From positions 1 to 53,260 of the forward strand of contig NZ_JAUXNK010000063.1 of the NCBI RefSeq assembly GCF_030682845.1: a stretch of DNA of 53,260 nucleotides, in the 5' to 3' direction. The stretch is from Methanolobus sp. Its GTDB lineage: Archaea; Halobacteriota; Methanosarcinia; Methanosarcinales; Methanosarcinaceae. The position numbers and the translations under genes were made by a program. Below, in pieces: positions 1-53,260 of the stretch. The notes under the pieces were generated by a model. The model saw only the letters and a list, made by a program, of their open reading frames with translations. It was not told where the DNA came from and did no database searches. Numbering within the stretch: the first letter of the stretch is position 1; each line of letters opens with the position of its first letter.

Positions 1-1
1 C

Positions 2-352
2 ACGCTGTCAATAAGTGTAGCAGTGTTCGTTTCCATAGGAATGGCCAAACTGGTGTATGGGATTCCCTTCCTTTACATTATTGTACCAGGCTATCTTCTT
101 GCTATAGTGCTGATGTGGCTTTCGGATAAGGATTTCATAGCAATTGCCTTTGACGCGGGAGGAGTAGCTACAGGCCCCATGGCCGTCACTTTCCTCATGT
201 CCATGGCCGTTGGTGTGGCATCAGCCCAGGAGGGCAGGGATCCCGTAATTGATGGTTTCGGTATGATAGCACTAATAGCGCTGGCACCCATCATCTTTGT
301 AATGCTTTTAGGCGTATATATACGATATATAGGAGGTAAGGATAATGTCTAA
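2..352 (+). CDS. DUF1538 family membrane protein, C-terminal part (cut by window start)
   Basis: The frame is open from the first bases of the window, so the true start lies upstream; about 116 residues are visible. They form at least three hydrophobic segments separated by short polar loops, including a Gly-rich stretch with the pattern DAGGVATGPM and a final helix ending in YIGGKDNV. This matches the C-terminal half of DUF1538 membrane proteins, a family of unknown transport function. The stop codon overlaps the start of the P-II-like gene, so the two are translationally coupled. DUF1538 genes are commonly next to P-II-type regulators, which supports the call. The substrate is unknown. Confidence 0.75.
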   Translation, partial: TLSISVAVFVSIGMAKLVYGIPFLYIIVPGYLLAIVLMWLSDKDFIAIAFDAGGVATGPMAVTFLMSMAVGVASAQEGRDPVIDGFGMIALIALAPIIFVMLLGVYIRYIGGKDNV

Positions 353-743
353 TGAAAATGATCTGGTCCTGATAGTAACAATAGTAAAAAAAGGGTGGGG
401 TGACAAGGTTGTAAAAGCATCCCGTAAAGCAGGAGCCAGAGGAGGAACAATTATCTTTGGGCGCGGCACAGGTGTCCATGAGAACAAAAGTCTCCTTGGC
501 ATGCTGATAGAACCGGAAAAAGAGATCGTGCTCACTTTAACGGAATCTACAAGTGCTGACAGCATAGTTGAATTCATCAGTACGGATGTAGGTCTAGACA
601 AACCCGGATGCGGTCTGGGATTCGTGGTCCCTCTTGAAAGGGTGTTCGGAACTGCCCATATCTTGTGTGATTTGCATCAGCAGTGTGATCTCCATTCTCC
701 TGTGGCAGACGAAGAAGTTAGCGACCGAAGGGATAAAACTTAA
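345..743 (+). CDS. P-II family nitrogen-regulator-like protein
   Basis: A 132-residue protein with the ferredoxin-like P-II fold pattern. A first strand (LVLIVTIVKKG) is followed by a helix and a T-loop-like segment carrying GRGTGVHENKS at about residues 43-53, then a C-terminal strand. The usual uridylylated T-loop tyrosine context of GlnB/GlnK is absent, so it is probably a specialised P-II paralogue rather than GlnK. The start ATG is preceded by GGAGGT at 331-336 with 8-base spacing and overlaps the DUF1538 stop by 8 bases. By context it probably binds a small effector and gates or senses its DUF1538 partner; that role is inference. Confidence 0.8.
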   Translation: MSNENDLVLIVTIVKKGWGDKVVKASRKAGARGGTIIFGRGTGVHENKSLLGMLIEPEKEIVLTLTESTSADSIVEFISTDVGLDKPGCGLGFVVPLERVFGTAHILCDLHQQCDLHSPVADEEVSDRRDKT

Positions 744-899
744 TTCATTATCAATCAGCTGTAACTGATAGTTTTACTTCCCTATATTAGTAATTCTGAA
801 TCTGTACCTTAATTTGATTTTTCATCGCCCCTCTGATGTGGAATAAATTAGAGGGCCATAACAGCAAGTTATTTATCTTTTTGCCATCTCTTTGTTCCT

Positions 900-3548
900 A
901 TGGCTGAAGAGCAGTGGTGTAGTATCCATTCAGAGGATGCCTTTATGTTATTCAATAGCCATCCTGAGGGCTTAAGTCAGGAAGAGGCTGAGATCAGGCT
1001 TGCGCGGGATGGATATAATGAAGTATCGTCTAAACAGGAACATGGTTCTGTTTATCGTTTCTTCAAGCAGTTCGCAAGTCCTCTGATATATTTGCTGCTC
1101 ATAGCTGCTGCAATAACATTCTATTTGGAACTGTATGTTGACGCAATCGTTATCCTGCTTGTGGTCCTGGCAAATGCGATAATAGGTTTTATACAGGAAG
1201 GAAAGGCCCAGCATGCCCTTGAATCCCTTTCTAAGCTACTGGTGCCTGAAGCAAGAGTCCTGAGGGGTGGCATCAGCAATATGCTGCCAAGCAGGGAGCT
1301 CGTTGTAGGCGATGTGGTGCTGCTGGAAGCAGGGGACAGAGTGCCTGCTGATTTGCGCCTTTTCTATGTTAAGAACCTGAGGGCAGATGAATCCATATTG
1401 ACCGGGGAATCTGTTCCGGTGGAAAAAAACACTGCTGCTATTGATACAGGATGTGCTTCCTTTGGTGACCAGAAGAATGTTTCCTTTGCAGGAACCTTGA
1501 TCAACCAGGGCCTGGGCAGAGGTATCGTTGTGGCCACAGGCAATGCGACCCAGATAGGCAGGATATCCGAGTTCATCAGGGAAAGCAAGGAGATATCCAC
1601 CCCCCTCCTACGTAAATTGTCGCGTATGAGCGTGGTTTTATCAGTTGTGATCGTGGCAATCGCTTCGCTTACTTTTGCAATAGGCTTATTGAGAGGATAT
1701 GATACTGTTGAGATCTTCATGGCTTCTGTAAGTCTTGCCGTTGCAGTAATCCCTGAAGGCTTGCCTGCGGTCATAACCATATCCATGGCTATAGGCGTAA
1801 ACAGGATGGCTGCAAAGAACACTATCATTCGGACCGTACCAGCGGTCGAGACACTTGGCAGCGCCACTGTCATCTGTACCGACAAGACCGGTACCCTCAC
1901 AAAGAATCAGATGACTGTGACCCAGGTGTATGCTGCCGGTAAGCTTTACGATGTCACCGGTACCGGTTACCTTCCAGAGGGTGAGTTCCTGCTGGATGGG
2001 TCCAGGACTGACCCTGCAAATGATAACGCTCTCATGGAAACGCTCAAAGCGGGTGCTTTGTGTAATGACGCATCTTTCCGGGGTGTGGATAATATCGACG
2101 GAGACCCCACCGAAGGTGCGCTGCTCATATCCGGTCTGAAAGCCGGGAAGTTCTACCTCCCACGGGAGGATATTGTGCCTTTTGAGCCGGAAGAGAGATT
2201 CATGGCTACATTGCATAAGAAAGAGGACGGCTCAAAGGTAATTTATGTGAAAGGTTCCCCTGAAAAGATTCTGAGTATGTGTGTTTCACAGTTTGACGGG
2301 CAGCGCACCGGTCCCGTGGACACGCAAGGCGTCTCCCATGCAGCTGAACAGATGGCCTCGGATGCGCTGAGGGTGCTGGGTATGGCATATAAGGATGTGC
2401 CTGCAGATGTGGAAAGGATAGAAGCGGAGGATATCGGGGACCTTATATTTGTTGGTCTGCAGGGCATGATGGATCCCCCCAGGGATGGGGTAATGGAAGC
2501 TGTAGCGAACTGCAAGCTAGCAGGTATCAGAGTTATAATGATCACAGGGGATCACCTGAGAACAGCCTATGCCATTGCCACTAAGATAGGCATCGAAACA
2601 GAGGGTGCCCTTTCCGGAAAAGATATAGAGGAAATGTCCGATGAGCATCTGGGCCAGCGCTTAGGTTCAGTCTCTGTGTTCGCAAGGACTTCTCCCGAGG
2701 ATAAACTAAGGATAGTTAAGATCCTCAAAGAGATGGGAGAGGTGGTCGCAGTCACCGGCGATGGTATAAATGATGCTCCTGCTCTCAAAACCGCAGACAT
2801 TGGAATCGCCATGGGACTCACAGGCACCGAGGTTGCAAAAGAAGCTTCCAATATGGTACTTGCTGACGATAATTTCTCCTCTATAGTATCGGCTATAGAG
2901 GAAGGCAGGGATGTCTACAGCAAGATACAGAAGATACTGCTATGGACACTGCCCACAAACGGAGGGCAGGGTCTTTTGATAGTACTCGCAGTGATTCTGG
3001 GACTTACATTGCCTCTGGTGCCGCTGCAGATACTGTGGCTCAACACAGTCACAGCGATCGGCCTTGGTGTTCCCATAACCATGGAGCCAAAGGAAAGGGG
3101 TATCCTGAAAAGGCCTCCAAGACCTCCCAGTGAGCCTATACTTATCTCTCTGATCAAGAGAAGGGTTATATTTGTCTCGCTTTTGATTGTTGCAGGCGCA
3201 TACCTGACTTTTTTCATGAAACTGGATAGTAACATGGAAAATCTGGATGCAGCACGTACTGTTGCTCTGAACACCATAGTATTCTTCCAGATATTCTATC
3301 TGTTCAACTCCAAATCCCTGCATGAATATGTATTCAGGGACCTGCTGTCAAATAAGTTTATGCTGCTGGGTATTGCTATCGTGCTATTCCTGCAGCTGGT
3401 AATTACTTATGAGCCTACCATTAACTCTGTTTTTTCCACAGCACCTATACTGGCAGCAGACTGGCTGATGATAATACTTGTATCCAGTACAGTATTCTTC
3501 CTGATAGAGTTTGAGAAATATCTTTACAAAAAAGGATATCTTTCATAA
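900..3548 (+). CDS. cation-translocating P-type ATPase (P2-like)
   Basis: An 882-residue pump with the full P-type order. It has an N-terminal cation ATPase domain, TM1-2 at about 60-105, the actuator TGES at about 168-171, and TM4 with PEGLP at about 285. The phosphorylation motif DKTGT has Asp328; the N-domain KGSPE is near 451, TGD near 550 and TGDGINDAP near 618-626, followed by a C-terminal TM bundle. TM6 reads NTVTAIGLG, without the Asp found there in SERCA-type Ca pumps, and TM5 has PTNGGQ. The transported ion therefore cannot be assigned as Ca2+ with confidence; other P2-like cations are possible. It stands alone, with a TATA-like TTATTTAT near 870 and almost no leader. Confidence 0.93.
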   Translation: MAEEQWCSIHSEDAFMLFNSHPEGLSQEEAEIRLARDGYNEVSSKQEHGSVYRFFKQFASPLIYLLLIAAAITFYLELYVDAIVILLVVLANAIIGFIQEGKAQHALESLSKLLVPEARVLRGGISNMLPSRELVVGDVVLLEAGDRVPADLRLFYVKNLRADESILTGESVPVEKNTAAIDTGCASFGDQKNVSFAGTLINQGLGRGIVVATGNATQIGRISEFIRESKEISTPLLRKLSRMSVVLSVVIVAIASLTFAIGLLRGYDTVEIFMASVSLAVAVIPEGLPAVITISMAIGVNRMAAKNTIIRTVPAVETLGSATVICTDKTGTLTKNQMTVTQVYAAGKLYDVTGTGYLPEGEFLLDGSRTDPANDNALMETLKAGALCNDASFRGVDNIDGDPTEGALLISGLKAGKFYLPREDIVPFEPEERFMATLHKKEDGSKVIYVKGSPEKILSMCVSQFDGQRTGPVDTQGVSHAAEQMASDALRVLGMAYKDVPADVERIEAEDIGDLIFVGLQGMMDPPRDGVMEAVANCKLAGIRVIMITGDHLRTAYAIATKIGIETEGALSGKDIEEMSDEHLGQRLGSVSVFARTSPEDKLRIVKILKEMGEVVAVTGDGINDAPALKTADIGIAMGLTGTEVAKEASNMVLADDNFSSIVSAIEEGRDVYSKIQKILLWTLPTNGGQGLLIVLAVILGLTLPLVPLQILWLNTVTAIGLGVPITMEPKERGILKRPPRPPSEPILISLIKRRVIFVSLLIVAGAYLTFFMKLDSNMENLDAARTVALNTIVFFQIFYLFNSKSLHEYVFRDLLSNKFMLLGIAIVLFLQLVITYEPTINSVFSTAPILAADWLMIILVSSTVFFLIEFEKYLYKKGYLS

Positions 3549-3602
3549 GGCCTGAGATTGCTTCCCTGGGCAGGGATGTCACACGTTTCCGGCAGGAAAG
3601 AC

Positions 3603-4118
3603 TTATTTCCTGCGCAGGAAACTCTCATCGATCGGGTAATAATCTGTGGCAGAATTGATAAGCTCTGAAGCCGTGTTCCTCTCGAAGGAGTACACTTCAA
3701 CGCGCACACCGGAAGCTTTCAGATGGTTCACAAGGGCCGTAAAGTCACCATCTCCACTCACGAGTGCCACAGTATCTATTTTATGGGAAATGGATATTGC
3801 ATCTATTGCGATTCCCATATCCCAGTCGCCTTTAGTGGAACCGTCAGGACGTATCTTCAATTGCTTTGTCCTGACCTCCCATCCTATGCTTTTTAGCAGG
3901 TACTTGAATCCGGACTGATCGACCTCCTCGGTCTCGACAAGGTAAGCTATTGCCCTTACAAGCGGCCTGCCCTTGAGAACAGCAGCCAGCAATTTATCAT
4001 AGTCCAGCCTGCTGTCGTAATAGTTATTTCTGGCAGAATAGAACATATTCTGTACATCAGCAAACACAGCCATCCTCTGGTTCTTAAATGGTGCATCTCC
4101 GTTTTGAGAAGTATACAT
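3603..4118 (-). CDS. NYN-domain (LabA/DUF88) nuclease-like protein
   Basis: A 171-residue protein spanning one NYN/PIN-like domain. Conserved acidic and polar positions are visible: D21 and N24 in FADVQNMF, a central GDWDMGIAIDA with two Asp, and VSGDGDF with the final acidic pair. These match the metal-binding cluster of the DUF88/LabA group of predicted RNases. No extra domain is present. The gene is convergent with the P-type ATPase, 54 bases from its stop, and starts at an ATG read away from the AT-rich region 4119-4421. The RNA substrate is unknown. Confidence 0.85.
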   Translation of the reverse strand: MYTSQNGDAPFKNQRMAVFADVQNMFYSARNNYYDSRLDYDKLLAAVLKGRPLVRAIAYLVETEEVDQSGFKYLLKSIGWEVRTKQLKIRPDGSTKGDWDMGIAIDAISISHKIDTVALVSGDGDFTALVNHLKASGVRVEVYSFERNTASELINSATDYYPIDESFLRRK

Positions 4119-4421
4119 AATTCAACTCCGACAATATCTTGATAATATATCTTCCTATTAGTCTCTGTAATATATAATAACATTCTATTCTGATGGTATG
4201 TTATGTAAACAGTGATATGTGGACCCCCTTATTTCCAGTGGAAAATACATATATTGCCAAAAATTATATTATATGCTTAAAATTATATTTGATAAATTAT
4301 ATCTATGGGTACCGGCAGTCAAATACTTTTTAATATGGCCCACAGAAGCGATTTATGCATCTATATATTTTATCCTACAATACTTATTTAAATGTATATT
4401 ACATTATATCGCACCATCGAT
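4119..4421. other. AT-rich divergent intergenic region
   Basis: This 303-base stretch separates the leftward NYN gene from the rightward DMT transporter. It is very AT-rich and has several TATA-like runs, for example TATATAATA near 4171-4179 and TTTAAAT near 4387. It carries two copies of AAAATTATATT, near 4259 and 4278. It most likely holds the two divergent promoters. No convincing coding frame or RNA structure was seen. Confidence 0.5.
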
Positions 4422-5405
4422 ATGGAACTTAAAAACGGCCACCACTCCTACCTTGAACTGATCATTGCATGTACGATCTTTGGTTCAAGCGGTATCTTTT
4501 TGAAACATATCCATGGGATGGAAGTAAGCTCTATTATATTTTACAGGCTTCTGTTCGGTTTCTCGTTACTGGTTGTGTACCTGCTCGTAATGAAAAGATA
4601 CGATGTTTTCCGGCTGGATAAAAAGAAGTGGTATATGCTGCTTATAGGCGTATTCAATGTAATTACCGCATACTCATATTTCAGATCGATCGGTTATATC
4701 GGGCTTTCCACTGCTGTCCTTCTGCTCTACACTGCCCCTGTATATGTAACACTTTTATCCCCTCTTTTCCTGCGGGAGAAGATAACCATGCGCGGATTGA
4801 TGTCTCTTTCCCTGTCACTTCTGGGTATCATGTTAGTGGTAACTCCTGTGGGGGGGCTTTTTGGAGGCGGCACCAACCTTCTGCCGGGAGTGTTATTCGG
4901 GCTCATGTCCGGTCTTTCTTACAGCGGCACCATAATGACAGTCAGCTATTTGAAAACAGATTATTCCGGCATGTCACAGCTTTTCTGGTCAGCGCTAATC
5001 AGTTTGCTTATATTGCTGCCATTTGGCAGCAGGGTACCGGGAGAGGTCCTTGAGCTAAACCTTCCTGTATTGATAATGTTCGGTATTGTGACAACGGCAT
5101 TTGCATCTCTGCTCTATCTTAACAGTGCTGCAAAGATCCCCGCGCAGACAGTAAGCGTACTGGCATTACTCGAACCGGTAAGCGGTATAATACTAGGCTC
5201 CATTTTCCTGCATGAACCGATATTCATTAAAACCATGCAAGGGTGCGTGCTTATAATAATGGGGGCTTTAATAATGGTCTGGGATACCAGGACAATGCCA
5301 ATTTATGGAATGAAAGACCCTTTTGTATCATTTCAGGCAGCCATGAGATTAAGGATATTGAGTATCCCGCGAATTATTTCGATGTGGTTATCCGGAAAAT
5401 ATTGA
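4422..5405 (+). CDS. EamA/DMT-superfamily transporter
   Basis: About 327 residues forming ten hydrophobic helices arranged as two EamA repeats. The first begins ELIIACTIFGSSGIF and the second begins near GVLFGLMSGLSYSG. The C-terminal repeat has the usual helix-terminal Glu-Pro (LLEPVSGIILG) seen in RhaT/EamA exporters. The start ATG at 4422 (MELKNGHH) is preferred over an in-frame ATG ten codons upstream because the extra residues do not fit the family. The roughly 40-residue tail after the last helix is unusually long and has a reading-frame-noise look. The substrate is unknown; the family exports amino acids or other metabolites. Confidence 0.85.
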   Translation: MELKNGHHSYLELIIACTIFGSSGIFLKHIHGMEVSSIIFYRLLFGFSLLVVYLLVMKRYDVFRLDKKKWYMLLIGVFNVITAYSYFRSIGYIGLSTAVLLLYTAPVYVTLLSPLFLREKITMRGLMSLSLSLLGIMLVVTPVGGLFGGGTNLLPGVLFGLMSGLSYSGTIMTVSYLKTDYSGMSQLFWSALISLLILLPFGSRVPGEVLELNLPVLIMFGIVTTAFASLLYLNSAAKIPAQTVSVLALLEPVSGIILGSIFLHEPIFIKTMQGCVLIIMGALIMVWDTRTMPIYGMKDPFVSFQAAMRLRILSIPRIISMWLSGKY

Positions 5406-5480
5406 AGTTGTATAAGGCATTAAGATCACACATTAATTTCCTGAATGTGCAGCGCGGAGTTGCCTGTGAATATGAACTCT

Positions 5481-5515
5481 AAAAAATGGTAGTACCTGCC
5501 GGGAAAGCAGGTACT
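5481..5515 (-). terminator. hairpin terminator for the S-layer gene
   Basis: Perfect 9-base arms AGTACCTGC (5491-5499) and GCAGGTACT (5507-5515) enclose a 7-base loop. Read on the minus strand the stem is followed by ACCA and six T residues (5481-5486). It lies 14 bases past the stop of the S-layer gene, so it probably ends that transcript. It may also limit read-through from the convergent DMT gene. Confidence 0.7.
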
Positions 5516-5529
5516 GAATGCTATCTGCT

Positions 5530-8139
5530 TTAAGTGCGCTTTCTGGCCACCCACAGTGCTACAGCGAGTACTGCCATCAAGGCTATAACAATACCAGCTG
5601 CAGGTATTCCCTGACTCTCTTCAATTTCAAAGTTGCCATTCAGGGTGCCGATAGTTACATTGTAGATACCTGCTTCTTCCATGCTCACTGTGAAACTCAC
5701 AGTCTCTTCCTGATCAGGGTCCAGTATAATTCGTTGAGATGCCTCAACGTTCCCGTTAATGAGAAGCTGCACATCTTCCTCCCCTGTTTCTGTGCCGATA
5801 TTCCTTACAGTGGCAGAAATGGTCACATCGTCACCTGTTTCTGCAAGAAGTGGCTCAATGGTAAGGTTCGAATAAGAGTACCTTGCTTCCGGACCCTGCA
5901 CCTCGATGTTCAATTCAGCTTCAAGGTACTGGTCAGAAGAAGTACTTATCCTGTGTATTCCCGCATCCATTGTTGTATGGTTGACCATGCCGTCAGTGCC
6001 GGTGGTTCCAACCAGCCTGCCATCATAAAGCACTTCCACATCTCCCACAGGTCTGCCATCTATCAGTGTTGTCACAGATATGTTAATGTTGTCTCCGACA
6101 TTTACCTCCGAAGGCGATACTCCGATAGCGAGTCTCCTGCTGACATCATCAGGGGATATGACCTCGACTTCAGTGCTTCCAGTGGCAAATCCCTGCCTCT
6201 CTGCTGTGACAGTGAATGTACCCACTGTTGTAGGAGTGAATGAGATGGTGCCGTTGGCAGATGTATTACCAACCTCTGTATTTGCGAACATCACTACAGC
6301 GTTCTCTACTGCCGCTCCTCTTGAAGTGACCTCTATGTTCACCGGCCTGTTCTGTGCGATCGCTCTTGGAACGTTGATCTCAAGGGGGTCGGCATCAGCT
6401 GCTGTTGTGACCTGTACATACGGGTAGAATCTCACAGCGTTGGAATCTGCAACCATGAACCTTATGTTGTCCATGACTGAGATGCTGCTGTCTCTTGAAA
6501 GCGTGATGGAGCGGTCGCTTGTCATGACGATCTCATCAGAGGAAACGCTTGAAACTTCCATCCTTCCGAAAGTTTCACCGGATTCGACTTCTATGACGTT
6601 CTCTGATATCTGGAATATACCCTCGACAAATACGGCATTTGTTTCAGTACCCCTGAATATCTCCCGGAAATGCACGATTATTATCGGTATATCGTCAGTG
6701 TCACCAACATCTGCTTCATATACATAGTCGCCTCCGGAAGATATGATACCTGTATCCACTTCGCTTCCGTCCTTATCCAGTCTCACGAGCACTCTTGAGC
6801 CATCAAGATCCACCTCTTCGACTACCAGTGTGTATCCTTCCTCAAGTATAAGCGAAGAACCGGTGAACAGGGAAGCCCGGCTGTCGCTGTCTATAAGGAC
6901 TTTGGAAAGCTGACCACCTGAAAGCAGGCTCTCATTACCCGTGAACCTGTTATCCACATAACCTGCAAAGTATTTCTCTGCAAGGAATCCAATGACATTG
7001 AAACTTCCCCAGGGTGTGTATTCAAAGCTCACTTGTTGTGGAACGCTCCGATAGACAAGGTCCCCTGAACCAATGGTCCTGCCACTAAGGCTGGTGATCT
7101 CCAGGGACTCCGTACCTACACCTTCATCAATATTATAGTAGAAGCCTTCAAAGTTAAGCGGTGTCCATGTAAATGCCTCACCCTCTACAACAGTTCCTCT
7201 CAGCTCATACGTTCCGGGCTGGGATATATCAACCACCGGACCGAATCTCAGAGTAGCGTCATCTGCAACGACAAACTGCAGTTTTCCCATGATAGTTGTG
7301 GTGCTTCCTCTTGTAAGCGGTATGGAATTTGGGTTATCCATGATGATCTCGTTCTCACTGAAGGACTGGACCTCCATCCGGCCAAACCTGTCTCCGGTTT
7401 CTATTTCCACATAGTTTTCCGATATCTGGAAAATGCCCTGTATGAATACGGCATTGGTTTCTGTTCCTCTGAATATCGTGCTGAAATGGACCGCTATCAG
7501 GGGAACATCTTCCTGTGTGCCCAGTTCAGCCTCGTAGACATAGTCAGTGTTCCCGGATATGATGGCAGTATCAACTATCTGTCCATCCTTGACAAGGTTC
7601 AGCAGCACGCTGTCACCACTGAGGTCCACTTCCACAATGTTGAGCCTGTAGCCTTCATTTAGAACGATGGCTGAGCCCGCAAAAACAGATCTCCTGTTAT
7701 CTTCATCAATAAGGACCCTTGTGAGCTGCCCGTTGGATATCAGGCTTACATCATCATCTGTGAATTGCGTATTATTGGTATAACCTGCAAAGTATCGTTC
7801 TGCCATGAATCCTATGACCTGGTACGAACCCCAGGCGCTACGATCAAAATCAGTGTTTATGGGTGTCGTGGAATATTCCAGTGCTCCAGCAGGTATGGTC
7901 CTGCCGGTTGGGCTTTGGAGATCCACTGTCAGTGTTTCTGACCCTTCGCCCGTATCAAGGTCGAAATAGAATCCTGAATAACTGTGAGCTGTCCATGTAT
8001 ATTGCAGGGACAGGTTCTCATCCGCAGACCATATACGGTTTCCCGTAGTATTATTTTGAGCTGTGGCAGGCACTGACAGGACAATTGCCATTAAAACCAG
8101 TACACTTACCAGTAAAGATAAATTTATATATTTCTTCAT
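5530..8139 (-). CDS. S-layer protein with two Methanosarcinales-type S-layer domains
   Basis: An 869-residue surface protein. Residues 1-28 are a signal peptide ending PATAQN. Two homologous S-layer domains follow (about 35-310 and 320-585). Each has the order WT..FE/SGFYF/YN/D, WGS(F/Y)(N/Q)VIGF(L/M)AE(K/R)YFAGY, FRGTETNAVF and FGRMEV, so the pair is an internal duplication of the PF07752-type domain. Residues about 590-760 are two Ig-like/carboxypeptidase-regulatory-like beta domains and 770-835 a CARDB-like domain. A C-terminal helix (GIPAAGIVIALMAVLAVALW) and RKRT anchor it in the membrane. A Shine-Dalgarno GGTTAGGGG precedes the ATG. Whether it is the main S-layer protein or a minor paralogue is not visible. 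Confidence 0.92.
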   Translation of the reverse strand: MKKYINLSLLVSVLVLMAIVLSVPATAQNNTTGNRIWSADENLSLQYTWTAHSYSGFYFDLDTGEGSETLTVDLQSPTGRTIPAGALEYSTTPINTDFDRSAWGSYQVIGFMAERYFAGYTNNTQFTDDDVSLISNGQLTRVLIDEDNRRSVFAGSAIVLNEGYRLNIVEVDLSGDSVLLNLVKDGQIVDTAIISGNTDYVYEAELGTQEDVPLIAVHFSTIFRGTETNAVFIQGIFQISENYVEIETGDRFGRMEVQSFSENEIIMDNPNSIPLTRGSTTTIMGKLQFVVADDATLRFGPVVDISQPGTYELRGTVVEGEAFTWTPLNFEGFYYNIDEGVGTESLEITSLSGRTIGSGDLVYRSVPQQVSFEYTPWGSFNVIGFLAEKYFAGYVDNRFTGNESLLSGGQLSKVLIDSDSRASLFTGSSLILEEGYTLVVEEVDLDGSRVLVRLDKDGSEVDTGIISSGGDYVYEADVGDTDDIPIIIVHFREIFRGTETNAVFVEGIFQISENVIEVESGETFGRMEVSSVSSDEIVMTSDRSITLSRDSSISVMDNIRFMVADSNAVRFYPYVQVTTAADADPLEINVPRAIAQNRPVNIEVTSRGAAVENAVVMFANTEVGNTSANGTISFTPTTVGTFTVTAERQGFATGSTEVEVISPDDVSRRLAIGVSPSEVNVGDNINISVTTLIDGRPVGDVEVLYDGRLVGTTGTDGMVNHTTMDAGIHRISTSSDQYLEAELNIEVQGPEARYSYSNLTIEPLLAETGDDVTISATVRNIGTETGEEDVQLLINGNVEASQRIILDPDQEETVSFTVSMEEAGIYNVTIGTLNGNFEIEESQGIPAAGIVIALMAVLAVALWVARKRT

Positions 8140-8311
8140 GATAAACCCCTAACCTCAATAATCCTTCGTTCTTATGTTTAATAAGTTTATTCCAGAAAGA
8201 GAAGACAGCATCTTTTCTTAATTTTGCCAATTAAAAAAGTATGAATAGTTGAGGTATCAAAGTTTGGAACTTCTCTCTCGAAGCCTACCCCTCAACTGTA
8301 AAAGGTGTCAT

Positions 8312-8809
8312 TCATTTTTGCTGCCGGATATACCGGGATTTAGCTTCCTGCAGTACTCTCACTGCTGTTTCCAGACCATCCCAGCCAATGATCTTCACGT
8401 GTTTGTGCTCCAAATGTTTATATGTCTCAAAAAAGTGCGGTATCTCCTTTAACAGGTGAGGCGGGACTTGTTCGATGGATTCGATATGGTTCCAGAGAGG
8501 GTCGCTTTCCGGAACACATAGTATCTTTTCATCTCTTCCCATATCATCTTCCATATCAAACAATGCAATAGGATGTACATCTATCAGGCACCCCGGAAAT
8601 GTAGGTTCCCATGTCAATACCAGAACATCCAGGGGATCACCGTCAAGTGCCAGAGTATCGGGGAAAAAACCATAATCGCAAGGATAGACCATTGAAGAGA
8701 AAAGCATCCTGTCAAATTTGATCATCTTTTTTTCTTTATCATATTCATATTTGTTTCGGCTTCCTTTTGGAATCTCAATTATAACGCTTTCAACTTGCCT
8801 TTTAGTCAT
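8312..8809 (-). CDS. ppa: inorganic pyrophosphatase (family I)
   Basis: A 165-residue soluble enzyme hydrolysing pyrophosphate to two phosphates. Family I features are seen in order: IEIPKGSRNKYEYD near the N-terminus, YPCDYGFFPDTLALDGDPLDVLVL with the metal-binding Asp cluster at about 53-76, a DEKILCVP segment near 100, and the HFFETYKHLE helix near 130. Length is normal for archaeal enzymes (about 165-180). It has its own short upstream region and is followed by 170 bases before the S-layer gene, so it is probably monocistronic. Confidence 0.95.
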   Translation of the reverse strand: MTKRQVESVIIEIPKGSRNKYEYDKEKKMIKFDRMLFSSMVYPCDYGFFPDTLALDGDPLDVLVLTWEPTFPGCLIDVHPIALFDMEDDMGRDEKILCVPESDPLWNHIESIEQVPPHLLKEIPHFFETYKHLEHKHVKIIGWDGLETAVRVLQEAKSRYIRQQK

Positions 8810-8866
8810 CTTAACACTCCTTGATCATTTTCTTGCAGCCTATATTTAAGTAACATTTTCTGGTTT

Positions 8867-9377
8867 CTATTTCTCAATTTCTTGTTCCGGTACGTAAGGT
8901 CTTGAGAATTTCGCTTCCACTCTTTCCCGGTGCAGTGTATTATATGTGCAGAACGGTATGACCTTTCCTTCAGGTGTTGCGTAATGTATCCCACATCTCT
9001 GTATCCTTTCAAGGTCCAGGTTGTACCTATCCTGGAAGTGCATAGCACCAAGGAAAAGACTCTCCCTGTGGAATTGTTTTACCACACTCTCCCCGCCTTC
9101 CCTCAGGACGTTAAGCAGCATTCTTGTTACGTTTACAGATTTAGGCTCTTTGTCCTTATCTATAAAACCTGGAACCCTGCGCAGTACTTTCGCCAGCACA
9201 AGCAGGTTCCTGCTATCGTGATTAAGCTCATGGGAAGCCTCATCGATCATCTCCATGAACCCTTCCTGCCGTCTTCTTCGAATATGGCAGCATCTATCAA
9301 ATTCCCGCACAGAGGGCACACTGAGTAAGTATGTTCTTTCACATAGAGTCCCCACAATTAATACATTTATTACCCAC
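8867..9377 (-). pseudogene. remnant of a radical SAM MJ0619/Tes-type gene
   Basis: Only the two ends of a much longer gene survive. The C-terminal part is readable from about 9262 down to 8867: EMIDEASHELNHDSRN, then GAMHFQDRYNLDLERIQRC and IHYATPEGKVIPFCTYN, typical of the end of radical SAM proteins of the MJ0619/tetraether-synthase (Tes) group. The N-terminal part lies in another frame at 9342-9262: VKEHTYSVCPLCGNLIDAA, a CxxC segment. In a third frame further upstream is CINCGDSM followed by TGA. The radical SAM core (normally about 300-350 residues) is missing, so there is a large internal deletion plus frameshifts. Family assignment is from motif recognition. Confidence 0.75.
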
Positions 9378-9727
9378 AAATGAAATGTATGTAGTTGTTT
9401 TCGTAGTAATCTTATTTATCTCTTTGTAGTTTTTCTATCTTATACACTTCTAATAAATGTAACATCACTTCTTACTAATTTATATGCGACAAAAAATAGA
9501 TAGTTTCTTGCGAGAGGGGATTGGGGAATTAGTATTACGGGTCAACGGCATGGCAATAGTTGCAGGAGCAGGTCGTGCTTTGTCTCTAACATTAAATACC
9601 AAACTTTCCACGAAACATTACCACATCGCTTGTTCTCTCTCGCCAATCATCATATCTCGTATGCATATTGCATCTGCCGGGATTAAGGCAGCTTATCTAT
9701 CTTACTTACATATTGGCCGGAGGGATT
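9378..9727. other. intergenic, no convincing gene
   Basis: This 350-base region lies between the decayed radical SAM gene and the PRC-barrel gene. A 7-base inverted repeat GCGAGAG/CTCTCGC spans about 9510-9643, with a weak 85-codon frame inside it that has no recognisable motif or ribosome binding site. It may hold the promoter of the PRC-barrel gene. Nothing else is supportable. Confidence 0.4.
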
Positions 9728-10093
9728 ATGAGTACCAATAATATGCGGATTATCATGCCTGCAGACAGGATGATAAACAAGAAAGTGATAAATCCTAAGG
9801 GTGAGGACCTTGGCAAAGTTAAAGAAATAATGATAGATATGAGATATGGCAGGGTCGCATATGCAGTGCTGACGTTCAGCGGCCTGTTCGGTATCGCGGA
9901 AAAGTTGTTTGCAGTTCCATGGAAATCGCTTGTGCTTCGCGGGGAGGATGATACTTTTGTTCTGAACGTTGAGAAGAGCATCCTGGAGGATTCGGTGGGG
10001 TTTGACCGTGCCAACTGGCCTCTTGCAACTGAAAGGCGATGGCTTTGCGATCTCTATGAAGAGTATAAGTGTGAGCCGTACTGGACGGATTGA
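9728..10093 (+). CDS. PRC-barrel domain protein
   Basis: A 121-residue protein. Residues about 8-85 form a PRC-barrel: ADRMINKKVINPKGEDLGKV, then a strand pair around DMRYGRVAYAVLTFSG and the closing PWKSL/FVLNV strands. This small beta-barrel occurs in photosynthetic reaction centre H subunits, RimM and many archaeal proteins of unknown role. The C-terminal part (RANWPLATERRW...) is polar. The start at 9728 is chosen because GGAGG lies 6 bases upstream and the barrel begins just after it; an ATG 20 codons upstream has no such site. It is convergent with the M50 gene, 7 bases away. Confidence 0.85.
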   Translation: MSTNNMRIIMPADRMINKKVINPKGEDLGKVKEIMIDMRYGRVAYAVLTFSGLFGIAEKLFAVPWKSLVLRGEDDTFVLNVEKSILEDSVGFDRANWPLATERRWLCDLYEEYKCEPYWTD

Positions 10094-10100
10094 TACCGCT

Positions 10101-10820
10101 TCAGTACCTGCTGTACCTGCTCTTTACCTGTTTTTCTTCCCCGGTCGCACCCATGTAAATGAATATAGCTATCAGCACGAGCCAGAAGCTTATCAGTAAT
10201 CCTATGATCCCCATGATAATAGCAAGTATCTTTCCCACAGTCGCTGCTTTTTCAGTGGCCTCCACAAATCCCATGCGTGTGGCAAGCAATGCTCTTAGTA
10301 TCCTTCCACCGTCCATCGGGAAAGCAGGGATAAGATTGAACATCGCAAGAATTACATTGATGTAGCCCAGTATGAATATCACCAAAAATATTGCACTTCC
10401 TTCTGCAGTGCTTACAGCCGGATTCAAGATATAATTTACACCAAGAAGGAAAACTCCCATTATAAGACTGGAAAAGGGGCCGGCAAATGCCATAGTGGCT
10501 TCTTTTACAGGGTTTGTTAACTGACCTTCGATTGCTGATACTCCGCCTATAAGATATAGTGATATTTCCCTTACATTGGTCCCATACCTTAAGGAGAGGT
10601 ATGAATGGGCCAGTTCATGGACAAGCACGGAAGCGAACAGGAGTATTGCTGTGGCAAAGGCAAGTGCATACCTCAGTATATCAGGTCCCACTCCCGCGAA
10701 TCCATAAGGTTCGGGTTGCTGGGCGAATATCCATGCAAAGAAAGGCAGTACGAACAGGAATGATATGTGTATCTTGATCGGTATGCCAAATATCCTGGCT
10801 ATCTGAAGTGAATTCCTCAT
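10101..10820 (-). CDS. M50-family (site-2 protease type) membrane metalloprotease
   Basis: A 239-residue integral membrane protein. The zinc motif HELAH is at 68-72 inside a hydrophobic helix. The second motif NLIPAFPMDGGRIL supplies Asp170 as the third ligand, so the catalytic site is complete. Five to six TM helices are visible and there is no PDZ or CBS domain, so it is a minimal SpoIVFB-like member. These enzymes cut within the membrane, often releasing regulators; the substrate here is unknown. The tail TGEEKQVKSRYSRY is charged. It appears monocistronic. Confidence 0.92.
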   Translation of the reverse strand: MRNSLQIARIFGIPIKIHISFLFVLPFFAWIFAQQPEPYGFAGVGPDILRYALAFATAILLFASVLVHELAHSYLSLRYGTNVREISLYLIGGVSAIEGQLTNPVKEATMAFAGPFSSLIMGVFLLGVNYILNPAVSTAEGSAIFLVIFILGYINVILAMFNLIPAFPMDGGRILRALLATRMGFVEATEKAATVGKILAIIMGIIGLLISFWLVLIAIFIYMGATGEEKQVKSRYSRY

Positions 10821-10950
10821 AATATGCTTCCCTTTATACTATTTTTCATTCGATTTCCCGCACTGATGTCCATTATCAATGCATGCCTTATCCTGTTTTA
10901 TACTTTTCTTGCGTTTTCCGTGATACCATACTAACAATATATCAATGAAT

Positions 10951-11958
10951 TCATGTGTTCTTCCTGATCAGAGGAAATACATCCTCAGCATAGGATTTGA
11001 TAAACCCAAGCTCATCGGGACCCGCATAATGGATATAGATATGAGTGAAACCTAAATCTACATATTGCTTGACGTACCTAGCCTGCTCTTCAGGGTCTGG
11101 TGTGATACAGGCCTTCTGTTTCAGAATATCGTAGCCCACGACTTCACCATTCTGCTGGGACATTTCAGGGGTATATATCTTATTGGTGAACAGCGCTGGA
11201 ATAAATGAGCCAGCCCAGTACCTATGCATTTTTTCCATAGACTCTTCTAGACGGTCCCCATACGCCACAAAGAGTTCAACTGCACGTGGCATTTTAGTCA
11301 GATCCTTACCAGCACGTTTTGCTCCGTTCTCGAATTTCTCCATGATCTGCTTATATGCTTTCATTTTGGAGCCACCAACTGTGAGCAAACCGTCTCCGTG
11401 GTATCCTGCAAACTGTGCACTCTCAGGCACCATGGTGGAAATGTAGATTGGGATATCCTGGGCAGGCAGTGTGTACAGCTTTGCCACCTGAGTGCAATAG
11501 TGCATGCCGTCAAAACTGACCTTCTCTCCGCTCCATAGTTCCCTTATGAGATGTATAGCTTCAGCCAGCATCTCCTGTCTTTCGTTGTATTCCGGCCATT
11601 CACATGTTACCGGATATTCATTGAGTGCTTCGCCGGTGCCCACTCCCAGATATGTACGCCCTCCGGCCAGGGAAGAAACAGTCGCAGCTGCCTGGGCAAT
11701 AATGGCAGGGTTATATCTCAGTATCGGACATGTAAGGCCTGTCCCAAGCTCTATCTTTTTAGTCCTGGCAGCAGCAGCTCCCAGCCAGGTCCAGGTAAAA
11801 CATGACTGCCCCTCCTCACTCCAGGGATGGAAATGATCACTGACGTCGATACTATCAAAACCGTTCTCTTCTGCTGCAATCGTCTGTCTGAGCATTTCGG
11901 AAGGTGTATACTGTTCCGGACCTATCTTGTAACCTAATTTTATCATTGCTGTACCCAT
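10951..11958 (-). CDS. F420-dependent LLM-class oxidoreductase (G6PDH-like family)
   Basis: About 335 residues with a luciferase-like TIM-barrel. The N-terminus IKLGYKIGPEQYTPSEML, the active-site stretch SIDVSDHFHPW and GVGTGEALNE match the TIGR03557-type family that includes F420-dependent glucose-6-phosphate dehydrogenases. The true substrate in methanogens is not known; alcohols or sugar phosphates are possible. An internal ATG at codon 5 is an alternative start. The coenzyme F420 requirement agrees with a methanogen host. No operon partner is seen. Confidence 0.85.
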   Translation of the reverse strand: MGTAMIKLGYKIGPEQYTPSEMLRQTIAAEENGFDSIDVSDHFHPWSEEGQSCFTWTWLGAAAARTKKIELGTGLTCPILRYNPAIIAQAAATVSSLAGGRTYLGVGTGEALNEYPVTCEWPEYNERQEMLAEAIHLIRELWSGEKVSFDGMHYCTQVAKLYTLPAQDIPIYISTMVPESAQFAGYHGDGLLTVGGSKMKAYKQIMEKFENGAKRAGKDLTKMPRAVELFVAYGDRLEESMEKMHRYWAGSFIPALFTNKIYTPEMSQQNGEVVGYDILKQKACITPDPEEQARYVKQYVDLGFTHIYIHYAGPDELGFIKSYAEDVFPLIRKNT

Positions 11959-12122
11959 TCCCCATTAATGCTTAATCTAAAATCCTTTAAATCCTATATT
12001 CATATCTGACTTTATTTAAGAATGAAGTAAACTAGCATCAGTAGCATTTTTGTGATAGTCACATCCGCACCCAGGTTGACTTCTATTTGTCTAACAATTG
12101 ATTTGGCAGAGGAAGTACATGA

Positions 12123-13418
12123 TCAGAGATTCACAGAAGCCGCATAATAGCTCCATATAAGAAGTGAAACTGCACCCAAAGATGTTATTATGACAAAGTG
12201 GATCGTAGCCTTGTGAAAAAGCTGGTCAGCACCCGTTAGTTTCATGTAGAGTGGTTTTGCCAGGGTACTTATTAGCCCCGCCATGACAGCGATCTGAGCA
12301 GCCAGAGGGTAAGAAATAGTACCGTTCAATGCAAGCGATGCCATCGAAACTGTTACTGCTGAGCTGCTTACGATTCCTCCGATAGCTGTTGCATAGATCC
12401 CTATTGAGCCTCCTTGAGTTTGGGCTATGTTTGCAACCAGTGTTATTAACATGAAGAGGATACCAAACTTTAATGCAGGCACGATAGCAAAAGGAGACCT
12501 CAGTTCTATGGTCTCATTGACTACTGTAGTTTTCCTTTTACGCCATACTATCATGAGGGTCACTATTAGCATTATAACAAAAGGAGGCAGCATGAGGACT
12601 GCCATCCTTCCGGAAGTGTCTACAAGGAAAGCAAAAGTTATGTCCCTTATGATCATCGAGACAATGGTCAGCAGCGCACCTGTGCATATATGGCCGGCTA
12701 AGGACGCTCTTCTCTTTGACAGGTTAGAGAGGGAAATAATCGCTGCTCCACTGCTTGCCAGTCCACCCAGGAATCCGGAGTAGGCTATTCCGCCGCGAGC
12801 TCCTATTTTCTTGAGCAGCACATAACTTACAAAACTGATGGAAGAGATAAGCACAATGATCATTATCGTTGATTTAAGGCTTATGATGCCAAAGACCGGC
12901 TCATCCGGAACTACCGGGTACAGGATGAAAGCTATAGCTATGAACTGCAGAGCGTCAATGATGTCCCTTTCAGAGAGGTTTTCAGCTAAGGAATGCAGAG
13001 GCTTCTTTTCAATGAGAAGGAATGTAACGATCACTGCTGTTACAATAGCGATTACGAACAAGTCTGCTGCAACGAGTATCCCTAGGAGGTAAGTACAAAA
13101 TAGGGATATGGACGTGGTAAGGCCTGAACTACCCTGCACTATATTCATGTTGTATGCAAGGAAGATGCAGGTCACCCCTACGAATATCGTGGTGATCAGG
13201 AGGATCGAAGGTCCTGCATAGTCCATAAGGAACGCAGAGAGCATGCCTATGATACAGATGAGTGTGAAGGTTCTGACTCCTGCAAATATTTTTATGTCAG
13301 ACCTAAGCCTTTCCCTCTCAAGACCTATGAGGATACCTATCATCAGTGAAATTATTATTTTCTGCACAAAGTCTACAATGAGTGGATCCAGACCAAACCT
13401 TAACGCTATATCTGCCAT
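12123..13418 (-). CDS. MgtC/SapB-DUF4010 family membrane protein
   Basis: A 431-residue membrane protein. The N-terminal 140 residues match the MgtC/SapB domain (KIIISLMIGILIGLERERL, then GVRTFTLICIIGMLSA). The remainder, with about eight further helices, matches DUF4010, including GGIVSSSAVTVSMA near the C-terminus. The family is linked to Mg2+ or acid/osmotic stress in bacteria, but transport has not been shown for the archaeal form. It is a single gene with no overlap with neighbours. Confidence 0.85.
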   Translation of the reverse strand: MADIALRFGLDPLIVDFVQKIIISLMIGILIGLERERLRSDIKIFAGVRTFTLICIIGMLSAFLMDYAGPSILLITTIFVGVTCIFLAYNMNIVQGSSGLTTSISLFCTYLLGILVAADLFVIAIVTAVIVTFLLIEKKPLHSLAENLSERDIIDALQFIAIAFILYPVVPDEPVFGIISLKSTIMIIVLISSISFVSYVLLKKIGARGGIAYSGFLGGLASSGAAIISLSNLSKRRASLAGHICTGALLTIVSMIIRDITFAFLVDTSGRMAVLMLPPFVIMLIVTLMIVWRKRKTTVVNETIELRSPFAIVPALKFGILFMLITLVANIAQTQGGSIGIYATAIGGIVSSSAVTVSMASLALNGTISYPLAAQIAVMAGLISTLAKPLYMKLTGADQLFHKATIHFVIITSLGAVSLLIWSYYAASVNL

Positions 13419-13736
13419 TGTATGTTCCCGTAGTTTCCAGCTTCTTTATCCGGTGAGTTCGTGCAGCTTGCAAGCCTCACAAATATTAAGATAAAACTCC
13501 TTTTTGAATTGATAAAGGTTTCCGGGAATCGTTGGCATTGAAATATTCGAATCACTTGAGGCTCTGTCTACCAAGTTAAACTTAAATAACATACCCAATA
13601 ACAATCTATGGGGGATATGGGTTCTGGATCTGGATTCATTACATCAGCTTGCACATGATATGATTATGTTCAATGTATGTCTGTGTGGTTTGTAATGATA
13701 GCCAAGCCTATCTTTTCAAGTAGGGGGATTTATTAA
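13419..13736. other. divergent promoter region with about 125-base leader
   Basis: A 318-base gap between the leftward MgtC-like gene and a rightward hypothetical gene. A TATA-like CTTAAATAAC at 13581-13590 would place a transcript start near 13610, giving a leader of roughly 125 bases before the next ATG. A 16-codon frame starts at 13608, but nothing independently supports it. Confidence 0.35.
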
Positions 13737-14126
13737 ATGGAGCATGGCGGGGTACCTAGATTATTATCGTCAGATATAGTTGAGGACGGAGTTTCAGTAG
13801 CAACGGCAGGAAATCTACATGAATTCCCAGATACCATAAAAGGCAGTGTACTTATTACTGCACAACAGCGCGACCGGGCACGGAACATGAGCGATTGGGC
13901 TAAGGATTATTACCGGATAAAGGTCAGGCCTAAGAACCAATTCTCTATCTTCAGGATAGAGCACCTGTCAGAGAATGACTCCATACAGATAACCGGCAAA
14001 CTGGCCGATGGGTCATGGGGAACCCAGCAATGGCTGATCAATAAAGGTGATGTCCGACTTGAAAATGGGAAACTTGTTGCTGATGATGAGAGGATACAGG
14101 ATGCAATAAATCATATGTATCGGTGA
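13737..14126 (+). CDS. hypothetical protein, 129 residues
   Basis: I do not recognise this protein. It is soluble and mixed charged, with no membrane segment or signal peptide. A middle section IKVRPKNQFSIFRIEHL and the following ITGKLADGSWGTQQWLINK suggest a small all-beta or alpha/beta domain. There are no Cys or His clusters, so no metal site is visible. A strong GGGGGA lies 9-10 bases before the ATG, and codon use is like the neighbours, so it is probably real. It sits 62 bases upstream of the hydroxyacid dehydrogenase on the same strand and could share a transcript. Confidence 0.65.
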   Translation: MEHGGVPRLLSSDIVEDGVSVATAGNLHEFPDTIKGSVLITAQQRDRARNMSDWAKDYYRIKVRPKNQFSIFRIEHLSENDSIQITGKLADGSWGTQQWLINKGDVRLENGKLVADDERIQDAINHMYR

Positions 14127-14188
14127 GATACCGGAATCTCATGGCGTGATCTCTGCATTTTGAGAATATATTTTGTTTTGGAGGGCCA

Positions 14189-15175
14189 ATGAAGATAGTC
14201 GTTGCGGACCCGATAGTCCTGCATCTTCGATATCACAAATTGCTGGAAAGTATGGGTGAGCTTAAGGTCTATAACACCTGGCCATCATCGGATGATGAGC
14301 TTGTTGAGAGAGTAAAGGATGCAAGCATCGTAATTGTTGGCAGGTATGGCTTTCCTGCACGGGCCTTCGAGGAGGCTGAGAATCTCCGGATGGTTGCGGT
14401 ATGGCAGACAGGCTATGACCATGTAGATCTTGACGCGGCCACAAAGAAAGGAATTGTGGTCTCAAACGTACCGGGCTATGCTTTTGACGCTGTTGCAGAG
14501 TTCGTTTTTGCTCAGGCACTGAATCTGTTGAGGCGCTTGCATGAAGCAGACCGCTCTCTCCGGGAAGGAGAATTCGAATGGCGGGATTACATCTGCAGAG
14601 CATATAGGGGCAACCAGCTTATGGGCAAAACCATAGGGGTCATCGGTGCAGGCAATATCGGGAAGCGGGTAATTGAGATCGCTCGTGGTTTCAAGATGGA
14701 GGTGCTGGCTTGTACTGCACATCCTGATCCTGAAAAAGAAAAGCAGCTTGGTGTCAGGTTCACGGATATGGACACTCTGCTTACCAGATCGGACATAGTT
14801 ACATTGCATGTGCCACTCACACCTTCCACAGAGAAGATGATAGGAGCTGAAGAGCTGATGAAGATGAAGCGAACTTCCATACTCATCAATACTGCAAGAG
14901 GTGAAGTGGTCGATGAAGCAGCTCTGCTGAGTGCCTTGCGGGGTGGTCATATTGCAGCTGCCGGGCTTGATGTGTTCGAGGATGAACCCTTACCTTCCAA
15001 TAGTCCGCTGCTTGGGCAGAGCAATGTGCTTCTGACGCCTCATATCGCATTCCTCTCAGAGGAATCTTTAGCTGAATGCACATCAGTGACCATGGACAAT
15101 ATCAGACTGTTCCTGCAGGGAAGCCCTCAGAACGTAGTGAATCCGGATGTGTTGCAAAAGAATCAGCGCCCTTGA
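14189..15175 (+). CDS. D-2-hydroxyacid dehydrogenase, NAD(P)-dependent
   Basis: A 328-residue Rossmann-type enzyme interconverting 2-keto acids and D-2-hydroxyacids. The nucleotide-binding glycine motif GAGNIG is at 153-158. The catalytic triad is complete: Arg237 (NTARGEVVDE), Glu266 (FEDEPL) and His285 (TPHIAF). The length fits the lactate/glycerate/phosphoglycerate dehydrogenase superfamily without an ACT domain, so it is not a typical SerA. The substrate cannot be told from sequence. Ribosome binding site GGAGG lies just before the ATG. Confidence 0.9.
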   Translation: MKIVVADPIVLHLRYHKLLESMGELKVYNTWPSSDDELVERVKDASIVIVGRYGFPARAFEEAENLRMVAVWQTGYDHVDLDAATKKGIVVSNVPGYAFDAVAEFVFAQALNLLRRLHEADRSLREGEFEWRDYICRAYRGNQLMGKTIGVIGAGNIGKRVIEIARGFKMEVLACTAHPDPEKEKQLGVRFTDMDTLLTRSDIVTLHVPLTPSTEKMIGAEELMKMKRTSILINTARGEVVDEAALLSALRGGHIAAAGLDVFEDEPLPSNSPLLGQSNVLLTPHIAFLSEESLAECTSVTMDNIRLFLQGSPQNVVNPDVLQKNQRP

Positions 15176-15202
15176 GCCGTATATGGACAACCAGGAAATA
15201 TG

Positions 15203-15212
15203 CTATATATAG
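15203..15212 (+). promoter_or_regulatory. TATA-like box upstream of the 26-residue ORF
   Basis: CTATATATAG lies about 90 bases before the small hydrophobic ORF at 15301 and just after the hydroxyacid dehydrogenase stop. It resembles an archaeal TATA box. Together with the terminator at 15435-15480 it outlines a short independent transcript. Overlapping TA-rich sequence continues to about 15235, so the exact element is uncertain. Confidence 0.4.
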
Positions 15213-15300
15213 GGTATATATCACCGTATAAATAATGTTACTAAGCGGCAGGAAAGTTTAAAAGTCATAGTAACCTAAATCTTAATGGGGAGTGATTTAA

Positions 15301-15381
15301 ATGTTGTATTGGATAATTAGGATATTAATTGCCATAATAGTCCTTGTAATATTGTGGCAGATATTGCTGATATTGCTGTGA
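15301..15381 (+). CDS. 26-residue hydrophobic membrane microprotein
   Basis: An ATG-to-TGA frame encoding 26 residues, almost wholly Ile/Leu/Val with a WQ pair: M-L-Y-W-I-I-R at the start, then one continuous transmembrane helix. It is preceded by GGGGAGTGAT, a good ribosome binding site about 6 bases from the ATG. A TATA-like box lies near 15203 and a hairpin plus T-run at 15435-15480. This set of signals around so short a frame argues for a real gene. Function is unknown; single-helix peptides of this size often modulate a membrane complex or act as toxins. Confidence 0.5.
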   Translation: MLYWIIRILIAIIVLVILWQILLILL

Positions 15382-15434
15382 GGCTTGAGATTTGTTTTTC
15401 TGACAGACCATAGGCAAAGATGAAATCTGGAGTA

Positions 15435-15480
15435 GTTGAATGGGCCTTTAAAAAGTCATGCGAAGCATTCAACCTTTTTT
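15435..15480 (+). terminator. hairpin and T-run terminator
   Basis: Perfect arms GTTGAATG (15435-15442) and CATTCAAC (15466-15473) are followed at once by C and six T residues. The loop is 23 bases. It lies about 54 bases past the 26-residue ORF on the same strand, so it probably ends that transcript. Confidence 0.6.
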
Positions 15481-15556
15481 CATGTGGGTATTATATTTGT
15501 TTTGCATAAATGCAAAGCTGGCCGTGGTCAGTGGGTATCTTGCCGATATCTTCGTT

Positions 15557-15769
15557 TCACTTGAGTTTTATTGACCAGACGTTTGCGCTTTTCTGCATGC
15601 ATATCTTGTCTTCCCGTGCAAGCCACCCGATGGCCATGAAGACAGTCTGTGAATCAAAGCCGCTTTCCTTGAGTACTTTCTTCACATTGGCAAGATTGGA
15701 CCCGCCATTCTCAAGCAGCCTGTAAACATGGCCGGCTGCATCTCCGATATTAAAACATGCTTCATCCAT
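15557..15769 (-). CDS. small winged-helix protein (DUF2582-like)
   Basis: About 70 residues forming a single winged helix-turn-helix: NIGDAAGHVYRLLENGG, a recognition-helix region ANVKKVLKESGF, then MAIGWLAREDKI and a final beta hairpin. This matches the PF10771/DUF2582 type. Such proteins may bind DNA or act as protein-protein modules; no target is known. The ATG at 15769 is preferred over a GTG three codons upstream, and a TATA-like CTTATAAAG lies about 25 bases before it. It follows the glycogen operon on the same strand by 33 bases but probably has its own promoter. Confidence 0.75.
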   Translation of the reverse strand: MDEACFNIGDAAGHVYRLLENGGSNLANVKKVLKESGFDSQTVFMAIGWLAREDKICMQKSANVWSIKLK

Positions 15770-15801
15770 ACTAATCACTTGACTTACTTCTTTATAAGCT
15801 T

Positions 15802-17808
15802 TTACAGAATGGTGCCGGGATTCCCTGCGCCAATATCCTCCACGCAGGCGCGCAGGATCTCAGCCACGCTCCATGCCTGTGAGATGCACCCGCCTGGTAT
15901 GTGGGGTGCGTCACCGTCAAACACTTCGGAAATGGTTCCAATTCCTGCTTCTGCCAGATGCTCTTTCAGCGGTTCAAGCAGGACCATCATTTCCATTCTG
16001 CTCTTTTTTGAGTGTCCGTTCACCTTCATGTAAGCTGTTATATAAGGTCCGAGCAGCCAGGGCCAGACAGTCCCGTTATGATATGCCATGTCCCTGCTTT
16101 CCGTATTGCCCCGGTAGGTGCCTATATAGCCAGGGTCTGAAGGTGAGAGTGTCCTCAGTCCGTAAGGTGTCAGCAGTTCTTCCCTGACAACATTCAATAT
16201 ACTCTTTTCAAGCTTCGCAGAAAGCATTGTAAAAGGAAGCGACACGGCAAGGATTTGGTTTGGCCTTACTGAGACGTCTTTCTGATCAGTTTGGCCTGAG
16301 CTGCCGGAGTTGTCCGGGCCGGGGATGTAATCGTAGAGGCAGCTTCTGTCCTCATTCCAGAATTTTTCCTCAAAACTGCTCTTTGCAAGTTCTGCAGTTT
16401 CAAGGAATCCGGAAGTTTCCATACCAAGCTGATCCCCCAACGAAGACGCATGCATCAGGGTGTTGTACCAGAGGGCATTTATCTCGCATGCTTTTCCTTT
16501 ACGGGGAGTGACCTCCCTGCTCCATACTTTTGCGTCCATCCAGGTAAGCTGTCCGCCTTGGGATATCAGGCCATCCTCCTCCATCCGGATGTCGTATTTT
16601 GTGCCCTTGCTGTAATATCCGATGATGTTCTCAATTGTATCCCACATGGTTCTGACGTAGTCCAGGTCGCCGGTATAGTCCAGGTATTTCCCGAGGGCAT
16701 GAATAAACCACAGGGAAGCGTCCACTGTATTGTACACAGGTGGCTGGGCCGGGTCATCAGGGAAAAGGTTGGGTATAAGTCCCTTAGCGCAACTGGATGC
16801 GAATGTTGTGAGTATGTCCCTGGCAACATCAAACCTTCCGGTAACAAGTGTCAGGCCGGGCATTGCTATCATAGCATCCCTGCCCCAGTCTGCAAACCAG
16901 TGATAGCCCGCTATTATCGACTTTGAACCGGTGGACTGCCGGCTTACTATGAAAGAGTCTGCTGCAGCAGCAAGCCTGTTGAGGAAGATCCCGTCTTGTC
17001 CCGGGTCCGGAATGAGCTTATTCCTGCGCTGGAGTTCACTTTCAAATAACTGATCGACATCTTCTACACTCTCTATATCAAGGTGTTCTGTCACTGCAGC
17101 AGATGCAGAGATAAAGAAGGATGAATTCCCTTTTCCTATATCGGCCTCAAAATACCCGGGATTGAAGTTGTCCTCTTGATGTGGATAGCCTCTTGACCGT
17201 TCCTCTTTGTATTCCAGGTTATAATACCACCAGGCCTCCGGTATGAAAGCCATATCTGAATGTAATTCCAGTGTGCTCTGCCCGGCTCTGATAAAAGTGC
17301 CTGTTTTCTGCGGATTCTGCTCAAACTCAATATCTCCTGATTTTGTCAGTCCGTGTATGTTCCTGTTGTTCACAAGCGGGAATATCCTGAGTGCAGCGCT
17401 TCTACTATGCGGGTTTGAGATATCATAACGGATAACGGTCGTATTCTCCCCGTGAACCATCATTATGGTTTTTCTGAGTGCGATGTTTTCCGCAAGATAT
17501 TGGCAGGCTGGAAAAGGCTCCGGAGAAAAGTCATGCAGGTAGCGGTAGCCTTCCGGGTATACAGTGCCGGGGTACTGGTGAACTGCAAGCTTATGTGTTT
17601 TTCCATTAACCTGTATCTCTTCGTCAAGGGACGAGAGTAACACTCTTCTGTTGATAGGGGGGTTCAGGGATGCTACCAGCAGACCATGATACTTCCGGGT
17701 GTTCATTCCGGTGACAGTGGATGAAGCATAACCTCCAAGGCCGTTGGTGATTATCCACTCTCTTTCAGTACCTTTTCTTAACCAAGGTCCTTTGTCAGTA
17801 GTGTCCAT
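15802..17808 (-). CDS. glycogen debranching enzyme (amylo-alpha-1,6-glucosidase family)
   Basis: A 668-residue cytoplasmic enzyme that removes alpha-1,6 branches from glycogen. The N-terminal GDE domain (about 1-220) has REWIITNGLGGYASSTVTGMNTRKYHGLLV in pieces typical of archaeal and bacterial GDEs. The C-terminal (alpha/alpha)6 barrel (about 280-660) has WFADWGRDAMIAMPGL, the active-site Asp region, and NTVDASLWFIHAL. Length matches the one-domain archaeal type, not the bifunctional eukaryotic enzyme. AAAGGA precedes the ATG. It is the last gene of the ten-gene glucan operon, 44 bases after the GH15 gene. Confidence 0.92.
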   Translation of the reverse strand: MDTTDKGPWLRKGTEREWIITNGLGGYASSTVTGMNTRKYHGLLVASLNPPINRRVLLSSLDEEIQVNGKTHKLAVHQYPGTVYPEGYRYLHDFSPEPFPACQYLAENIALRKTIMMVHGENTTVIRYDISNPHSRSAALRIFPLVNNRNIHGLTKSGDIEFEQNPQKTGTFIRAGQSTLELHSDMAFIPEAWWYYNLEYKEERSRGYPHQEDNFNPGYFEADIGKGNSSFFISASAAVTEHLDIESVEDVDQLFESELQRRNKLIPDPGQDGIFLNRLAAAADSFIVSRQSTGSKSIIAGYHWFADWGRDAMIAMPGLTLVTGRFDVARDILTTFASSCAKGLIPNLFPDDPAQPPVYNTVDASLWFIHALGKYLDYTGDLDYVRTMWDTIENIIGYYSKGTKYDIRMEEDGLISQGGQLTWMDAKVWSREVTPRKGKACEINALWYNTLMHASSLGDQLGMETSGFLETAELAKSSFEEKFWNEDRSCLYDYIPGPDNSGSSGQTDQKDVSVRPNQILAVSLPFTMLSAKLEKSILNVVREELLTPYGLRTLSPSDPGYIGTYRGNTESRDMAYHNGTVWPWLLGPYITAYMKVNGHSKKSRMEMMVLLEPLKEHLAEAGIGTISEVFDGDAPHIPGGCISQAWSVAEILRACVEDIGAGNPGTIL

Positions 17809-17852
17809 GGAAGTCCTTTGGGTGTAAAATCCGGCTTAAAGTAAAGCATGAA

Positions 17853-19790
17853 CTATTGCAGACTATCAAGCATCAGTATGTTGTCGATCATAAGGGCACA
17901 GCTCCAGCTTAAAGGGATGGCCCAGGCAGGTTTTCCAGTATCCTTGTTTACCTGTTCTGGTAACAGTCCCGTACTTGTTGTGCCTCTGAGAGTCCAGTTT
18001 ATATATTCAAGGGCCTCTTCAACCATTTTCCTGCACTCTTGTTCATCCCCTTTTCTCCGGGCTGACCCTGCAATCTCAAGCAAGGCTTTAGAGACCCAGA
18101 GTGTTGTTACAACCCAGGGATTGCCTTCAATATAATTATCGGTCTCGTAACGTTTTATCCCCTCATGGCCGTTCACATGAACTGCGAGCTTCTTCTCAAT
18201 TGTACGTATAGTGGAAAGGATCATTTCCCTTTCGGTTTCATCATCTGCGTTAAGCATGCCAAATGGCATGAACGCTCCCAGGATGCTGGCATCGATCTCA
18301 GGGTCGAGCCTGCCGTCAACCCTGCCCCTTGCGAAATATCCTTCAGGCAGCCAGAACTCCCGGATAGTTGCTTCTTTAATCAGCCTGGCCCTTTCAAGCC
18401 ATCTGTTTGCGAGTTCCTTCTCATTGTATCCTGAAGCCATGTTGGCAGCCCCGGCAAGGCCTCCGTATATGGCAGCGTTTGTGTAGGTGAATATACCTTT
18501 ATATGATTCCCAGAGGCAGGTGCATGGTTCATGGAGACCGCCGACCGATCTCCTCATGAGATATTCGGCAGCCGGTAAAACACTTGGCCATATCTCGTTC
18601 AGGAAAGCGGTTCTGAGCGAAGGCTCCAGGCTTTGGTAATATCTGTCCATTGCAAAGAGTGTTGATCCTGTCTCATCTATCTGGGTGGAGAAACTGAAGT
18701 TCCCCCAGGAAGAACCAAGGCTACCATCCAGCCAGTAGCGCTGGAACCATGAACCATCGGACATCTGGGTCTTCCTGCACCATCTGAAGAAACGCAGGCA
18801 GTAGTCGGGATAACCGGCATTGAGAAGCGCAACCACAGTCTCAGCAGCATCCCTGTTCCAGCAGTAGCCATAGCCGCCACTCAATTCAAAATCATGGTCA
18901 AATTCAGGCGCCGCTACAAAAGAGCCTTCTTTGGGATCATTGAGAAGGGACAGGGTCAGTAAGGAACGGTTGAAAGCGTTGATAAGGTCCTCATGGCTCT
19001 TATCTGTGAGTTGTGGCAGTGTGATCGCTTTTTTTTGGGACAGCCAGCTGGTCTGGTCTTCATACTCCTTCTGTACCCTCCTTTCCACCGTCTCGTCGCT
19101 TATTGCTTTCATTTTACTGTAAAGCATCTCCCTTGTGGGTGCGGCACCGATAAAAATTGTTATCTCTTTAATTGAGCCCGGCCCGATATCCAGTTCCCAT
19201 CCCAGGGCGCTGTTGAGTTGGCCTATCTCCTCGCGCTTGTTCTGTAATTGCCCGTCCTGCATGTCGTGCAGGGCATTGGTCCAGATATCCGAATCAAGCG
19301 CCCTGCCTATCTGCCATTCCCCGAACATGGGCTTTGAGGTGAGTCCCAGGTGATAGTTCCTCCTGTAATGGACAAGTATGCCGGAATCAGGGTCGCAAAA
19401 AGCGGAATTCTTTTTGAGCGTCTCTCCTGCCTGGAATTTCGAGTAATAGAAAAATTTACCCCTGAATCCTTCAGAAGCACTTATCCTGTAATTACGGACC
19501 AGTATGGGAAGAGTGGGATGCGTGATATCCAGAATATTCATGCTCAGCCCGTCGGTGCGACTGAGACGCGTGATAACAACATGTGTATCTTCGATGTAAC
19601 TCTGGGTAACCTGCCATTCATGATCATTGGACCAGATAAGTCTCTTCCCGTCATGCAGGCATGCCTGGGACTCCTCTATGTGCTGGGCAAAGTCCCTGCC
19701 AGGATAGAAAAACCCGAAAATCTCTGCCTTCTTTCCCATGGTAATAAGCAGTTCCCTGTTACCAAGTATCGCGTTAGGTTGCCTTATCAA
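17853..19790 (-). CDS. GH15 glucoamylase (glucan 1,4-alpha-glucosidase)
   Basis: A 645-residue protein with an N-terminal beta-sandwich (about 1-250) and a GH15 (alpha/alpha)6 barrel (about 270-640). Barrel motifs include GYGYCWNRDAAETV, QIDETGSTLFAMD with a candidate catalytic Glu, and NYIEGNPWVVTTLW with a second Glu near the C-terminus. It would release glucose from non-reducing ends of alpha-glucan. There is no signal peptide, so it acts on an intracellular store. The start is a TTG with GGAG about 10 bases upstream; the N-terminus (IRQPNAILGN) is the normal family start. It ends in TAG, one of the few UAG stops seen here. Confidence 0.92.
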   Translation of the reverse strand: MIRQPNAILGNRELLITMGKKAEIFGFFYPGRDFAQHIEESQACLHDGKRLIWSNDHEWQVTQSYIEDTHVVITRLSRTDGLSMNILDITHPTLPILVRNYRISASEGFRGKFFYYSKFQAGETLKKNSAFCDPDSGILVHYRRNYHLGLTSKPMFGEWQIGRALDSDIWTNALHDMQDGQLQNKREEIGQLNSALGWELDIGPGSIKEITIFIGAAPTREMLYSKMKAISDETVERRVQKEYEDQTSWLSQKKAITLPQLTDKSHEDLINAFNRSLLTLSLLNDPKEGSFVAAPEFDHDFELSGGYGYCWNRDAAETVVALLNAGYPDYCLRFFRWCRKTQMSDGSWFQRYWLDGSLGSSWGNFSFSTQIDETGSTLFAMDRYYQSLEPSLRTAFLNEIWPSVLPAAEYLMRRSVGGLHEPCTCLWESYKGIFTYTNAAIYGGLAGAANMASGYNEKELANRWLERARLIKEATIREFWLPEGYFARGRVDGRLDPEIDASILGAFMPFGMLNADDETEREMILSTIRTIEKKLAVHVNGHEGIKRYETDNYIEGNPWVVTTLWVSKALLEIAGSARRKGDEQECRKMVEEALEYINWTLRGTTSTGLLPEQVNKDTGKPAWAIPLSWSCALMIDNILMLDSLQ

Positions 19791-19826
19791 GCTATATCTC
19801 TCCCGGGATGTGCTACACTTTTGCCG

Positions 19827-21029
19827 TTAGTGCCTGATTTCCTTTAATTTCCGGAATACCATTTCCTTGAAATCCATCATTGCAGCCATGAAATTGATTC
19901 CTGCCTCATAGGGTGAGGAGTGTATACTGAAATATGAGTGCACGTCACCATCACCTAGCCACTTTGTGCTCATGTAGTAGTAGTGGTCCGAGGTCAGCAG
20001 ATGTTTCCATATCCTTAGAAGCTCCGGATCCCCGGTGGCTTTCACATAGGGTCCAAGCAGTTTAGCTTCCTCGAAGCAGCGCCGTTGCATATCGTTACCA
20101 AGCCACGCGCTGGTATCTCTTTCGATATCCGCCCATGAAATGGTGGAGAAATCCCCGACATCGATGTCACCTGCAGGAGCATACCTGCCGATAGTCTCCG
20201 AAGGAGTAAGGAATTGCACTCCTCTATCCATGACCTCGCCGGGAAGTGCTCTCAGGAAGGCGAATATACCTGTATCCGTCCACTGGTGCTCTCCGAATGT
20301 CTCGTAATCCATGAAGATGTTGGCTGTCTCCCCTGCACTGCGGGACACCCAGTCAGCCCATTTATTTGCAGTCAGCGGATACTCTTCCCACCAGCGGGAT
20401 GAAAAGCGATAACCAATATCATCGCTCAACTTATAGTTCCTGAGCAGCACTGCTATGTTGCCATCCCTGGCTTTGTAGACATGATTGGGAGACCGGCCTT
20501 CAAGAACCCTTTCAATACCTTCCGTAAGTATGGCTTTGTATCCCATTTTCTCAGCAAGGGCAGCTATGCTGTTGTTATACAGCAGTTCGGTGTTCCTGAA
20601 CACCTGAGGCTCAACGCCCAGCAGGTTTGACATGGCTGTCCGGTGTTCCATTACTTGGTCGGTGAACTCGTCACCTGAATCAAAAAGTGATGCAAGGGAG
20701 TGATAATAGGTCTCGTCGATGAACTCCATGCATCCTGTGTCTGCAAGGTCCCGGAAGGTCTCAAGCACATCCTCTCCCCATCTTTCACACTGGCTCAGGA
20801 GAGTGCCTGTGACAGACATGCTCAGTTTCAGTTTCCCTTCGTTCTCATCGATAAGTTCCAGTATGGTGCGGTTTGCAGGCAGATAACATTTCTCTGCAAC
20901 CCTCCTGAATATCTCCCTGTTGACATTGTCATCGAAATATCTTCCAAATCCTGCTGACCTGCTGTCAGGCCAGAACCATTTGAGCCTGTGTGGCTGATGC
21001 ACCTCAAAGTAAAAACAAACGGATCTCAT
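19827..21029 (-). CDS. GH57 alpha-amylase-type glycoside hydrolase
   Basis: A 400-residue GH57 protein. Family motifs appear in order: HQPHR at 11-15, then FRNTELLYNN with the catalytic Glu148, and FMDYETFGEHQW with the acid/base Asp241. The active site is therefore intact. There is no signal peptide, so the enzyme is cytoplasmic and probably cleaves or rearranges alpha-1,4-glucan; branching or transferase activity cannot be excluded. Its ATG overlaps the TGA of the upstream GH57-like gene by four bases, so the pair are translationally coupled paralogues. Confidence 0.9.
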   Translation of the reverse strand: MRSVCFYFEVHQPHRLKWFWPDSRSAGFGRYFDDNVNREIFRRVAEKCYLPANRTILELIDENEGKLKLSMSVTGTLLSQCERWGEDVLETFRDLADTGCMEFIDETYYHSLASLFDSGDEFTDQVMEHRTAMSNLLGVEPQVFRNTELLYNNSIAALAEKMGYKAILTEGIERVLEGRSPNHVYKARDGNIAVLLRNYKLSDDIGYRFSSRWWEEYPLTANKWADWVSRSAGETANIFMDYETFGEHQWTDTGIFAFLRALPGEVMDRGVQFLTPSETIGRYAPAGDIDVGDFSTISWADIERDTSAWLGNDMQRRCFEEAKLLGPYVKATGDPELLRIWKHLLTSDHYYYMSTKWLGDGDVHSYFSIHSSPYEAGINFMAAMMDFKEMVFRKLKEIRH

Positions 21030-22156
21030 TTACCTGCCTCTGTCAAAGCACGTTTCATATCGGAAAGTATGGAGAAGTTATTGACCGCCTTTTCGTATCC
21101 CAGTCGCTGGCTTTCAGCATTCATCTCAAGGAATATGTCGCTCTGTTGCAGGTAGCGGTATATGGTCTGCAGTTTATCATAGTCCTCATGTGCCTTCAGT
21201 TTTCCAAGCTCGTCCCCGATGCTCTGTAACTCATGCATGTAGAGATGCTGAGCATGATTGCCCAGAAGGTTATGCATGCCGTAGCGTGCGGTCTTTTTTG
21301 AATGAAGTGATGGCAGTTCCTCCTGCCTGAACATGCCGGCGGCCTCCTCCGGGAACAACATCTCAATGCCGCGCCTAGACAGGCTTTGAGGCAGGTCTTT
21401 CAGGAACTGCACGATCTCTGCACTCTTCTGCAGGTGGATATGAAGTGAATCGTACCTGATGTATAATGTTATTACATCCCCTTCCATGCCAGCTATCCAT
21501 GAAGCGAACTTTTCGGCTATCAGCGGGTATCCCGGCCATTTCCTGTCCGAGAGCCTCTTCTCGACATCCTCGCTCAGGTCAATGTGGCGCAGCAGAGTGG
21601 GGACCTCATTTTCGTACACATGCACAGGGTCACACCCATTCACTATATTGTGGGAGCCTTCTGAAATGAAGCACCTGAAACCAAGGTCCCTGCATACTCT
21701 GACAGTCCTCTGCTCAAGAAGCAGTTCCGGATTAATGAAAGCAGCAGGTTTGACACCGAACAGACCTCCAAGGGACTCCATGTGCATACTAACCTGCTCT
21801 TTAAACTCCGCAAGGTCCGGGAACAGGGGACAGACTGAATGATAGTACGGGGATGCTGCAACGTTTGCACCCATGTCCACAAGTTGCCTGAAACTCTCAA
21901 GGATGGCAGGCTCCCATTTGCATTGGTCCAGGAAGACCCCTGATATGTCAAAAGTGTACCTGCCTCCCGCTTCCATGGAAGACATTAAAGCGTTATTAAG
22001 AGTTCTGACACCTTCTTGCAGCCGGATAAAACTACCATATGTCTTTTCCATCTCAAAATACTTTTCAAGAGCCGGGGCTCCATATCCTTCACGCGGCCAG
22101 TACCATCTCAGGGGTAATGGAAGATGAACTTCAAAACATACACATACAGCCTTCAT
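21026..22156 (-). CDS. GH57-like protein with degenerate active site
   Basis: A 376-residue paralogue of the next gene; both begin with CFEVH and keep the same segment order. Motif 1 is HLPLP instead of HQPHR. The nucleophile region keeps Glu144 (FINPELLLEQ), but the acid/base motif has become LYIRYDSLHIH, so Arg234 stands where the partner has Asp241. Hydrolase activity is therefore unlikely. The family is known to contain alpha-amylase-like homologues lacking catalytic residues. A regulatory or glucan-binding role beside the active partner is inference. It overlaps the mscS stop and the GH57 start by four bases each. Confidence 0.85.
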   Translation of the reverse strand: MKAVCVCFEVHLPLPLRWYWPREGYGAPALEKYFEMEKTYGSFIRLQEGVRTLNNALMSSMEAGGRYTFDISGVFLDQCKWEPAILESFRQLVDMGANVAASPYYHSVCPLFPDLAEFKEQVSMHMESLGGLFGVKPAAFINPELLLEQRTVRVCRDLGFRCFISEGSHNIVNGCDPVHVYENEVPTLLRHIDLSEDVEKRLSDRKWPGYPLIAEKFASWIAGMEGDVITLYIRYDSLHIHLQKSAEIVQFLKDLPQSLSRRGIEMLFPEEAAGMFRQEELPSLHSKKTARYGMHNLLGNHAQHLYMHELQSIGDELGKLKAHEDYDKLQTIYRYLQQSDIFLEMNAESQRLGYEKAVNNFSILSDMKRALTEAGK

Positions 22157-23094
22157 TTGCTCTTTCCTCCCTCTGTTGTTCCCTCGTGCAGTTCCGGAAG
22201 ACCCTGTGTTTCTTCAACCAGGGGGTATCCTTTCTCTGCTTCAGGAAACTCATCCATTCCTTTAGCCGGAAGTTTCTTTGTCTGCAGTTCACCAGGGAAC
22301 CATACGGTCCTCTGTGGGAAGGGTACCTGTATGCCGTTCTCTTCCAATGTCTTTTTAATGACCCAGAGAAGCCTGGTCTTCATTTCGAACCACTCGGTGA
22401 TCGGAGCCCATATCCTTACTATTATGTTGACCGAATTGTCACCAAGAGTGTCTACAAAGACACCTGCAGGGGGGTTGTTCAGGGCAAAGGGCTCATTATC
22501 GATGATCTCGCGTATGATCCTGATGGCCTCATCAGCATCATCGCTGTAGCGGATCCCCACAACATACTCGAATCTTCTTGCTATGTTTGCGACATAATTG
22601 GTGATGTTGGAAGTGAATACTGTCTGGTTTGGAATCCTCATATAAAGCCCGTCAAAGGTCCTTATGATGGTGGAGAAGATGTTGATGTCCTCCACGAACC
22701 CTACATTATTGGCGATATTTATCTGGTCACCTATCTTTATAGGCCTTTCAACTATCAGAAAAAAGCCCGATATAAGGTTTCCAACAATGCTCTGGCTCGC
22801 AAAACCAATAACTATACCCAGCACTCCTCCTGTAACGAGAATACCGGAGCGCTCTATTCCTGTCAGCGGGAGAATGAAAACTACGATAGCCAGTGTTATT
22901 ATGCCATAATAGCCCACCTTGAGCAGGATATCAAGATGCCCCTTGTCTATCTTGTCCTTAAGCGATCTCTGCAGGTGTATCGTCAGTCCTTTTCCTATGA
23001 CAATGGCTATAATAAGTACAAGTACTGCGCCCACCGTGCTGAACACGATACCTGGGACGGCTTGCAGGGAGCTGATCATCTCGGTAACGTTCAT
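22153..23094 (-). CDS. MscS-family mechanosensitive ion channel
   Basis: A 313-residue channel. It has two or three N-terminal TM helices. The pore-lining helix region GILVTGGVLGIVIGFASQSIVGNLISGFFLIVERP is recognisable in pieces around 88-125, followed by the beta domain (IKIGDQINIANNVGFVEDI) and the MscS C-terminal domain with PNQTVFTSNI. It opens under membrane tension and releases solutes on osmotic downshock. A polar tail rich in Glu and Lys extends to the end. Start and stop overlap DUF432 and the GH57-like gene by four bases each, an unusual place for an osmotic valve. Confidence 0.93.
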   Translation of the reverse strand: MNVTEMISSLQAVPGIVFSTVGAVLVLIIAIVIGKGLTIHLQRSLKDKIDKGHLDILLKVGYYGIITLAIVVFILPLTGIERSGILVTGGVLGIVIGFASQSIVGNLISGFFLIVERPIKIGDQINIANNVGFVEDINIFSTIIRTFDGLYMRIPNQTVFTSNITNYVANIARRFEYVVGIRYSDDADEAIRIIREIIDNEPFALNNPPAGVFVDTLGDNSVNIIVRIWAPITEWFEMKTRLLWVIKKTLEENGIQVPFPQRTVWFPGELQTKKLPAKGMDEFPEAEKGYPLVEETQGLPELHEGTTEGGKSK

Positions 23095-23801
23095 ATCCCA
23101 TGCTCCATAATACCTTTAATAGTGCTGAGCATCAGTTTACGTGCCGTGTACAGTTCCATGGACCTTCTGAACTCAGGTGTCGTAGTATATGTCATGAAGC
23201 CCGTCTCAGCCAGATGCCTGTTGACGATCCTCATGAAAGCTCTCATTGATGTGCGATCATTTCCGTAATATATTTTCATACCAAATGCATTAAAAACGGA
23301 TTTTGTCACTTCTATCCAGTGGTTTGTGTCATTGATGATGTCAAGTTCGATATCTCCCTCGTATCTGGTGTCCAGATTGGGGTAGGATGCGAACACCTCA
23401 CTCTTCCAGTATCTGCATATTATACCCCTGTTCGGAGTCCCGTAAAGGGTGTATTTGGACCTGTTGAGGGTGAGCATGTCGATAAGCTCATGTTCCCCTT
23501 TCCCGCCAATGATGAATATACCCATTTCCACCGGGAATGTGAGATATATCTTTTGCTTGCTTCCAGGGCCCATCATTACCGGGCGCTCGAAGTCGATTAG
23601 CAGGTAAGATGTTATCGGTTTTGGGAGATTCACAGGCTCGATGGGGTTGATGAGAAAATCTCCGCTGGCACCAAGAAGTACCTTTTCAATAGTCTCATAC
23701 TCACAGGTCCTTTTGTATATCAGGTTACCTTGCTCTTTTTCCACCGATATTTCATGGCCCTTGTAATTGATCGTGAAAGGGGGAGTATATTTGTTAAACA
23801 T
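23091..23801 (-). CDS. DUF432 family protein
   Basis: A 236-residue soluble protein matching DUF432, a mainly archaeal family of unknown function. Visible conserved pieces are the N-terminal beta-rich part (INYKGHEISVEKEQG), EPVNLPKPITSYLLIDF, then the motif TLYGTPNRGIICRYWKSEV and a helical C-terminus. No catalytic residues can be named. Its stop overlaps the mscS start by four bases, and corA ends 17 bases upstream, so it is likely an accessory or regulatory protein of the adjacent channels (inference). Confidence 0.85.
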   Translation of the reverse strand: MFNKYTPPFTINYKGHEISVEKEQGNLIYKRTCEYETIEKVLLGASGDFLINPIEPVNLPKPITSYLLIDFERPVMMGPGSKQKIYLTFPVEMGIFIIGGKGEHELIDMLTLNRSKYTLYGTPNRGIICRYWKSEVFASYPNLDTRYEGDIELDIINDTNHWIEVTKSVFNAFGMKIYYGNDRTSMRAFMRIVNRHLAETGFMTYTTTPEFRRSMELYTARKLMLSTIKGIMEHGI

Positions 23802-23817
23802 TTGGATCAGCTATTGT

Positions 23818-24882
23818 TTAAAGCCATCTCTTCCTGCGGAAGTATATCAGCATGGAAACGGATATCATTACCATTATTGTCCAGGCAGCAAGATATCCCC
23901 ATTCCCAGTCCAGCTCGGGCATGTGCTCGAAGTTCATGCCGTAAACTCCTGCTATGAATGTGAGCGGGATGAAAATGGTGGCTATTATTGTCAGGGTCTT
24001 CATGACCTCGTTCATCTTATTACTGACGCTCGAAAGGTAGACATCCATTATCCCGGAAGTGATATCGCGGTAAGTTTCCGCAGTTTCTATTATCCTTATG
24101 GTGTGATCATACAGGTCCTTGAGGAACACCACCGTCACTTTCTCTACAAGGGGGGATTCCGAACGATCCAGATTGTTGATGACCTCCCGAAGGGGCCAGA
24201 CCGACCTGCGAAGGTAAATGATCTCCTTTTTGATCATGTGGATATCCTGAAGGATAGCAGGTGTGGGATTCTCTATCATATCCTCTTCAAGTACTTCAAG
24301 GAACTCGCCTATCTTTTCCAGCACAACGAAGTAGTTGTCAACTATCGAATCCATCAATGCATAGGCAAGGTAGCTGGCTCCTGCGGAACGGATGCGTCCT
24401 TTTGAGTTCCTGATCCTTCCCCTTACATGATCAAAGGTATCCCCTTCGATTTCCTGGAAGGATAGCACGAAACCAGGACCCAGGATGATGCTCACCTGTT
24501 CAGAGGTCACCACAGAAGTATCGTCATCAAATTGCAGCATCTTTATCACAAGATATATGTAGGACTCGAAGTCCTCCATCTTTGGACGCTGTTCAGTGTG
24601 GACTATATCCTCCATCACCAGGGGATGCAGGCCAAATTGTGTGCCTATCTTCTCAATGATGTCCACCTGGTGCACACCATCGACATTTATCCAGGATACG
24701 GTCTTTGGGTCTTTGCAGAGGAAGCAGTCCTCAATGCTTTCAACTACCTTTTCTTCAAACGTATCCTTATCATAACTGATCAGAGTTATTTTGGGCTTAC
24801 TTATGTTTGTATCGCCCACATGGATAACTGTTCCCGGGGCAAGGCCAACTTTCTTTGACGCCCCGGATGATTGTTTTCTCAT
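23818..24882 (-). CDS. corA: CorA-family Mg2+/divalent cation transporter
   Basis: A 354-residue CorA: a large N-terminal cytoplasmic alpha/beta domain (about 1-290), then two TM helices at the C-terminus. The signature YGMNFEHMPEL is present with GMN at 315-317, followed by WEWGY and the last helix ending YFRRKRWL. Members import Mg2+ (sometimes Co2+ or Ni2+) or, in some branches, export Zn2+. The ATG overlaps the TGA of the GT4 gene by four bases. Its place inside the glucan operon may relate to Mg2+ supply for nucleotide-sugar enzymes, which is inference. Confidence 0.94.
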   Translation of the reverse strand: MRKQSSGASKKVGLAPGTVIHVGDTNISKPKITLISYDKDTFEEKVVESIEDCFLCKDPKTVSWINVDGVHQVDIIEKIGTQFGLHPLVMEDIVHTEQRPKMEDFESYIYLVIKMLQFDDDTSVVTSEQVSIILGPGFVLSFQEIEGDTFDHVRGRIRNSKGRIRSAGASYLAYALMDSIVDNYFVVLEKIGEFLEVLEEDMIENPTPAILQDIHMIKKEIIYLRRSVWPLREVINNLDRSESPLVEKVTVVFLKDLYDHTIRIIETAETYRDITSGIMDVYLSSVSNKMNEVMKTLTIIATIFIPLTFIAGVYGMNFEHMPELDWEWGYLAAWTIMVMISVSMLIYFRRKRWL

Positions 24883-26042
24883 GCTATTGCCTTCAGGTAG
24901 ACCTCTGTTGTTTTTTCTGCTATCTTGTCCCAGTTATATTTATCCCTGAGGAGTTTCCTTCCTTCCATGCCAAGCTGCCCGTCAGCATAATTGTCAAGCA
25001 CATGATTTACTCCCCATGCAATCGAATCAGGTGTCTGATATACTGTCACACCGTTATGGAAGTTGTCAATAAGTTCTACTGCATTCGTTGCAACAATGTT
25101 CTTGCCTGCGTCCCATGCTTCCAGCAGTACTATCCCGAATGGCTCGTTGCGGCTTGGAACGCACATAAGGTTACAGGAGTTCACCCACTCCTTTTTCGTA
25201 TTTTCGCTTGCATAGCCCAGGAAGTGGCAGCTGTTGTAAACGCCAAGCTTACGTGCAAGGTCCTCGCATACTGGCCGCATCTCGCCTTCACCTATGAGAA
25301 CGAATCTTACATCCCACCTGTTTTCAAGGACTTTCGGTATAGCCTTTACAAGAAGATCCGGTCCTTTCTGGTAATTCATCCGACCCACGAACAGGACCAC
25401 AGGTGCATAAGGGTGGATACCATAAGCGGACTTCACTTCTCCAGGATCGACATCCATTTTCATCTTATTCTCATTAAGCCCGTTGGGTATTATCGATATC
25501 TTATAGTCGGGTATCTGGTATAGTTGCTGGATCTCTGCTGTCAGTGCCCTGGAAGTTGATATGACCTGGGAGGACTCATACCCTTCTCTCCATTCCCTGT
25601 GGCTTATTTCCATAGCTTCCCACCAGTTGCCATGTACATTGCCGTTCCTTCCCCATTCAGTGCTGTGGTAGGTGGTAACAAAAGGTATCCCTGACTCTGC
25701 TTTCAGTCTGCTCACCACATTCACCGGGTGCCAGTCGTGCACATGCACAACATCAAAGTTGCCAAACCTGTGAACGCTTTCCCAGAAAGCAGAGTGCATG
25801 GCATCACACATGCTGTCCATCTGTTGCACTATCCCCCCGGAGAGCGAATGGCTGACCCTGTGGTAATGGACCCCGTTGACAATGTCGTAGGGGTTCATAT
25901 CCTTATTTCGGGTAAATATATGCACATCGTGGTCTCTTTGTGCGAGGGCTTCTGCAAGTTCTGAGACATGAGGGGCAAGACCTCCCACATTCACTGAATA
26001 AAGGCTTTCCCATGCGAACATCGCAATTCTTAATGTTTTCAT
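24879..26042 (-). CDS. GT4-family glycosyltransferase
   Basis: A 387-residue GT-B glycosyltransferase. The N-terminal domain opens with RIAMFAWESLYSVNVGGLAPHVSELAEAL in the family pattern. The C-terminal domain has FVGRMNYQKGPDLL and the donor-site E-X7-E motif EPFGIVLLEA near 300. The likely role is transfer of glucose from a nucleotide sugar to an alpha-glucan or related glycan; the exact linkage is not visible. The ATG at 26042 is preferred over one six codons upstream because GGGAG lies 8 bases before it and the family N-terminus starts there. It follows the galT-like gene by 26 bases. Confidence 0.88.
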   Translation of the reverse strand: MKTLRIAMFAWESLYSVNVGGLAPHVSELAEALAQRDHDVHIFTRNKDMNPYDIVNGVHYHRVSHSLSGGIVQQMDSMCDAMHSAFWESVHRFGNFDVVHVHDWHPVNVVSRLKAESGIPFVTTYHSTEWGRNGNVHGNWWEAMEISHREWREGYESSQVISTSRALTAEIQQLYQIPDYKISIIPNGLNENKMKMDVDPGEVKSAYGIHPYAPVVLFVGRMNYQKGPDLLVKAIPKVLENRWDVRFVLIGEGEMRPVCEDLARKLGVYNSCHFLGYASENTKKEWVNSCNLMCVPSRNEPFGIVLLEAWDAGKNIVATNAVELIDNFHNGVTVYQTPDSIAWGVNHVLDNYADGQLGMEGRKLLRDKYNWDKIAEKTTEVYLKAIA

Positions 26043-26068
26043 AATATTACTCCCGTCCATAATGTCTA

Positions 26069-27046
26069 TCAGGCTCTGTCCATAAGGTGATCGGCTGCTA
26101 TTTCAGGAGGCATTGAGTTTATGTAAATGCCTGTGTTCTTCTCAAATCCTGCAGCTATGGATGTGACAGGCTGTATCCTTGCGCTGAAGTGATATTCCGG
26201 GTTACCTTCTGTCTGGAAGAACATATAATTATATGCAAGTTCAGGTATTGTGGCATCCAGCCTTGAAACCGCGTATCTCAGGCAATCTCCCAGGGAAAAG
26301 AGCATCTCATCAGTTAATACGGACAGATGGTGCACATGCTGTTGTGGCAGTATCCATAGTTCATAGGGCACTCCCGAACAGTAGGGAGCTATCACTATGA
26401 AATAGCTGTTCTCGTATATCTGCCTCTTACTGCCTTTCTCTCTTTTAACTATATTACAATAGGGGCACTCTGCAAGATGGCGGATAGCCTGTAGTTCCAC
26501 AGAAATTTCGGAAGGCAGAAGCGGGAGTGCAATGAGCTGGGAGTGTGTATGGTCAAGGGAGGCACCTGCCTTCTTGCTCCAGTTCTTGAACAGTGATACA
26601 TATTTGATCCCTTCCTGTGACTGGTAGTGCATTACCCTGTCCCTGTAAACCTGCATCAGAAGCAATATCTCTTCATCGGAGAACAGGTGAAGCCTGCTGC
26701 CATGCAAAGGGTGCTCCACGATGACCTCATGAAAGCCGTAGCCCCTCAGAACCTCAAAACCCGAAGTTGCCGCTTCCGGGGCATCGGGAGAGAGTGCAGG
26801 GTACAGGTTTGGGATACACCGGACATCCCATCCTGTCACACGCTGACCATCAGTATCTTTCAGCACCTGTCCTTTTTTATATACTGAAGTTGCAGGAGGT
26901 GTCTCTTCTTCGTGCCCACTGCAAAATACACAGGTTGATGAGGGTATGTCATCATTGCATGCTTTTGGAGCAGAGGGCCTTTTAGCTCTGCCCGTGGCTA
27001 TTATGCAGTGCCTGTCAAGGAAATAATGCTTGCGTATCTCGGACAT
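26069..27046 (-). CDS. galT: galactose-1-phosphate uridylyltransferase-like protein
   Basis: About 325 residues of the HIT superfamily GalT fold. The N-terminal zinc pair CVFC and a later CPYC are present. The first half ends in the nucleotidyl-transfer motif HTHSQ, corresponding to the HxHxQ of GalT in which the middle His carries UMP. The C-terminal half has YELWILPQQHVHHL. It would exchange nucleoside monophosphate between sugar-1-phosphates and so make or salvage the nucleotide sugar used by neighbouring transferases; UDP versus ADP specificity is not visible. The ATG at 27046 has AAGGATGG upstream; a TTG two codons earlier would overlap the glycogen synthase stop. Confidence 0.85.
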   Translation of the reverse strand: MSEIRKHYFLDRHCIIATGRAKRPSAPKACNDDIPSSTCVFCSGHEEETPPATSVYKKGQVLKDTDGQRVTGWDVRCIPNLYPALSPDAPEAATSGFEVLRGYGFHEVIVEHPLHGSRLHLFSDEEILLLMQVYRDRVMHYQSQEGIKYVSLFKNWSKKAGASLDHTHSQLIALPLLPSEISVELQAIRHLAECPYCNIVKREKGSKRQIYENSYFIVIAPYCSGVPYELWILPQQHVHHLSVLTDEMLFSLGDCLRYAVSRLDATIPELAYNYMFFQTEGNPEYHFSARIQPVTSIAAGFEKNTGIYINSMPPEIAADHLMDRA

Positions 27047-27048
27047 GT

Positions 27049-28845
27049 TCAATCCATCCTTGTACCTGTAAGAAGCTCATAGTATTCCCTGGTTGGCGCT
27101 CTCCAGTTCATGTCCTTTGCAAGCAGGCTTGCTTCCTGGCAGAGCAGATTGTACTTGACCTTATCTCCTATGTAAGTATCTATGAAATAATCCATCGCAA
27201 GCGCATAATCAGTTATCGATTCAATGTATGAAAGGTTAATGTTGTCAACAACGATAACCCCGCCCATTCCCATAACGAGTCTTTTGAGAGTGTTAAGTGC
27301 GTCACTGAAACCACATATCTTGCTAACGATACTGGGGGTTGCCTCTTTCCCGGCCTCGAGTCCTGTCAGCAGGAATGGTTCGTACTTTGAAGGAAAGACG
27401 CCGGCGATGCACCCGGACATGAACTCGTCAGTGGTCATATTCAGTCCGCCGTCATGGTCAGAGAGCCACTGGGGATAGAGCACTGCAGCAACATGCCTGC
27501 TTCCGCCGGGAATGCGGGAGCAATCAATTCCTCTGGATTCTATCATCTGCTGAAGCCTTATCTCTTCTCCGATAAGGACCTCTTCAGGCAGATATATAGG
27601 GAAATTCTCCGGGGTATTGGCCTTTGGCCCGTGGGCAGCTACAATGAAACAGATGACCCTGAAATTCTCATCAAGGTGGCCTGCATCTATCTCGGTCTTT
27701 ACCATCCTGTCAAGTATCACGAGGGAATCAAGCAGGTCAGGATAACCTTTGTTCTCGATCTCTATACGGGAGATGGAAAAAATGGGGACTATCCTGTCCG
27801 GGGGGATGACCTTGCTGTCGAAGACATTGTATATCTTCTCTGACAGGAATTCCTGTATCTTCTTTCGGTGAATGGTCTTTTTAGCCCATTCGACCTCAGC
27901 GCTGTTGAGATCTATGCCGTTGCGCACCACTATTGGATCGATGCCGTAAAACAGTTTTACTTCCTTACGTGTTGAGTCCCCGACAGCGGTAACTACATCC
28001 GCATGTGATGACAGTGATTCGAGTTTTGCGAAATTGACAGGCACCCCGCTATCCCAGGAACTGTCCTTTTCCCTTATTTTCAGGATAGAGCGATGGCCTG
28101 CGACCCTGCCCGGTATCGTGGCATGATAGGTTGCCACCGTATGCACGCTCGCACCCAGTTTCTCAAGCCGTGCGGTCGCATAGAATACCCCGAATTCATG
28201 GCAGTGAAGGGAAACCTGCACAGATGGCAGAAGAGAGGCTGCAAACTCTGACACTGCCCTGTCACTATATTCAGGCTCATCCTTTCTGCCGGCGTTTACA
28301 AGTAAGCGGACAAGTTCCGATATAGCATAGGACAGGTTAAGATAATGCGTATATTCCATTCCGTTGTTCATGCTTTCATAATGCAGCGAGTCCAGCCCGG
28401 TAAGGTCGTATGCCTCAGCTTTTATCATGCTTGAGAGGGACATCCTCTCCTCTTTGTATTCAGAACTGATAATATTGAAATCGTTTGTTTTGAACATTAT
28501 GTAAATGATATCGATATCGCCTGCTTTCCCGCAACCTGTGTGTGTTTCTATGCCTCTGGAATTAAGCTGTTCCAGTGCAGATAGCAGTTCTCCTTCCGGT
28601 TCATAGTCGCTGAACACTTTCATATCAGTGATACGGTTCAGCCCCTTGTTCCAGTCAGCTCCGCTGTGTCCGTAATAAGGTCCCGCGACTATGATACGGG
28701 GTAAGGTCCCTTCTCCCAGGACTCCATCGCTTATCATCTGTGCAAGGTTCCTCGCCTCTGCATCGATAACATTCCATATACCTCCCATCTTATTCGATTT
28801 TGGTCCTGCTTCTTCACCTGCTATGACTATGAACCTGCTTTCCAT
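27049..28845 (-). CDS. glycogen synthase (GT3-like)
   Basis: About 598 residues of GT-B fold resembling eukaryotic-type (GT3) glycogen synthase rather than bacterial GlgA. N-terminal GEEAGPKSNKMGGIWNVI resembles the KvGGIyTVI donor loop. HCHEFGVFYATARLEKLGASV and TYHATIPGRVAGH follow, and the C-terminal donor motif is FPSKYEPFLLTGLEAGKEATP. It elongates alpha-1,4-glucan from a nucleotide glucose. The ATG at 28845 is chosen because GGGAGCTGG lies about 7 bases before it and the family begins MESRFIVIAGEEAG; the longer frame (to 28947) runs into an ATPase relic. It is the first gene of the ten-gene operon. Confidence 0.9.
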   Translation of the reverse strand: MESRFIVIAGEEAGPKSNKMGGIWNVIDAEARNLAQMISDGVLGEGTLPRIIVAGPYYGHSGADWNKGLNRITDMKVFSDYEPEGELLSALEQLNSRGIETHTGCGKAGDIDIIYIMFKTNDFNIISSEYKEERMSLSSMIKAEAYDLTGLDSLHYESMNNGMEYTHYLNLSYAISELVRLLVNAGRKDEPEYSDRAVSEFAASLLPSVQVSLHCHEFGVFYATARLEKLGASVHTVATYHATIPGRVAGHRSILKIREKDSSWDSGVPVNFAKLESLSSHADVVTAVGDSTRKEVKLFYGIDPIVVRNGIDLNSAEVEWAKKTIHRKKIQEFLSEKIYNVFDSKVIPPDRIVPIFSISRIEIENKGYPDLLDSLVILDRMVKTEIDAGHLDENFRVICFIVAAHGPKANTPENFPIYLPEEVLIGEEIRLQQMIESRGIDCSRIPGGSRHVAAVLYPQWLSDHDGGLNMTTDEFMSGCIAGVFPSKYEPFLLTGLEAGKEATPSIVSKICGFSDALNTLKRLVMGMGGVIVVDNINLSYIESITDYALAMDYFIDTYIGDKVKYNLLCQEASLLAKDMNWRAPTREYYELLTGTRMD

Positions 28846-28940
28846 TATTTTTCCAGCTCCCATTTTTACATTTTCTTTATATTGACTATAATATATGAGA
28901 ATATCTGAACTGTTTGAAAGTAAACCATTTTTCAAAAGAT

Positions 28941-29093
28941 CTACCATCCAAGTAAACCACTGACTGGTGTTGAGCCGCGCCTGATGAGATACTTTCTTAG
29001 CTCATCGGCTGCAAACAGCAACAACGCAAACGGTATAGCCAGCAGTACATATTCCGGTGGGACAGGTGCAGTATTGAAATTTTCAGAGAAGCT
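28941..29093 (-). pseudogene. C-terminal relic of a P-type cation ATPase
   Basis: Directly after the TGA of marC, and in the same frame, 50 codons read SFSENFNTAPVPPEYVLL, then a hydrophobic helix, then ADELRKYLIRRG, before TAG. This is the typical last helix and tail of P2-type ATPases. The intact pump at 900-3548 has TAPILAADWLMI, a helix, then FEKYLYKKG at its end. No other part of an ATPase is found here, and there is no start codon or ribosome binding site. It is best read as a deletion remnant. Confidence 0.7.
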
Positions 29094-29735
29094 TCAGGGG
29101 AGGGTAATGAATGACACGTATGTATTCCACAATCCGGTCGCGATAAAGTTCACAGCCAGGGCTGCAAGCAGAAGGCCCATCAGTCTTGTGAATACCAGCA
29201 TCCCGGTATATCCCACGAATTTGTATATCCTTCTTGAGAACCTGAACAGCACAAGGCTGATGGCGAATGTAAGTAATATCGATACGATGACACTGATGCT
29301 CTGTATCACAGAAGCTGCACTGCTCATCAGCACGATAACTGTGGATATGGCTCCAGGTCCAGTAAGAAGAGGCAGAGCTATCGGGAATATCCATATGTCG
29401 CTGCGGTCAATGGAACTATCTATCTCGCTATCAGTTATGCTTTCGCGGGAAACTTTCCCAAGTATCATATCAAACGCGACTACAAAGAGAAGGACACCGC
29501 CCGCTATCCTGAGCGAATCTATGGTTATGCTGAAGAAATCCAGGATAAGGCCGCCTGTAAAAGCAAAAAAGAGGGCTATGATACAGGCAAGTATCACTGA
29601 TTTATTTGCAATTATGTTCTTCTCTTCAAATGTTATGTTGTTCGTGAGCGAGACAAAGGTCACGACCCCGCTCAAGGGACTGACTATAGCGAAAAGGGAA
29701 AGAAAAGAGCCAAGAAAGAATGCCATGTCCTGCAC
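29094..29735 (-). CDS. MarC-family integral membrane protein
   Basis: A 213-residue membrane protein with six helices in two groups. Family pieces include FLSLFAIVSPLSGVVTF near the N-terminus, RIAGGVLLFVVAFDMILG in the middle and PLLTGPGAISTVIVL after the charged loop. The C-terminus RLMGLLLAALAVNFIATGL is normal for MarC. Function is unproven; despite its name the family is not an established antibiotic exporter. The start is GTG with GGGAG 9 bases before it; an ATG three codons later lacks this spacing. A P-type ATPase tail fragment follows in frame. Confidence 0.88.
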   Translation of the reverse strand: MQDMAFFLGSFLSLFAIVSPLSGVVTFVSLTNNITFEEKNIIANKSVILACIIALFFAFTGGLILDFFSITIDSLRIAGGVLLFVVAFDMILGKVSRESITDSEIDSSIDRSDIWIFPIALPLLTGPGAISTVIVLMSSAASVIQSISVIVSILLTFAISLVLFRFSRRIYKFVGYTGMLVFTRLMGLLLAALAVNFIATGLWNTYVSFITLP

Positions 29736-30030
29736 TGTGATTACTCCCTACCGTTTTTAGAACCATTCTTACTATACATAACATTTGTGGTCTCAATTTA
29801 TGATAAATGGGCGTTAAAGGTAAAGAAAGCCTTACGACTTCATTTGTAGGGATGACTGGAGTCTTATTCAGAATTATATCTGCCTATTACAGTTAACTAC
29901 ATTTGTTCTTTATTTTACTTATCAACAAAATAAGTGCTGAAGTTTTAATAGCGCTATAATACATGGCTTTGTATGAATATAGTACGTCTGGTCAAATTCA
30001 GCATCCATGCATAATTCACTAAGGTTTAGG
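29736..30030. other. AT-rich intergenic region upstream of marC
   Basis: About 295 bases between the marC start (read leftwards) and the candidate RNA element. It contains AT-rich stretches suited to the marC promoter and a short palindrome TAGCGCTA near 29946. No coding frame is convincing. Confidence 0.35.
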
Positions 30031-30180
30031 TTATATAAAAATAGGACGTTGTATGTTATGCGGGTCGTGGGGAATGAGCCGCAATCTGGGAGGGGATTAT
30101 TTGAGAGATGTTGGGGAACATCTCGGATTCGTTAGGAGAGAGGCGCCTTAAAGCGTGGTGGTTTCCAGGCGCCTCATCTT
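30031..30180 (+). ncRNA. candidate structured small RNA
   Basis: TTATATAAAA at 30031-30040 looks like an archaeal TATA box. About 25 bases later begin three hairpin-forming segments in tandem. These are GCGG/CCGC (30060-30063 with 30079-30082), a perfect 8-base stem GAGATGTT-GGGG-AACATCTC (30105-30124), and a 9-base stem GAGGCGCCT/AGGCGCCTC (30140-30148 with 30167-30175). G-rich single strands (GGGAGGGG) join them. No reading frame spans the region. The strand is inferred from the TATA box. It may be a trans-acting sRNA; I cannot match it to a named family. Confidence 0.4.
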
Positions 30181-30192
30181 ACCTTGAATTGT

Positions 30193-30290
30193 ACTGTTTT
30201 AGTCTATAACGTAGATTCTAATATAAAAGTGAATCTGATTGTTTTTGGTATTTGCCTAAAACAGTCAGATTTTTGTGGATTTACTTTTAT
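30193..30290. repeat. nested inverted repeats 3' of the CDF gene
   Basis: Two interleaved inverted repeats occur here: ACTGTTTTAG (30193-30202) with CTAAAACAGT (30256-30265), and ATAAAAGT (30223-30230) with ACTTTTAT (30283-30290). Lying just past the stop of the leftward CDF gene at 30328, they could form alternative terminator-like structures. Confidence 0.45.
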
Positions 30291-30327
30291 TTTGCCGGTT
30301 CAGGCATTATTCTCTCAGAACAGCAGT

Positions 30328-31281
30328 TCATACCTGCAGACTGCATTTGCCGGAGGCGTTCTCAGGTTCAACATGAATGGTCGTGCCGGAAAGATATGTA
30401 ACATGCCGGGCCAGTGAGTTCCTGACTTCCCGGGTTATGTCGTGACCTTCTTTTACTGAAAGATTTGAATCCACAGCAATTGTTATTTCCGCATGCATCC
30501 TGTGGCCTATCCATCTGACCTTGACATCAGTTATATCCAGAACCATTTCGATGTGGCCAATAGCATGCAATATATCATCAACCACTTCCGGATCGACACT
30601 GTCCATCAGCCTGCCAAATACCAGCTTCCCCGAATCCCAGAACACTTTCAATATGGCGACGGTTATGAAAATAGCAGCTATCGGGTCTGCAAGCGGGTAA
30701 CCAAGCCAGACCCCGATGGCACCCAGCAGGACTGCAAGGCTTGTCAGGCCATCGCTTCGGGCATGATATCCGTCTGCCATAAGCGCGGCGCTACCAATCT
30801 CCTTTCCAATCTTTATCCTGTACTGTGCTATCATTTCATTGCCTGCAAAACCCACTATTCCTGCAAGGGCCACAACTTCCACATAAGCTATGGTTCCGGG
30901 ATCAAGCAGAAGCATAATGGCGTTATAGGCAGCAAACAATGCACTGAATAGTATCAGGGCTACTATGGCCAGTCCTGCCACATCCTCTGCACGCCCATAT
31001 CCGTATGTGAACCTTCGGTTTGGCTTCCTGTTGGCTATAGAAAAGGCTATCCACAGGGGTACTGTAGTCACAGCATCGCTAAAATTATGGAACGTATCTG
31101 CAAGCAAAGCCGCACTGCCCGATATATACACAATGACAACCTGGATAGCTGCAATCACAACCAAGCCCATAAAAGATATTTTGACGGCTCTTTTCCCCTT
31201 CTCCGTGCTCAGGATCAAAGGGTCGACAGTCCCATGCTTACCTGCGTGTGCAGCGTTTGGCCCACCATGAAAAATTTTCAT
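30328..31281 (-). CDS. CDF-family cation diffusion facilitator (metal exporter)
   Basis: About 317 residues: a short His-containing N-terminus (FHGGPNAAHAGKHG), six TM helices, and a cytoplasmic ferredoxin-like domain (about 220-310). The metal-site motifs are ADTFHNFSD in TM2 and ADGYHARSDG in TM5, the HxxxD pairs of Zn/Co/Fe/Mn exporters. The C-terminal domain has HAEITIAVD and TIHVEPE with metal-binding His. It would move Zn2+ or another divalent ion out in exchange for protons; the exact metal cannot be read. ATG 31281 follows GGAGGACAGGTG; a GTG two codons upstream is an alternative. Confidence 0.92.
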   Translation of the reverse strand: MKIFHGGPNAAHAGKHGTVDPLILSTEKGKRAVKISFMGLVVIAAIQVVIVYISGSAALLADTFHNFSDAVTTVPLWIAFSIANRKPNRRFTYGYGRAEDVAGLAIVALILFSALFAAYNAIMLLLDPGTIAYVEVVALAGIVGFAGNEMIAQYRIKIGKEIGSAALMADGYHARSDGLTSLAVLLGAIGVWLGYPLADPIAAIFITVAILKVFWDSGKLVFGRLMDSVDPEVVDDILHAIGHIEMVLDITDVKVRWIGHRMHAEITIAVDSNLSVKEGHDITREVRNSLARHVTYLSGTTIHVEPENASGKCSLQV

Positions 31282-31342
31282 GAGCACCTGTCCTCCACTC
31301 CCTGCTTTAATATCCCTATTCCTCCCTTTTGTCCTTATGAGC

Positions 31343-31356
31343 GATATGTATATATC
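31343..31356 (-). promoter_or_regulatory. TATA-like box for the CDF gene
   Basis: On the minus strand GAGATATATACATA lies about 60-70 bases upstream of the CDF start. It resembles an archaeal TATA element and would give a short leader of about 40 bases. Confidence 0.4.
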
Positions 31357-31386
31357 TCATTTCCGATTTTGCATTATTGCGACCTA

Positions 31387-31584
31387 TCAGGCAAGCCTGC
31401 ATTCTCTTTTATTATTGCAACTGCCTCTAGCGTGCATAAACAGGGCGAAGTCAAACCAACTTGTGCAATTATTCGACTTATGCATATTATTTGGTAAATA
31501 TCTATATATATAAGTTATTCCTATTACCGCCTCAACCGGAGTAAAGTAATACTCGGGTATTAGTGGCATGGGGTCTATTTCCAT
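31387..31584 (-). CDS. possible 65-residue small protein
   Basis: An ATG frame of 65 codons beginning MEIDPMPLIPEYYF. The ATG is preceded by a strong GGAGGT about 7 bases upstream, and the sequence GGAGGTAGT occurs twice in a row (separated by ATTTA), giving a doubled ribosome binding site. The first half reads like protein, but the second half (after about residue 33) looks random and overlaps the AT-rich region before the CDF promoter. I recognise no family. It is listed because of the unusually strong initiation signal. Confidence 0.25.
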   Translation of the reverse strand: MEIDPMPLIPEYYFTPVEAVIGITYIYRYLPNNMHKSNNCTSWFDFALFMHARGSCNNKRECRLA

Positions 31585-31628
31585 CAAAACTACCTCCTAA
31601 ATACTACCTCCACTTACCCATCCACTAA

Positions 31629-31660
31629 GGGAGGGCTCTGCCGCTGGCTGGAGCTCTCTC
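31629..31660. other. GC-rich hairpin between CDF and the MinD-like gene
   Basis: GAGGGCTC (31631-31638) pairs with GAGCTCTC (31651-31658), with one G-U pair on the plus strand and a 12-base loop. It stands out in AT-rich surroundings. On the minus strand it lies about 150 bases past the MinD-like gene and about 50-75 bases before the small ORF, so it could be a leader structure or a terminator. The rest of 31288-31808 holds AT-rich sequence with TATA-like TTTAAAATATAG near 31758. Confidence 0.35.
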
Positions 31661-31808
31661 CTCCACACAACTTTTTGAATCATTTCTGATGTATGAGAAT
31701 GAAGCCATAGCTCTGCAGGTCAAAACAATGAACAAACAAAAATAGTACCCTCCTATATTTTAAAGTAAGTATAAGCAGGGATAATAGATTACTGGAAAAA
31801 GGATAGGG

Positions 31809-32678
31809 TTACTGCGAAACAAGTTCTCTATGTACTCTGTACCATATATCCTGAACAGTCCCTGTAAAAATGTCGTCTTTATACTCAATAACTGTTCTGC
31901 CTTCAAGCATTGCTTTAGTGGGGTTTTCGCTCAGAGGGAGTTTGCCTATGACCTTCACACCATTTTCCCTGCAATAGTCTTCTATATGTGTTGTTTTTTC
32001 TGCATTGATGTCACATCTATTGATGCAGACAATTGTCTTTATCCTGAAGTGGGCAGCGACCTTGATAACTCTTTCAAGATCATGTATCGCTGAAACACTG
32101 GGTTCTGTGACGATGAACACAAGGTCTGTGCCGGATATGGAAGCTATCACAGAGCAGCCTATTCCCGGAGGGCCATCTATAATGATAAGGTCGTTGCCAT
32201 GCACTGTAGCCATCTCCGCTGCATTTTTCCTCACCATTGAGACCAGCTTGCCTCCTGTCTCTTCCCCAATGCCTAAACGTGCATGAACGAAAGGACCGAA
32301 CCGGGTCATGGATCTGTACACCTCCCCGGCTTTATGCTCATTCATTACGATAGCCTCTTTCGGACAGACAAATGCACATACTCCACAGCCTTCGCAGGCA
32401 TGTGTATCGATCACAAATCTTTCAGTGATGGCACCAAATCTGCATCCTTTTTTGCATGATCCACAAGCAGAGCATTTACTTTGATCGATCGCAGCCACCT
32501 TCATGCCGTAGAAATCCAGCTTGCTGGTCATTACCGGGTCAAGTATCAGGTGAAGGTTCGCAGCATCCACATCACAATCTGCTATAAGGGCATTATCTGC
32601 AAGGGAGGCAAAAGCTGCTGTGAGAGTTGTTTTGCCTGTGCCGCCCTTACCACTGATAACAGTTATTTGCTTAACCAT
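31809..32678 (-). CDS. MinD-superfamily P-loop ATPase with inserted ferredoxin domain
   Basis: A 289-residue ATPase. A deviant Walker A motif SGKGGTGKTT is at the N-terminus. A ferredoxin module is inserted near residues 60-110 with two 4Fe-4S sets (CSACGSCKKGC and CEGCGVCAFVCP), and the Mrp/MinD core resumes with IIDGPPGIGCSVIA. Such ATPases load or move metal clusters. The ATG at 32678 starts one base after the stop of the paralogue upstream, with AGGTG before it, so the longer N-terminal frame is rejected. It is the last gene of a four-gene cluster with two NifX-like proteins, resembling ORP (orange protein) operons. Confidence 0.9.
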   Translation of the reverse strand: MVKQITVISGKGGTGKTTLTAAFASLADNALIADCDVDAANLHLILDPVMTSKLDFYGMKVAAIDQSKCSACGSCKKGCRFGAITERFVIDTHACEGCGVCAFVCPKEAIVMNEHKAGEVYRSMTRFGPFVHARLGIGEETGGKLVSMVRKNAAEMATVHGNDLIIIDGPPGIGCSVIASISGTDLVFIVTEPSVSAIHDLERVIKVAAHFRIKTIVCINRCDINAEKTTHIEDYCRENGVKVIGKLPLSENPTKAMLEGRTVIEYKDDIFTGTVQDIWYRVHRELVSQ

Positions 32679-32679
32679 C

Positions 32680-33525
32680 TCAACACCTGCCTGTAAGCAC
32701 TTGCAGTTCTCTGAATGTATCCAGGAATCTATTTTTCCACTGGGGCATTCGGAGCACGAAAGGAACACCTTCGGAGTATAGTTCAGCTATCTTCATATCG
32801 TAGGGTATCTTCATAAGCACAGGAATGTTGTTCTCGGAGCAATAATCCTCCACTCCTTCATAGCCGGTACCATGCCTGTTGATGATCACGCCATATGGTA
32901 TCTGCAGATCCTTTACCAGCTCTACAGCAAGTATCAGGTCATGCAATCCAAACGGAGTAGGTTCTGTGACAAGTATGCAGAAGTCTGCCCCGGTTATGGA
33001 TGCGATGACCGGGCAGGAAGTACCCGGAGGAGAATCTATGATCACTGTCCTGCTGTCATCGATGTGTTCTTTCAGGGAACGTATAATCGGCGAAGCCATC
33101 GGCTCACCGATATTCAATACTCCCTGGTACAGTTCTATTCTGTGGGTATGGGAAACTGATCTTTCAATGGAACCAATCACCTGGATCGTTTCGGAGATTG
33201 CACCTTCCGGGCATACAAGGGAACATGCGCCGCAGCCGTGGCATAGTTTGGGAAAGAGAATGACACCTGTTAATAATACTGCAAGGGCATTGAAGCGACA
33301 TGCTTCTGCACATTTACCGCATGAAGTGCACTTATCTTTAGAAATGACAGGTACCTGCGTTCCCACGTCTCTTAGTTTTTGGAGCGGGTGGTTCAGGAAC
33401 AGGTTACAGTTTGGTTCCTCTACATCGCAGTCAAGGAGCTGGGCATTTTCCAGGGACAATGCAAGATTGACAGACACCGTTGTCTTGCCGGTGCCGCCTT
33501 TACCGCTTGCTATTGCTATCCTCAT
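32680..33525 (-). CDS. MinD-superfamily P-loop ATPase with inserted ferredoxin domain (paralogue)
   Basis: A 281-residue paralogue of the following gene. It has Walker A SGKGGTGKTT near residue 7 and an inserted ferredoxin with CTSCGKCAEAC and CHGCGACSLVCP near residues 62-105. Then come a switch-type IIDSPPGTSCPVIA and a C-terminal NRHGTGYEGVEDYC segment. The two probably work as a heterodimer, as paired MinD-like ATPases do in ORP-type clusters; that is inference from context. It is 46 bases downstream of the His-tailed NifX-like gene and coupled to its own paralogue by a one-base gap. Confidence 0.9.
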   Translation of the reverse strand: MRIAIASGKGGTGKTTVSVNLALSLENAQLLDCDVEEPNCNLFLNHPLQKLRDVGTQVPVISKDKCTSCGKCAEACRFNALAVLLTGVILFPKLCHGCGACSLVCPEGAISETIQVIGSIERSVSHTHRIELYQGVLNIGEPMASPIIRSLKEHIDDSRTVIIDSPPGTSCPVIASITGADFCILVTEPTPFGLHDLILAVELVKDLQIPYGVIINRHGTGYEGVEDYCSENNIPVLMKIPYDMKIAELYSEGVPFVLRMPQWKNRFLDTFRELQVLTGRC

Positions 33526-33571
33526 GGAGCCTCAGCTACTTGCACGAATATGTATGAAGGGTCCGATTAGT

Positions 33572-33964
33572 TCAGTGATGATGATGGTGGTGGTCGTGAT
33601 GATCGTGGTTGTCGTGTGAACTGCAGGCATTGTCCTGATTTGCCTTTTCCAGCTTTCCTTCTTTCCACGCATTCAGAGCATCCTGGATCGTCCCCTGTGC
33701 TCCTACAAATACTTCTATTCCGTACTCATCAAACATTGCAACAGCTTTCCTGCCCAGTCCTCCGCAAAGCATTACATTCACAGCGTTCCGGGACATTAGT
33801 TCAGGAGGCAAACCTACTCCTCCGTTGTGTTCACTGGTGTTGGGTAGTATTGAAGTTTCCCCGGTCTGCGTGTCATAGATAATGTAGTTCAAAACTTTAC
33901 CAAAATGCTGTCCTACCTGGTCTTCCAGGCCGTTTTTACCCATAGATGGTATACTGATCTTCAT
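33572..33964 (-). CDS. NifX/NifB-like (dinitrogenase cofactor domain) protein with poly-His tail
   Basis: About 130 residues. Residues 1-105 form the ribonuclease H-like NifX/NafY domain (KISIPSMGKNGLEDQVGQHFG, then GGLGRKAVAMFDEYGIEVF). It is related to the ORP protein, which binds a Mo-Cu sulfide cluster. The last 20 or so residues are a natural His/Asp tail ending in six His (DNHDHHDHHHHHH), probably a metal-binding or metal-buffering extension. ATG 33964 is preferred, since the domain starts there. It sits between another NifX-like gene (10-base gap) and the MinD-like pair. Confidence 0.88.
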   Translation of the reverse strand: MKISIPSMGKNGLEDQVGQHFGKVLNYIIYDTQTGETSILPNTSEHNGGVGLPPELMSRNAVNVMLCGGLGRKAVAMFDEYGIEVFVGAQGTIQDALNAWKEGKLEKANQDNACSSHDNHDHHDHHHHHH

Positions 33965-33974
33965 ATTTTCACCT

Positions 33975-34298
33975 TTAACTATCATTATTTCCAAGGAATG
34001 CCTGCACAGCTTCCATAGCTTTCATTTCTGGGAGTTTCACTATCTTTATGCCTGCAGCTTCCATAACTGACATGGAGTTAGGGCCCGGATTCCCGCAAAT
34101 AAGAACATCGACTCCCTTGCCTGCAATATATTGTGCGGCCTGTACACCTGCACCCTGCGATGCAGCAGCATACGGATTATCAGCGAATTCAGTATGCAGG
34201 CTGTCCGTATCGACGAACATAAAATACATGCATCGTCCTAAATGCGGGTCAGTTCCTGCTTCAGGACCCTTGTCCTTTGTGGTGACACATATCTTCAT
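33975..34298 (-). CDS. NifX/NifB-like (dinitrogenase cofactor domain) protein
   Basis: About 107 residues covering a single NifX-type domain: KICVTTKDKGPEAGTDPHLGRC, then AAQYIAGKGVDVLICGNPGPNS and KIVKLPEMKAMEAVQAF. There is no tail, unlike its downstream neighbour. The GNPGPNS loop and conserved His of the cofactor site are present. The ATG at 34298 is used; a GTG three codons earlier is an alternative. It is the first gene of the cluster and is divergent from the DUF134 regulator, sharing the 34299-34496 region. Confidence 0.85.
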   Translation of the reverse strand: MKICVTTKDKGPEAGTDPHLGRCMYFMFVDTDSLHTEFADNPYAAASQGAGVQAAQYIAGKGVDVLICGNPGPNSMSVMEAAGIKIVKLPEMKAMEAVQAFLGNNDS

Positions 34299-34496
34299 TT
34301 TACTCACTTTTTCAGGTACGTGCTCTATATGTCAGCAATCATGTTTTCTGCTGAATATATTCTAATATGAGGGAATATACATAAAGTTAATCCACAATAC
34401 TTATGTATTTACTCATTTATGGGATATATTCAAAGCTATGAGGTCGCCAGGCTCATGAGAAAGTATATATGAATGATAGCCTTTGTGAAAAATGCT
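34299..34496. promoter_or_regulatory. divergent control region of the ORP-like cluster
   Basis: The AT-rich region between the first NifX-like gene (minus) and DUF134 (plus). It holds the perfect 10-base palindrome GAATATATTC (34353-34362) and a close relative GGATATATTC at 34422-34431. An inverted pair ATGAG/CTCAT lies at 34438-34442 and 34452-34456. One or more may be the operator for the DUF134 helix-turn-helix protein. Confidence 0.45.
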
Positions 34497-34811
34497 ATGA
34501 AGGAAAGAGGACGTCCGAAATGCCCAAGGCGTGTGGAGCACACTCCTGATGTGATCTATTTTAAACCCAGGGGAGTGCCTTTATGTGAGCTGGAAGTGGT
34601 CTTTCTCGCAGTTGAAGAGCTTGAAGCCCTGCGTCTGGTAGATATCGAAGGTCTCACGCAGGAAGATGCTGCATATCAGATGGGGATATCACGGAGGTCC
34701 TTCTGGGAAGACCTGCAAAGTGCCAGGAAAAAGGTAGCTATCGCCTTAACAACCGGGAAGGCTATAGAAATAGCAGGCGGAAATTACGTAAGCACTAAGG
34801 GACACACTTAA
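34497..34811 (+). CDS. DUF134 family HTH transcriptional regulator
   Basis: About 104 residues. The N-terminal [21 protein letters not shown] and the following [39 protein letters not shown] form the DUF134 sigma70-region-4-like helix-turn-helix. The family is often next to NifX-like and MinD-like genes, as here, where it is divergent from them. By context it probably controls the neighbouring cluster. The ATG at 34497 is preferred because the family motif begins there; an ATG eight codons earlier is possible. It is convergent with the HyuA-like gene (66-base gap). Confidence 0.88.
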
Positions 34812-34877
34812 CCGGCTATGTAATGATGATGACTTATCCGTCAGGATAGGTTAACACCCGGCTCAGTAATTACAATT

Positions 34878-36812
34878 TCATTCCTTTATGATCATCATTG
34901 GATCACCCACGCCCACAATAGTTATCCTGGTTTCCAGAGGCGGATAAGGCCAGTTCTCCGGGGCAATGTTCACCACCGATACGTTTACCTTCGTTTCTTC
35001 CCTGCTGACACCACAGCGTGTTTCATACTCATGCACTATTTCCAGCCCTATCTGCCTTGCCCTATCAAAGGCCTCTCTGTAATCTACAACCTGTTCCCTT
35101 CCTCCCGGATAGAATATAAGGAAATCCTCGGTCGGTTTTTCGATGGACGACGGCATAATTAACACCTCCACCCTTTTGACACCTTTTCCGGCAAGAGCTC
35201 CCACTGCATTTCCGACATCTGCATGATCGGGTACTATTATCTCGCCGTCAAGGAAAGCAGCCATTTCCTTAGCATATGCCCTCACAGGCCCTCCCAGCAA
35301 TACTATGGGCAATTTCACACTGAACTTTGCCGGATACAGGCCGCTCAGCATTTCGTCCACAAAAGGCCTGGCACGTTCAGGTAAGAGAAAGGTCATCTGG
35401 TTACGGGCCATATTCCTTGCAACGTGTTCTTTTACCGATGTGCAAAATTCATATTTTTTTATGCCAGTATAACGGGACAGAAGTTCAGCACCCGCGTTGG
35501 CAGCATCTACGTCCCAGGCAGTATACTCTCCTCTCACATGCAGGGCATCCGTGGGTGTAAAACCGATAGCTTGCACCAGTCTCTTCTTTATTAGAGAGTC
35601 TATTGCCTTGCCAGAAGGCATAGCATGCAGCGCTTCATTAAGTTCATTTATGCTTACCGGCTCGTTCCCGATATGCTGCAGTATCTCAGCTTCCTCTTTG
35701 CTCAGGCCATTGACGCTGTACTCGGTCCTGACCAAAAACTTCGTAGGCTGGTAATTCTCACTAAGTGATTTGCGTGGAATCAGTCTCATAAGGTTGAGCT
35801 TCTGCAACAGGCCTGCATACGTGACGGCAGCAACGCATAAAGGAATAACACGCCTGGGGCCGATCATCACTTCACCGTCCATGACCCATACATGGCTGTC
35901 ACCACCTGTTGCCGAAGTTTCCATCTTCATGGCTTTAACGCGTGTTTTCCATCCTCCTATAACTGAACCTGAAGCACTTATCTCAGGCACGCCATGATAT
36001 ATTGCAGATATGTCAGTACTGGTGCCTCCTACATCTATAGCTGCGCATGTATCCAGTTTGGCAAGGTAGGATGCTCCCAGCAGGCTTGCAGCAGGCCCTG
36101 AGAAAATGGTCTCGATCGGTTTATCAAGTGCATCCTCCAGATTGTATACAGATCCGTCGCATTTGAGCATCAGCATTCTTGCATTGATGCCCCTGTTGCG
36201 AATATCTGCCATTACGGCGCTGACAAAATGATGGGTGATAGGAATCAATTGAGCATTCAGGACAGCAGTCACTGCTCTTTCATAGGCCCCCAGCTCCTGG
36301 CACAGCTCATGGCCGCAAACAACCGGTTTGCCTGTGATCTCCTGGATCACTGATTTAGCCTTCAGTTCATGTTCGGGGTTCCTTGTACCGAAGAAGGCGG
36401 AGATGGCATATGCCTCCACTGTGTCTTTTGTCCGGCTGCCAAACTCCCGGATAGATCCGATGTCCAAAGATGCTTCTTCTTCGCCACTGGGACCATGGCC
36501 GCCTGATACAACTATTAGATCCGGCGTAGGGAATTCCATGTCTGCAGGATGCTGTCCTATGAGTACAAGTCCTACAGGGGTTCCCGTACCTTCAAGCAAT
36601 GAATTAGTAGAAAGCGTGGTCGAAACTGACACCAGGTTTACCTTGTGGAGCAGATCATGATCAAGCGAATCCAGGGCCCTACTTATACCGACCTGCAGGT
36701 CCGGGTAGGTAGTAAATGCTTTTTTTGAATCAACGACAACACCATCGGATCCCCTCAAAAGGACCGCGTCTGTGTACGTCCCGCCGGTGTCAATACCAAG
36801 ACCGTAATGCAT
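34878..36812 (-). CDS. hydantoinase/oxoprolinase A-like protein (HyuA family)
   Basis: A 644-residue ASKHA-fold protein. The N-terminal LGIDTGGTYTDAVLLRG is the phosphate-1 motif. The central ALDKPIETIFSGPAASLLGASYLAKLDTCAAIDVGGTSTDISA carries phosphate-2 and the nucleotide core in the family arrangement. The family hydrolyses ATP while opening hydantoins, 5-oxoproline or acetone-type substrates. Here no HyuB-like partner is adjacent, so the substrate is unknown. The region past residue 330 (a small helical domain with EEAEILQHIGNEP) is less standard. It appears to be a single gene. Confidence 0.85.
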   Translation of the reverse strand: MHYGLGIDTGGTYTDAVLLRGSDGVVVDSKKAFTTYPDLQVGISRALDSLDHDLLHKVNLVSVSTTLSTNSLLEGTGTPVGLVLIGQHPADMEFPTPDLIVVSGGHGPSGEEEASLDIGSIREFGSRTKDTVEAYAISAFFGTRNPEHELKAKSVIQEITGKPVVCGHELCQELGAYERAVTAVLNAQLIPITHHFVSAVMADIRNRGINARMLMLKCDGSVYNLEDALDKPIETIFSGPAASLLGASYLAKLDTCAAIDVGGTSTDISAIYHGVPEISASGSVIGGWKTRVKAMKMETSATGGDSHVWVMDGEVMIGPRRVIPLCVAAVTYAGLLQKLNLMRLIPRKSLSENYQPTKFLVRTEYSVNGLSKEEAEILQHIGNEPVSINELNEALHAMPSGKAIDSLIKKRLVQAIGFTPTDALHVRGEYTAWDVDAANAGAELLSRYTGIKKYEFCTSVKEHVARNMARNQMTFLLPERARPFVDEMLSGLYPAKFSVKLPIVLLGGPVRAYAKEMAAFLDGEIIVPDHADVGNAVGALAGKGVKRVEVLIMPSSIEKPTEDFLIFYPGGREQVVDYREAFDRARQIGLEIVHEYETRCGVSREETKVNVSVVNIAPENWPYPPLETRITIVGVGDPMMIIKE

Positions 36813-37063
36813 TGTACTTCTTCTCCTTTCTCTTTACTGTCTATTAAACCCTATTTGCGAATTAATACTTAAATCCTTTGCAATATTATTATATATTTCT
36901 TCTCTTTTGTGGATAAATTCGTGCTATTTTGATAAGAACACTGAGCAAATGGCCTTTTTGCTTTCAAACCTGATTCCAGCTTAAAATGTTTTGCATGTAT
37001 CTTGAGTAAGTTATTTATATTTCTTCTCAGATGAGTATTATTATCTGTAATTGTGGAGTCAAA

Positions 37064-37774
37064 ATGAAGCTGACAGTCGTTTACGATAATGAAGCAAGGA
37101 GAGGTCTACTGAGCGGATGGGGTTTTTCTTGTTTAATTGAAACTACCGAACATAATATCCTGTTTGATACCGGATGGGACGGCCATGTATTGCTGGACAA
37201 CATGCGCACGCTCTCACTATCTCCGGAGGATGTCGATATCCTCGTGCTTTCTCATCAGCACTGGGACCATATCGGAGGTGTGCCGACTTTCCTGAATGCG
37301 AACCCGGATGTTGATATCTATGTCCCGGCCAGTTTCTCGAAGAATCTGAAAAAAGAGATGTCGACAAGGCAAAGCCATCCGGGCAATTCCGCATCTCTTT
37401 CAGGGAAGGACATTTCTATTTATCCAAGGATGTATGAGGTAAAAGCTCCCCGGGAAATATGTAGGGATGTCTACACGACAGGAGAACTCGGAACCGACAT
37501 TAAGGAACAATCCTTAGTACTTGATTCCGGTAAAGGACTGTATGTACTTGCCGGGTGCGCACACCCCGGTCTATCTGCAATACTGAGCGCAGCCTCATCG
37601 TTTGGCACTGTTGCTGGTATCATTGGCGGTTTTCATGACAGTCGGGAACATGGCCTGCTCAAAGACCTAGAACTGATCGGTGCAGGTCACTGTACGGCTC
37701 ACAAGGATGGGTTCCGGCAGATGTATCCTAAAAAGTTTGCAGAGATATTTGCAGGATACTCGCTCGAACTTTAA
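37064..37774 (+). CDS. metallo-beta-lactamase-fold hydrolase (COG1237-like)
   Basis: A 236-residue MBL-fold protein. The metal motif LSHQHWDHIGG (HxHxDH) is near residue 65. A later AGCAHPG provides another His, and GGFHD the last one, so the binuclear site is complete. It resembles COG1237-type hydrolases in methanogens, of uncertain substrate. The ATG at 37064 has GGAG 7 bases upstream and is preferred over one 11 codons earlier. The surrounding 36813-37063 holds AT-rich promoter sequence only. Confidence 0.85.
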   Translation: MKLTVVYDNEARRGLLSGWGFSCLIETTEHNILFDTGWDGHVLLDNMRTLSLSPEDVDILVLSHQHWDHIGGVPTFLNANPDVDIYVPASFSKNLKKEMSTRQSHPGNSASLSGKDISIYPRMYEVKAPREICRDVYTTGELGTDIKEQSLVLDSGKGLYVLAGCAHPGLSAILSAASSFGTVAGIIGGFHDSREHGLLKDLELIGAGHCTAHKDGFRQMYPKKFAEIFAGYSLEL

Positions 37775-37849
37775 GGAATCCTCTTTCTGTTACAAAATAA
37801 GTGCAAGGTTATCCCAGTTAGTTCATGAATTGCATCTCACTTTCAGTCA

Positions 37850-38677
37850 TCAACCGAACAGGCTTCGGCAACTATTGATAAAGTATCCTGCTGTCATGTT
37901 AATGCCGGAGAATATGACTGAAAGCACTGTAAATGCCAGAAGATACATATTATATAGGAATATCCTGGTCAGTGCCTCTTCTGTGTTCACGTCAAGTGCA
38001 TATGCCAGGATATTGGCTAACAAAATAAGCAGGAACAAAGCAGGTAATCCCTTTGCTGCGCCTTTGAGGTCGGCAGTGCTCAGGGCAATATGGGACGAAA
38101 CGCCAAAAGCCAGGAACATGTATATCCAGAAATTGATGTTGCCGGCGTTAGACAGGTCGAACAGGCTTGATACTATGCTCAACAGAAAATCGGCCATGTA
38201 TCCTATACCTGAAGGTCCCAATGCGGCCAGGCTGCTAAACAGCAGCATCTGACCCGTAACCTCCCTGAAAACGCCTGGCAGCAGCAGATACATGCTCACG
38301 ATGAGAAACACATTGGCGCTTAAGATAGGGCCTATCCCTATGAAGAAATTCCCCATGCCCTGGTAAAGACTTTTCCTTTTATAACTGTGCCTGACGTAGC
38401 CAAGGGTGCCATCCTTGCTCTTGAGGTCCAGCAGTTTCACTTTCGTGACCATATGCCTGAACAGCCAGCACATGAGCAGGTGTCCGGTCTCATGCACCGG
38501 CACTCCTATCCATGCTGTCAGAAGAAGAGCTTTATTTCCTATATTTTTTCTAAAATATGTGTTTGCACGTTTTTCCATGCTGCCCAGCAGGAGACCCAGC
38601 AGTAGTACAGGACCTACGAATGCCAGCAGTTCCAGCAGGCTCAGTTGCAGTATCTTTAATATCTCAGGTATCATCAA
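37850..38677 (-). CDS. HExxH membrane protein, possible metalloprotease
   Basis: A 275-residue polytopic membrane protein. The motif VPVHETGHLLMCWL near residue 60 gives HETGH, an HExxH zinc motif within or at the edge of a helix. About seven hydrophobic segments follow. There is no NPxxDG motif like M50 enzymes have, so the third ligand is not identifiable and it may not be a true M50 member. I know no function. It is convergent with the MBL gene. Confidence 0.6.
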   Translation of the reverse strand: MMIPEILKILQLSLLELLAFVGPVLLLGLLLGSMEKRANTYFRKNIGNKALLLTAWIGVPVHETGHLLMCWLFRHMVTKVKLLDLKSKDGTLGYVRHSYKRKSLYQGMGNFFIGIGPILSANVFLIVSMYLLLPGVFREVTGQMLLFSSLAALGPSGIGYMADFLLSIVSSLFDLSNAGNINFWIYMFLAFGVSSHIALSTADLKGAAKGLPALFLLILLANILAYALDVNTEEALTRIFLYNMYLLAFTVLSVIFSGINMTAGYFINSCRSLFG

Positions 38678-39008
38678 TTGCCCTATTCTTCCGCTTTCAG
38701 GCTAGACTCAAATCCCTTTCTTTGGGAAATACGCCTGGCTAATGATATTTTCAAATGTACTTCTATATATTGGTAATAATTGCCTGTTTTCTTTAGTCGG
38801 TATGAAAACCAGGGTCTGAGATCAGTTTTTTTAATTAAAGTACTTTACCAATTAAAGTAATGATATGATATCCCCAGTATGTGCTGCATATCTCATGGTT
38901 AAGTACTTATTTGATGAACATCGGATGTTCTTTTATGTGGGGATATTTAGCTGCAGGAAAAATTCTGTCACGCAGGCAATACCTCCCATTTGATGAAAGG
39001 TGATACAC
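38678..39008. promoter_or_regulatory. intergenic region with a palindromic operator candidate before the peroxiredoxin
   Basis: A 331-base gap. The perfect 12-base palindrome TAAAGTACTTTA is at 38836-38847, and a second half-site TTAAAGTAA follows at 38852-38860. These lie about 150-170 bases before the peroxiredoxin start. AT-rich promoter sequence for both divergent genes is probable. No coding frame was found. Confidence 0.45.
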
Positions 39009-39866
39009 ATGGGTGAGAAAAAGGATACAAGAAAATATATTGAAGAGCAGTTCAGGGAATTGAAGGATAACCTGTCCCGGAACATCAAAGAGATGGAACT
39101 GGATAAGGAATTCGACAAGCAGACTAAAGATATAGCCGAATATGTGGATACTAGCATCCGCAGGGTCAAGGAAAGCATCGCAGAGAGAACCGCGGGTGAG
39201 TCCCCGGTAACCTTCATGCCTTTAATAGGTGACGATGCACCTTCATTCAAAGCAGTCACGACTGCGGGTGAGATAAATTTCCCAAGGGATTACAAAGGCA
39301 AATGGGTCATTCTCTTCAGTCACCCGGCAGATTTCACTCCGGTCTGTACGACAGAGTTCATGACATTCGCAAGTATGGAAGGTGAGTTCAACGCTCTCAA
39401 CTGCCAGCTTATCGGCCTGTCCATCGATAGCATCTATGCACACATTGCATGGCTTCGGACCATCAAGGAGAAGATAGAATACAAGGGAATGAAAGATATG
39501 GAGATCAATTTCCCTGTGATTGCAGACCTTAAGATGGATATTGCAAAGAAATTCGGTATGCTTCAGCCAACTGCTTCTGACACTCAGGCTGTCAGGGCCG
39601 TTTTCATGATCGACCCAAAGGCCAAGATAAGGGCCATACTCTATTATCCGCTATCTAATGGCAGGAATATGGACGAGGTTATGAGACTGCTTAAAGCCTT
39701 GCAAAAGTCAGACGCGGAGGGTGTTGCAACACCGGCTAACTGGCAGCCGGGCGATGATGTCATTATCCCGCCACCAGGTTCATGCGGAGTAGCAAAGGAG
39801 AGAATGGAATCTGCTGAAGATGGCAAATACTGTCTTGACTGGTTCATGTGTTTCAAGAAACAGTAA
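39009..39866 (+). CDS. peroxiredoxin (AhpC/TSA) with N-terminal helical extension
   Basis: About 285 residues. Residues 1-65 are charged and helical (RKYIEEQFRELKDNLSRN, then DKEFDKQTKDIAEYV), probably a coiled coil. The peroxiredoxin domain follows, with the peroxidatic Cys113 in DFTPVCTTEF, and SHPADFTP before it. Three further Cys are in the tail at about 259, 275 and 281, one possibly resolving. It would reduce hydrogen peroxide or alkyl hydroperoxides; the electron donor is unknown. AAAGGTGA precedes the ATG at 39009. The extension is unusual, since most archaeal family members begin near residue 66. Confidence 0.9.
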   Translation: MGEKKDTRKYIEEQFRELKDNLSRNIKEMELDKEFDKQTKDIAEYVDTSIRRVKESIAERTAGESPVTFMPLIGDDAPSFKAVTTAGEINFPRDYKGKWVILFSHPADFTPVCTTEFMTFASMEGEFNALNCQLIGLSIDSIYAHIAWLRTIKEKIEYKGMKDMEINFPVIADLKMDIAKKFGMLQPTASDTQAVRAVFMIDPKAKIRAILYYPLSNGRNMDEVMRLLKALQKSDAEGVATPANWQPGDDVIIPPPGSCGVAKERMESAEDGKYCLDWFMCFKKQ

Positions 39867-39924
39867 TATCTGGATTGACGGATCGTATTGATCCGTCCTC
39901 TTTTTTGAAACCGCAGAAAATAGC

Positions 39925-41211
39925 TTAATTTTTGTTCTCTTCTTCTTCCAGTGCCTTGCTGACAATTTTCATTGCGCACAGGTCACCACACATGGAACAT
40001 GCACCGCTGCCGGTTATCCTGCTTTCCCGGATATGCCTTGCACGCTCGCCATCGATAGCAAGGCTGAATTGCGTTTCCCAATCAAGGTTCCTGCGGGCGT
40101 GTGCCATCTTGTCGTCAACAGCCCTTGCTCGTTCCCTTTGTCCCTCTTTTGCGAGATCTGCGGCGTGAGCTGCTATTTTTGTCACGATGGTACCTTCCCT
40201 GATATCATCATTTGTCGGAAGGGCCAGGTGCTCTGCAGGTGTGGTCATGCACAAAAAGTCCGTGCCGCACATGCCGGCGAACGTCCCTCCGATGGCTCCT
40301 GTGATGTGGTCGTAGCCGGGGGCTATATCGGTGACCAGGGGCCCGAGCAGGTAGAGCGGGGCGTTGTCGCAGAGGCTCTTCATTCCTTTGACACTCAGCT
40401 CTATCTCATCGATTGGTACATGTCCGGGGCCTTCCACAAAGCACTGCACGTTTGCTTCCCTGGTCCTTTTCACAAGCTCTCCGAGGGTAATGAATTCCAT
40501 AAACGATGGCCTGTCTGAGGCATCGTGGATGCAGCCGGGCCTCATACCGTCCCCGAGACTCACGGCCATGTCGTATTCATGGGCTATCTCCAGAAGGTAG
40601 TCATACTCTGAATAGAAGGGATTGTCCTGTCCATTGTGTATCATCCAGGCGAAAGTGAATGAACCTCCCCTGCTGACAATGTTGGTGATCCTGTCACCTT
40701 TTTTGAGACGTTGTATGGAGTTGAGGTTAACTCCTGCATGGACTGTGACAAAGTCCACTCCATCCTTTGCGTGTTTACGTACGGCGTTGAACATGTCGTC
40801 AGAGGTCATATCGACTACGGCCTTCTGGCTGGCTGCTGCCTGGTAGATGGGAACAGACCCTATTGGTAACTCCACAGCATCCATTATCCTTTTCCTTATA
40901 ATATCCAGGTCTCCTCCGGTGGAGAGGTCCATAAGAGCATCAGCGCCGTATTTCTGTGCTGTTCTTGCCTTTTCTACTTCGTCGTCTATATTTATGTAGT
41001 CTCTTGAAGTGCCTATGTTCGCATTGATCTTGGTACTGAGATACTTCCCGATGCCAATCAGTCTGCACTCCCTTTGCGTATTATTGGGGATCGTTATCGT
41101 GCCTTTTGCAATGCAGGAGCATATTGTCCTGGCTTCAATTCCCTCATTCCTGGCGACTATCTCCATTTCGGGAGTGATGATCCCCTTCTTTGCATCTTCC
41201 ATTAACGTCAT
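39925..41211 (-). CDS. thiC: phosphomethylpyrimidine synthase ThiC
   Basis: A 428-residue radical SAM enzyme converting 5-aminoimidazole ribotide to the HMP phosphate moiety of thiamine. Family features: [16 protein letters not shown] near 75, a TIM barrel with [17 protein letters not shown], and [11 protein letters not shown]. The C-terminal cluster motif [11 protein letters not shown] gives the CxxCx4C [4Fe-4S] site. GAGG lies 7 bases before the ATG. No TPP riboswitch was recognised in the short upstream region. It is divergent from topA. Confidence 0.96.
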
Positions 41212-41379
41212 TAGTTTTCCTCTTTTAGTTACTGAGATTGCTCCCTGTTCCGGACTTATCTATTGGCATGTTCCTTGCTCTTTTTATATGCGATACTTCA
41301 CCGTATTACATAAATATGTCTCGTGTGCCAGCGTATGGCCTGACCTACTTTTATGTATTATCAGGACATACGCACAGAC

Positions 41380-43704
41380 ATGTCAATAGTCGTATTCACG
41401 GAAAAGAACAAAGCAGCGGCACAGATTGCCAGTATACTGAGCGAAGGGGGGTTCAACCGGGCATCAATAGAGGGCATTCCGGTATACGACTTCAAAAAAG
41501 ATGGGAAGGAATGGAGGATAATGGGGCTATCAGGTCATATCATGGGATATGATTTTCCTCCCGAACTAAATAACTGGAGGGGCTGCGATCCTGCAGTGCT
41601 TCTTGATACTCCCCCTGTGAAGAACGTGACCAAGCAGCCCTACGCAGCAGCAATAGCATTGGTTTCAAAAGGTGCCGATGAGATAATACTTGCATGTGAC
41701 TTTGACCGGGAAGGGGAGAACATTGGCTTTGAGGCCAGGTCCCTTGCGGAGAAGGTATCAAAGTCCCCTGTGAAAAGGGCACGCTTCTCCTCCCTGTCCG
41801 AAAGCGAGATCAGGCATGCATTTAGCAATCTTGTGGAACCGGACTTCAACCTTGCAATGTCCGCAGAGGCACGCCAGATACTGGACCTTAAGATGGGTGC
41901 AGCCTTCACCCGGTTCCTGACCCTGGCAGTCCAGCAAAGGGCGCGTACCAAGGATATCATATCCATCGGTCCCTGCCAGACGCCTACATGCGGGTTCGTT
42001 TATGAGCGTGAGAAACTGATACTTGATTTCAAGTCAAAGGACTTCTGGAAGATAGAGGGGACTTTCAGCCATTCAAAGATGGATTTTACAGGTACCCATC
42101 GCAGCGGCCATATCCAGGATAAAGCAAAGGCCGATGAGATATTCAGCCGCATAAAAGGCTCCAAAACAGGCATCCTTGCAAAGAAAAGCGTAAAAGAATC
42201 CACAACAAGTCCTCCTTATCCGCTTAACACCACCGAGTTCCTCAAGCGTGCTTCCAAGTTCCTTGGGATAAGCCCGGAAAATGCCCTTGAGATAGCAGAG
42301 CAGCTTTACCTGTCGGGCTTTACCAGCTATCCGAGGACCGAGACCAATAAGTATGCAGATGATTTCGATTTCAGGATGAAGGTCCTGGGCTTTGCTTCGG
42401 GAGAATACCGGGAGTATGCGATGGCCATTCTTTCCAGGCTGCCCATTACATGCAGGAACGGGACCCGTGACGGGCATGACCACCCGCCCATACATCCTAT
42501 CCGGGCAGCTACCAAAGCAGATGTCGAGAAAAGTGTAAGGATGCCTGATGCCTGGAAAGTGTATGATCTGGTAGCCCGGCATTTCCTTGCTAACCTGATG
42601 CAGCCTGCTCTCTTTGAAAAAACGCATCTTGAGATCAGCGTCAAAGGGGAGATATTCGATGCCACGGGGTCTGTAATGAAGGATGCAGGCTGGATGTCGG
42701 CATATCCTTTTGAGACAAAGAACGACAAATTCCTTCCTGATATAGCTGTGAACGAGGAAATAGCGATCAAGAAACTGAGCAATATCAAGTCACAGACCAC
42801 TCCTCCCAAAAGGCTGACAGAGGCCGAGCTGCTGACCCTCATGGACAAATACAAGATTGGTACAAAAGCAACAGCTCCCTCTCATATCGAAACCAACAAA
42901 AAACGCGGATATTTTGAAACAAAGGGCAAGACCATCTCAATCCTTGATACAGGGTTTACACTTATGGAGGCTCTTGATACCACAGTTCCGATACTTGTGA
43001 AGCCTGACGTCCGGTCTCGTATTGAGGCTCTTATCCAGGATGTGGAAGATGGGAAGAAAGGATTTGAGGCTGCGCTTGAAGAAGGTTCCGTGCTTATCAG
43101 GGACATGTATTCACATCTGGTCACAAACAAGGAACAGATAGTCAGGAAAATGGCAGGGACAATCACCGACGAGCAGGTAGCTGCGGACAAGAAGAACTTC
43201 ATCGGCCAGTGCCCGGAATGTGACCGTTTGTTGCGCATTGTCAAGACCGACAAGGGCAGGTTTGTGGGATGCAGCGGTTATCCGGATTGCAGGCAGACTT
43301 ATCCGCTACCTAAGGAGGGTGCTCTTGTAATAGCCCGGTCAAAGCAGTGCAGCAAGTCTGGTATAGCTGTCCTGAAAGTGGGTACAAAGTACTACTGGTC
43401 TGTAGGTATAGGTCCATGTTTTACTTGCGAGCTTGAGAAAGTGTGCTTCCCGCCTGATGTCATCGGCCCCTGCCCTAAATGTGAGGGATCGATGTTCATT
43501 CTTGCCATGAAGGATACTCGTTTTCTGGCTTGTACCCATAAATGTGGATTTACACAATCCCTTCCCAAGGAAGGCAAACTGACACTGGCGGGTGAGTGTG
43601 AGCAGTGCGGCTGGAAGAAACTGGGTATAAAAGAAAAAGACAAGGATGCAAGGGAGTTCTGTATAAATCGGCAGTGCGCCTCCAGGAAGTTAAAAAAGGC
43701 TTAA
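41380..43704 (+). CDS. topA: DNA topoisomerase I (type IA)
   Basis: About 774 residues. The Toprim domain opens SIVVFTEKNKAA and has the acidic triad ACDFDREGE. The catalytic Tyr is about residue 317 in SGFTSYPRTETNKY, and the cleavage domain ends near DGHDHPPIHPIRAAT. The C-terminal part holds zinc-ribbon repeats: CPECDRLLRIV...CSGYPDC, then CPKCEGSMF...CTHKCG and CEQCGWKK...CINRQC. It relaxes negatively supercoiled DNA by single-strand passage. The ATG at 41380 is chosen because the Toprim domain begins at once. A 7-base hairpin with AAAA loop at 43703-43720 covers the stop codon. Confidence 0.94.
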   Translation: MSIVVFTEKNKAAAQIASILSEGGFNRASIEGIPVYDFKKDGKEWRIMGLSGHIMGYDFPPELNNWRGCDPAVLLDTPPVKNVTKQPYAAAIALVSKGADEIILACDFDREGENIGFEARSLAEKVSKSPVKRARFSSLSESEIRHAFSNLVEPDFNLAMSAEARQILDLKMGAAFTRFLTLAVQQRARTKDIISIGPCQTPTCGFVYEREKLILDFKSKDFWKIEGTFSHSKMDFTGTHRSGHIQDKAKADEIFSRIKGSKTGILAKKSVKESTTSPPYPLNTTEFLKRASKFLGISPENALEIAEQLYLSGFTSYPRTETNKYADDFDFRMKVLGFASGEYREYAMAILSRLPITCRNGTRDGHDHPPIHPIRAATKADVEKSVRMPDAWKVYDLVARHFLANLMQPALFEKTHLEISVKGEIFDATGSVMKDAGWMSAYPFETKNDKFLPDIAVNEEIAIKKLSNIKSQTTPPKRLTEAELLTLMDKYKIGTKATAPSHIETNKKRGYFETKGKTISILDTGFTLMEALDTTVPILVKPDVRSRIEALIQDVEDGKKGFEAALEEGSVLIRDMYSHLVTNKEQIVRKMAGTITDEQVAADKKNFIGQCPECDRLLRIVKTDKGRFVGCSGYPDCRQTYPLPKEGALVIARSKQCSKSGIAVLKVGTKYYWSVGIGPCFTCELEKVCFPPDVIGPCPKCEGSMFILAMKDTRFLACTHKCGFTQSLPKEGKLTLAGECEQCGWKKLGIKEKDKDAREFCINRQCASRKLKKA

Positions 43705-43769
43705 TCAAGAAAACTTGATTTATCATTAAATCAACAAATCTTGTATTACTCCAAATTTGACAAAAATTT

Positions 43770-43926
43770 AAATATATGGAACACATTCTAAGACTTGGAG
43801 ACGAAGACTGTCCATACTACACAATAAAGATAAATCGCAATCATACCCCTTCTTTGGTTGGGTCTGCGAAAAATCTACCTCCTTTCTCCACAATCATTGT
43901 CTTCGTCTCCAAGCCTCCATATATTT
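43770..43926. repeat. 157-base inverted-repeat element (possible MITE or relic)
   Basis: CTTGGAGACGAAGAC (43794-43808) is perfectly inverted as GTCTTCGTCTCCAAG (43899-43913). Outside it, AAATATATGGA (43770-43780) is perfectly inverted as TCCATATATTT (43916-43926). The outer spacers are unequal, 13 against 2 bases. The element sits between topA and the nitroreductase stop, which it touches. About 90 bases of non-repeated sequence lie inside. No transposase or clear target duplication is seen. Confidence 0.6.
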
Positions 43927-44449
43927 ACTTCCACTCTTCTGCATACTTTTCTTCATAACATATATTCTGTATGTCTTTTCTTGAGGATCTGGCATTTTTT
44001 TCTCTAGGATGTCCTATGGCAAGCACAGCCATGAGTTCCATGGATTCAGGACAACTAATAATCAAGTTAACTTTATCTTTGTTGTTCAATATCTCCCCGA
44101 GCCAGACCGCTCCAAGCCCCAGCTCGCAGCAGGCAAGCAGCATATTCTGTATGGCAGCGCCCACGGCCTGCAGGTCCTTTGTCCGGTTGTACATTGTGTC
44201 CAGGTCAAGGTAAACTGCTATGAGCAGGGGTGCATTACTTACGATCTTGCTGTAATGAGTGCACCCGGCTATCTTTTCCATTGTCTCTTTCTGCTGGATG
44301 ACTATGAATTTCCATGGCTGGTTGTTAAGTCCCGAAGGTGCCCATCTGCCTGCGTTGAGGATGGTGGTGATGTCTTGCCTTGGGACCTTTACTTCTGTGA
44401 ATTCCCGTATGCTGCGTCTTGATAGAATAGTCTCGATAGTTCCTGGCAT
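43925..44449 (-). CDS. nitroreductase-family protein
   Basis: A 174-residue FMN-type nitroreductase fold: ILSRRSIREFTEVKV near the N-terminus, GRWAPSGLNNQPWKFIVI with the Asn/Gln of the flavin site, and the C-terminal AIGHPREKNARSSRKD. It should bind FMN and reduce nitro compounds or quinones with NAD(P)H or F420H2; the real substrate is unknown. AGAGGT precedes the ATG. The stop touches an inverted-repeat element. It follows ilvC on the same strand by 66 bases with no stop other than the ilvC UAG in between. Confidence 0.9.
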   Translation of the reverse strand: MPGTIETILSRRSIREFTEVKVPRQDITTILNAGRWAPSGLNNQPWKFIVIQQKETMEKIAGCTHYSKIVSNAPLLIAVYLDLDTMYNRTKDLQAVGAAIQNMLLACCELGLGAVWLGEILNNKDKVNLIISCPESMELMAVLAIGHPREKNARSSRKDIQNICYEEKYAEEWK

Positions 44450-44493
44450 TGCGAACCTCTGGTTAATGATGAGTATTTTGGAATCAAAAATAG

Positions 44494-44519
44494 AAAAAAG
44501 ATGTAGGCTGAAGGCCTAC
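44494..44519 (-). terminator. terminator overlapping the ilvC stop codon
   Basis: GTAGGC (44503-44508) and GCCTAC (44514-44519) form a 6-base stem with loop TGAAG; read leftwards it is followed by a T-run (six A on the plus strand at 44494-44499). The ilvC TAG lies inside the stem. It likely ends the ilv transcript before the nitroreductase. Confidence 0.55.
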
Positions 44520-45523
44520 TTTTCGTTAAGTCCGCTGTTGAGCCAGGGCATCTTTGCTCTGATCTGCTTGCCGATGATTTCCACGGGGTGCTCCCTGTCC
44601 ATCCTTTCCATGGCTGTGAGGACAGGCCTGTTCGCTTTGCCTTCAAGCACGAACTCACGGGCAAACTCTCCATTCTGGATCCTTTCAAGTGCATCGTACA
44701 TGGCTTCCCTGGACAGTTCGTTTATGACCTTGGGTCCCACTGTCATGCCGCCATATTCTGCAGTGTTGGAAACAGAGTACCACATCTTCTCGAGTCCTCC
44801 TTCGTAGATGAGGTCGATTATAAGCTTGAGCTCGTGGCATGTTTCAAAGTATGCCATTTCAGGCTGATATCCTGCCTCGGTCAGCACTTCAAAGGACATC
44901 TTGATCAGTGAGGCTACTCCACCACACAGGTTAACCTGCTCTCCGAAGAGATCGGTCTCGGTTTCCTCGCGGAAGCTTGTCTCATATACTCCGGCGCGCG
45001 TGCATCCTACTCCCTTTGCGTGTGCAAGTGCAAGGTTCTTTGCATTGCCTGTGGCATCCTGGTAAACTGCGATAAGTCCGGGGACTCCTGCGCCTTCCCT
45101 GTAGGTCCTTCTGACCATGTGTCCGGGGCTCTTTGGCGCGACCATGTATACGTCGATGTCCTTCTGGGGCACTATCTGGTTGTAATGGATATTGAATCCA
45201 TGTGAGAATACAATGGCATTCCCAGCTTCAAGTCCTGGCTCGATCTCGCTGTAATATACCTGGGACTGTGTCTCGTCGGGCAGGAGTATCTGTATGATGT
45301 CTGCAGCTTTTGCTGCATCTGCCACTGTCATGACCTTAAGGCCATCATCCTCGGCCTGTTTCCAGCGCTTGCTGCCCTTTCTTAAGCCCACGACCACGTC
45401 AAGGCCGGAGTCATGAAGGTTCTGTGCCTGGGCGTGCCCCTGGCTTCCATAACCCATAACTGCTATTTTCTTCCCTTTCAGTGCAGTAAGGTCTGCATCA
45501 TTATCGTAGAACATCTGTGCCAT
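44516..45523 (-). CDS. ilvC: ketol-acid reductoisomerase
   Basis: A 335-residue class I KARI, converting acetolactate or acetohydroxybutyrate to the dihydroxy acids with NAD(P)H and Mg2+. The N-terminal [17 protein letters not shown] is the nucleotide-binding motif and is followed by GLRKGSKRW. The KARI knot domain shows [18 protein letters not shown] and the metal-binding [17 protein letters not shown]. It is the last gene of cimA-ilvB-ilvN-ilvC, 77 bases after ilvN. It ends in TAG inside a terminator-like hairpin. Confidence 0.97.
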
Positions 45524-45600
45524 TATCTAGTACCTCTCTATGTGAATATTTATGTGAATGAATCTTATCCGCAAATAAAAATTTGGTATTAACTGTGCTT

Positions 45601-46092
45601 TCAGCTTGAAACACCTTTCGCCCCTCTTCTCAGGGCGACCTTGCCGGTCCTGACCATTTCCTTTATCCCGAAGGGGCGCAGGAGCTGCTCTATTGCCTCT
45701 ATCTTGGTTTCGTCGCCTGTCACTTCCACGATCATTGACTTTGGAGCCACGTCGATTATCCTTGCGCGGAATATGTCCACTATCTGCATGATCTCGGACC
45801 TGTTGTTGACATCCGAACTCACCTTGAACAGTGCCATTTCCCTTTCAACAGTATCTTCTGCTTTAAGGTCGCTGACACGGATGACATCGATGAGCTTGTT
45901 GAGCTGTTTTGTGACCTGCTCGAGGACTTCGTCATCTCCCCTGACCACAATTGTCATGCGGGAAATGGTGGGGTCTTCCGTGACTCCGACAGTCAGGCTG
46001 TCAATGTTATAACCTCTCCTTGCGAACATGCCTGCGACCCTTGCGAGTACCCCATGCCTGTTCTCAACCATAACTGAAAGTGTGTGCCTCAT
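45601..46092 (-). CDS. ilvN: acetolactate synthase small (regulatory) subunit
   Basis: A 163-residue regulatory subunit. The N-terminal ACT domain is [31 protein letters not shown], which normally binds valine. The second half ([15 protein letters not shown], then [11 protein letters not shown]) matches the C-terminal domain of IlvH/IlvN. It confers feedback control on IlvB. Its start overlaps the ilvB stop by four bases, so the two are coupled. The name ilvN is used in the sense of the generic small subunit. Confidence 0.95.
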
Positions 46093-47783
46093 TCTTTCCT
46101 CTCCAGGTCAAGTATCTCGTTGATAGCAGCACCAGCCGGGACCATGGGTGAAACATTTTCCTCACATTCGACTATGAAGTCAATAAGTGTGGGTCTGCCT
46201 GAGGCGATGGCCTTTTCAATAGCAGGGCGGACCTCATCGCGTTTTGTTGCCCTTATTCCCAGGGCACCGTATGCTTCGGCAAGCTTGACAAAGTCGACAC
46301 TGTCTCTTATACAGGTAGAGGAATACCTCTTACCGTAGAATATTTCCTGCCACTGCCTGACCATGCCCAGGAAGCCGTTGTTGAATATGGCAATGATGAC
46401 CGGGATATTGTTCTGCACGATGGTCGCCATCTCCTGCGAGTTCATCTGGAAGGAACCGTCGCCTGAAACATCGATGACCACCTTGTCAGGCCTGGCTACC
46501 TTTGCGCCTATAGCGGCAGGGAACCCGTATCCCATGGTCCCGAGCCCGCCTGAGGATATGAAGGTCCTGGGCTCTGTGTACTTGAAATACTGGGCAGCCC
46601 ACATCTGGTGCTGTCCGACCTCTGTGACTATGATGGCATCGGGGCATACTGCATTGATCTGCTCGACGATATACTGGGGCTTGATCTCGTCCCCGGCAGG
46701 TTCCATGTAGTGGAGGGGATATTGCTTCTTCCATCCCTCTATCTTTTCCAGCCACTTCTCTGACTGGGATTTCCCTGTGTACTTCAGGAGGTGGGAGAGT
46801 ATCCACTTTGCATCCCCTACAATGGGTATGTCGACCTTCACGTTCTTTGATATCTCTGCAGGGTCGATGTCAATGTGGATTATCTTTGCATTCGAGGCAA
46901 AAGATTTTAGTTTACCTGTGACCCTGTCATCAAACCTTACGCCCACAGCGATCAGCAGATCTGATTCCTGGATGGCGTAATTTGCATACTTTGTGCCGTG
47001 CATGCCAGGCATTCCCAAGAACAGGGGATGGTTTCCAGGGAACCCTCCCATACCGGTGAGGGTTGTGGTCACAGGTGCCTGGATCTTCTCGGCAAGTTCT
47101 TTCAGCTCAGCGGCAGCATTTGCGCTGATCACTCCTCCACCTGCATATATCACAGGTTTCGCCGATCTCTCTATCTCTGCGGCGGCTTTCTTGATCTGCT
47201 GGAGATTTCCCTGGTATGTGGGATTGTAGCCTCTCAATTCCACCTTGTCCGGGTAATAGAAATCGACCATATCTGTTGTAATGTCCTTGGGCAGGTCGAC
47301 AAGTACAGGTCCGGGTCTTCCGGTGGATGCTATGTGGAACGCCTCTTTAATGATCCTTGGCAGTTCCTTGACATCCTGTACAAGGTAGTTGTGCTTTGTA
47401 ATGGGCATGGTTATGCCCGTGATGTTAGCTTCCTGGAACGCGTCGTTACCTATCATCGAACTGGGCACCTGCCCGGTAAGTGCCACCATGGGTATGGAAT
47501 CCATGTATGCGTTAGCTATGCCTGTGACCAGATTGGTTGCTCCTGGTCCTGAGGTTGCAAGGCAGACACCTGTCTTGCCGGTGGCCCGTGCATAACCCTC
47601 CGCTGCGTGCGCGGCGGCCTGCTCGTGCCTTACCAGTATGTGGCGGATGTTGGAACTGTACAGTTCATCGTATATAGGGAGCAGAACTCCTCCGGGGTAT
47701 CCGAAGATGGTATCAACTCCTTCCCTGTACAGGCACTCGATGAGGGCTCTGGCTCCTGTCATTCTTTCGGTAGATCCGGTCAT
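46089..47783 (-). CDS. ilvB: acetolactate synthase large subunit
   Basis: A 564-residue ThDP-dependent enzyme joining two pyruvates, or pyruvate and 2-ketobutyrate. N-terminal [17 protein letters not shown] and [18 protein letters not shown] carry the ThDP-activating Glu. The C-terminal ThDP motif is [22 protein letters not shown]. The FAD-like central domain is also present. It sits 55 bases after cimA and overlaps the regulatory subunit by four bases. Confidence 0.97.
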
Positions 47784-47838
47784 ATGAATCCTCTGATTAT
47801 GATTACTTTTTTAATGAGTATGCGAGCAAATATGTTTT

Positions 47839-49301
47839 TCAGATCAGGCGATTGATGCCGTTCAGCACGGCTTCCACGGACGCCATCACAATATCGGTTC
47901 GTGCACCTCTGGATGTCACCATCTTTCCGTCCTTGGAGAGCTTTACAACCACTTCTACAAGCGCATCGGTGCCGCCGGTGATAGCATCCACATGATACTC
48001 TTCCAGCTGTACATCACCAAGGCTCTTGATGCCTTTCTTGATGCTGGCAAGGGTTGCATCCACAGGTCCGTCGCCGACACTTGCCTCTATGACTTCTACA
48101 CCATCCACCCTCATCCTCACAGAAGCTGTCGGTATGACCCTGTTGCCTGACACGACTGTGTATTCTTCCAGGACGACCTTTGCCTCTCTCTGGATGTTGA
48201 GCACGGTTTCTGTAATGGTCTGCAGGTCAGCATCAGTAACTCTCTTTCCGTGGTCCCCAAGCTCCTTTATCCTGTCGAGGATCTCCTGGAGCTGGGTGTC
48301 ATCAACAGTCAGTCCCATTTCTTTTACAGCGAGGGTGACCGAGCTTTTGCCCGCGTGCTTGCCAAGTACTATCTTGCGCTCCCTGCCTATCACTTCGGGC
48401 CGGATGGGCTCGTATGTGGATGTGTCTGCCAAGAGTCCATGTACATGGATACCTGCCTCATGGGTGAATGCATTTCCTCCGACGAGGGATTTGTTAGGGG
48501 CCACGGGTATGCCTGTCAGCCTGCTCACAAGTCTTGAGGTCTTGAAGATCTCTTTTGTATTAATGCCGGTCTTACACTTGTATAACCACTCAATGGTCAT
48601 TACCACTTCTTCCAGCGAGGTATTGCCAGATCTTTCACCGATGCCGTTGATGGTCACATGTGCCTGGCTGGCGCCTGCGCGAAGGGCTGCAACGGTGTTT
48701 GCGGTGCCAAGCCCGAAGTCGTCGTGGCAGTGAATGCTTATGGGTGTGCTGATGGCAGATGTTATATCCCTGAATATGGCATCTGTCCGCTCCGGGACCA
48801 GCAATCCTACGGTATCACAGAAGCATAACCTGTCTGCACCTGCCTGTATCCCATCAATGTAAAGGGACTTGAGGAAATCCATGTCTGCCCTTGAAGCATC
48901 CTCTCCGCTCAGTTCTACGATGAGGCCGTGCTCTTTGGCATACTCGGTGGTCTCAATGGCCATCTGCCTCACGGTCTCCCTGTCCTTGCGCAGCTTCACC
49001 TGGATGTGCAGGTCGGATACGGGCGCTACGAGATGAATCGAATCCACGTCACACGCCAGGGCAAAATCCACATCCTGCTTCATGATCCTGCAATAGCTGC
49101 AGATCTCAGCGTTCAATCCTTCCGCTGCCACGGCTCTGATGGACTCGCGCTCACCTTCGGATGTGATGGCAGAGCCTGCCTCGATCACATTCACGCCCAG
49201 CTCGTCCAGCTTTCTGGCAATAGCTACCTTGTCATCGCTGCTAAGCGCTACACCGGGTGTCTGTTCGCCGTCTCTGAGAGTCGTGTCTAAAAACCGGACA
49301 T
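47839..49301 (-). CDS. cimA: (R)-citramalate synthase, with apparent frameshift at its 5' end
   Basis: The readable frame encodes about 485 residues with NVIEAGSAITSEGERE, HCHDDFGLGTANTVAALRAGA, GIGERSGNTSLEEV and HEAGIHVHG, plus the C-terminal LeuA/CimA regulatory domain. It closely resembles MJ1392-type citramalate synthase, making the isoleucine precursor from pyruvate and acetyl-CoA; 2-isopropylmalate synthase is the alternative. The conserved start FLDTTLRDGEQTPGV is present in frame, but the only ATG (49301) is one base out of frame, and the in-frame codons back to an upstream TGA contain no ATG, GTG or TTG. A one-base indel near the T-run (49289-49293) or ATG would fix it. The first in-frame start otherwise is the internal GTG at 49194. 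Confidence 0.85.
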
Positions 49302-49688
49302 TCTTAAATAATATAATCCCTCACAATTTGTTGTCTGTTCCAATAACAGCGTAGAGGGATATACTGAAGTGCTATATATGTATGACGATTATTTTGTCAC
49401 GATTGTTCACGTGATGTCAGATTAGCCCCTAACAGGCCTCTTCCAATCCGGCTATATTTTCCGGATACTGCCCCATAGCTACATACAATTCTCTAGGAGG
49501 ATCACTTTGACATGTAACCCTGCTCAGGCAGAGCAAGTAATATCAGTGTAAAAATGACTACCTGAAACTTAATAAGGATAATTGCCAATATGAATGGGGA
49601 GAGATAAAAAGATCATATTCCTGAACGATGGAAACAAAACAGGTAACTGAGAATGGAGAGCTCATCAATGGGTGTATCAGAGGGATGT
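49302..49688. other. intergenic region between cimA and the MNT gene
   Basis: A 387-base stretch. A TATA-like ACATATATAG (minus strand, about 49367-49380) could serve cimA. ATCCGG and CCGGAT at 49446-49451 and 49461-49466 form an inverted repeat. AGGAGG near 49495 precedes a 13-codon frame that I do not trust. AT-rich plus-strand sequence near 49560 may hold the MNT promoter. Confidence 0.4.
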
Positions 49689-49979
49689 ATGAAAATGGAT
49701 GATATTAAGTTCCTGATCAACGAGCACAGGGAAGAGATCAGGCAGTTGTTCAAAGCTGAGGTTATTGGTATCTTTGGTTCTTATGCCAGGGGAGAAGAGA
49801 AAACTGGTAGCGATGTTGATGTACTTGTAAATTTTGATGGTGGAGCCACCCTCTTTGATCTTACAGGGCTTGGTGATTATTTCGAAAGCATGTTCGGATT
49901 ACCTGTCGATGTGGTTTCCATGCGGGCCTTGCATCCACTGATGAAGAGCGAAGTATTGAAAGAGGTGGTGTCGTTATGA
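49689..49979 (+). CDS. MNT-family minimal nucleotidyltransferase (antitoxin-type)
   Basis: A 96-residue protein. The polymerase-beta-like core has GIFGSYARGEEKTGSDVDVLV, giving the GSxxxRG and SDxD motifs with two metal-binding Asp. Such MntA proteins AMPylate their HEPN partner and silence it. The ATG at 49689 is chosen because GAGGG lies 6 bases before it; earlier ATGs add unrelated residues. Its TGA overlaps the ATG of the HEPN frame as ATGA, the normal operon arrangement. Confidence 0.9.
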   Translation: MKMDDIKFLINEHREEIRQLFKAEVIGIFGSYARGEEKTGSDVDVLVNFDGGATLFDLTGLGDYFESMFGLPVDVVSMRALHPLMKSEVLKEVVSL

Positions 49980-50329
49980 GGACTCCGTCACTGTATATTT
50001 CGGAAATGATTGAGGCAGTATAATTAATTGAAGATTTCACACGGGGTATGGACAGAAATGATTTCCTCGTCGATGAAAAGACCAAGAGCGCAGTGGTGAG
50101 ACAGTTCGAGATATTAGGAGAAGCAGCCAAAGCAATACCTGAAAGAGTAAGGGTACTTGCACCGGAACTTCCATGGAATATGATCGCAGGAATGCGTGAT
50201 AGACTGATACACGCTTATTTTGCCGTAGATTATGAACTGGTGTGGGACACCCTATATAATGAACTACCTGAACTTAAAGTAAGACTTGAGTTGCTACGGG
50301 CTGAAGTAAAAAAAGATGATGATCCTTAA
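49976..50329 (+). pseudogene. HEPN (HepT-like) toxin gene with early TAA stop
   Basis: The frame from ATG 49976 reads MRTPSLYISEMIEAV and then TAA at 50021-50023, followed in frame by LIEDFTRGMDRNDFLVDEKTKS and the rest of a normal HEPN protein. The RNase motif RX4HXY is intact (RDRLIHAY), as are the flanking helices. Full length would be about 117 residues. Internal start Met25 (ATG 50048) could still give a truncated 93-residue product lacking helix 1. The most likely reading is a disrupted toxin, with TAA not a recoded codon. Confidence 0.8.
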
Positions 50330-50473
50330 ACCGCCATTTCGATTATTTTGCAACAAGTTTTGTCATGCAGGACTTGTCCGTTGTCAGCAGAGATTTTCCA
50401 TGCCGCTTGAGTAATTTTTTTGTATTGTCTTGGGCTTGTCACAAAAAACAAAAGGGGATGAGCCCCTGTCCGC

Positions 50474-51529
50474 TCAGAAATAGTCATTCACACTGAGCAT
50501 TGCCTTTGCTATGAGGTTGGAGCAATGCTTCAGGTCGGCAACATCAAGGACCTCTACCGGGGAGTGGATGTACCTTGTTGCAACACTGACCACGGTTGAG
50601 GGGATGCCTTCCCTTGTGAGGTGGATGGCCGTGGCGTCTGTTGTGCCACCGTCGCCGACATCTGTCTGGAATGGGATATCGTTCTTCTTTGCTGTCTCGG
50701 TAAGCCATTTGACCACTTGTGGTGCGGCGATCAAGCCTCTTCCTGCTGCATCTGCTATGGTGATGGCTCCTCCTTTGCCGATGTCCAGCACGGAATCCTT
50801 CTTATCGATTCCCGGATGGTCGCCAGGGATGGTCGTGTCGATCGCTATGGCAAGGTCGGGGTTGAGTCCGAATGCGGATGTCCTGGCGCCCTTGAGGCCT
50901 ACTTCTTCCTGCACCGTACCGACTGCATAGACGGTTGCCTTGATGTCCATCTTTGATATCTGGCGCATGGCATCGACGATAATGGCACAGCCTGCCCTGT
51001 TGTCAAAGGCCTTTCCGGTTATCTTACCGTTTGCGAGCTTTTTGACCTCACGGTCCATGGAAACAGGGGTACCTATAATGATCCCCATATTCAGTGCATC
51101 TTCCTTGTCGTTAGCACCTACATCAATGAACATGTCATCTGCATTGACCGGTTTCTTTCTTTCCTCATCCTTCATGACATGCGGAGGCTTTGATCCGATC
51201 ACTCCTGGTATGGGACCTTTCTCGGTATGTACAATTACCCTCTGGCTGTGCAGGGTGGGATCGAACCATCCCCCTATCTTGACAAACCTGAGGAAGCCCT
51301 TGTCGTCGATATACTTGACCATGAGCCCGATCTCGTCCATGTGTGCCGCAAGCATAATTGATGGGCCATCGCCTTTTTTGACCGTGATGAGATTGCCCAT
51401 CTTGTCCACTCTCATTTCGTCCACATAAGGCCTGAGTTCTTCCTCAAGGATCGCCCTGATGTTCCCTTCGCTGCCGGATATGCCGTGAGCATTTGATAAT
51501 TTAGTGATCAGTTCTTCCATAATAATCAT
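50474..51529 (-). CDS. M42-family aminopeptidase (FrvX/tetrahedral-type)
   Basis: A 351-residue metallo-aminopeptidase with two domains. Metal ligands: HMDEIG (His and Asp), FDNRAGCA (bridging Asp), EEVGLKGA (catalytic and metal Glu), AIDTT (Asp) and HSPVEVLD (His). The set is complete, so it should be active on short peptides. Members form dodecameric tetrahedral particles; the exact N-terminal specificity is not readable. ATG 51529 is used; codon 4 (51520) is an alternative start. Confidence 0.93.
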   Translation of the reverse strand: MIIMEELITKLSNAHGISGSEGNIRAILEEELRPYVDEMRVDKMGNLITVKKGDGPSIMLAAHMDEIGLMVKYIDDKGFLRFVKIGGWFDPTLHSQRVIVHTEKGPIPGVIGSKPPHVMKDEERKKPVNADDMFIDVGANDKEDALNMGIIIGTPVSMDREVKKLANGKITGKAFDNRAGCAIIVDAMRQISKMDIKATVYAVGTVQEEVGLKGARTSAFGLNPDLAIAIDTTIPGDHPGIDKKDSVLDIGKGGAITIADAAGRGLIAAPQVVKWLTETAKKNDIPFQTDVGDGGTTDATAIHLTREGIPSTVVSVATRYIHSPVEVLDVADLKHCSNLIAKAMLSVNDYF

Positions 51530-51609
51530 CTTCTGATATTTTCAGAAAAGAATGGGGTTGCAGGAATATAAGGTTTGAGTAATGAGGAAGATAAAAGAAG
51601 AAAGAATGG

Positions 51610-51642
51610 AAAAAAGTTGAGAGTAAGTTATTGGCTTACTCT
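51610..51642 (-). terminator. terminator hairpin including the PEF-CTERM stop codon
   Basis: AGAGTAAG (51620-51627) and CTTACTCT (51635-51642) form an 8-base stem with loop TTATTGG, followed leftwards by CAAC and a T-run. The TAA stop of the gene lies within the stem. The same hairpin is repeated after copy 2 at 52528-52550. Confidence 0.6.
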
Positions 51643-52352
51643 TCCTTGCGGCGCTGCATGAAGAATGCAAGACCGAGGATTGCTGCTATTGGCAGAGCAA
51701 TGGTTGGGAACTCAGGGATTGATTCTACCTGCCTTGATGCCTGACCGTATATGAATACACTCTCTGTGTCTACACCAGCTACCTGTATGGTAACTTTGTA
51801 TACTGTGCCTACAGCTGCGTTCTCATCCAGTGTGAGCTTAATTACGCCAACATCAGTGTATGTTGGGGCTGAAGTTGGTGTGAAATTCGGGTGAGTGAAC
51901 ACAACAGTCAGGTCAGAAGCAGATCCTACACCACTGACAACGCCTGCCTTGTATCCGTATGTTGCACTGTTATTTATTGCACTTGGAGTAAGGTAAGTGG
52001 CATGATAGCTGAGTGTGAGTGTCTCACCTGGGTAGATTACCAGTGGGTTCTCAGCTGGATTAGTGCCTGCCTCATTCCATATGCTTGCATCGTGTGTCAA
52101 TGTTGCTGAAGCTGTTCCCGCCATAGCTACAAGAGCCAGAAGCGTTATTAGTAATAGTCTTTTCATTTTGTACCACCTTTACTTTAGTAACGTTTATATT
52201 AAACACAAATACTCATCTTTGTTCCTATATAAACATTTGTAAAAAGACTGATAAATGCTTATCCTCATAATGATGAGGTTATCTTCTTTGTACAGTTTCA
52301 ATCAGTGTACGATATTTCCTATATTATTAAGCATATATTTCAGGACCCGCAG
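51616..52352. repeat. tandem duplication unit, copy 1
   Basis: Aligned base for base with 52524-53260 at a constant offset of 908, with no net insertion. The unit covers the terminator, the PEF-CTERM gene, its leader and about 190 bases upstream of the gene. The window ends inside copy 2, so the full unit may be longer. Bases 52353-52523 are the non-duplicated spacer. Within it TTTCTGCGGG (52402-52411) is inverted to CCCGCAGAAA (52346-52355). Confidence 0.85.
51636..52166 (-). CDS. PEF-CTERM sorting-domain surface protein (copy 1)
   Basis: A 176-residue exported protein. Residues 1-21 are a signal peptide (MKRLLLITLLALVAMAGTASA). The mature part is beta-rich with a Ser/Thr-rich pattern (VIYPGETLTLSYHATYL, then VVFTHPNFTPTSAPTYTD), cohesin-like in appearance but not assignable. 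The C-terminus is the archaeal PEF-CTERM signal: IPEFPTIALPIAAILG, a hydrophobic helix and RRKEE. This suggests processing and anchoring by an archaeosortase. AAAGGTGG precedes the ATG. It is about 94% identical to copy 2. Confidence 0.85.
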   Translation of the reverse strand: MKRLLLITLLALVAMAGTASATLTHDASIWNEAGTNPAENPLVIYPGETLTLSYHATYLTPSAINNSATYGYKAGVVSGVGSASDLTVVFTHPNFTPTSAPTYTDVGVIKLTLDENAAVGTVYKVTIQVAGVDTESVFIYGQASRQVESIPEFPTIALPIAAILGLAFFMQRRKEE

Positions 52353-52523
52353 AAAACCTGCACTTTTGTTGTTTTATGTTTGTCTTTATGAGGATCTGTG
52401 CTTTCTGCGGGCACTTCTACAAAGCTCGTTTTAGGTAGTGGCCTGCATTGTGCATCAGCCTGATGAGCTCAAGACGTAATATCTGAGAAATCGAAAAAAG
52501 AAGTTGTTTTCTAAAAATAAACA
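52167..52523. other. promoter and spacer between the two PEF-CTERM genes
   Basis: Contains the leader and TATA-like TTTATATA (about 52226-52240, minus strand) of copy 1, then a spacer with the inverted repeat CCCGCAGAAA/TTTCTGCGGG. No coding frame is convincing. Confidence 0.5.
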
Positions 52524-53260
52524 GTTGAGAGTAAGTTATTGGCTTACTCTTCCTTGCGGCGCTGCATGAAGAATGCAAGACCGAGGATTGCTGCTACTGG
52601 GAGTGCAATGGTTGGGAACTCAGGGATTGATTCTACCTGCCTTGATGCCTGACCGTATATGAATACACTCTCTGTGTCTACACCAGCTACCTGTATGGTA
52701 ACTTTGTATACTGTGCCTACAGGTGCGTTCTCATTCAGTGTGAGCTGAATTACGCCAACATCAGTGTATGTTGGGGTTGAGGTTGGTGTGAAATCCGGGT
52801 GAGTGAACACAACAGTCAGGTCAGAAGCGGATCCTACACCACTGACAACGCCTGCACTGTATCCGTATGTTGCACTGTTATTTATTGCACTTGGAGTAAG
52901 GTAAGTGGCATGATAGCTGAGTATGAGTGTCTCACCTGGGTTGATTACCAGTGGGTTCTCAGCTGGATTAGTGCCTGCCTCATTCCATATGCTTGCATCA
53001 TGTGTCAATACTGCTGAAGCTGTTCCCGCCATAGCTACAAGAGCTAGAAGCATTATTAATAATAATCTTTTCATTTTGTACCACCTTTACTTTAGTAAGG
53101 TTTATCTTAAACAGGCATACTCATCTTTGTTCCTATATATACATTTGTAAAAAGACTGATAAATGCCTATCTTCATAATGATGAGGTTATCCTCTTTGTA
53201 CAGTTTCAATCAGTGTACGATATTTCCTATATTATTAAGCATATATTTCAGGACCCGCAG
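52524..53260. repeat. tandem duplication unit, copy 2 (runs to window end)
   Basis: Matches copy 1 at offset 908 through the last base of the window. Substitutions are scattered in both gene and upstream region, and the upstream part is nearly as conserved as the coding part. This suggests a recent duplication or gene conversion. Confidence 0.85.
52544..53074 (-). CDS. PEF-CTERM sorting-domain surface protein (copy 2)
   Basis: A 176-residue paralogue of the preceding gene with about eleven residue changes, mainly in the exposed part (for example positions near 45, 51, 73, 94 and 116). The signal peptide and the PEF-CTERM tail (IPEFPTIALPVAAILG, helix, RRKEE) are intact, so it is probably functional. 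It has the same ribosome binding site and hairpin terminator as copy 1. Whether the two proteins differ in partner or simply raise dosage is unknown. Confidence 0.85.
   Translation of the reverse strand: MKRLLLIMLLALVAMAGTASAVLTHDASIWNEAGTNPAENPLVINPGETLILSYHATYLTPSAINNSATYGYSAGVVSGVGSASDLTVVFTHPDFTPTSTPTYTDVGVIQLTLNENAPVGTVYKVTIQVAGVDTESVFIYGQASRQVESIPEFPTIALPVAAILGLAFFMQRRKEE

Follow-up and report, generated by a model that had tools for sequence, protein, structure and literature searches.

The stretch of three hairpins at 30031-30180 in the window (the whole 53,260-nt stretch of Methanolobus sp. DNA that was analysed) very probably constitutes a genuine gene for a small RNA, equipped with a dedicated promoter, and this gene is a member of a redundant, dispersed RNA gene family in part of the genus Methanolobus. 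The TATA-like box claimed in the initial annotation is present on the plus strand at 30031-30040 (TTATATAAAA; family form TTAAATAAA), at a near-constant distance from the first hairpin. Upstream of it, on the same strand (30013-30030), lies a conserved promoter box with the family consensus ATTAA..AAGGTTTAGG, which was aligned across 33 full copies and is a candidate for the published 'cold box' or BRE. The putative transcript extends on the plus strand from 30056 to 30200, both ends being estimates, the start from TATA spacing and the end from the TTTT at 30197-30200. The hairpins and linkers within it are likewise assigned to the plus strand. Hairpin 1 (hp1, 30059-30083) has a covarying stem with a G-rich loop side, GUGGGGAA. 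It is joined by a linker (30084-30104; family consensus GGGAGUGGA in the alignment, GGGAGGGGA in the window) to hairpin 2 (hp2, 30105-30124), an 8-bp stem with the GGGG loop that had been described. A second linker, GGAUUCGUUAGGAGA (30125-30139), is conserved in the alignment and leads to hairpin 3 (hp3, 30140-30175), which has a covarying stem of 9 bp (GAGGCGCCU/AGGCGCCUC) and a small apical stem, the apical sequence being AAAGCGUGGUGGUUU with GUGGUG within the apical loop. Of the stem lengths given initially (4, 8 and 9 bp), those of hp2 and hp3 were therefore borne out, whereas the hp1 stem consists of 5 bp, a 1x1 mismatch and 4 bp. The linkers are G-rich, as had also been proposed. Folding of the RNA at 30055-30185 gave -52 kcal/mol (z = -3.40), and none of 200 dinucleotide shuffles was as good.

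The stretch had been said to contain no coding frame, and no ORF of at least 60 aa overlaps 30031-30180, the next listed plus-strand ORF starting at 30184. A 33-codon frame begins inside the element and is not conserved across copies. We rejected a small-protein reading: similar peptides recur in several copies, yet start codon and frame are not retained. The ATG of hp2 is present in 45 of 74 distinct rows, and copies differ in their longest frames. The two genes that flank the element (29094-29735 and 30328-31287) are encoded on the minus strand. Two interleaved inverted repeats were observed right after the RNA, at 30193-30293 (30193-30202/30256-30265 and 30220-30235/30278-30293). A search for tRNA or tmRNA found none, and scans for sigma-70 promoters and intrinsic terminators, which are uninformative for archaea, also found none.

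The three-hairpin structure is under RNA-level selection. Covariation was one of the checks named in the initial annotation, and compensatory changes proved abundant, in support of the archaeal sRNA layout that it had recognised. A plain MAFFT sequence alignment (A1) of 74 modules (71 distinct) was examined against a structure derived from the same sequences, partly by eye; 92.2% of cells were paired and 14 of 17 pairs were changed on both sides (7/8 in hp2, with 87.6% of cells paired, and 7/9 in hp3, with 96.4%). The rows used for covariation are paralogues and close orthologues with partly non-independent changes, and the 93 double-changed cells of A1 compare with 32.0 +/- 6.7 in shuffles, 0 of 500 shuffles reaching the observed values. 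Pairing was at most 53.2% when partners were slid. In a model-fitted alignment (A3) of 81 matches (74 distinct), in which the rows are related and the fitted counts are biased towards structure, 97.0% of cells were paired and 19 of 28 pairs were double-changed (0/500), including all 8 pairs of hp1, where 95.1% of cells were paired. hp1 is diverged or absent in several rows. Over columns 74-150, conservation was hardly different between unpaired and paired positions (0.92 vs 0.91).

A blastn search with 30000-30200 detected the element in 11 of 60 genomes, all of the window's own genus, with 18 matches in its own genome. A covariance model (R1) was built from 35 rows representing 34 loci (alignment A2), one locus of genome G026 being present twice (as L002 and L043) in both A1 and A2. 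The window copy is among these training rows, and its full-length match at 30058-30190 on the plus strand (158.6 bits) is therefore obtained by construction; it was the only R1 match in the window at E <= 1e-10, a search run on 65 of 117 sources. At E <= 0.01, R1 matched 12 of 27 Methanolobus genomes. Matches numbered 23 at 18 loci in the window's genome (G000) and 24 at 19 loci in G026, the locus counts taking in weak matches down to E 0.01. Elsewhere there were 31 in G013, 22 in G011, 21 in G006, 16 in G016, 14 in G008, 11 in G023 and 6 in G014, and at the low end 2 each in G015 and G018 and one weak match in G003. The latter (24.5 bits) is doubtful, as is a match in G019 (E 0.097). The family-level search (E <= 0.1) returned 14 of 111 genomes, of which only G093 lies outside the genus; this weak match (25.9 bits) was not accepted, as it covers an hp2-like part and overlaps ORFs. 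An exact 21-nt pattern was found in 17 stretches of named genomes, all Methanolobus (Soudan_28, M. halotolerans SY-01, UBA474 and DJKA59 bin.26), in a sequence collection from which the own genome and near relatives were possibly excluded. Viral, plasmid or phage carriage was found in neither one exact-pattern search nor two blastn searches.

Full copies share the order promoter box, TATA box, hp1, linker GGGAGUGGA, hp2, linker GGAUUCGUAAGGAG, hp3 and tail. The end of the promoter core is separated from hp1 by 19-20 nt in 31 of 33 full copies and by 18 and 14 nt in the other two, which agrees with the TATA distance expected in the initial annotation. In Methanolobus psychrophilus R15, 81.6% of primary transcripts have their promoters (BRE and TATA) at a distance of about 19-22 nt from the start, according to the accessible part of the transcriptome report (PMC5378194). 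Promoter-box scores, obtained on the training rows themselves, were at least 21.7 in 32 of 33 sRNA copies and 7.3 in one, with a background 95th percentile of -0.6. The stems vary among full copies and the G-rich loops are near-invariant. Two adjacent R1 matches, reflecting a second hp2-hp3 module, were present at 15 of 62 loci (5/19 in G026, 4/10 in G008, 5/18 in G000 and 1/15 in G016). By eye, one copy (L054 3977-4140) has a longer, different hairpin in place of hp2, with hp3 unchanged. Another (L106 3387-3533; G026 887386-887532) is family-like in its 5' half (hp1, linker and the start of hp2), with unrelated sequence in the place of hp3.

A conserved TATA-like box also follows the RNA, at 30216-30230 in the window (family YTAGTATAAAA). 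In 41 of 52 copies the sequence TATAA occurs within 41 nt of the point where the aligned core of the last module ends, compared to 10.7% of random 95-mers and 20.8% of shuffles; these 52 last modules include orthologues, and in the window the first TATAA encountered differs from the box itself. Read on the reverse strand, the box is archaeal-promoter-like (GAGAA..TTTTATACTAGA), a consensus drawn from 43 of the 52 regions with nine that have no clear box omitted. Judged from this promoter-like sequence, an antisense transcript is therefore possible.

Two further checks had been named initially, an Rfam search and a comparison with Methanosarcina sRNAs. Rfam 15 gave 0 matches at gathering score across the whole window, and a relaxed threshold over 29740-30330 gave 8, all far below gathering and none within hp1-hp3, which we took as chance. 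The Methanosarcina comparison yielded weak, partial matches only. No Methanosarcina homologue was found in the family-level search (111 genomes, stricter filters). With laxer filters, two of four genomes of a Methanosarcina-like genus (g11) gave hp3-like matches only, at 31.7 bits (E 3e-4) and 18.7 bits (E 0.28), and these candidates were rejected. The hp3-like hairpin in that genus, GAGGCACC..CGAGGUGG..GGUGCCUCAU, was seen at L117 1501-1617 and L118 1501-1623; in L117 it lies upstream of an ORF resembling an ABC-transporter ATPase, beside repetitive UUGA sequence. We conclude that these structured RNAs form a genuine family, unmatched in Rfam and probably already known in part through the R15 transcriptome.

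The accessible part of the R15 report describes nine intergenic sRNAs that are highly conserved, are induced by cold and have an upstream motif in common (PMC5378194). G026 is very likely M. psychrophilus R15. Its position 26,651 falls in a 1200-codon ORF of histidine-kinase type with PAS, HisKA and receiver domains (by eye), and the same position in R15 is reported to lie inside a histidine kinase gene with these domains (PMC5378194, accessible part). The G026 fibrillarin gene, at 1,892,797 of 3,072,769, fits a numbering of roughly 3,150 tags; R15 fibrillarin is Mpsy_1937, and the accessible text mentions tags up to Mpsy_3032 (PMC5378194). Nine G026 copies score 126.7-158.9 bits, with the next at 108.7; the nine lie at contig positions 214416, 602119, 760136, 1537332, 1863143, 2445670, 2839932, 2934054 and 3071991. 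These nine copies above 126 bits may therefore be the nine published R15 sRNAs. The identification is probable, not proven: it is based on how many there are, how well they are conserved, their intergenic location and the promoter motif they share, rather than on coordinates or letters. As far as the accessible text describes them, the R15 sRNAs resemble the present family in genus, intergenic position, high conservation and number, and their shared upstream motif may have its counterpart in the family's shared upstream box. In contrast to the family, they are known from that text by description, without sequences, structure or a link to FilR1-type regulator genes. A search of titles and abstract starts found no publication describing the family's structure or its FilR1 link, although this does not prove that none exists; the points for which we found no earlier account are copy number, modular build and FilR1 link.

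How might such a family act? Our leading reading, in which we place about even confidence, is that the copies are trans-acting, redundant sRNAs, probably cold-induced, whose near-invariant G-rich loops bind one shared partner. Each copy would give rise to an RNA of roughly 145 nt with one module set, or up to ~260 nt with a second hp2-hp3 module. Cold induction is suggested by the accessible part of the R15 description (PMC5378194), and the copies would act in trans. The loop and linker motifs common to the paralogues are UGGGGAA (hp1 and hp2), GUGGUGG (hp3), GGGAGUGGA and GGAUUCGUAAGGAG. Because these loops and linkers are common and the flanks and stems differ, a single partner shared by all copies is to be expected, instead of a different local target for each. 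Repeats of the module in the RNA and of the gene in the chromosome would raise both valency and dose, as in protein-sequestering RNAs. CsrB/RsmZ-type RNAs, which sequester a protein, have repeated GG-containing hairpin loops, are multivalent and are encoded by redundant gene copies. The family shares the repeated GG-containing loops, the redundant gene copies and, putatively, the multivalency. Its motifs differ (UGGGGAA and GUGGUGG), its binding is putative, and we know of no CsrA-type partner in archaea. The presence of modules in tandem and of many gene copies suggests that a protein is bound multivalently, a proposal that we consider roughly evenly balanced.

The main and close alternative, though the less probable one, is that the G-rich loops base-pair with a shared C/U-rich target, which would be one or more mRNAs or, through the GGAG-type linkers, the 3' end of 16S rRNA. 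The loops and linkers are indeed G-rich and unpaired, and M. mazei sRNA162 pairs with a regulator mRNA through an unpaired linker (PMC3510493, accessible part); pairing with ribosome-binding sites, however, would need C-rich rather than G-rich sequence. The accessible part of that paper describes sRNA162 (191 nt) and sRNA171 as intergenic with three stem-loops each, sRNA162 adjoining an ArsR-type regulator gene and sRNA171 lying near one, two transposase genes apart, and it takes the pair to be derived from duplication of the locus (PMC3510493). The window element also has three stem-loops, and the family includes copies near regulator genes. By comparison with what is accessible of that description, the 39-nt single-stranded linker between SL2 and SL3 of sRNA162 contrasts with 15 nt between hp2 and hp3 in the window, and the duplicated pair with 18-19 loci per genome (G000 and G026) and tandem modules here. 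A regulator neighbour of the sRNA162 type is absent at the window copy, whereas 8 of the 18 loci in its genome have a FilR1-domain gene no more than 1.5 kb away. By analogy, the family may work like an sRNA162-type sRNA; we do not claim membership.

Proximity to FilR1-type genes extends to other genomes. Nineteen ORFs located near the copies belong to a single paralogous group, and four of them were scanned for domains: Pfam FilR1_middle was found in 4/4 and HVO_A0261_N above cut-off in 3/4. Of the 62 loci in four genomes, 30 have a FilR1 gene within 1.5 kb, and the remaining 32, the window copy among them, have none. The count in G026 was 11 of 19 loci (random mean 0.62, maximum 4 in 5000 draws), whereas the link is weak in G008 (2/10, random mean 0.41). 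For the window's genome a coverage formula gives an expectation of ~0.75, and for G016, with 9 of 15 loci, the same formula gives ~0.6; both genomes are drafts, and loci on contigs without FilR1 were scored as misses. Second pieces of split FilR1 matches were dropped (two in the G026/G008 count, three in the G000/G016 count). Across 27 genomes the numbers of RNA and FilR1 matches are correlated (Spearman 0.71, p 3e-5; relatedness uncorrected), with 12-56 FilR1 matches in the 9 genomes that have at least 6 RNA matches and 6-20 in the other 18. Duplication of a block made up of gene and sRNA together could have produced this link as a side effect. In one locus at the end of the G026 record (L049 7503-7970), an ORF seemingly fuses sRNA-module antisense sequence with a FilR1 reading frame; the reverse strand of the sRNA may have become coding there.

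It is distinctly unlikely that each sRNA controls its adjacent FilR1 gene, by tail-to-tail transcription collision or by antisense pairing with the 3'-UTR. Such a mechanism could draw on the 18 of 62 loci that are convergent with FilR1 at no more than 1.5 kb (in 13 of these, 66-104 nt separate the locus from the end of the FilR1 domain match), and could apply to part of the loci only, since 44 of 62, the window's included, are arranged otherwise. Moreover, the loops are identical regardless of neighbour and the promoters of sRNA and FilR1 genes differ. Use of the sRNA promoter box by FilR1 genes was rejected on 18 upstream regions (best score 1.5, mean -6.2): 2 of 18 exceed the background 95th percentile, far below the 32/33 sRNA promoters. 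In four loci (L035, L039, L048 and L051) a recurrent palindrome-like stretch, AATCGAAAAT..TTTCC..GGGAATATTTTGATT, was seen by eye between the sRNA and the FilR1 side; it may be a terminator hairpin used by both convergent genes.

Four further genomes (G026, G016, G006 and G023) carry this RNA at the window's own locus, flanked by the same two genes. Identity to the window in the hp2-hp3 core (30120-30179) is 0.97-1.00 in all four and the 20-nt promoter block is identical in 5/5 genomes, the window included, whereas the hp1 stretch at 30060-30089 is less conserved (0.60-1.00, with 0.60 reached in one genome). Upstream sequence at 29790-29879 has an identity of 0.10-0.60 in the four genomes; the values are 0.83-1.00 in the other flank (29670-29729) and 0.70-0.97 at 30330-30419, the final 90 bases in the alignment, at the end of the neighbouring gene. 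In G011 the neighbouring genes are retained and the longer interval contains a decayed copy that scores 41.7 bits. CDF relatives in G008 and G022 (63%) were excluded as orthologous sites, no MarC-type neighbour being present in the loci examined. That the copies are non-autonomous mobile elements (MITEs or palindromic repeats) rather than working RNA genes is highly improbable: they are dispersed and variable in number, include decayed copies (L112 3478-3603, L106 3387-3533), and lie beside a DDE transposase ORF in L031 and near a repeated CxxC-type ORF group (IS-like by eye) at 4 of 26 loci, but the compensatory changes, the position of the promoter beyond the stems, the persistence of one locus in five genomes whose flanks align throughout, and the lack of an inverted repeat bracketing the unit in the window all argue against it.

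A more speculative extension of the shared-partner reading, which we think probably goes too far, is that ~20 cold-switched redundant genes, some with tandem hairpin modules, titrate one RNA-binding regulator via their UGGGGAA loops; that the family has co-expanded with FilR1 regulators to form a genus-specific RNA-protein layer in methylotrophic methanogens; and that the reverse TATA-like box drives an antidote antisense RNA. Few archaeal sRNAs, to our knowledge, have a known partner. With ~20 copies per genome, strong covariation and near-invariant loops, the family provides a consensus for an Rfam model and for affinity purification of the partner, and this consensus also allows look-up in the existing R15 cold RNA-seq data. 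Together, these results connect the expansion of FilR1-type regulators with a family of sRNAs, and this relation is directly testable.
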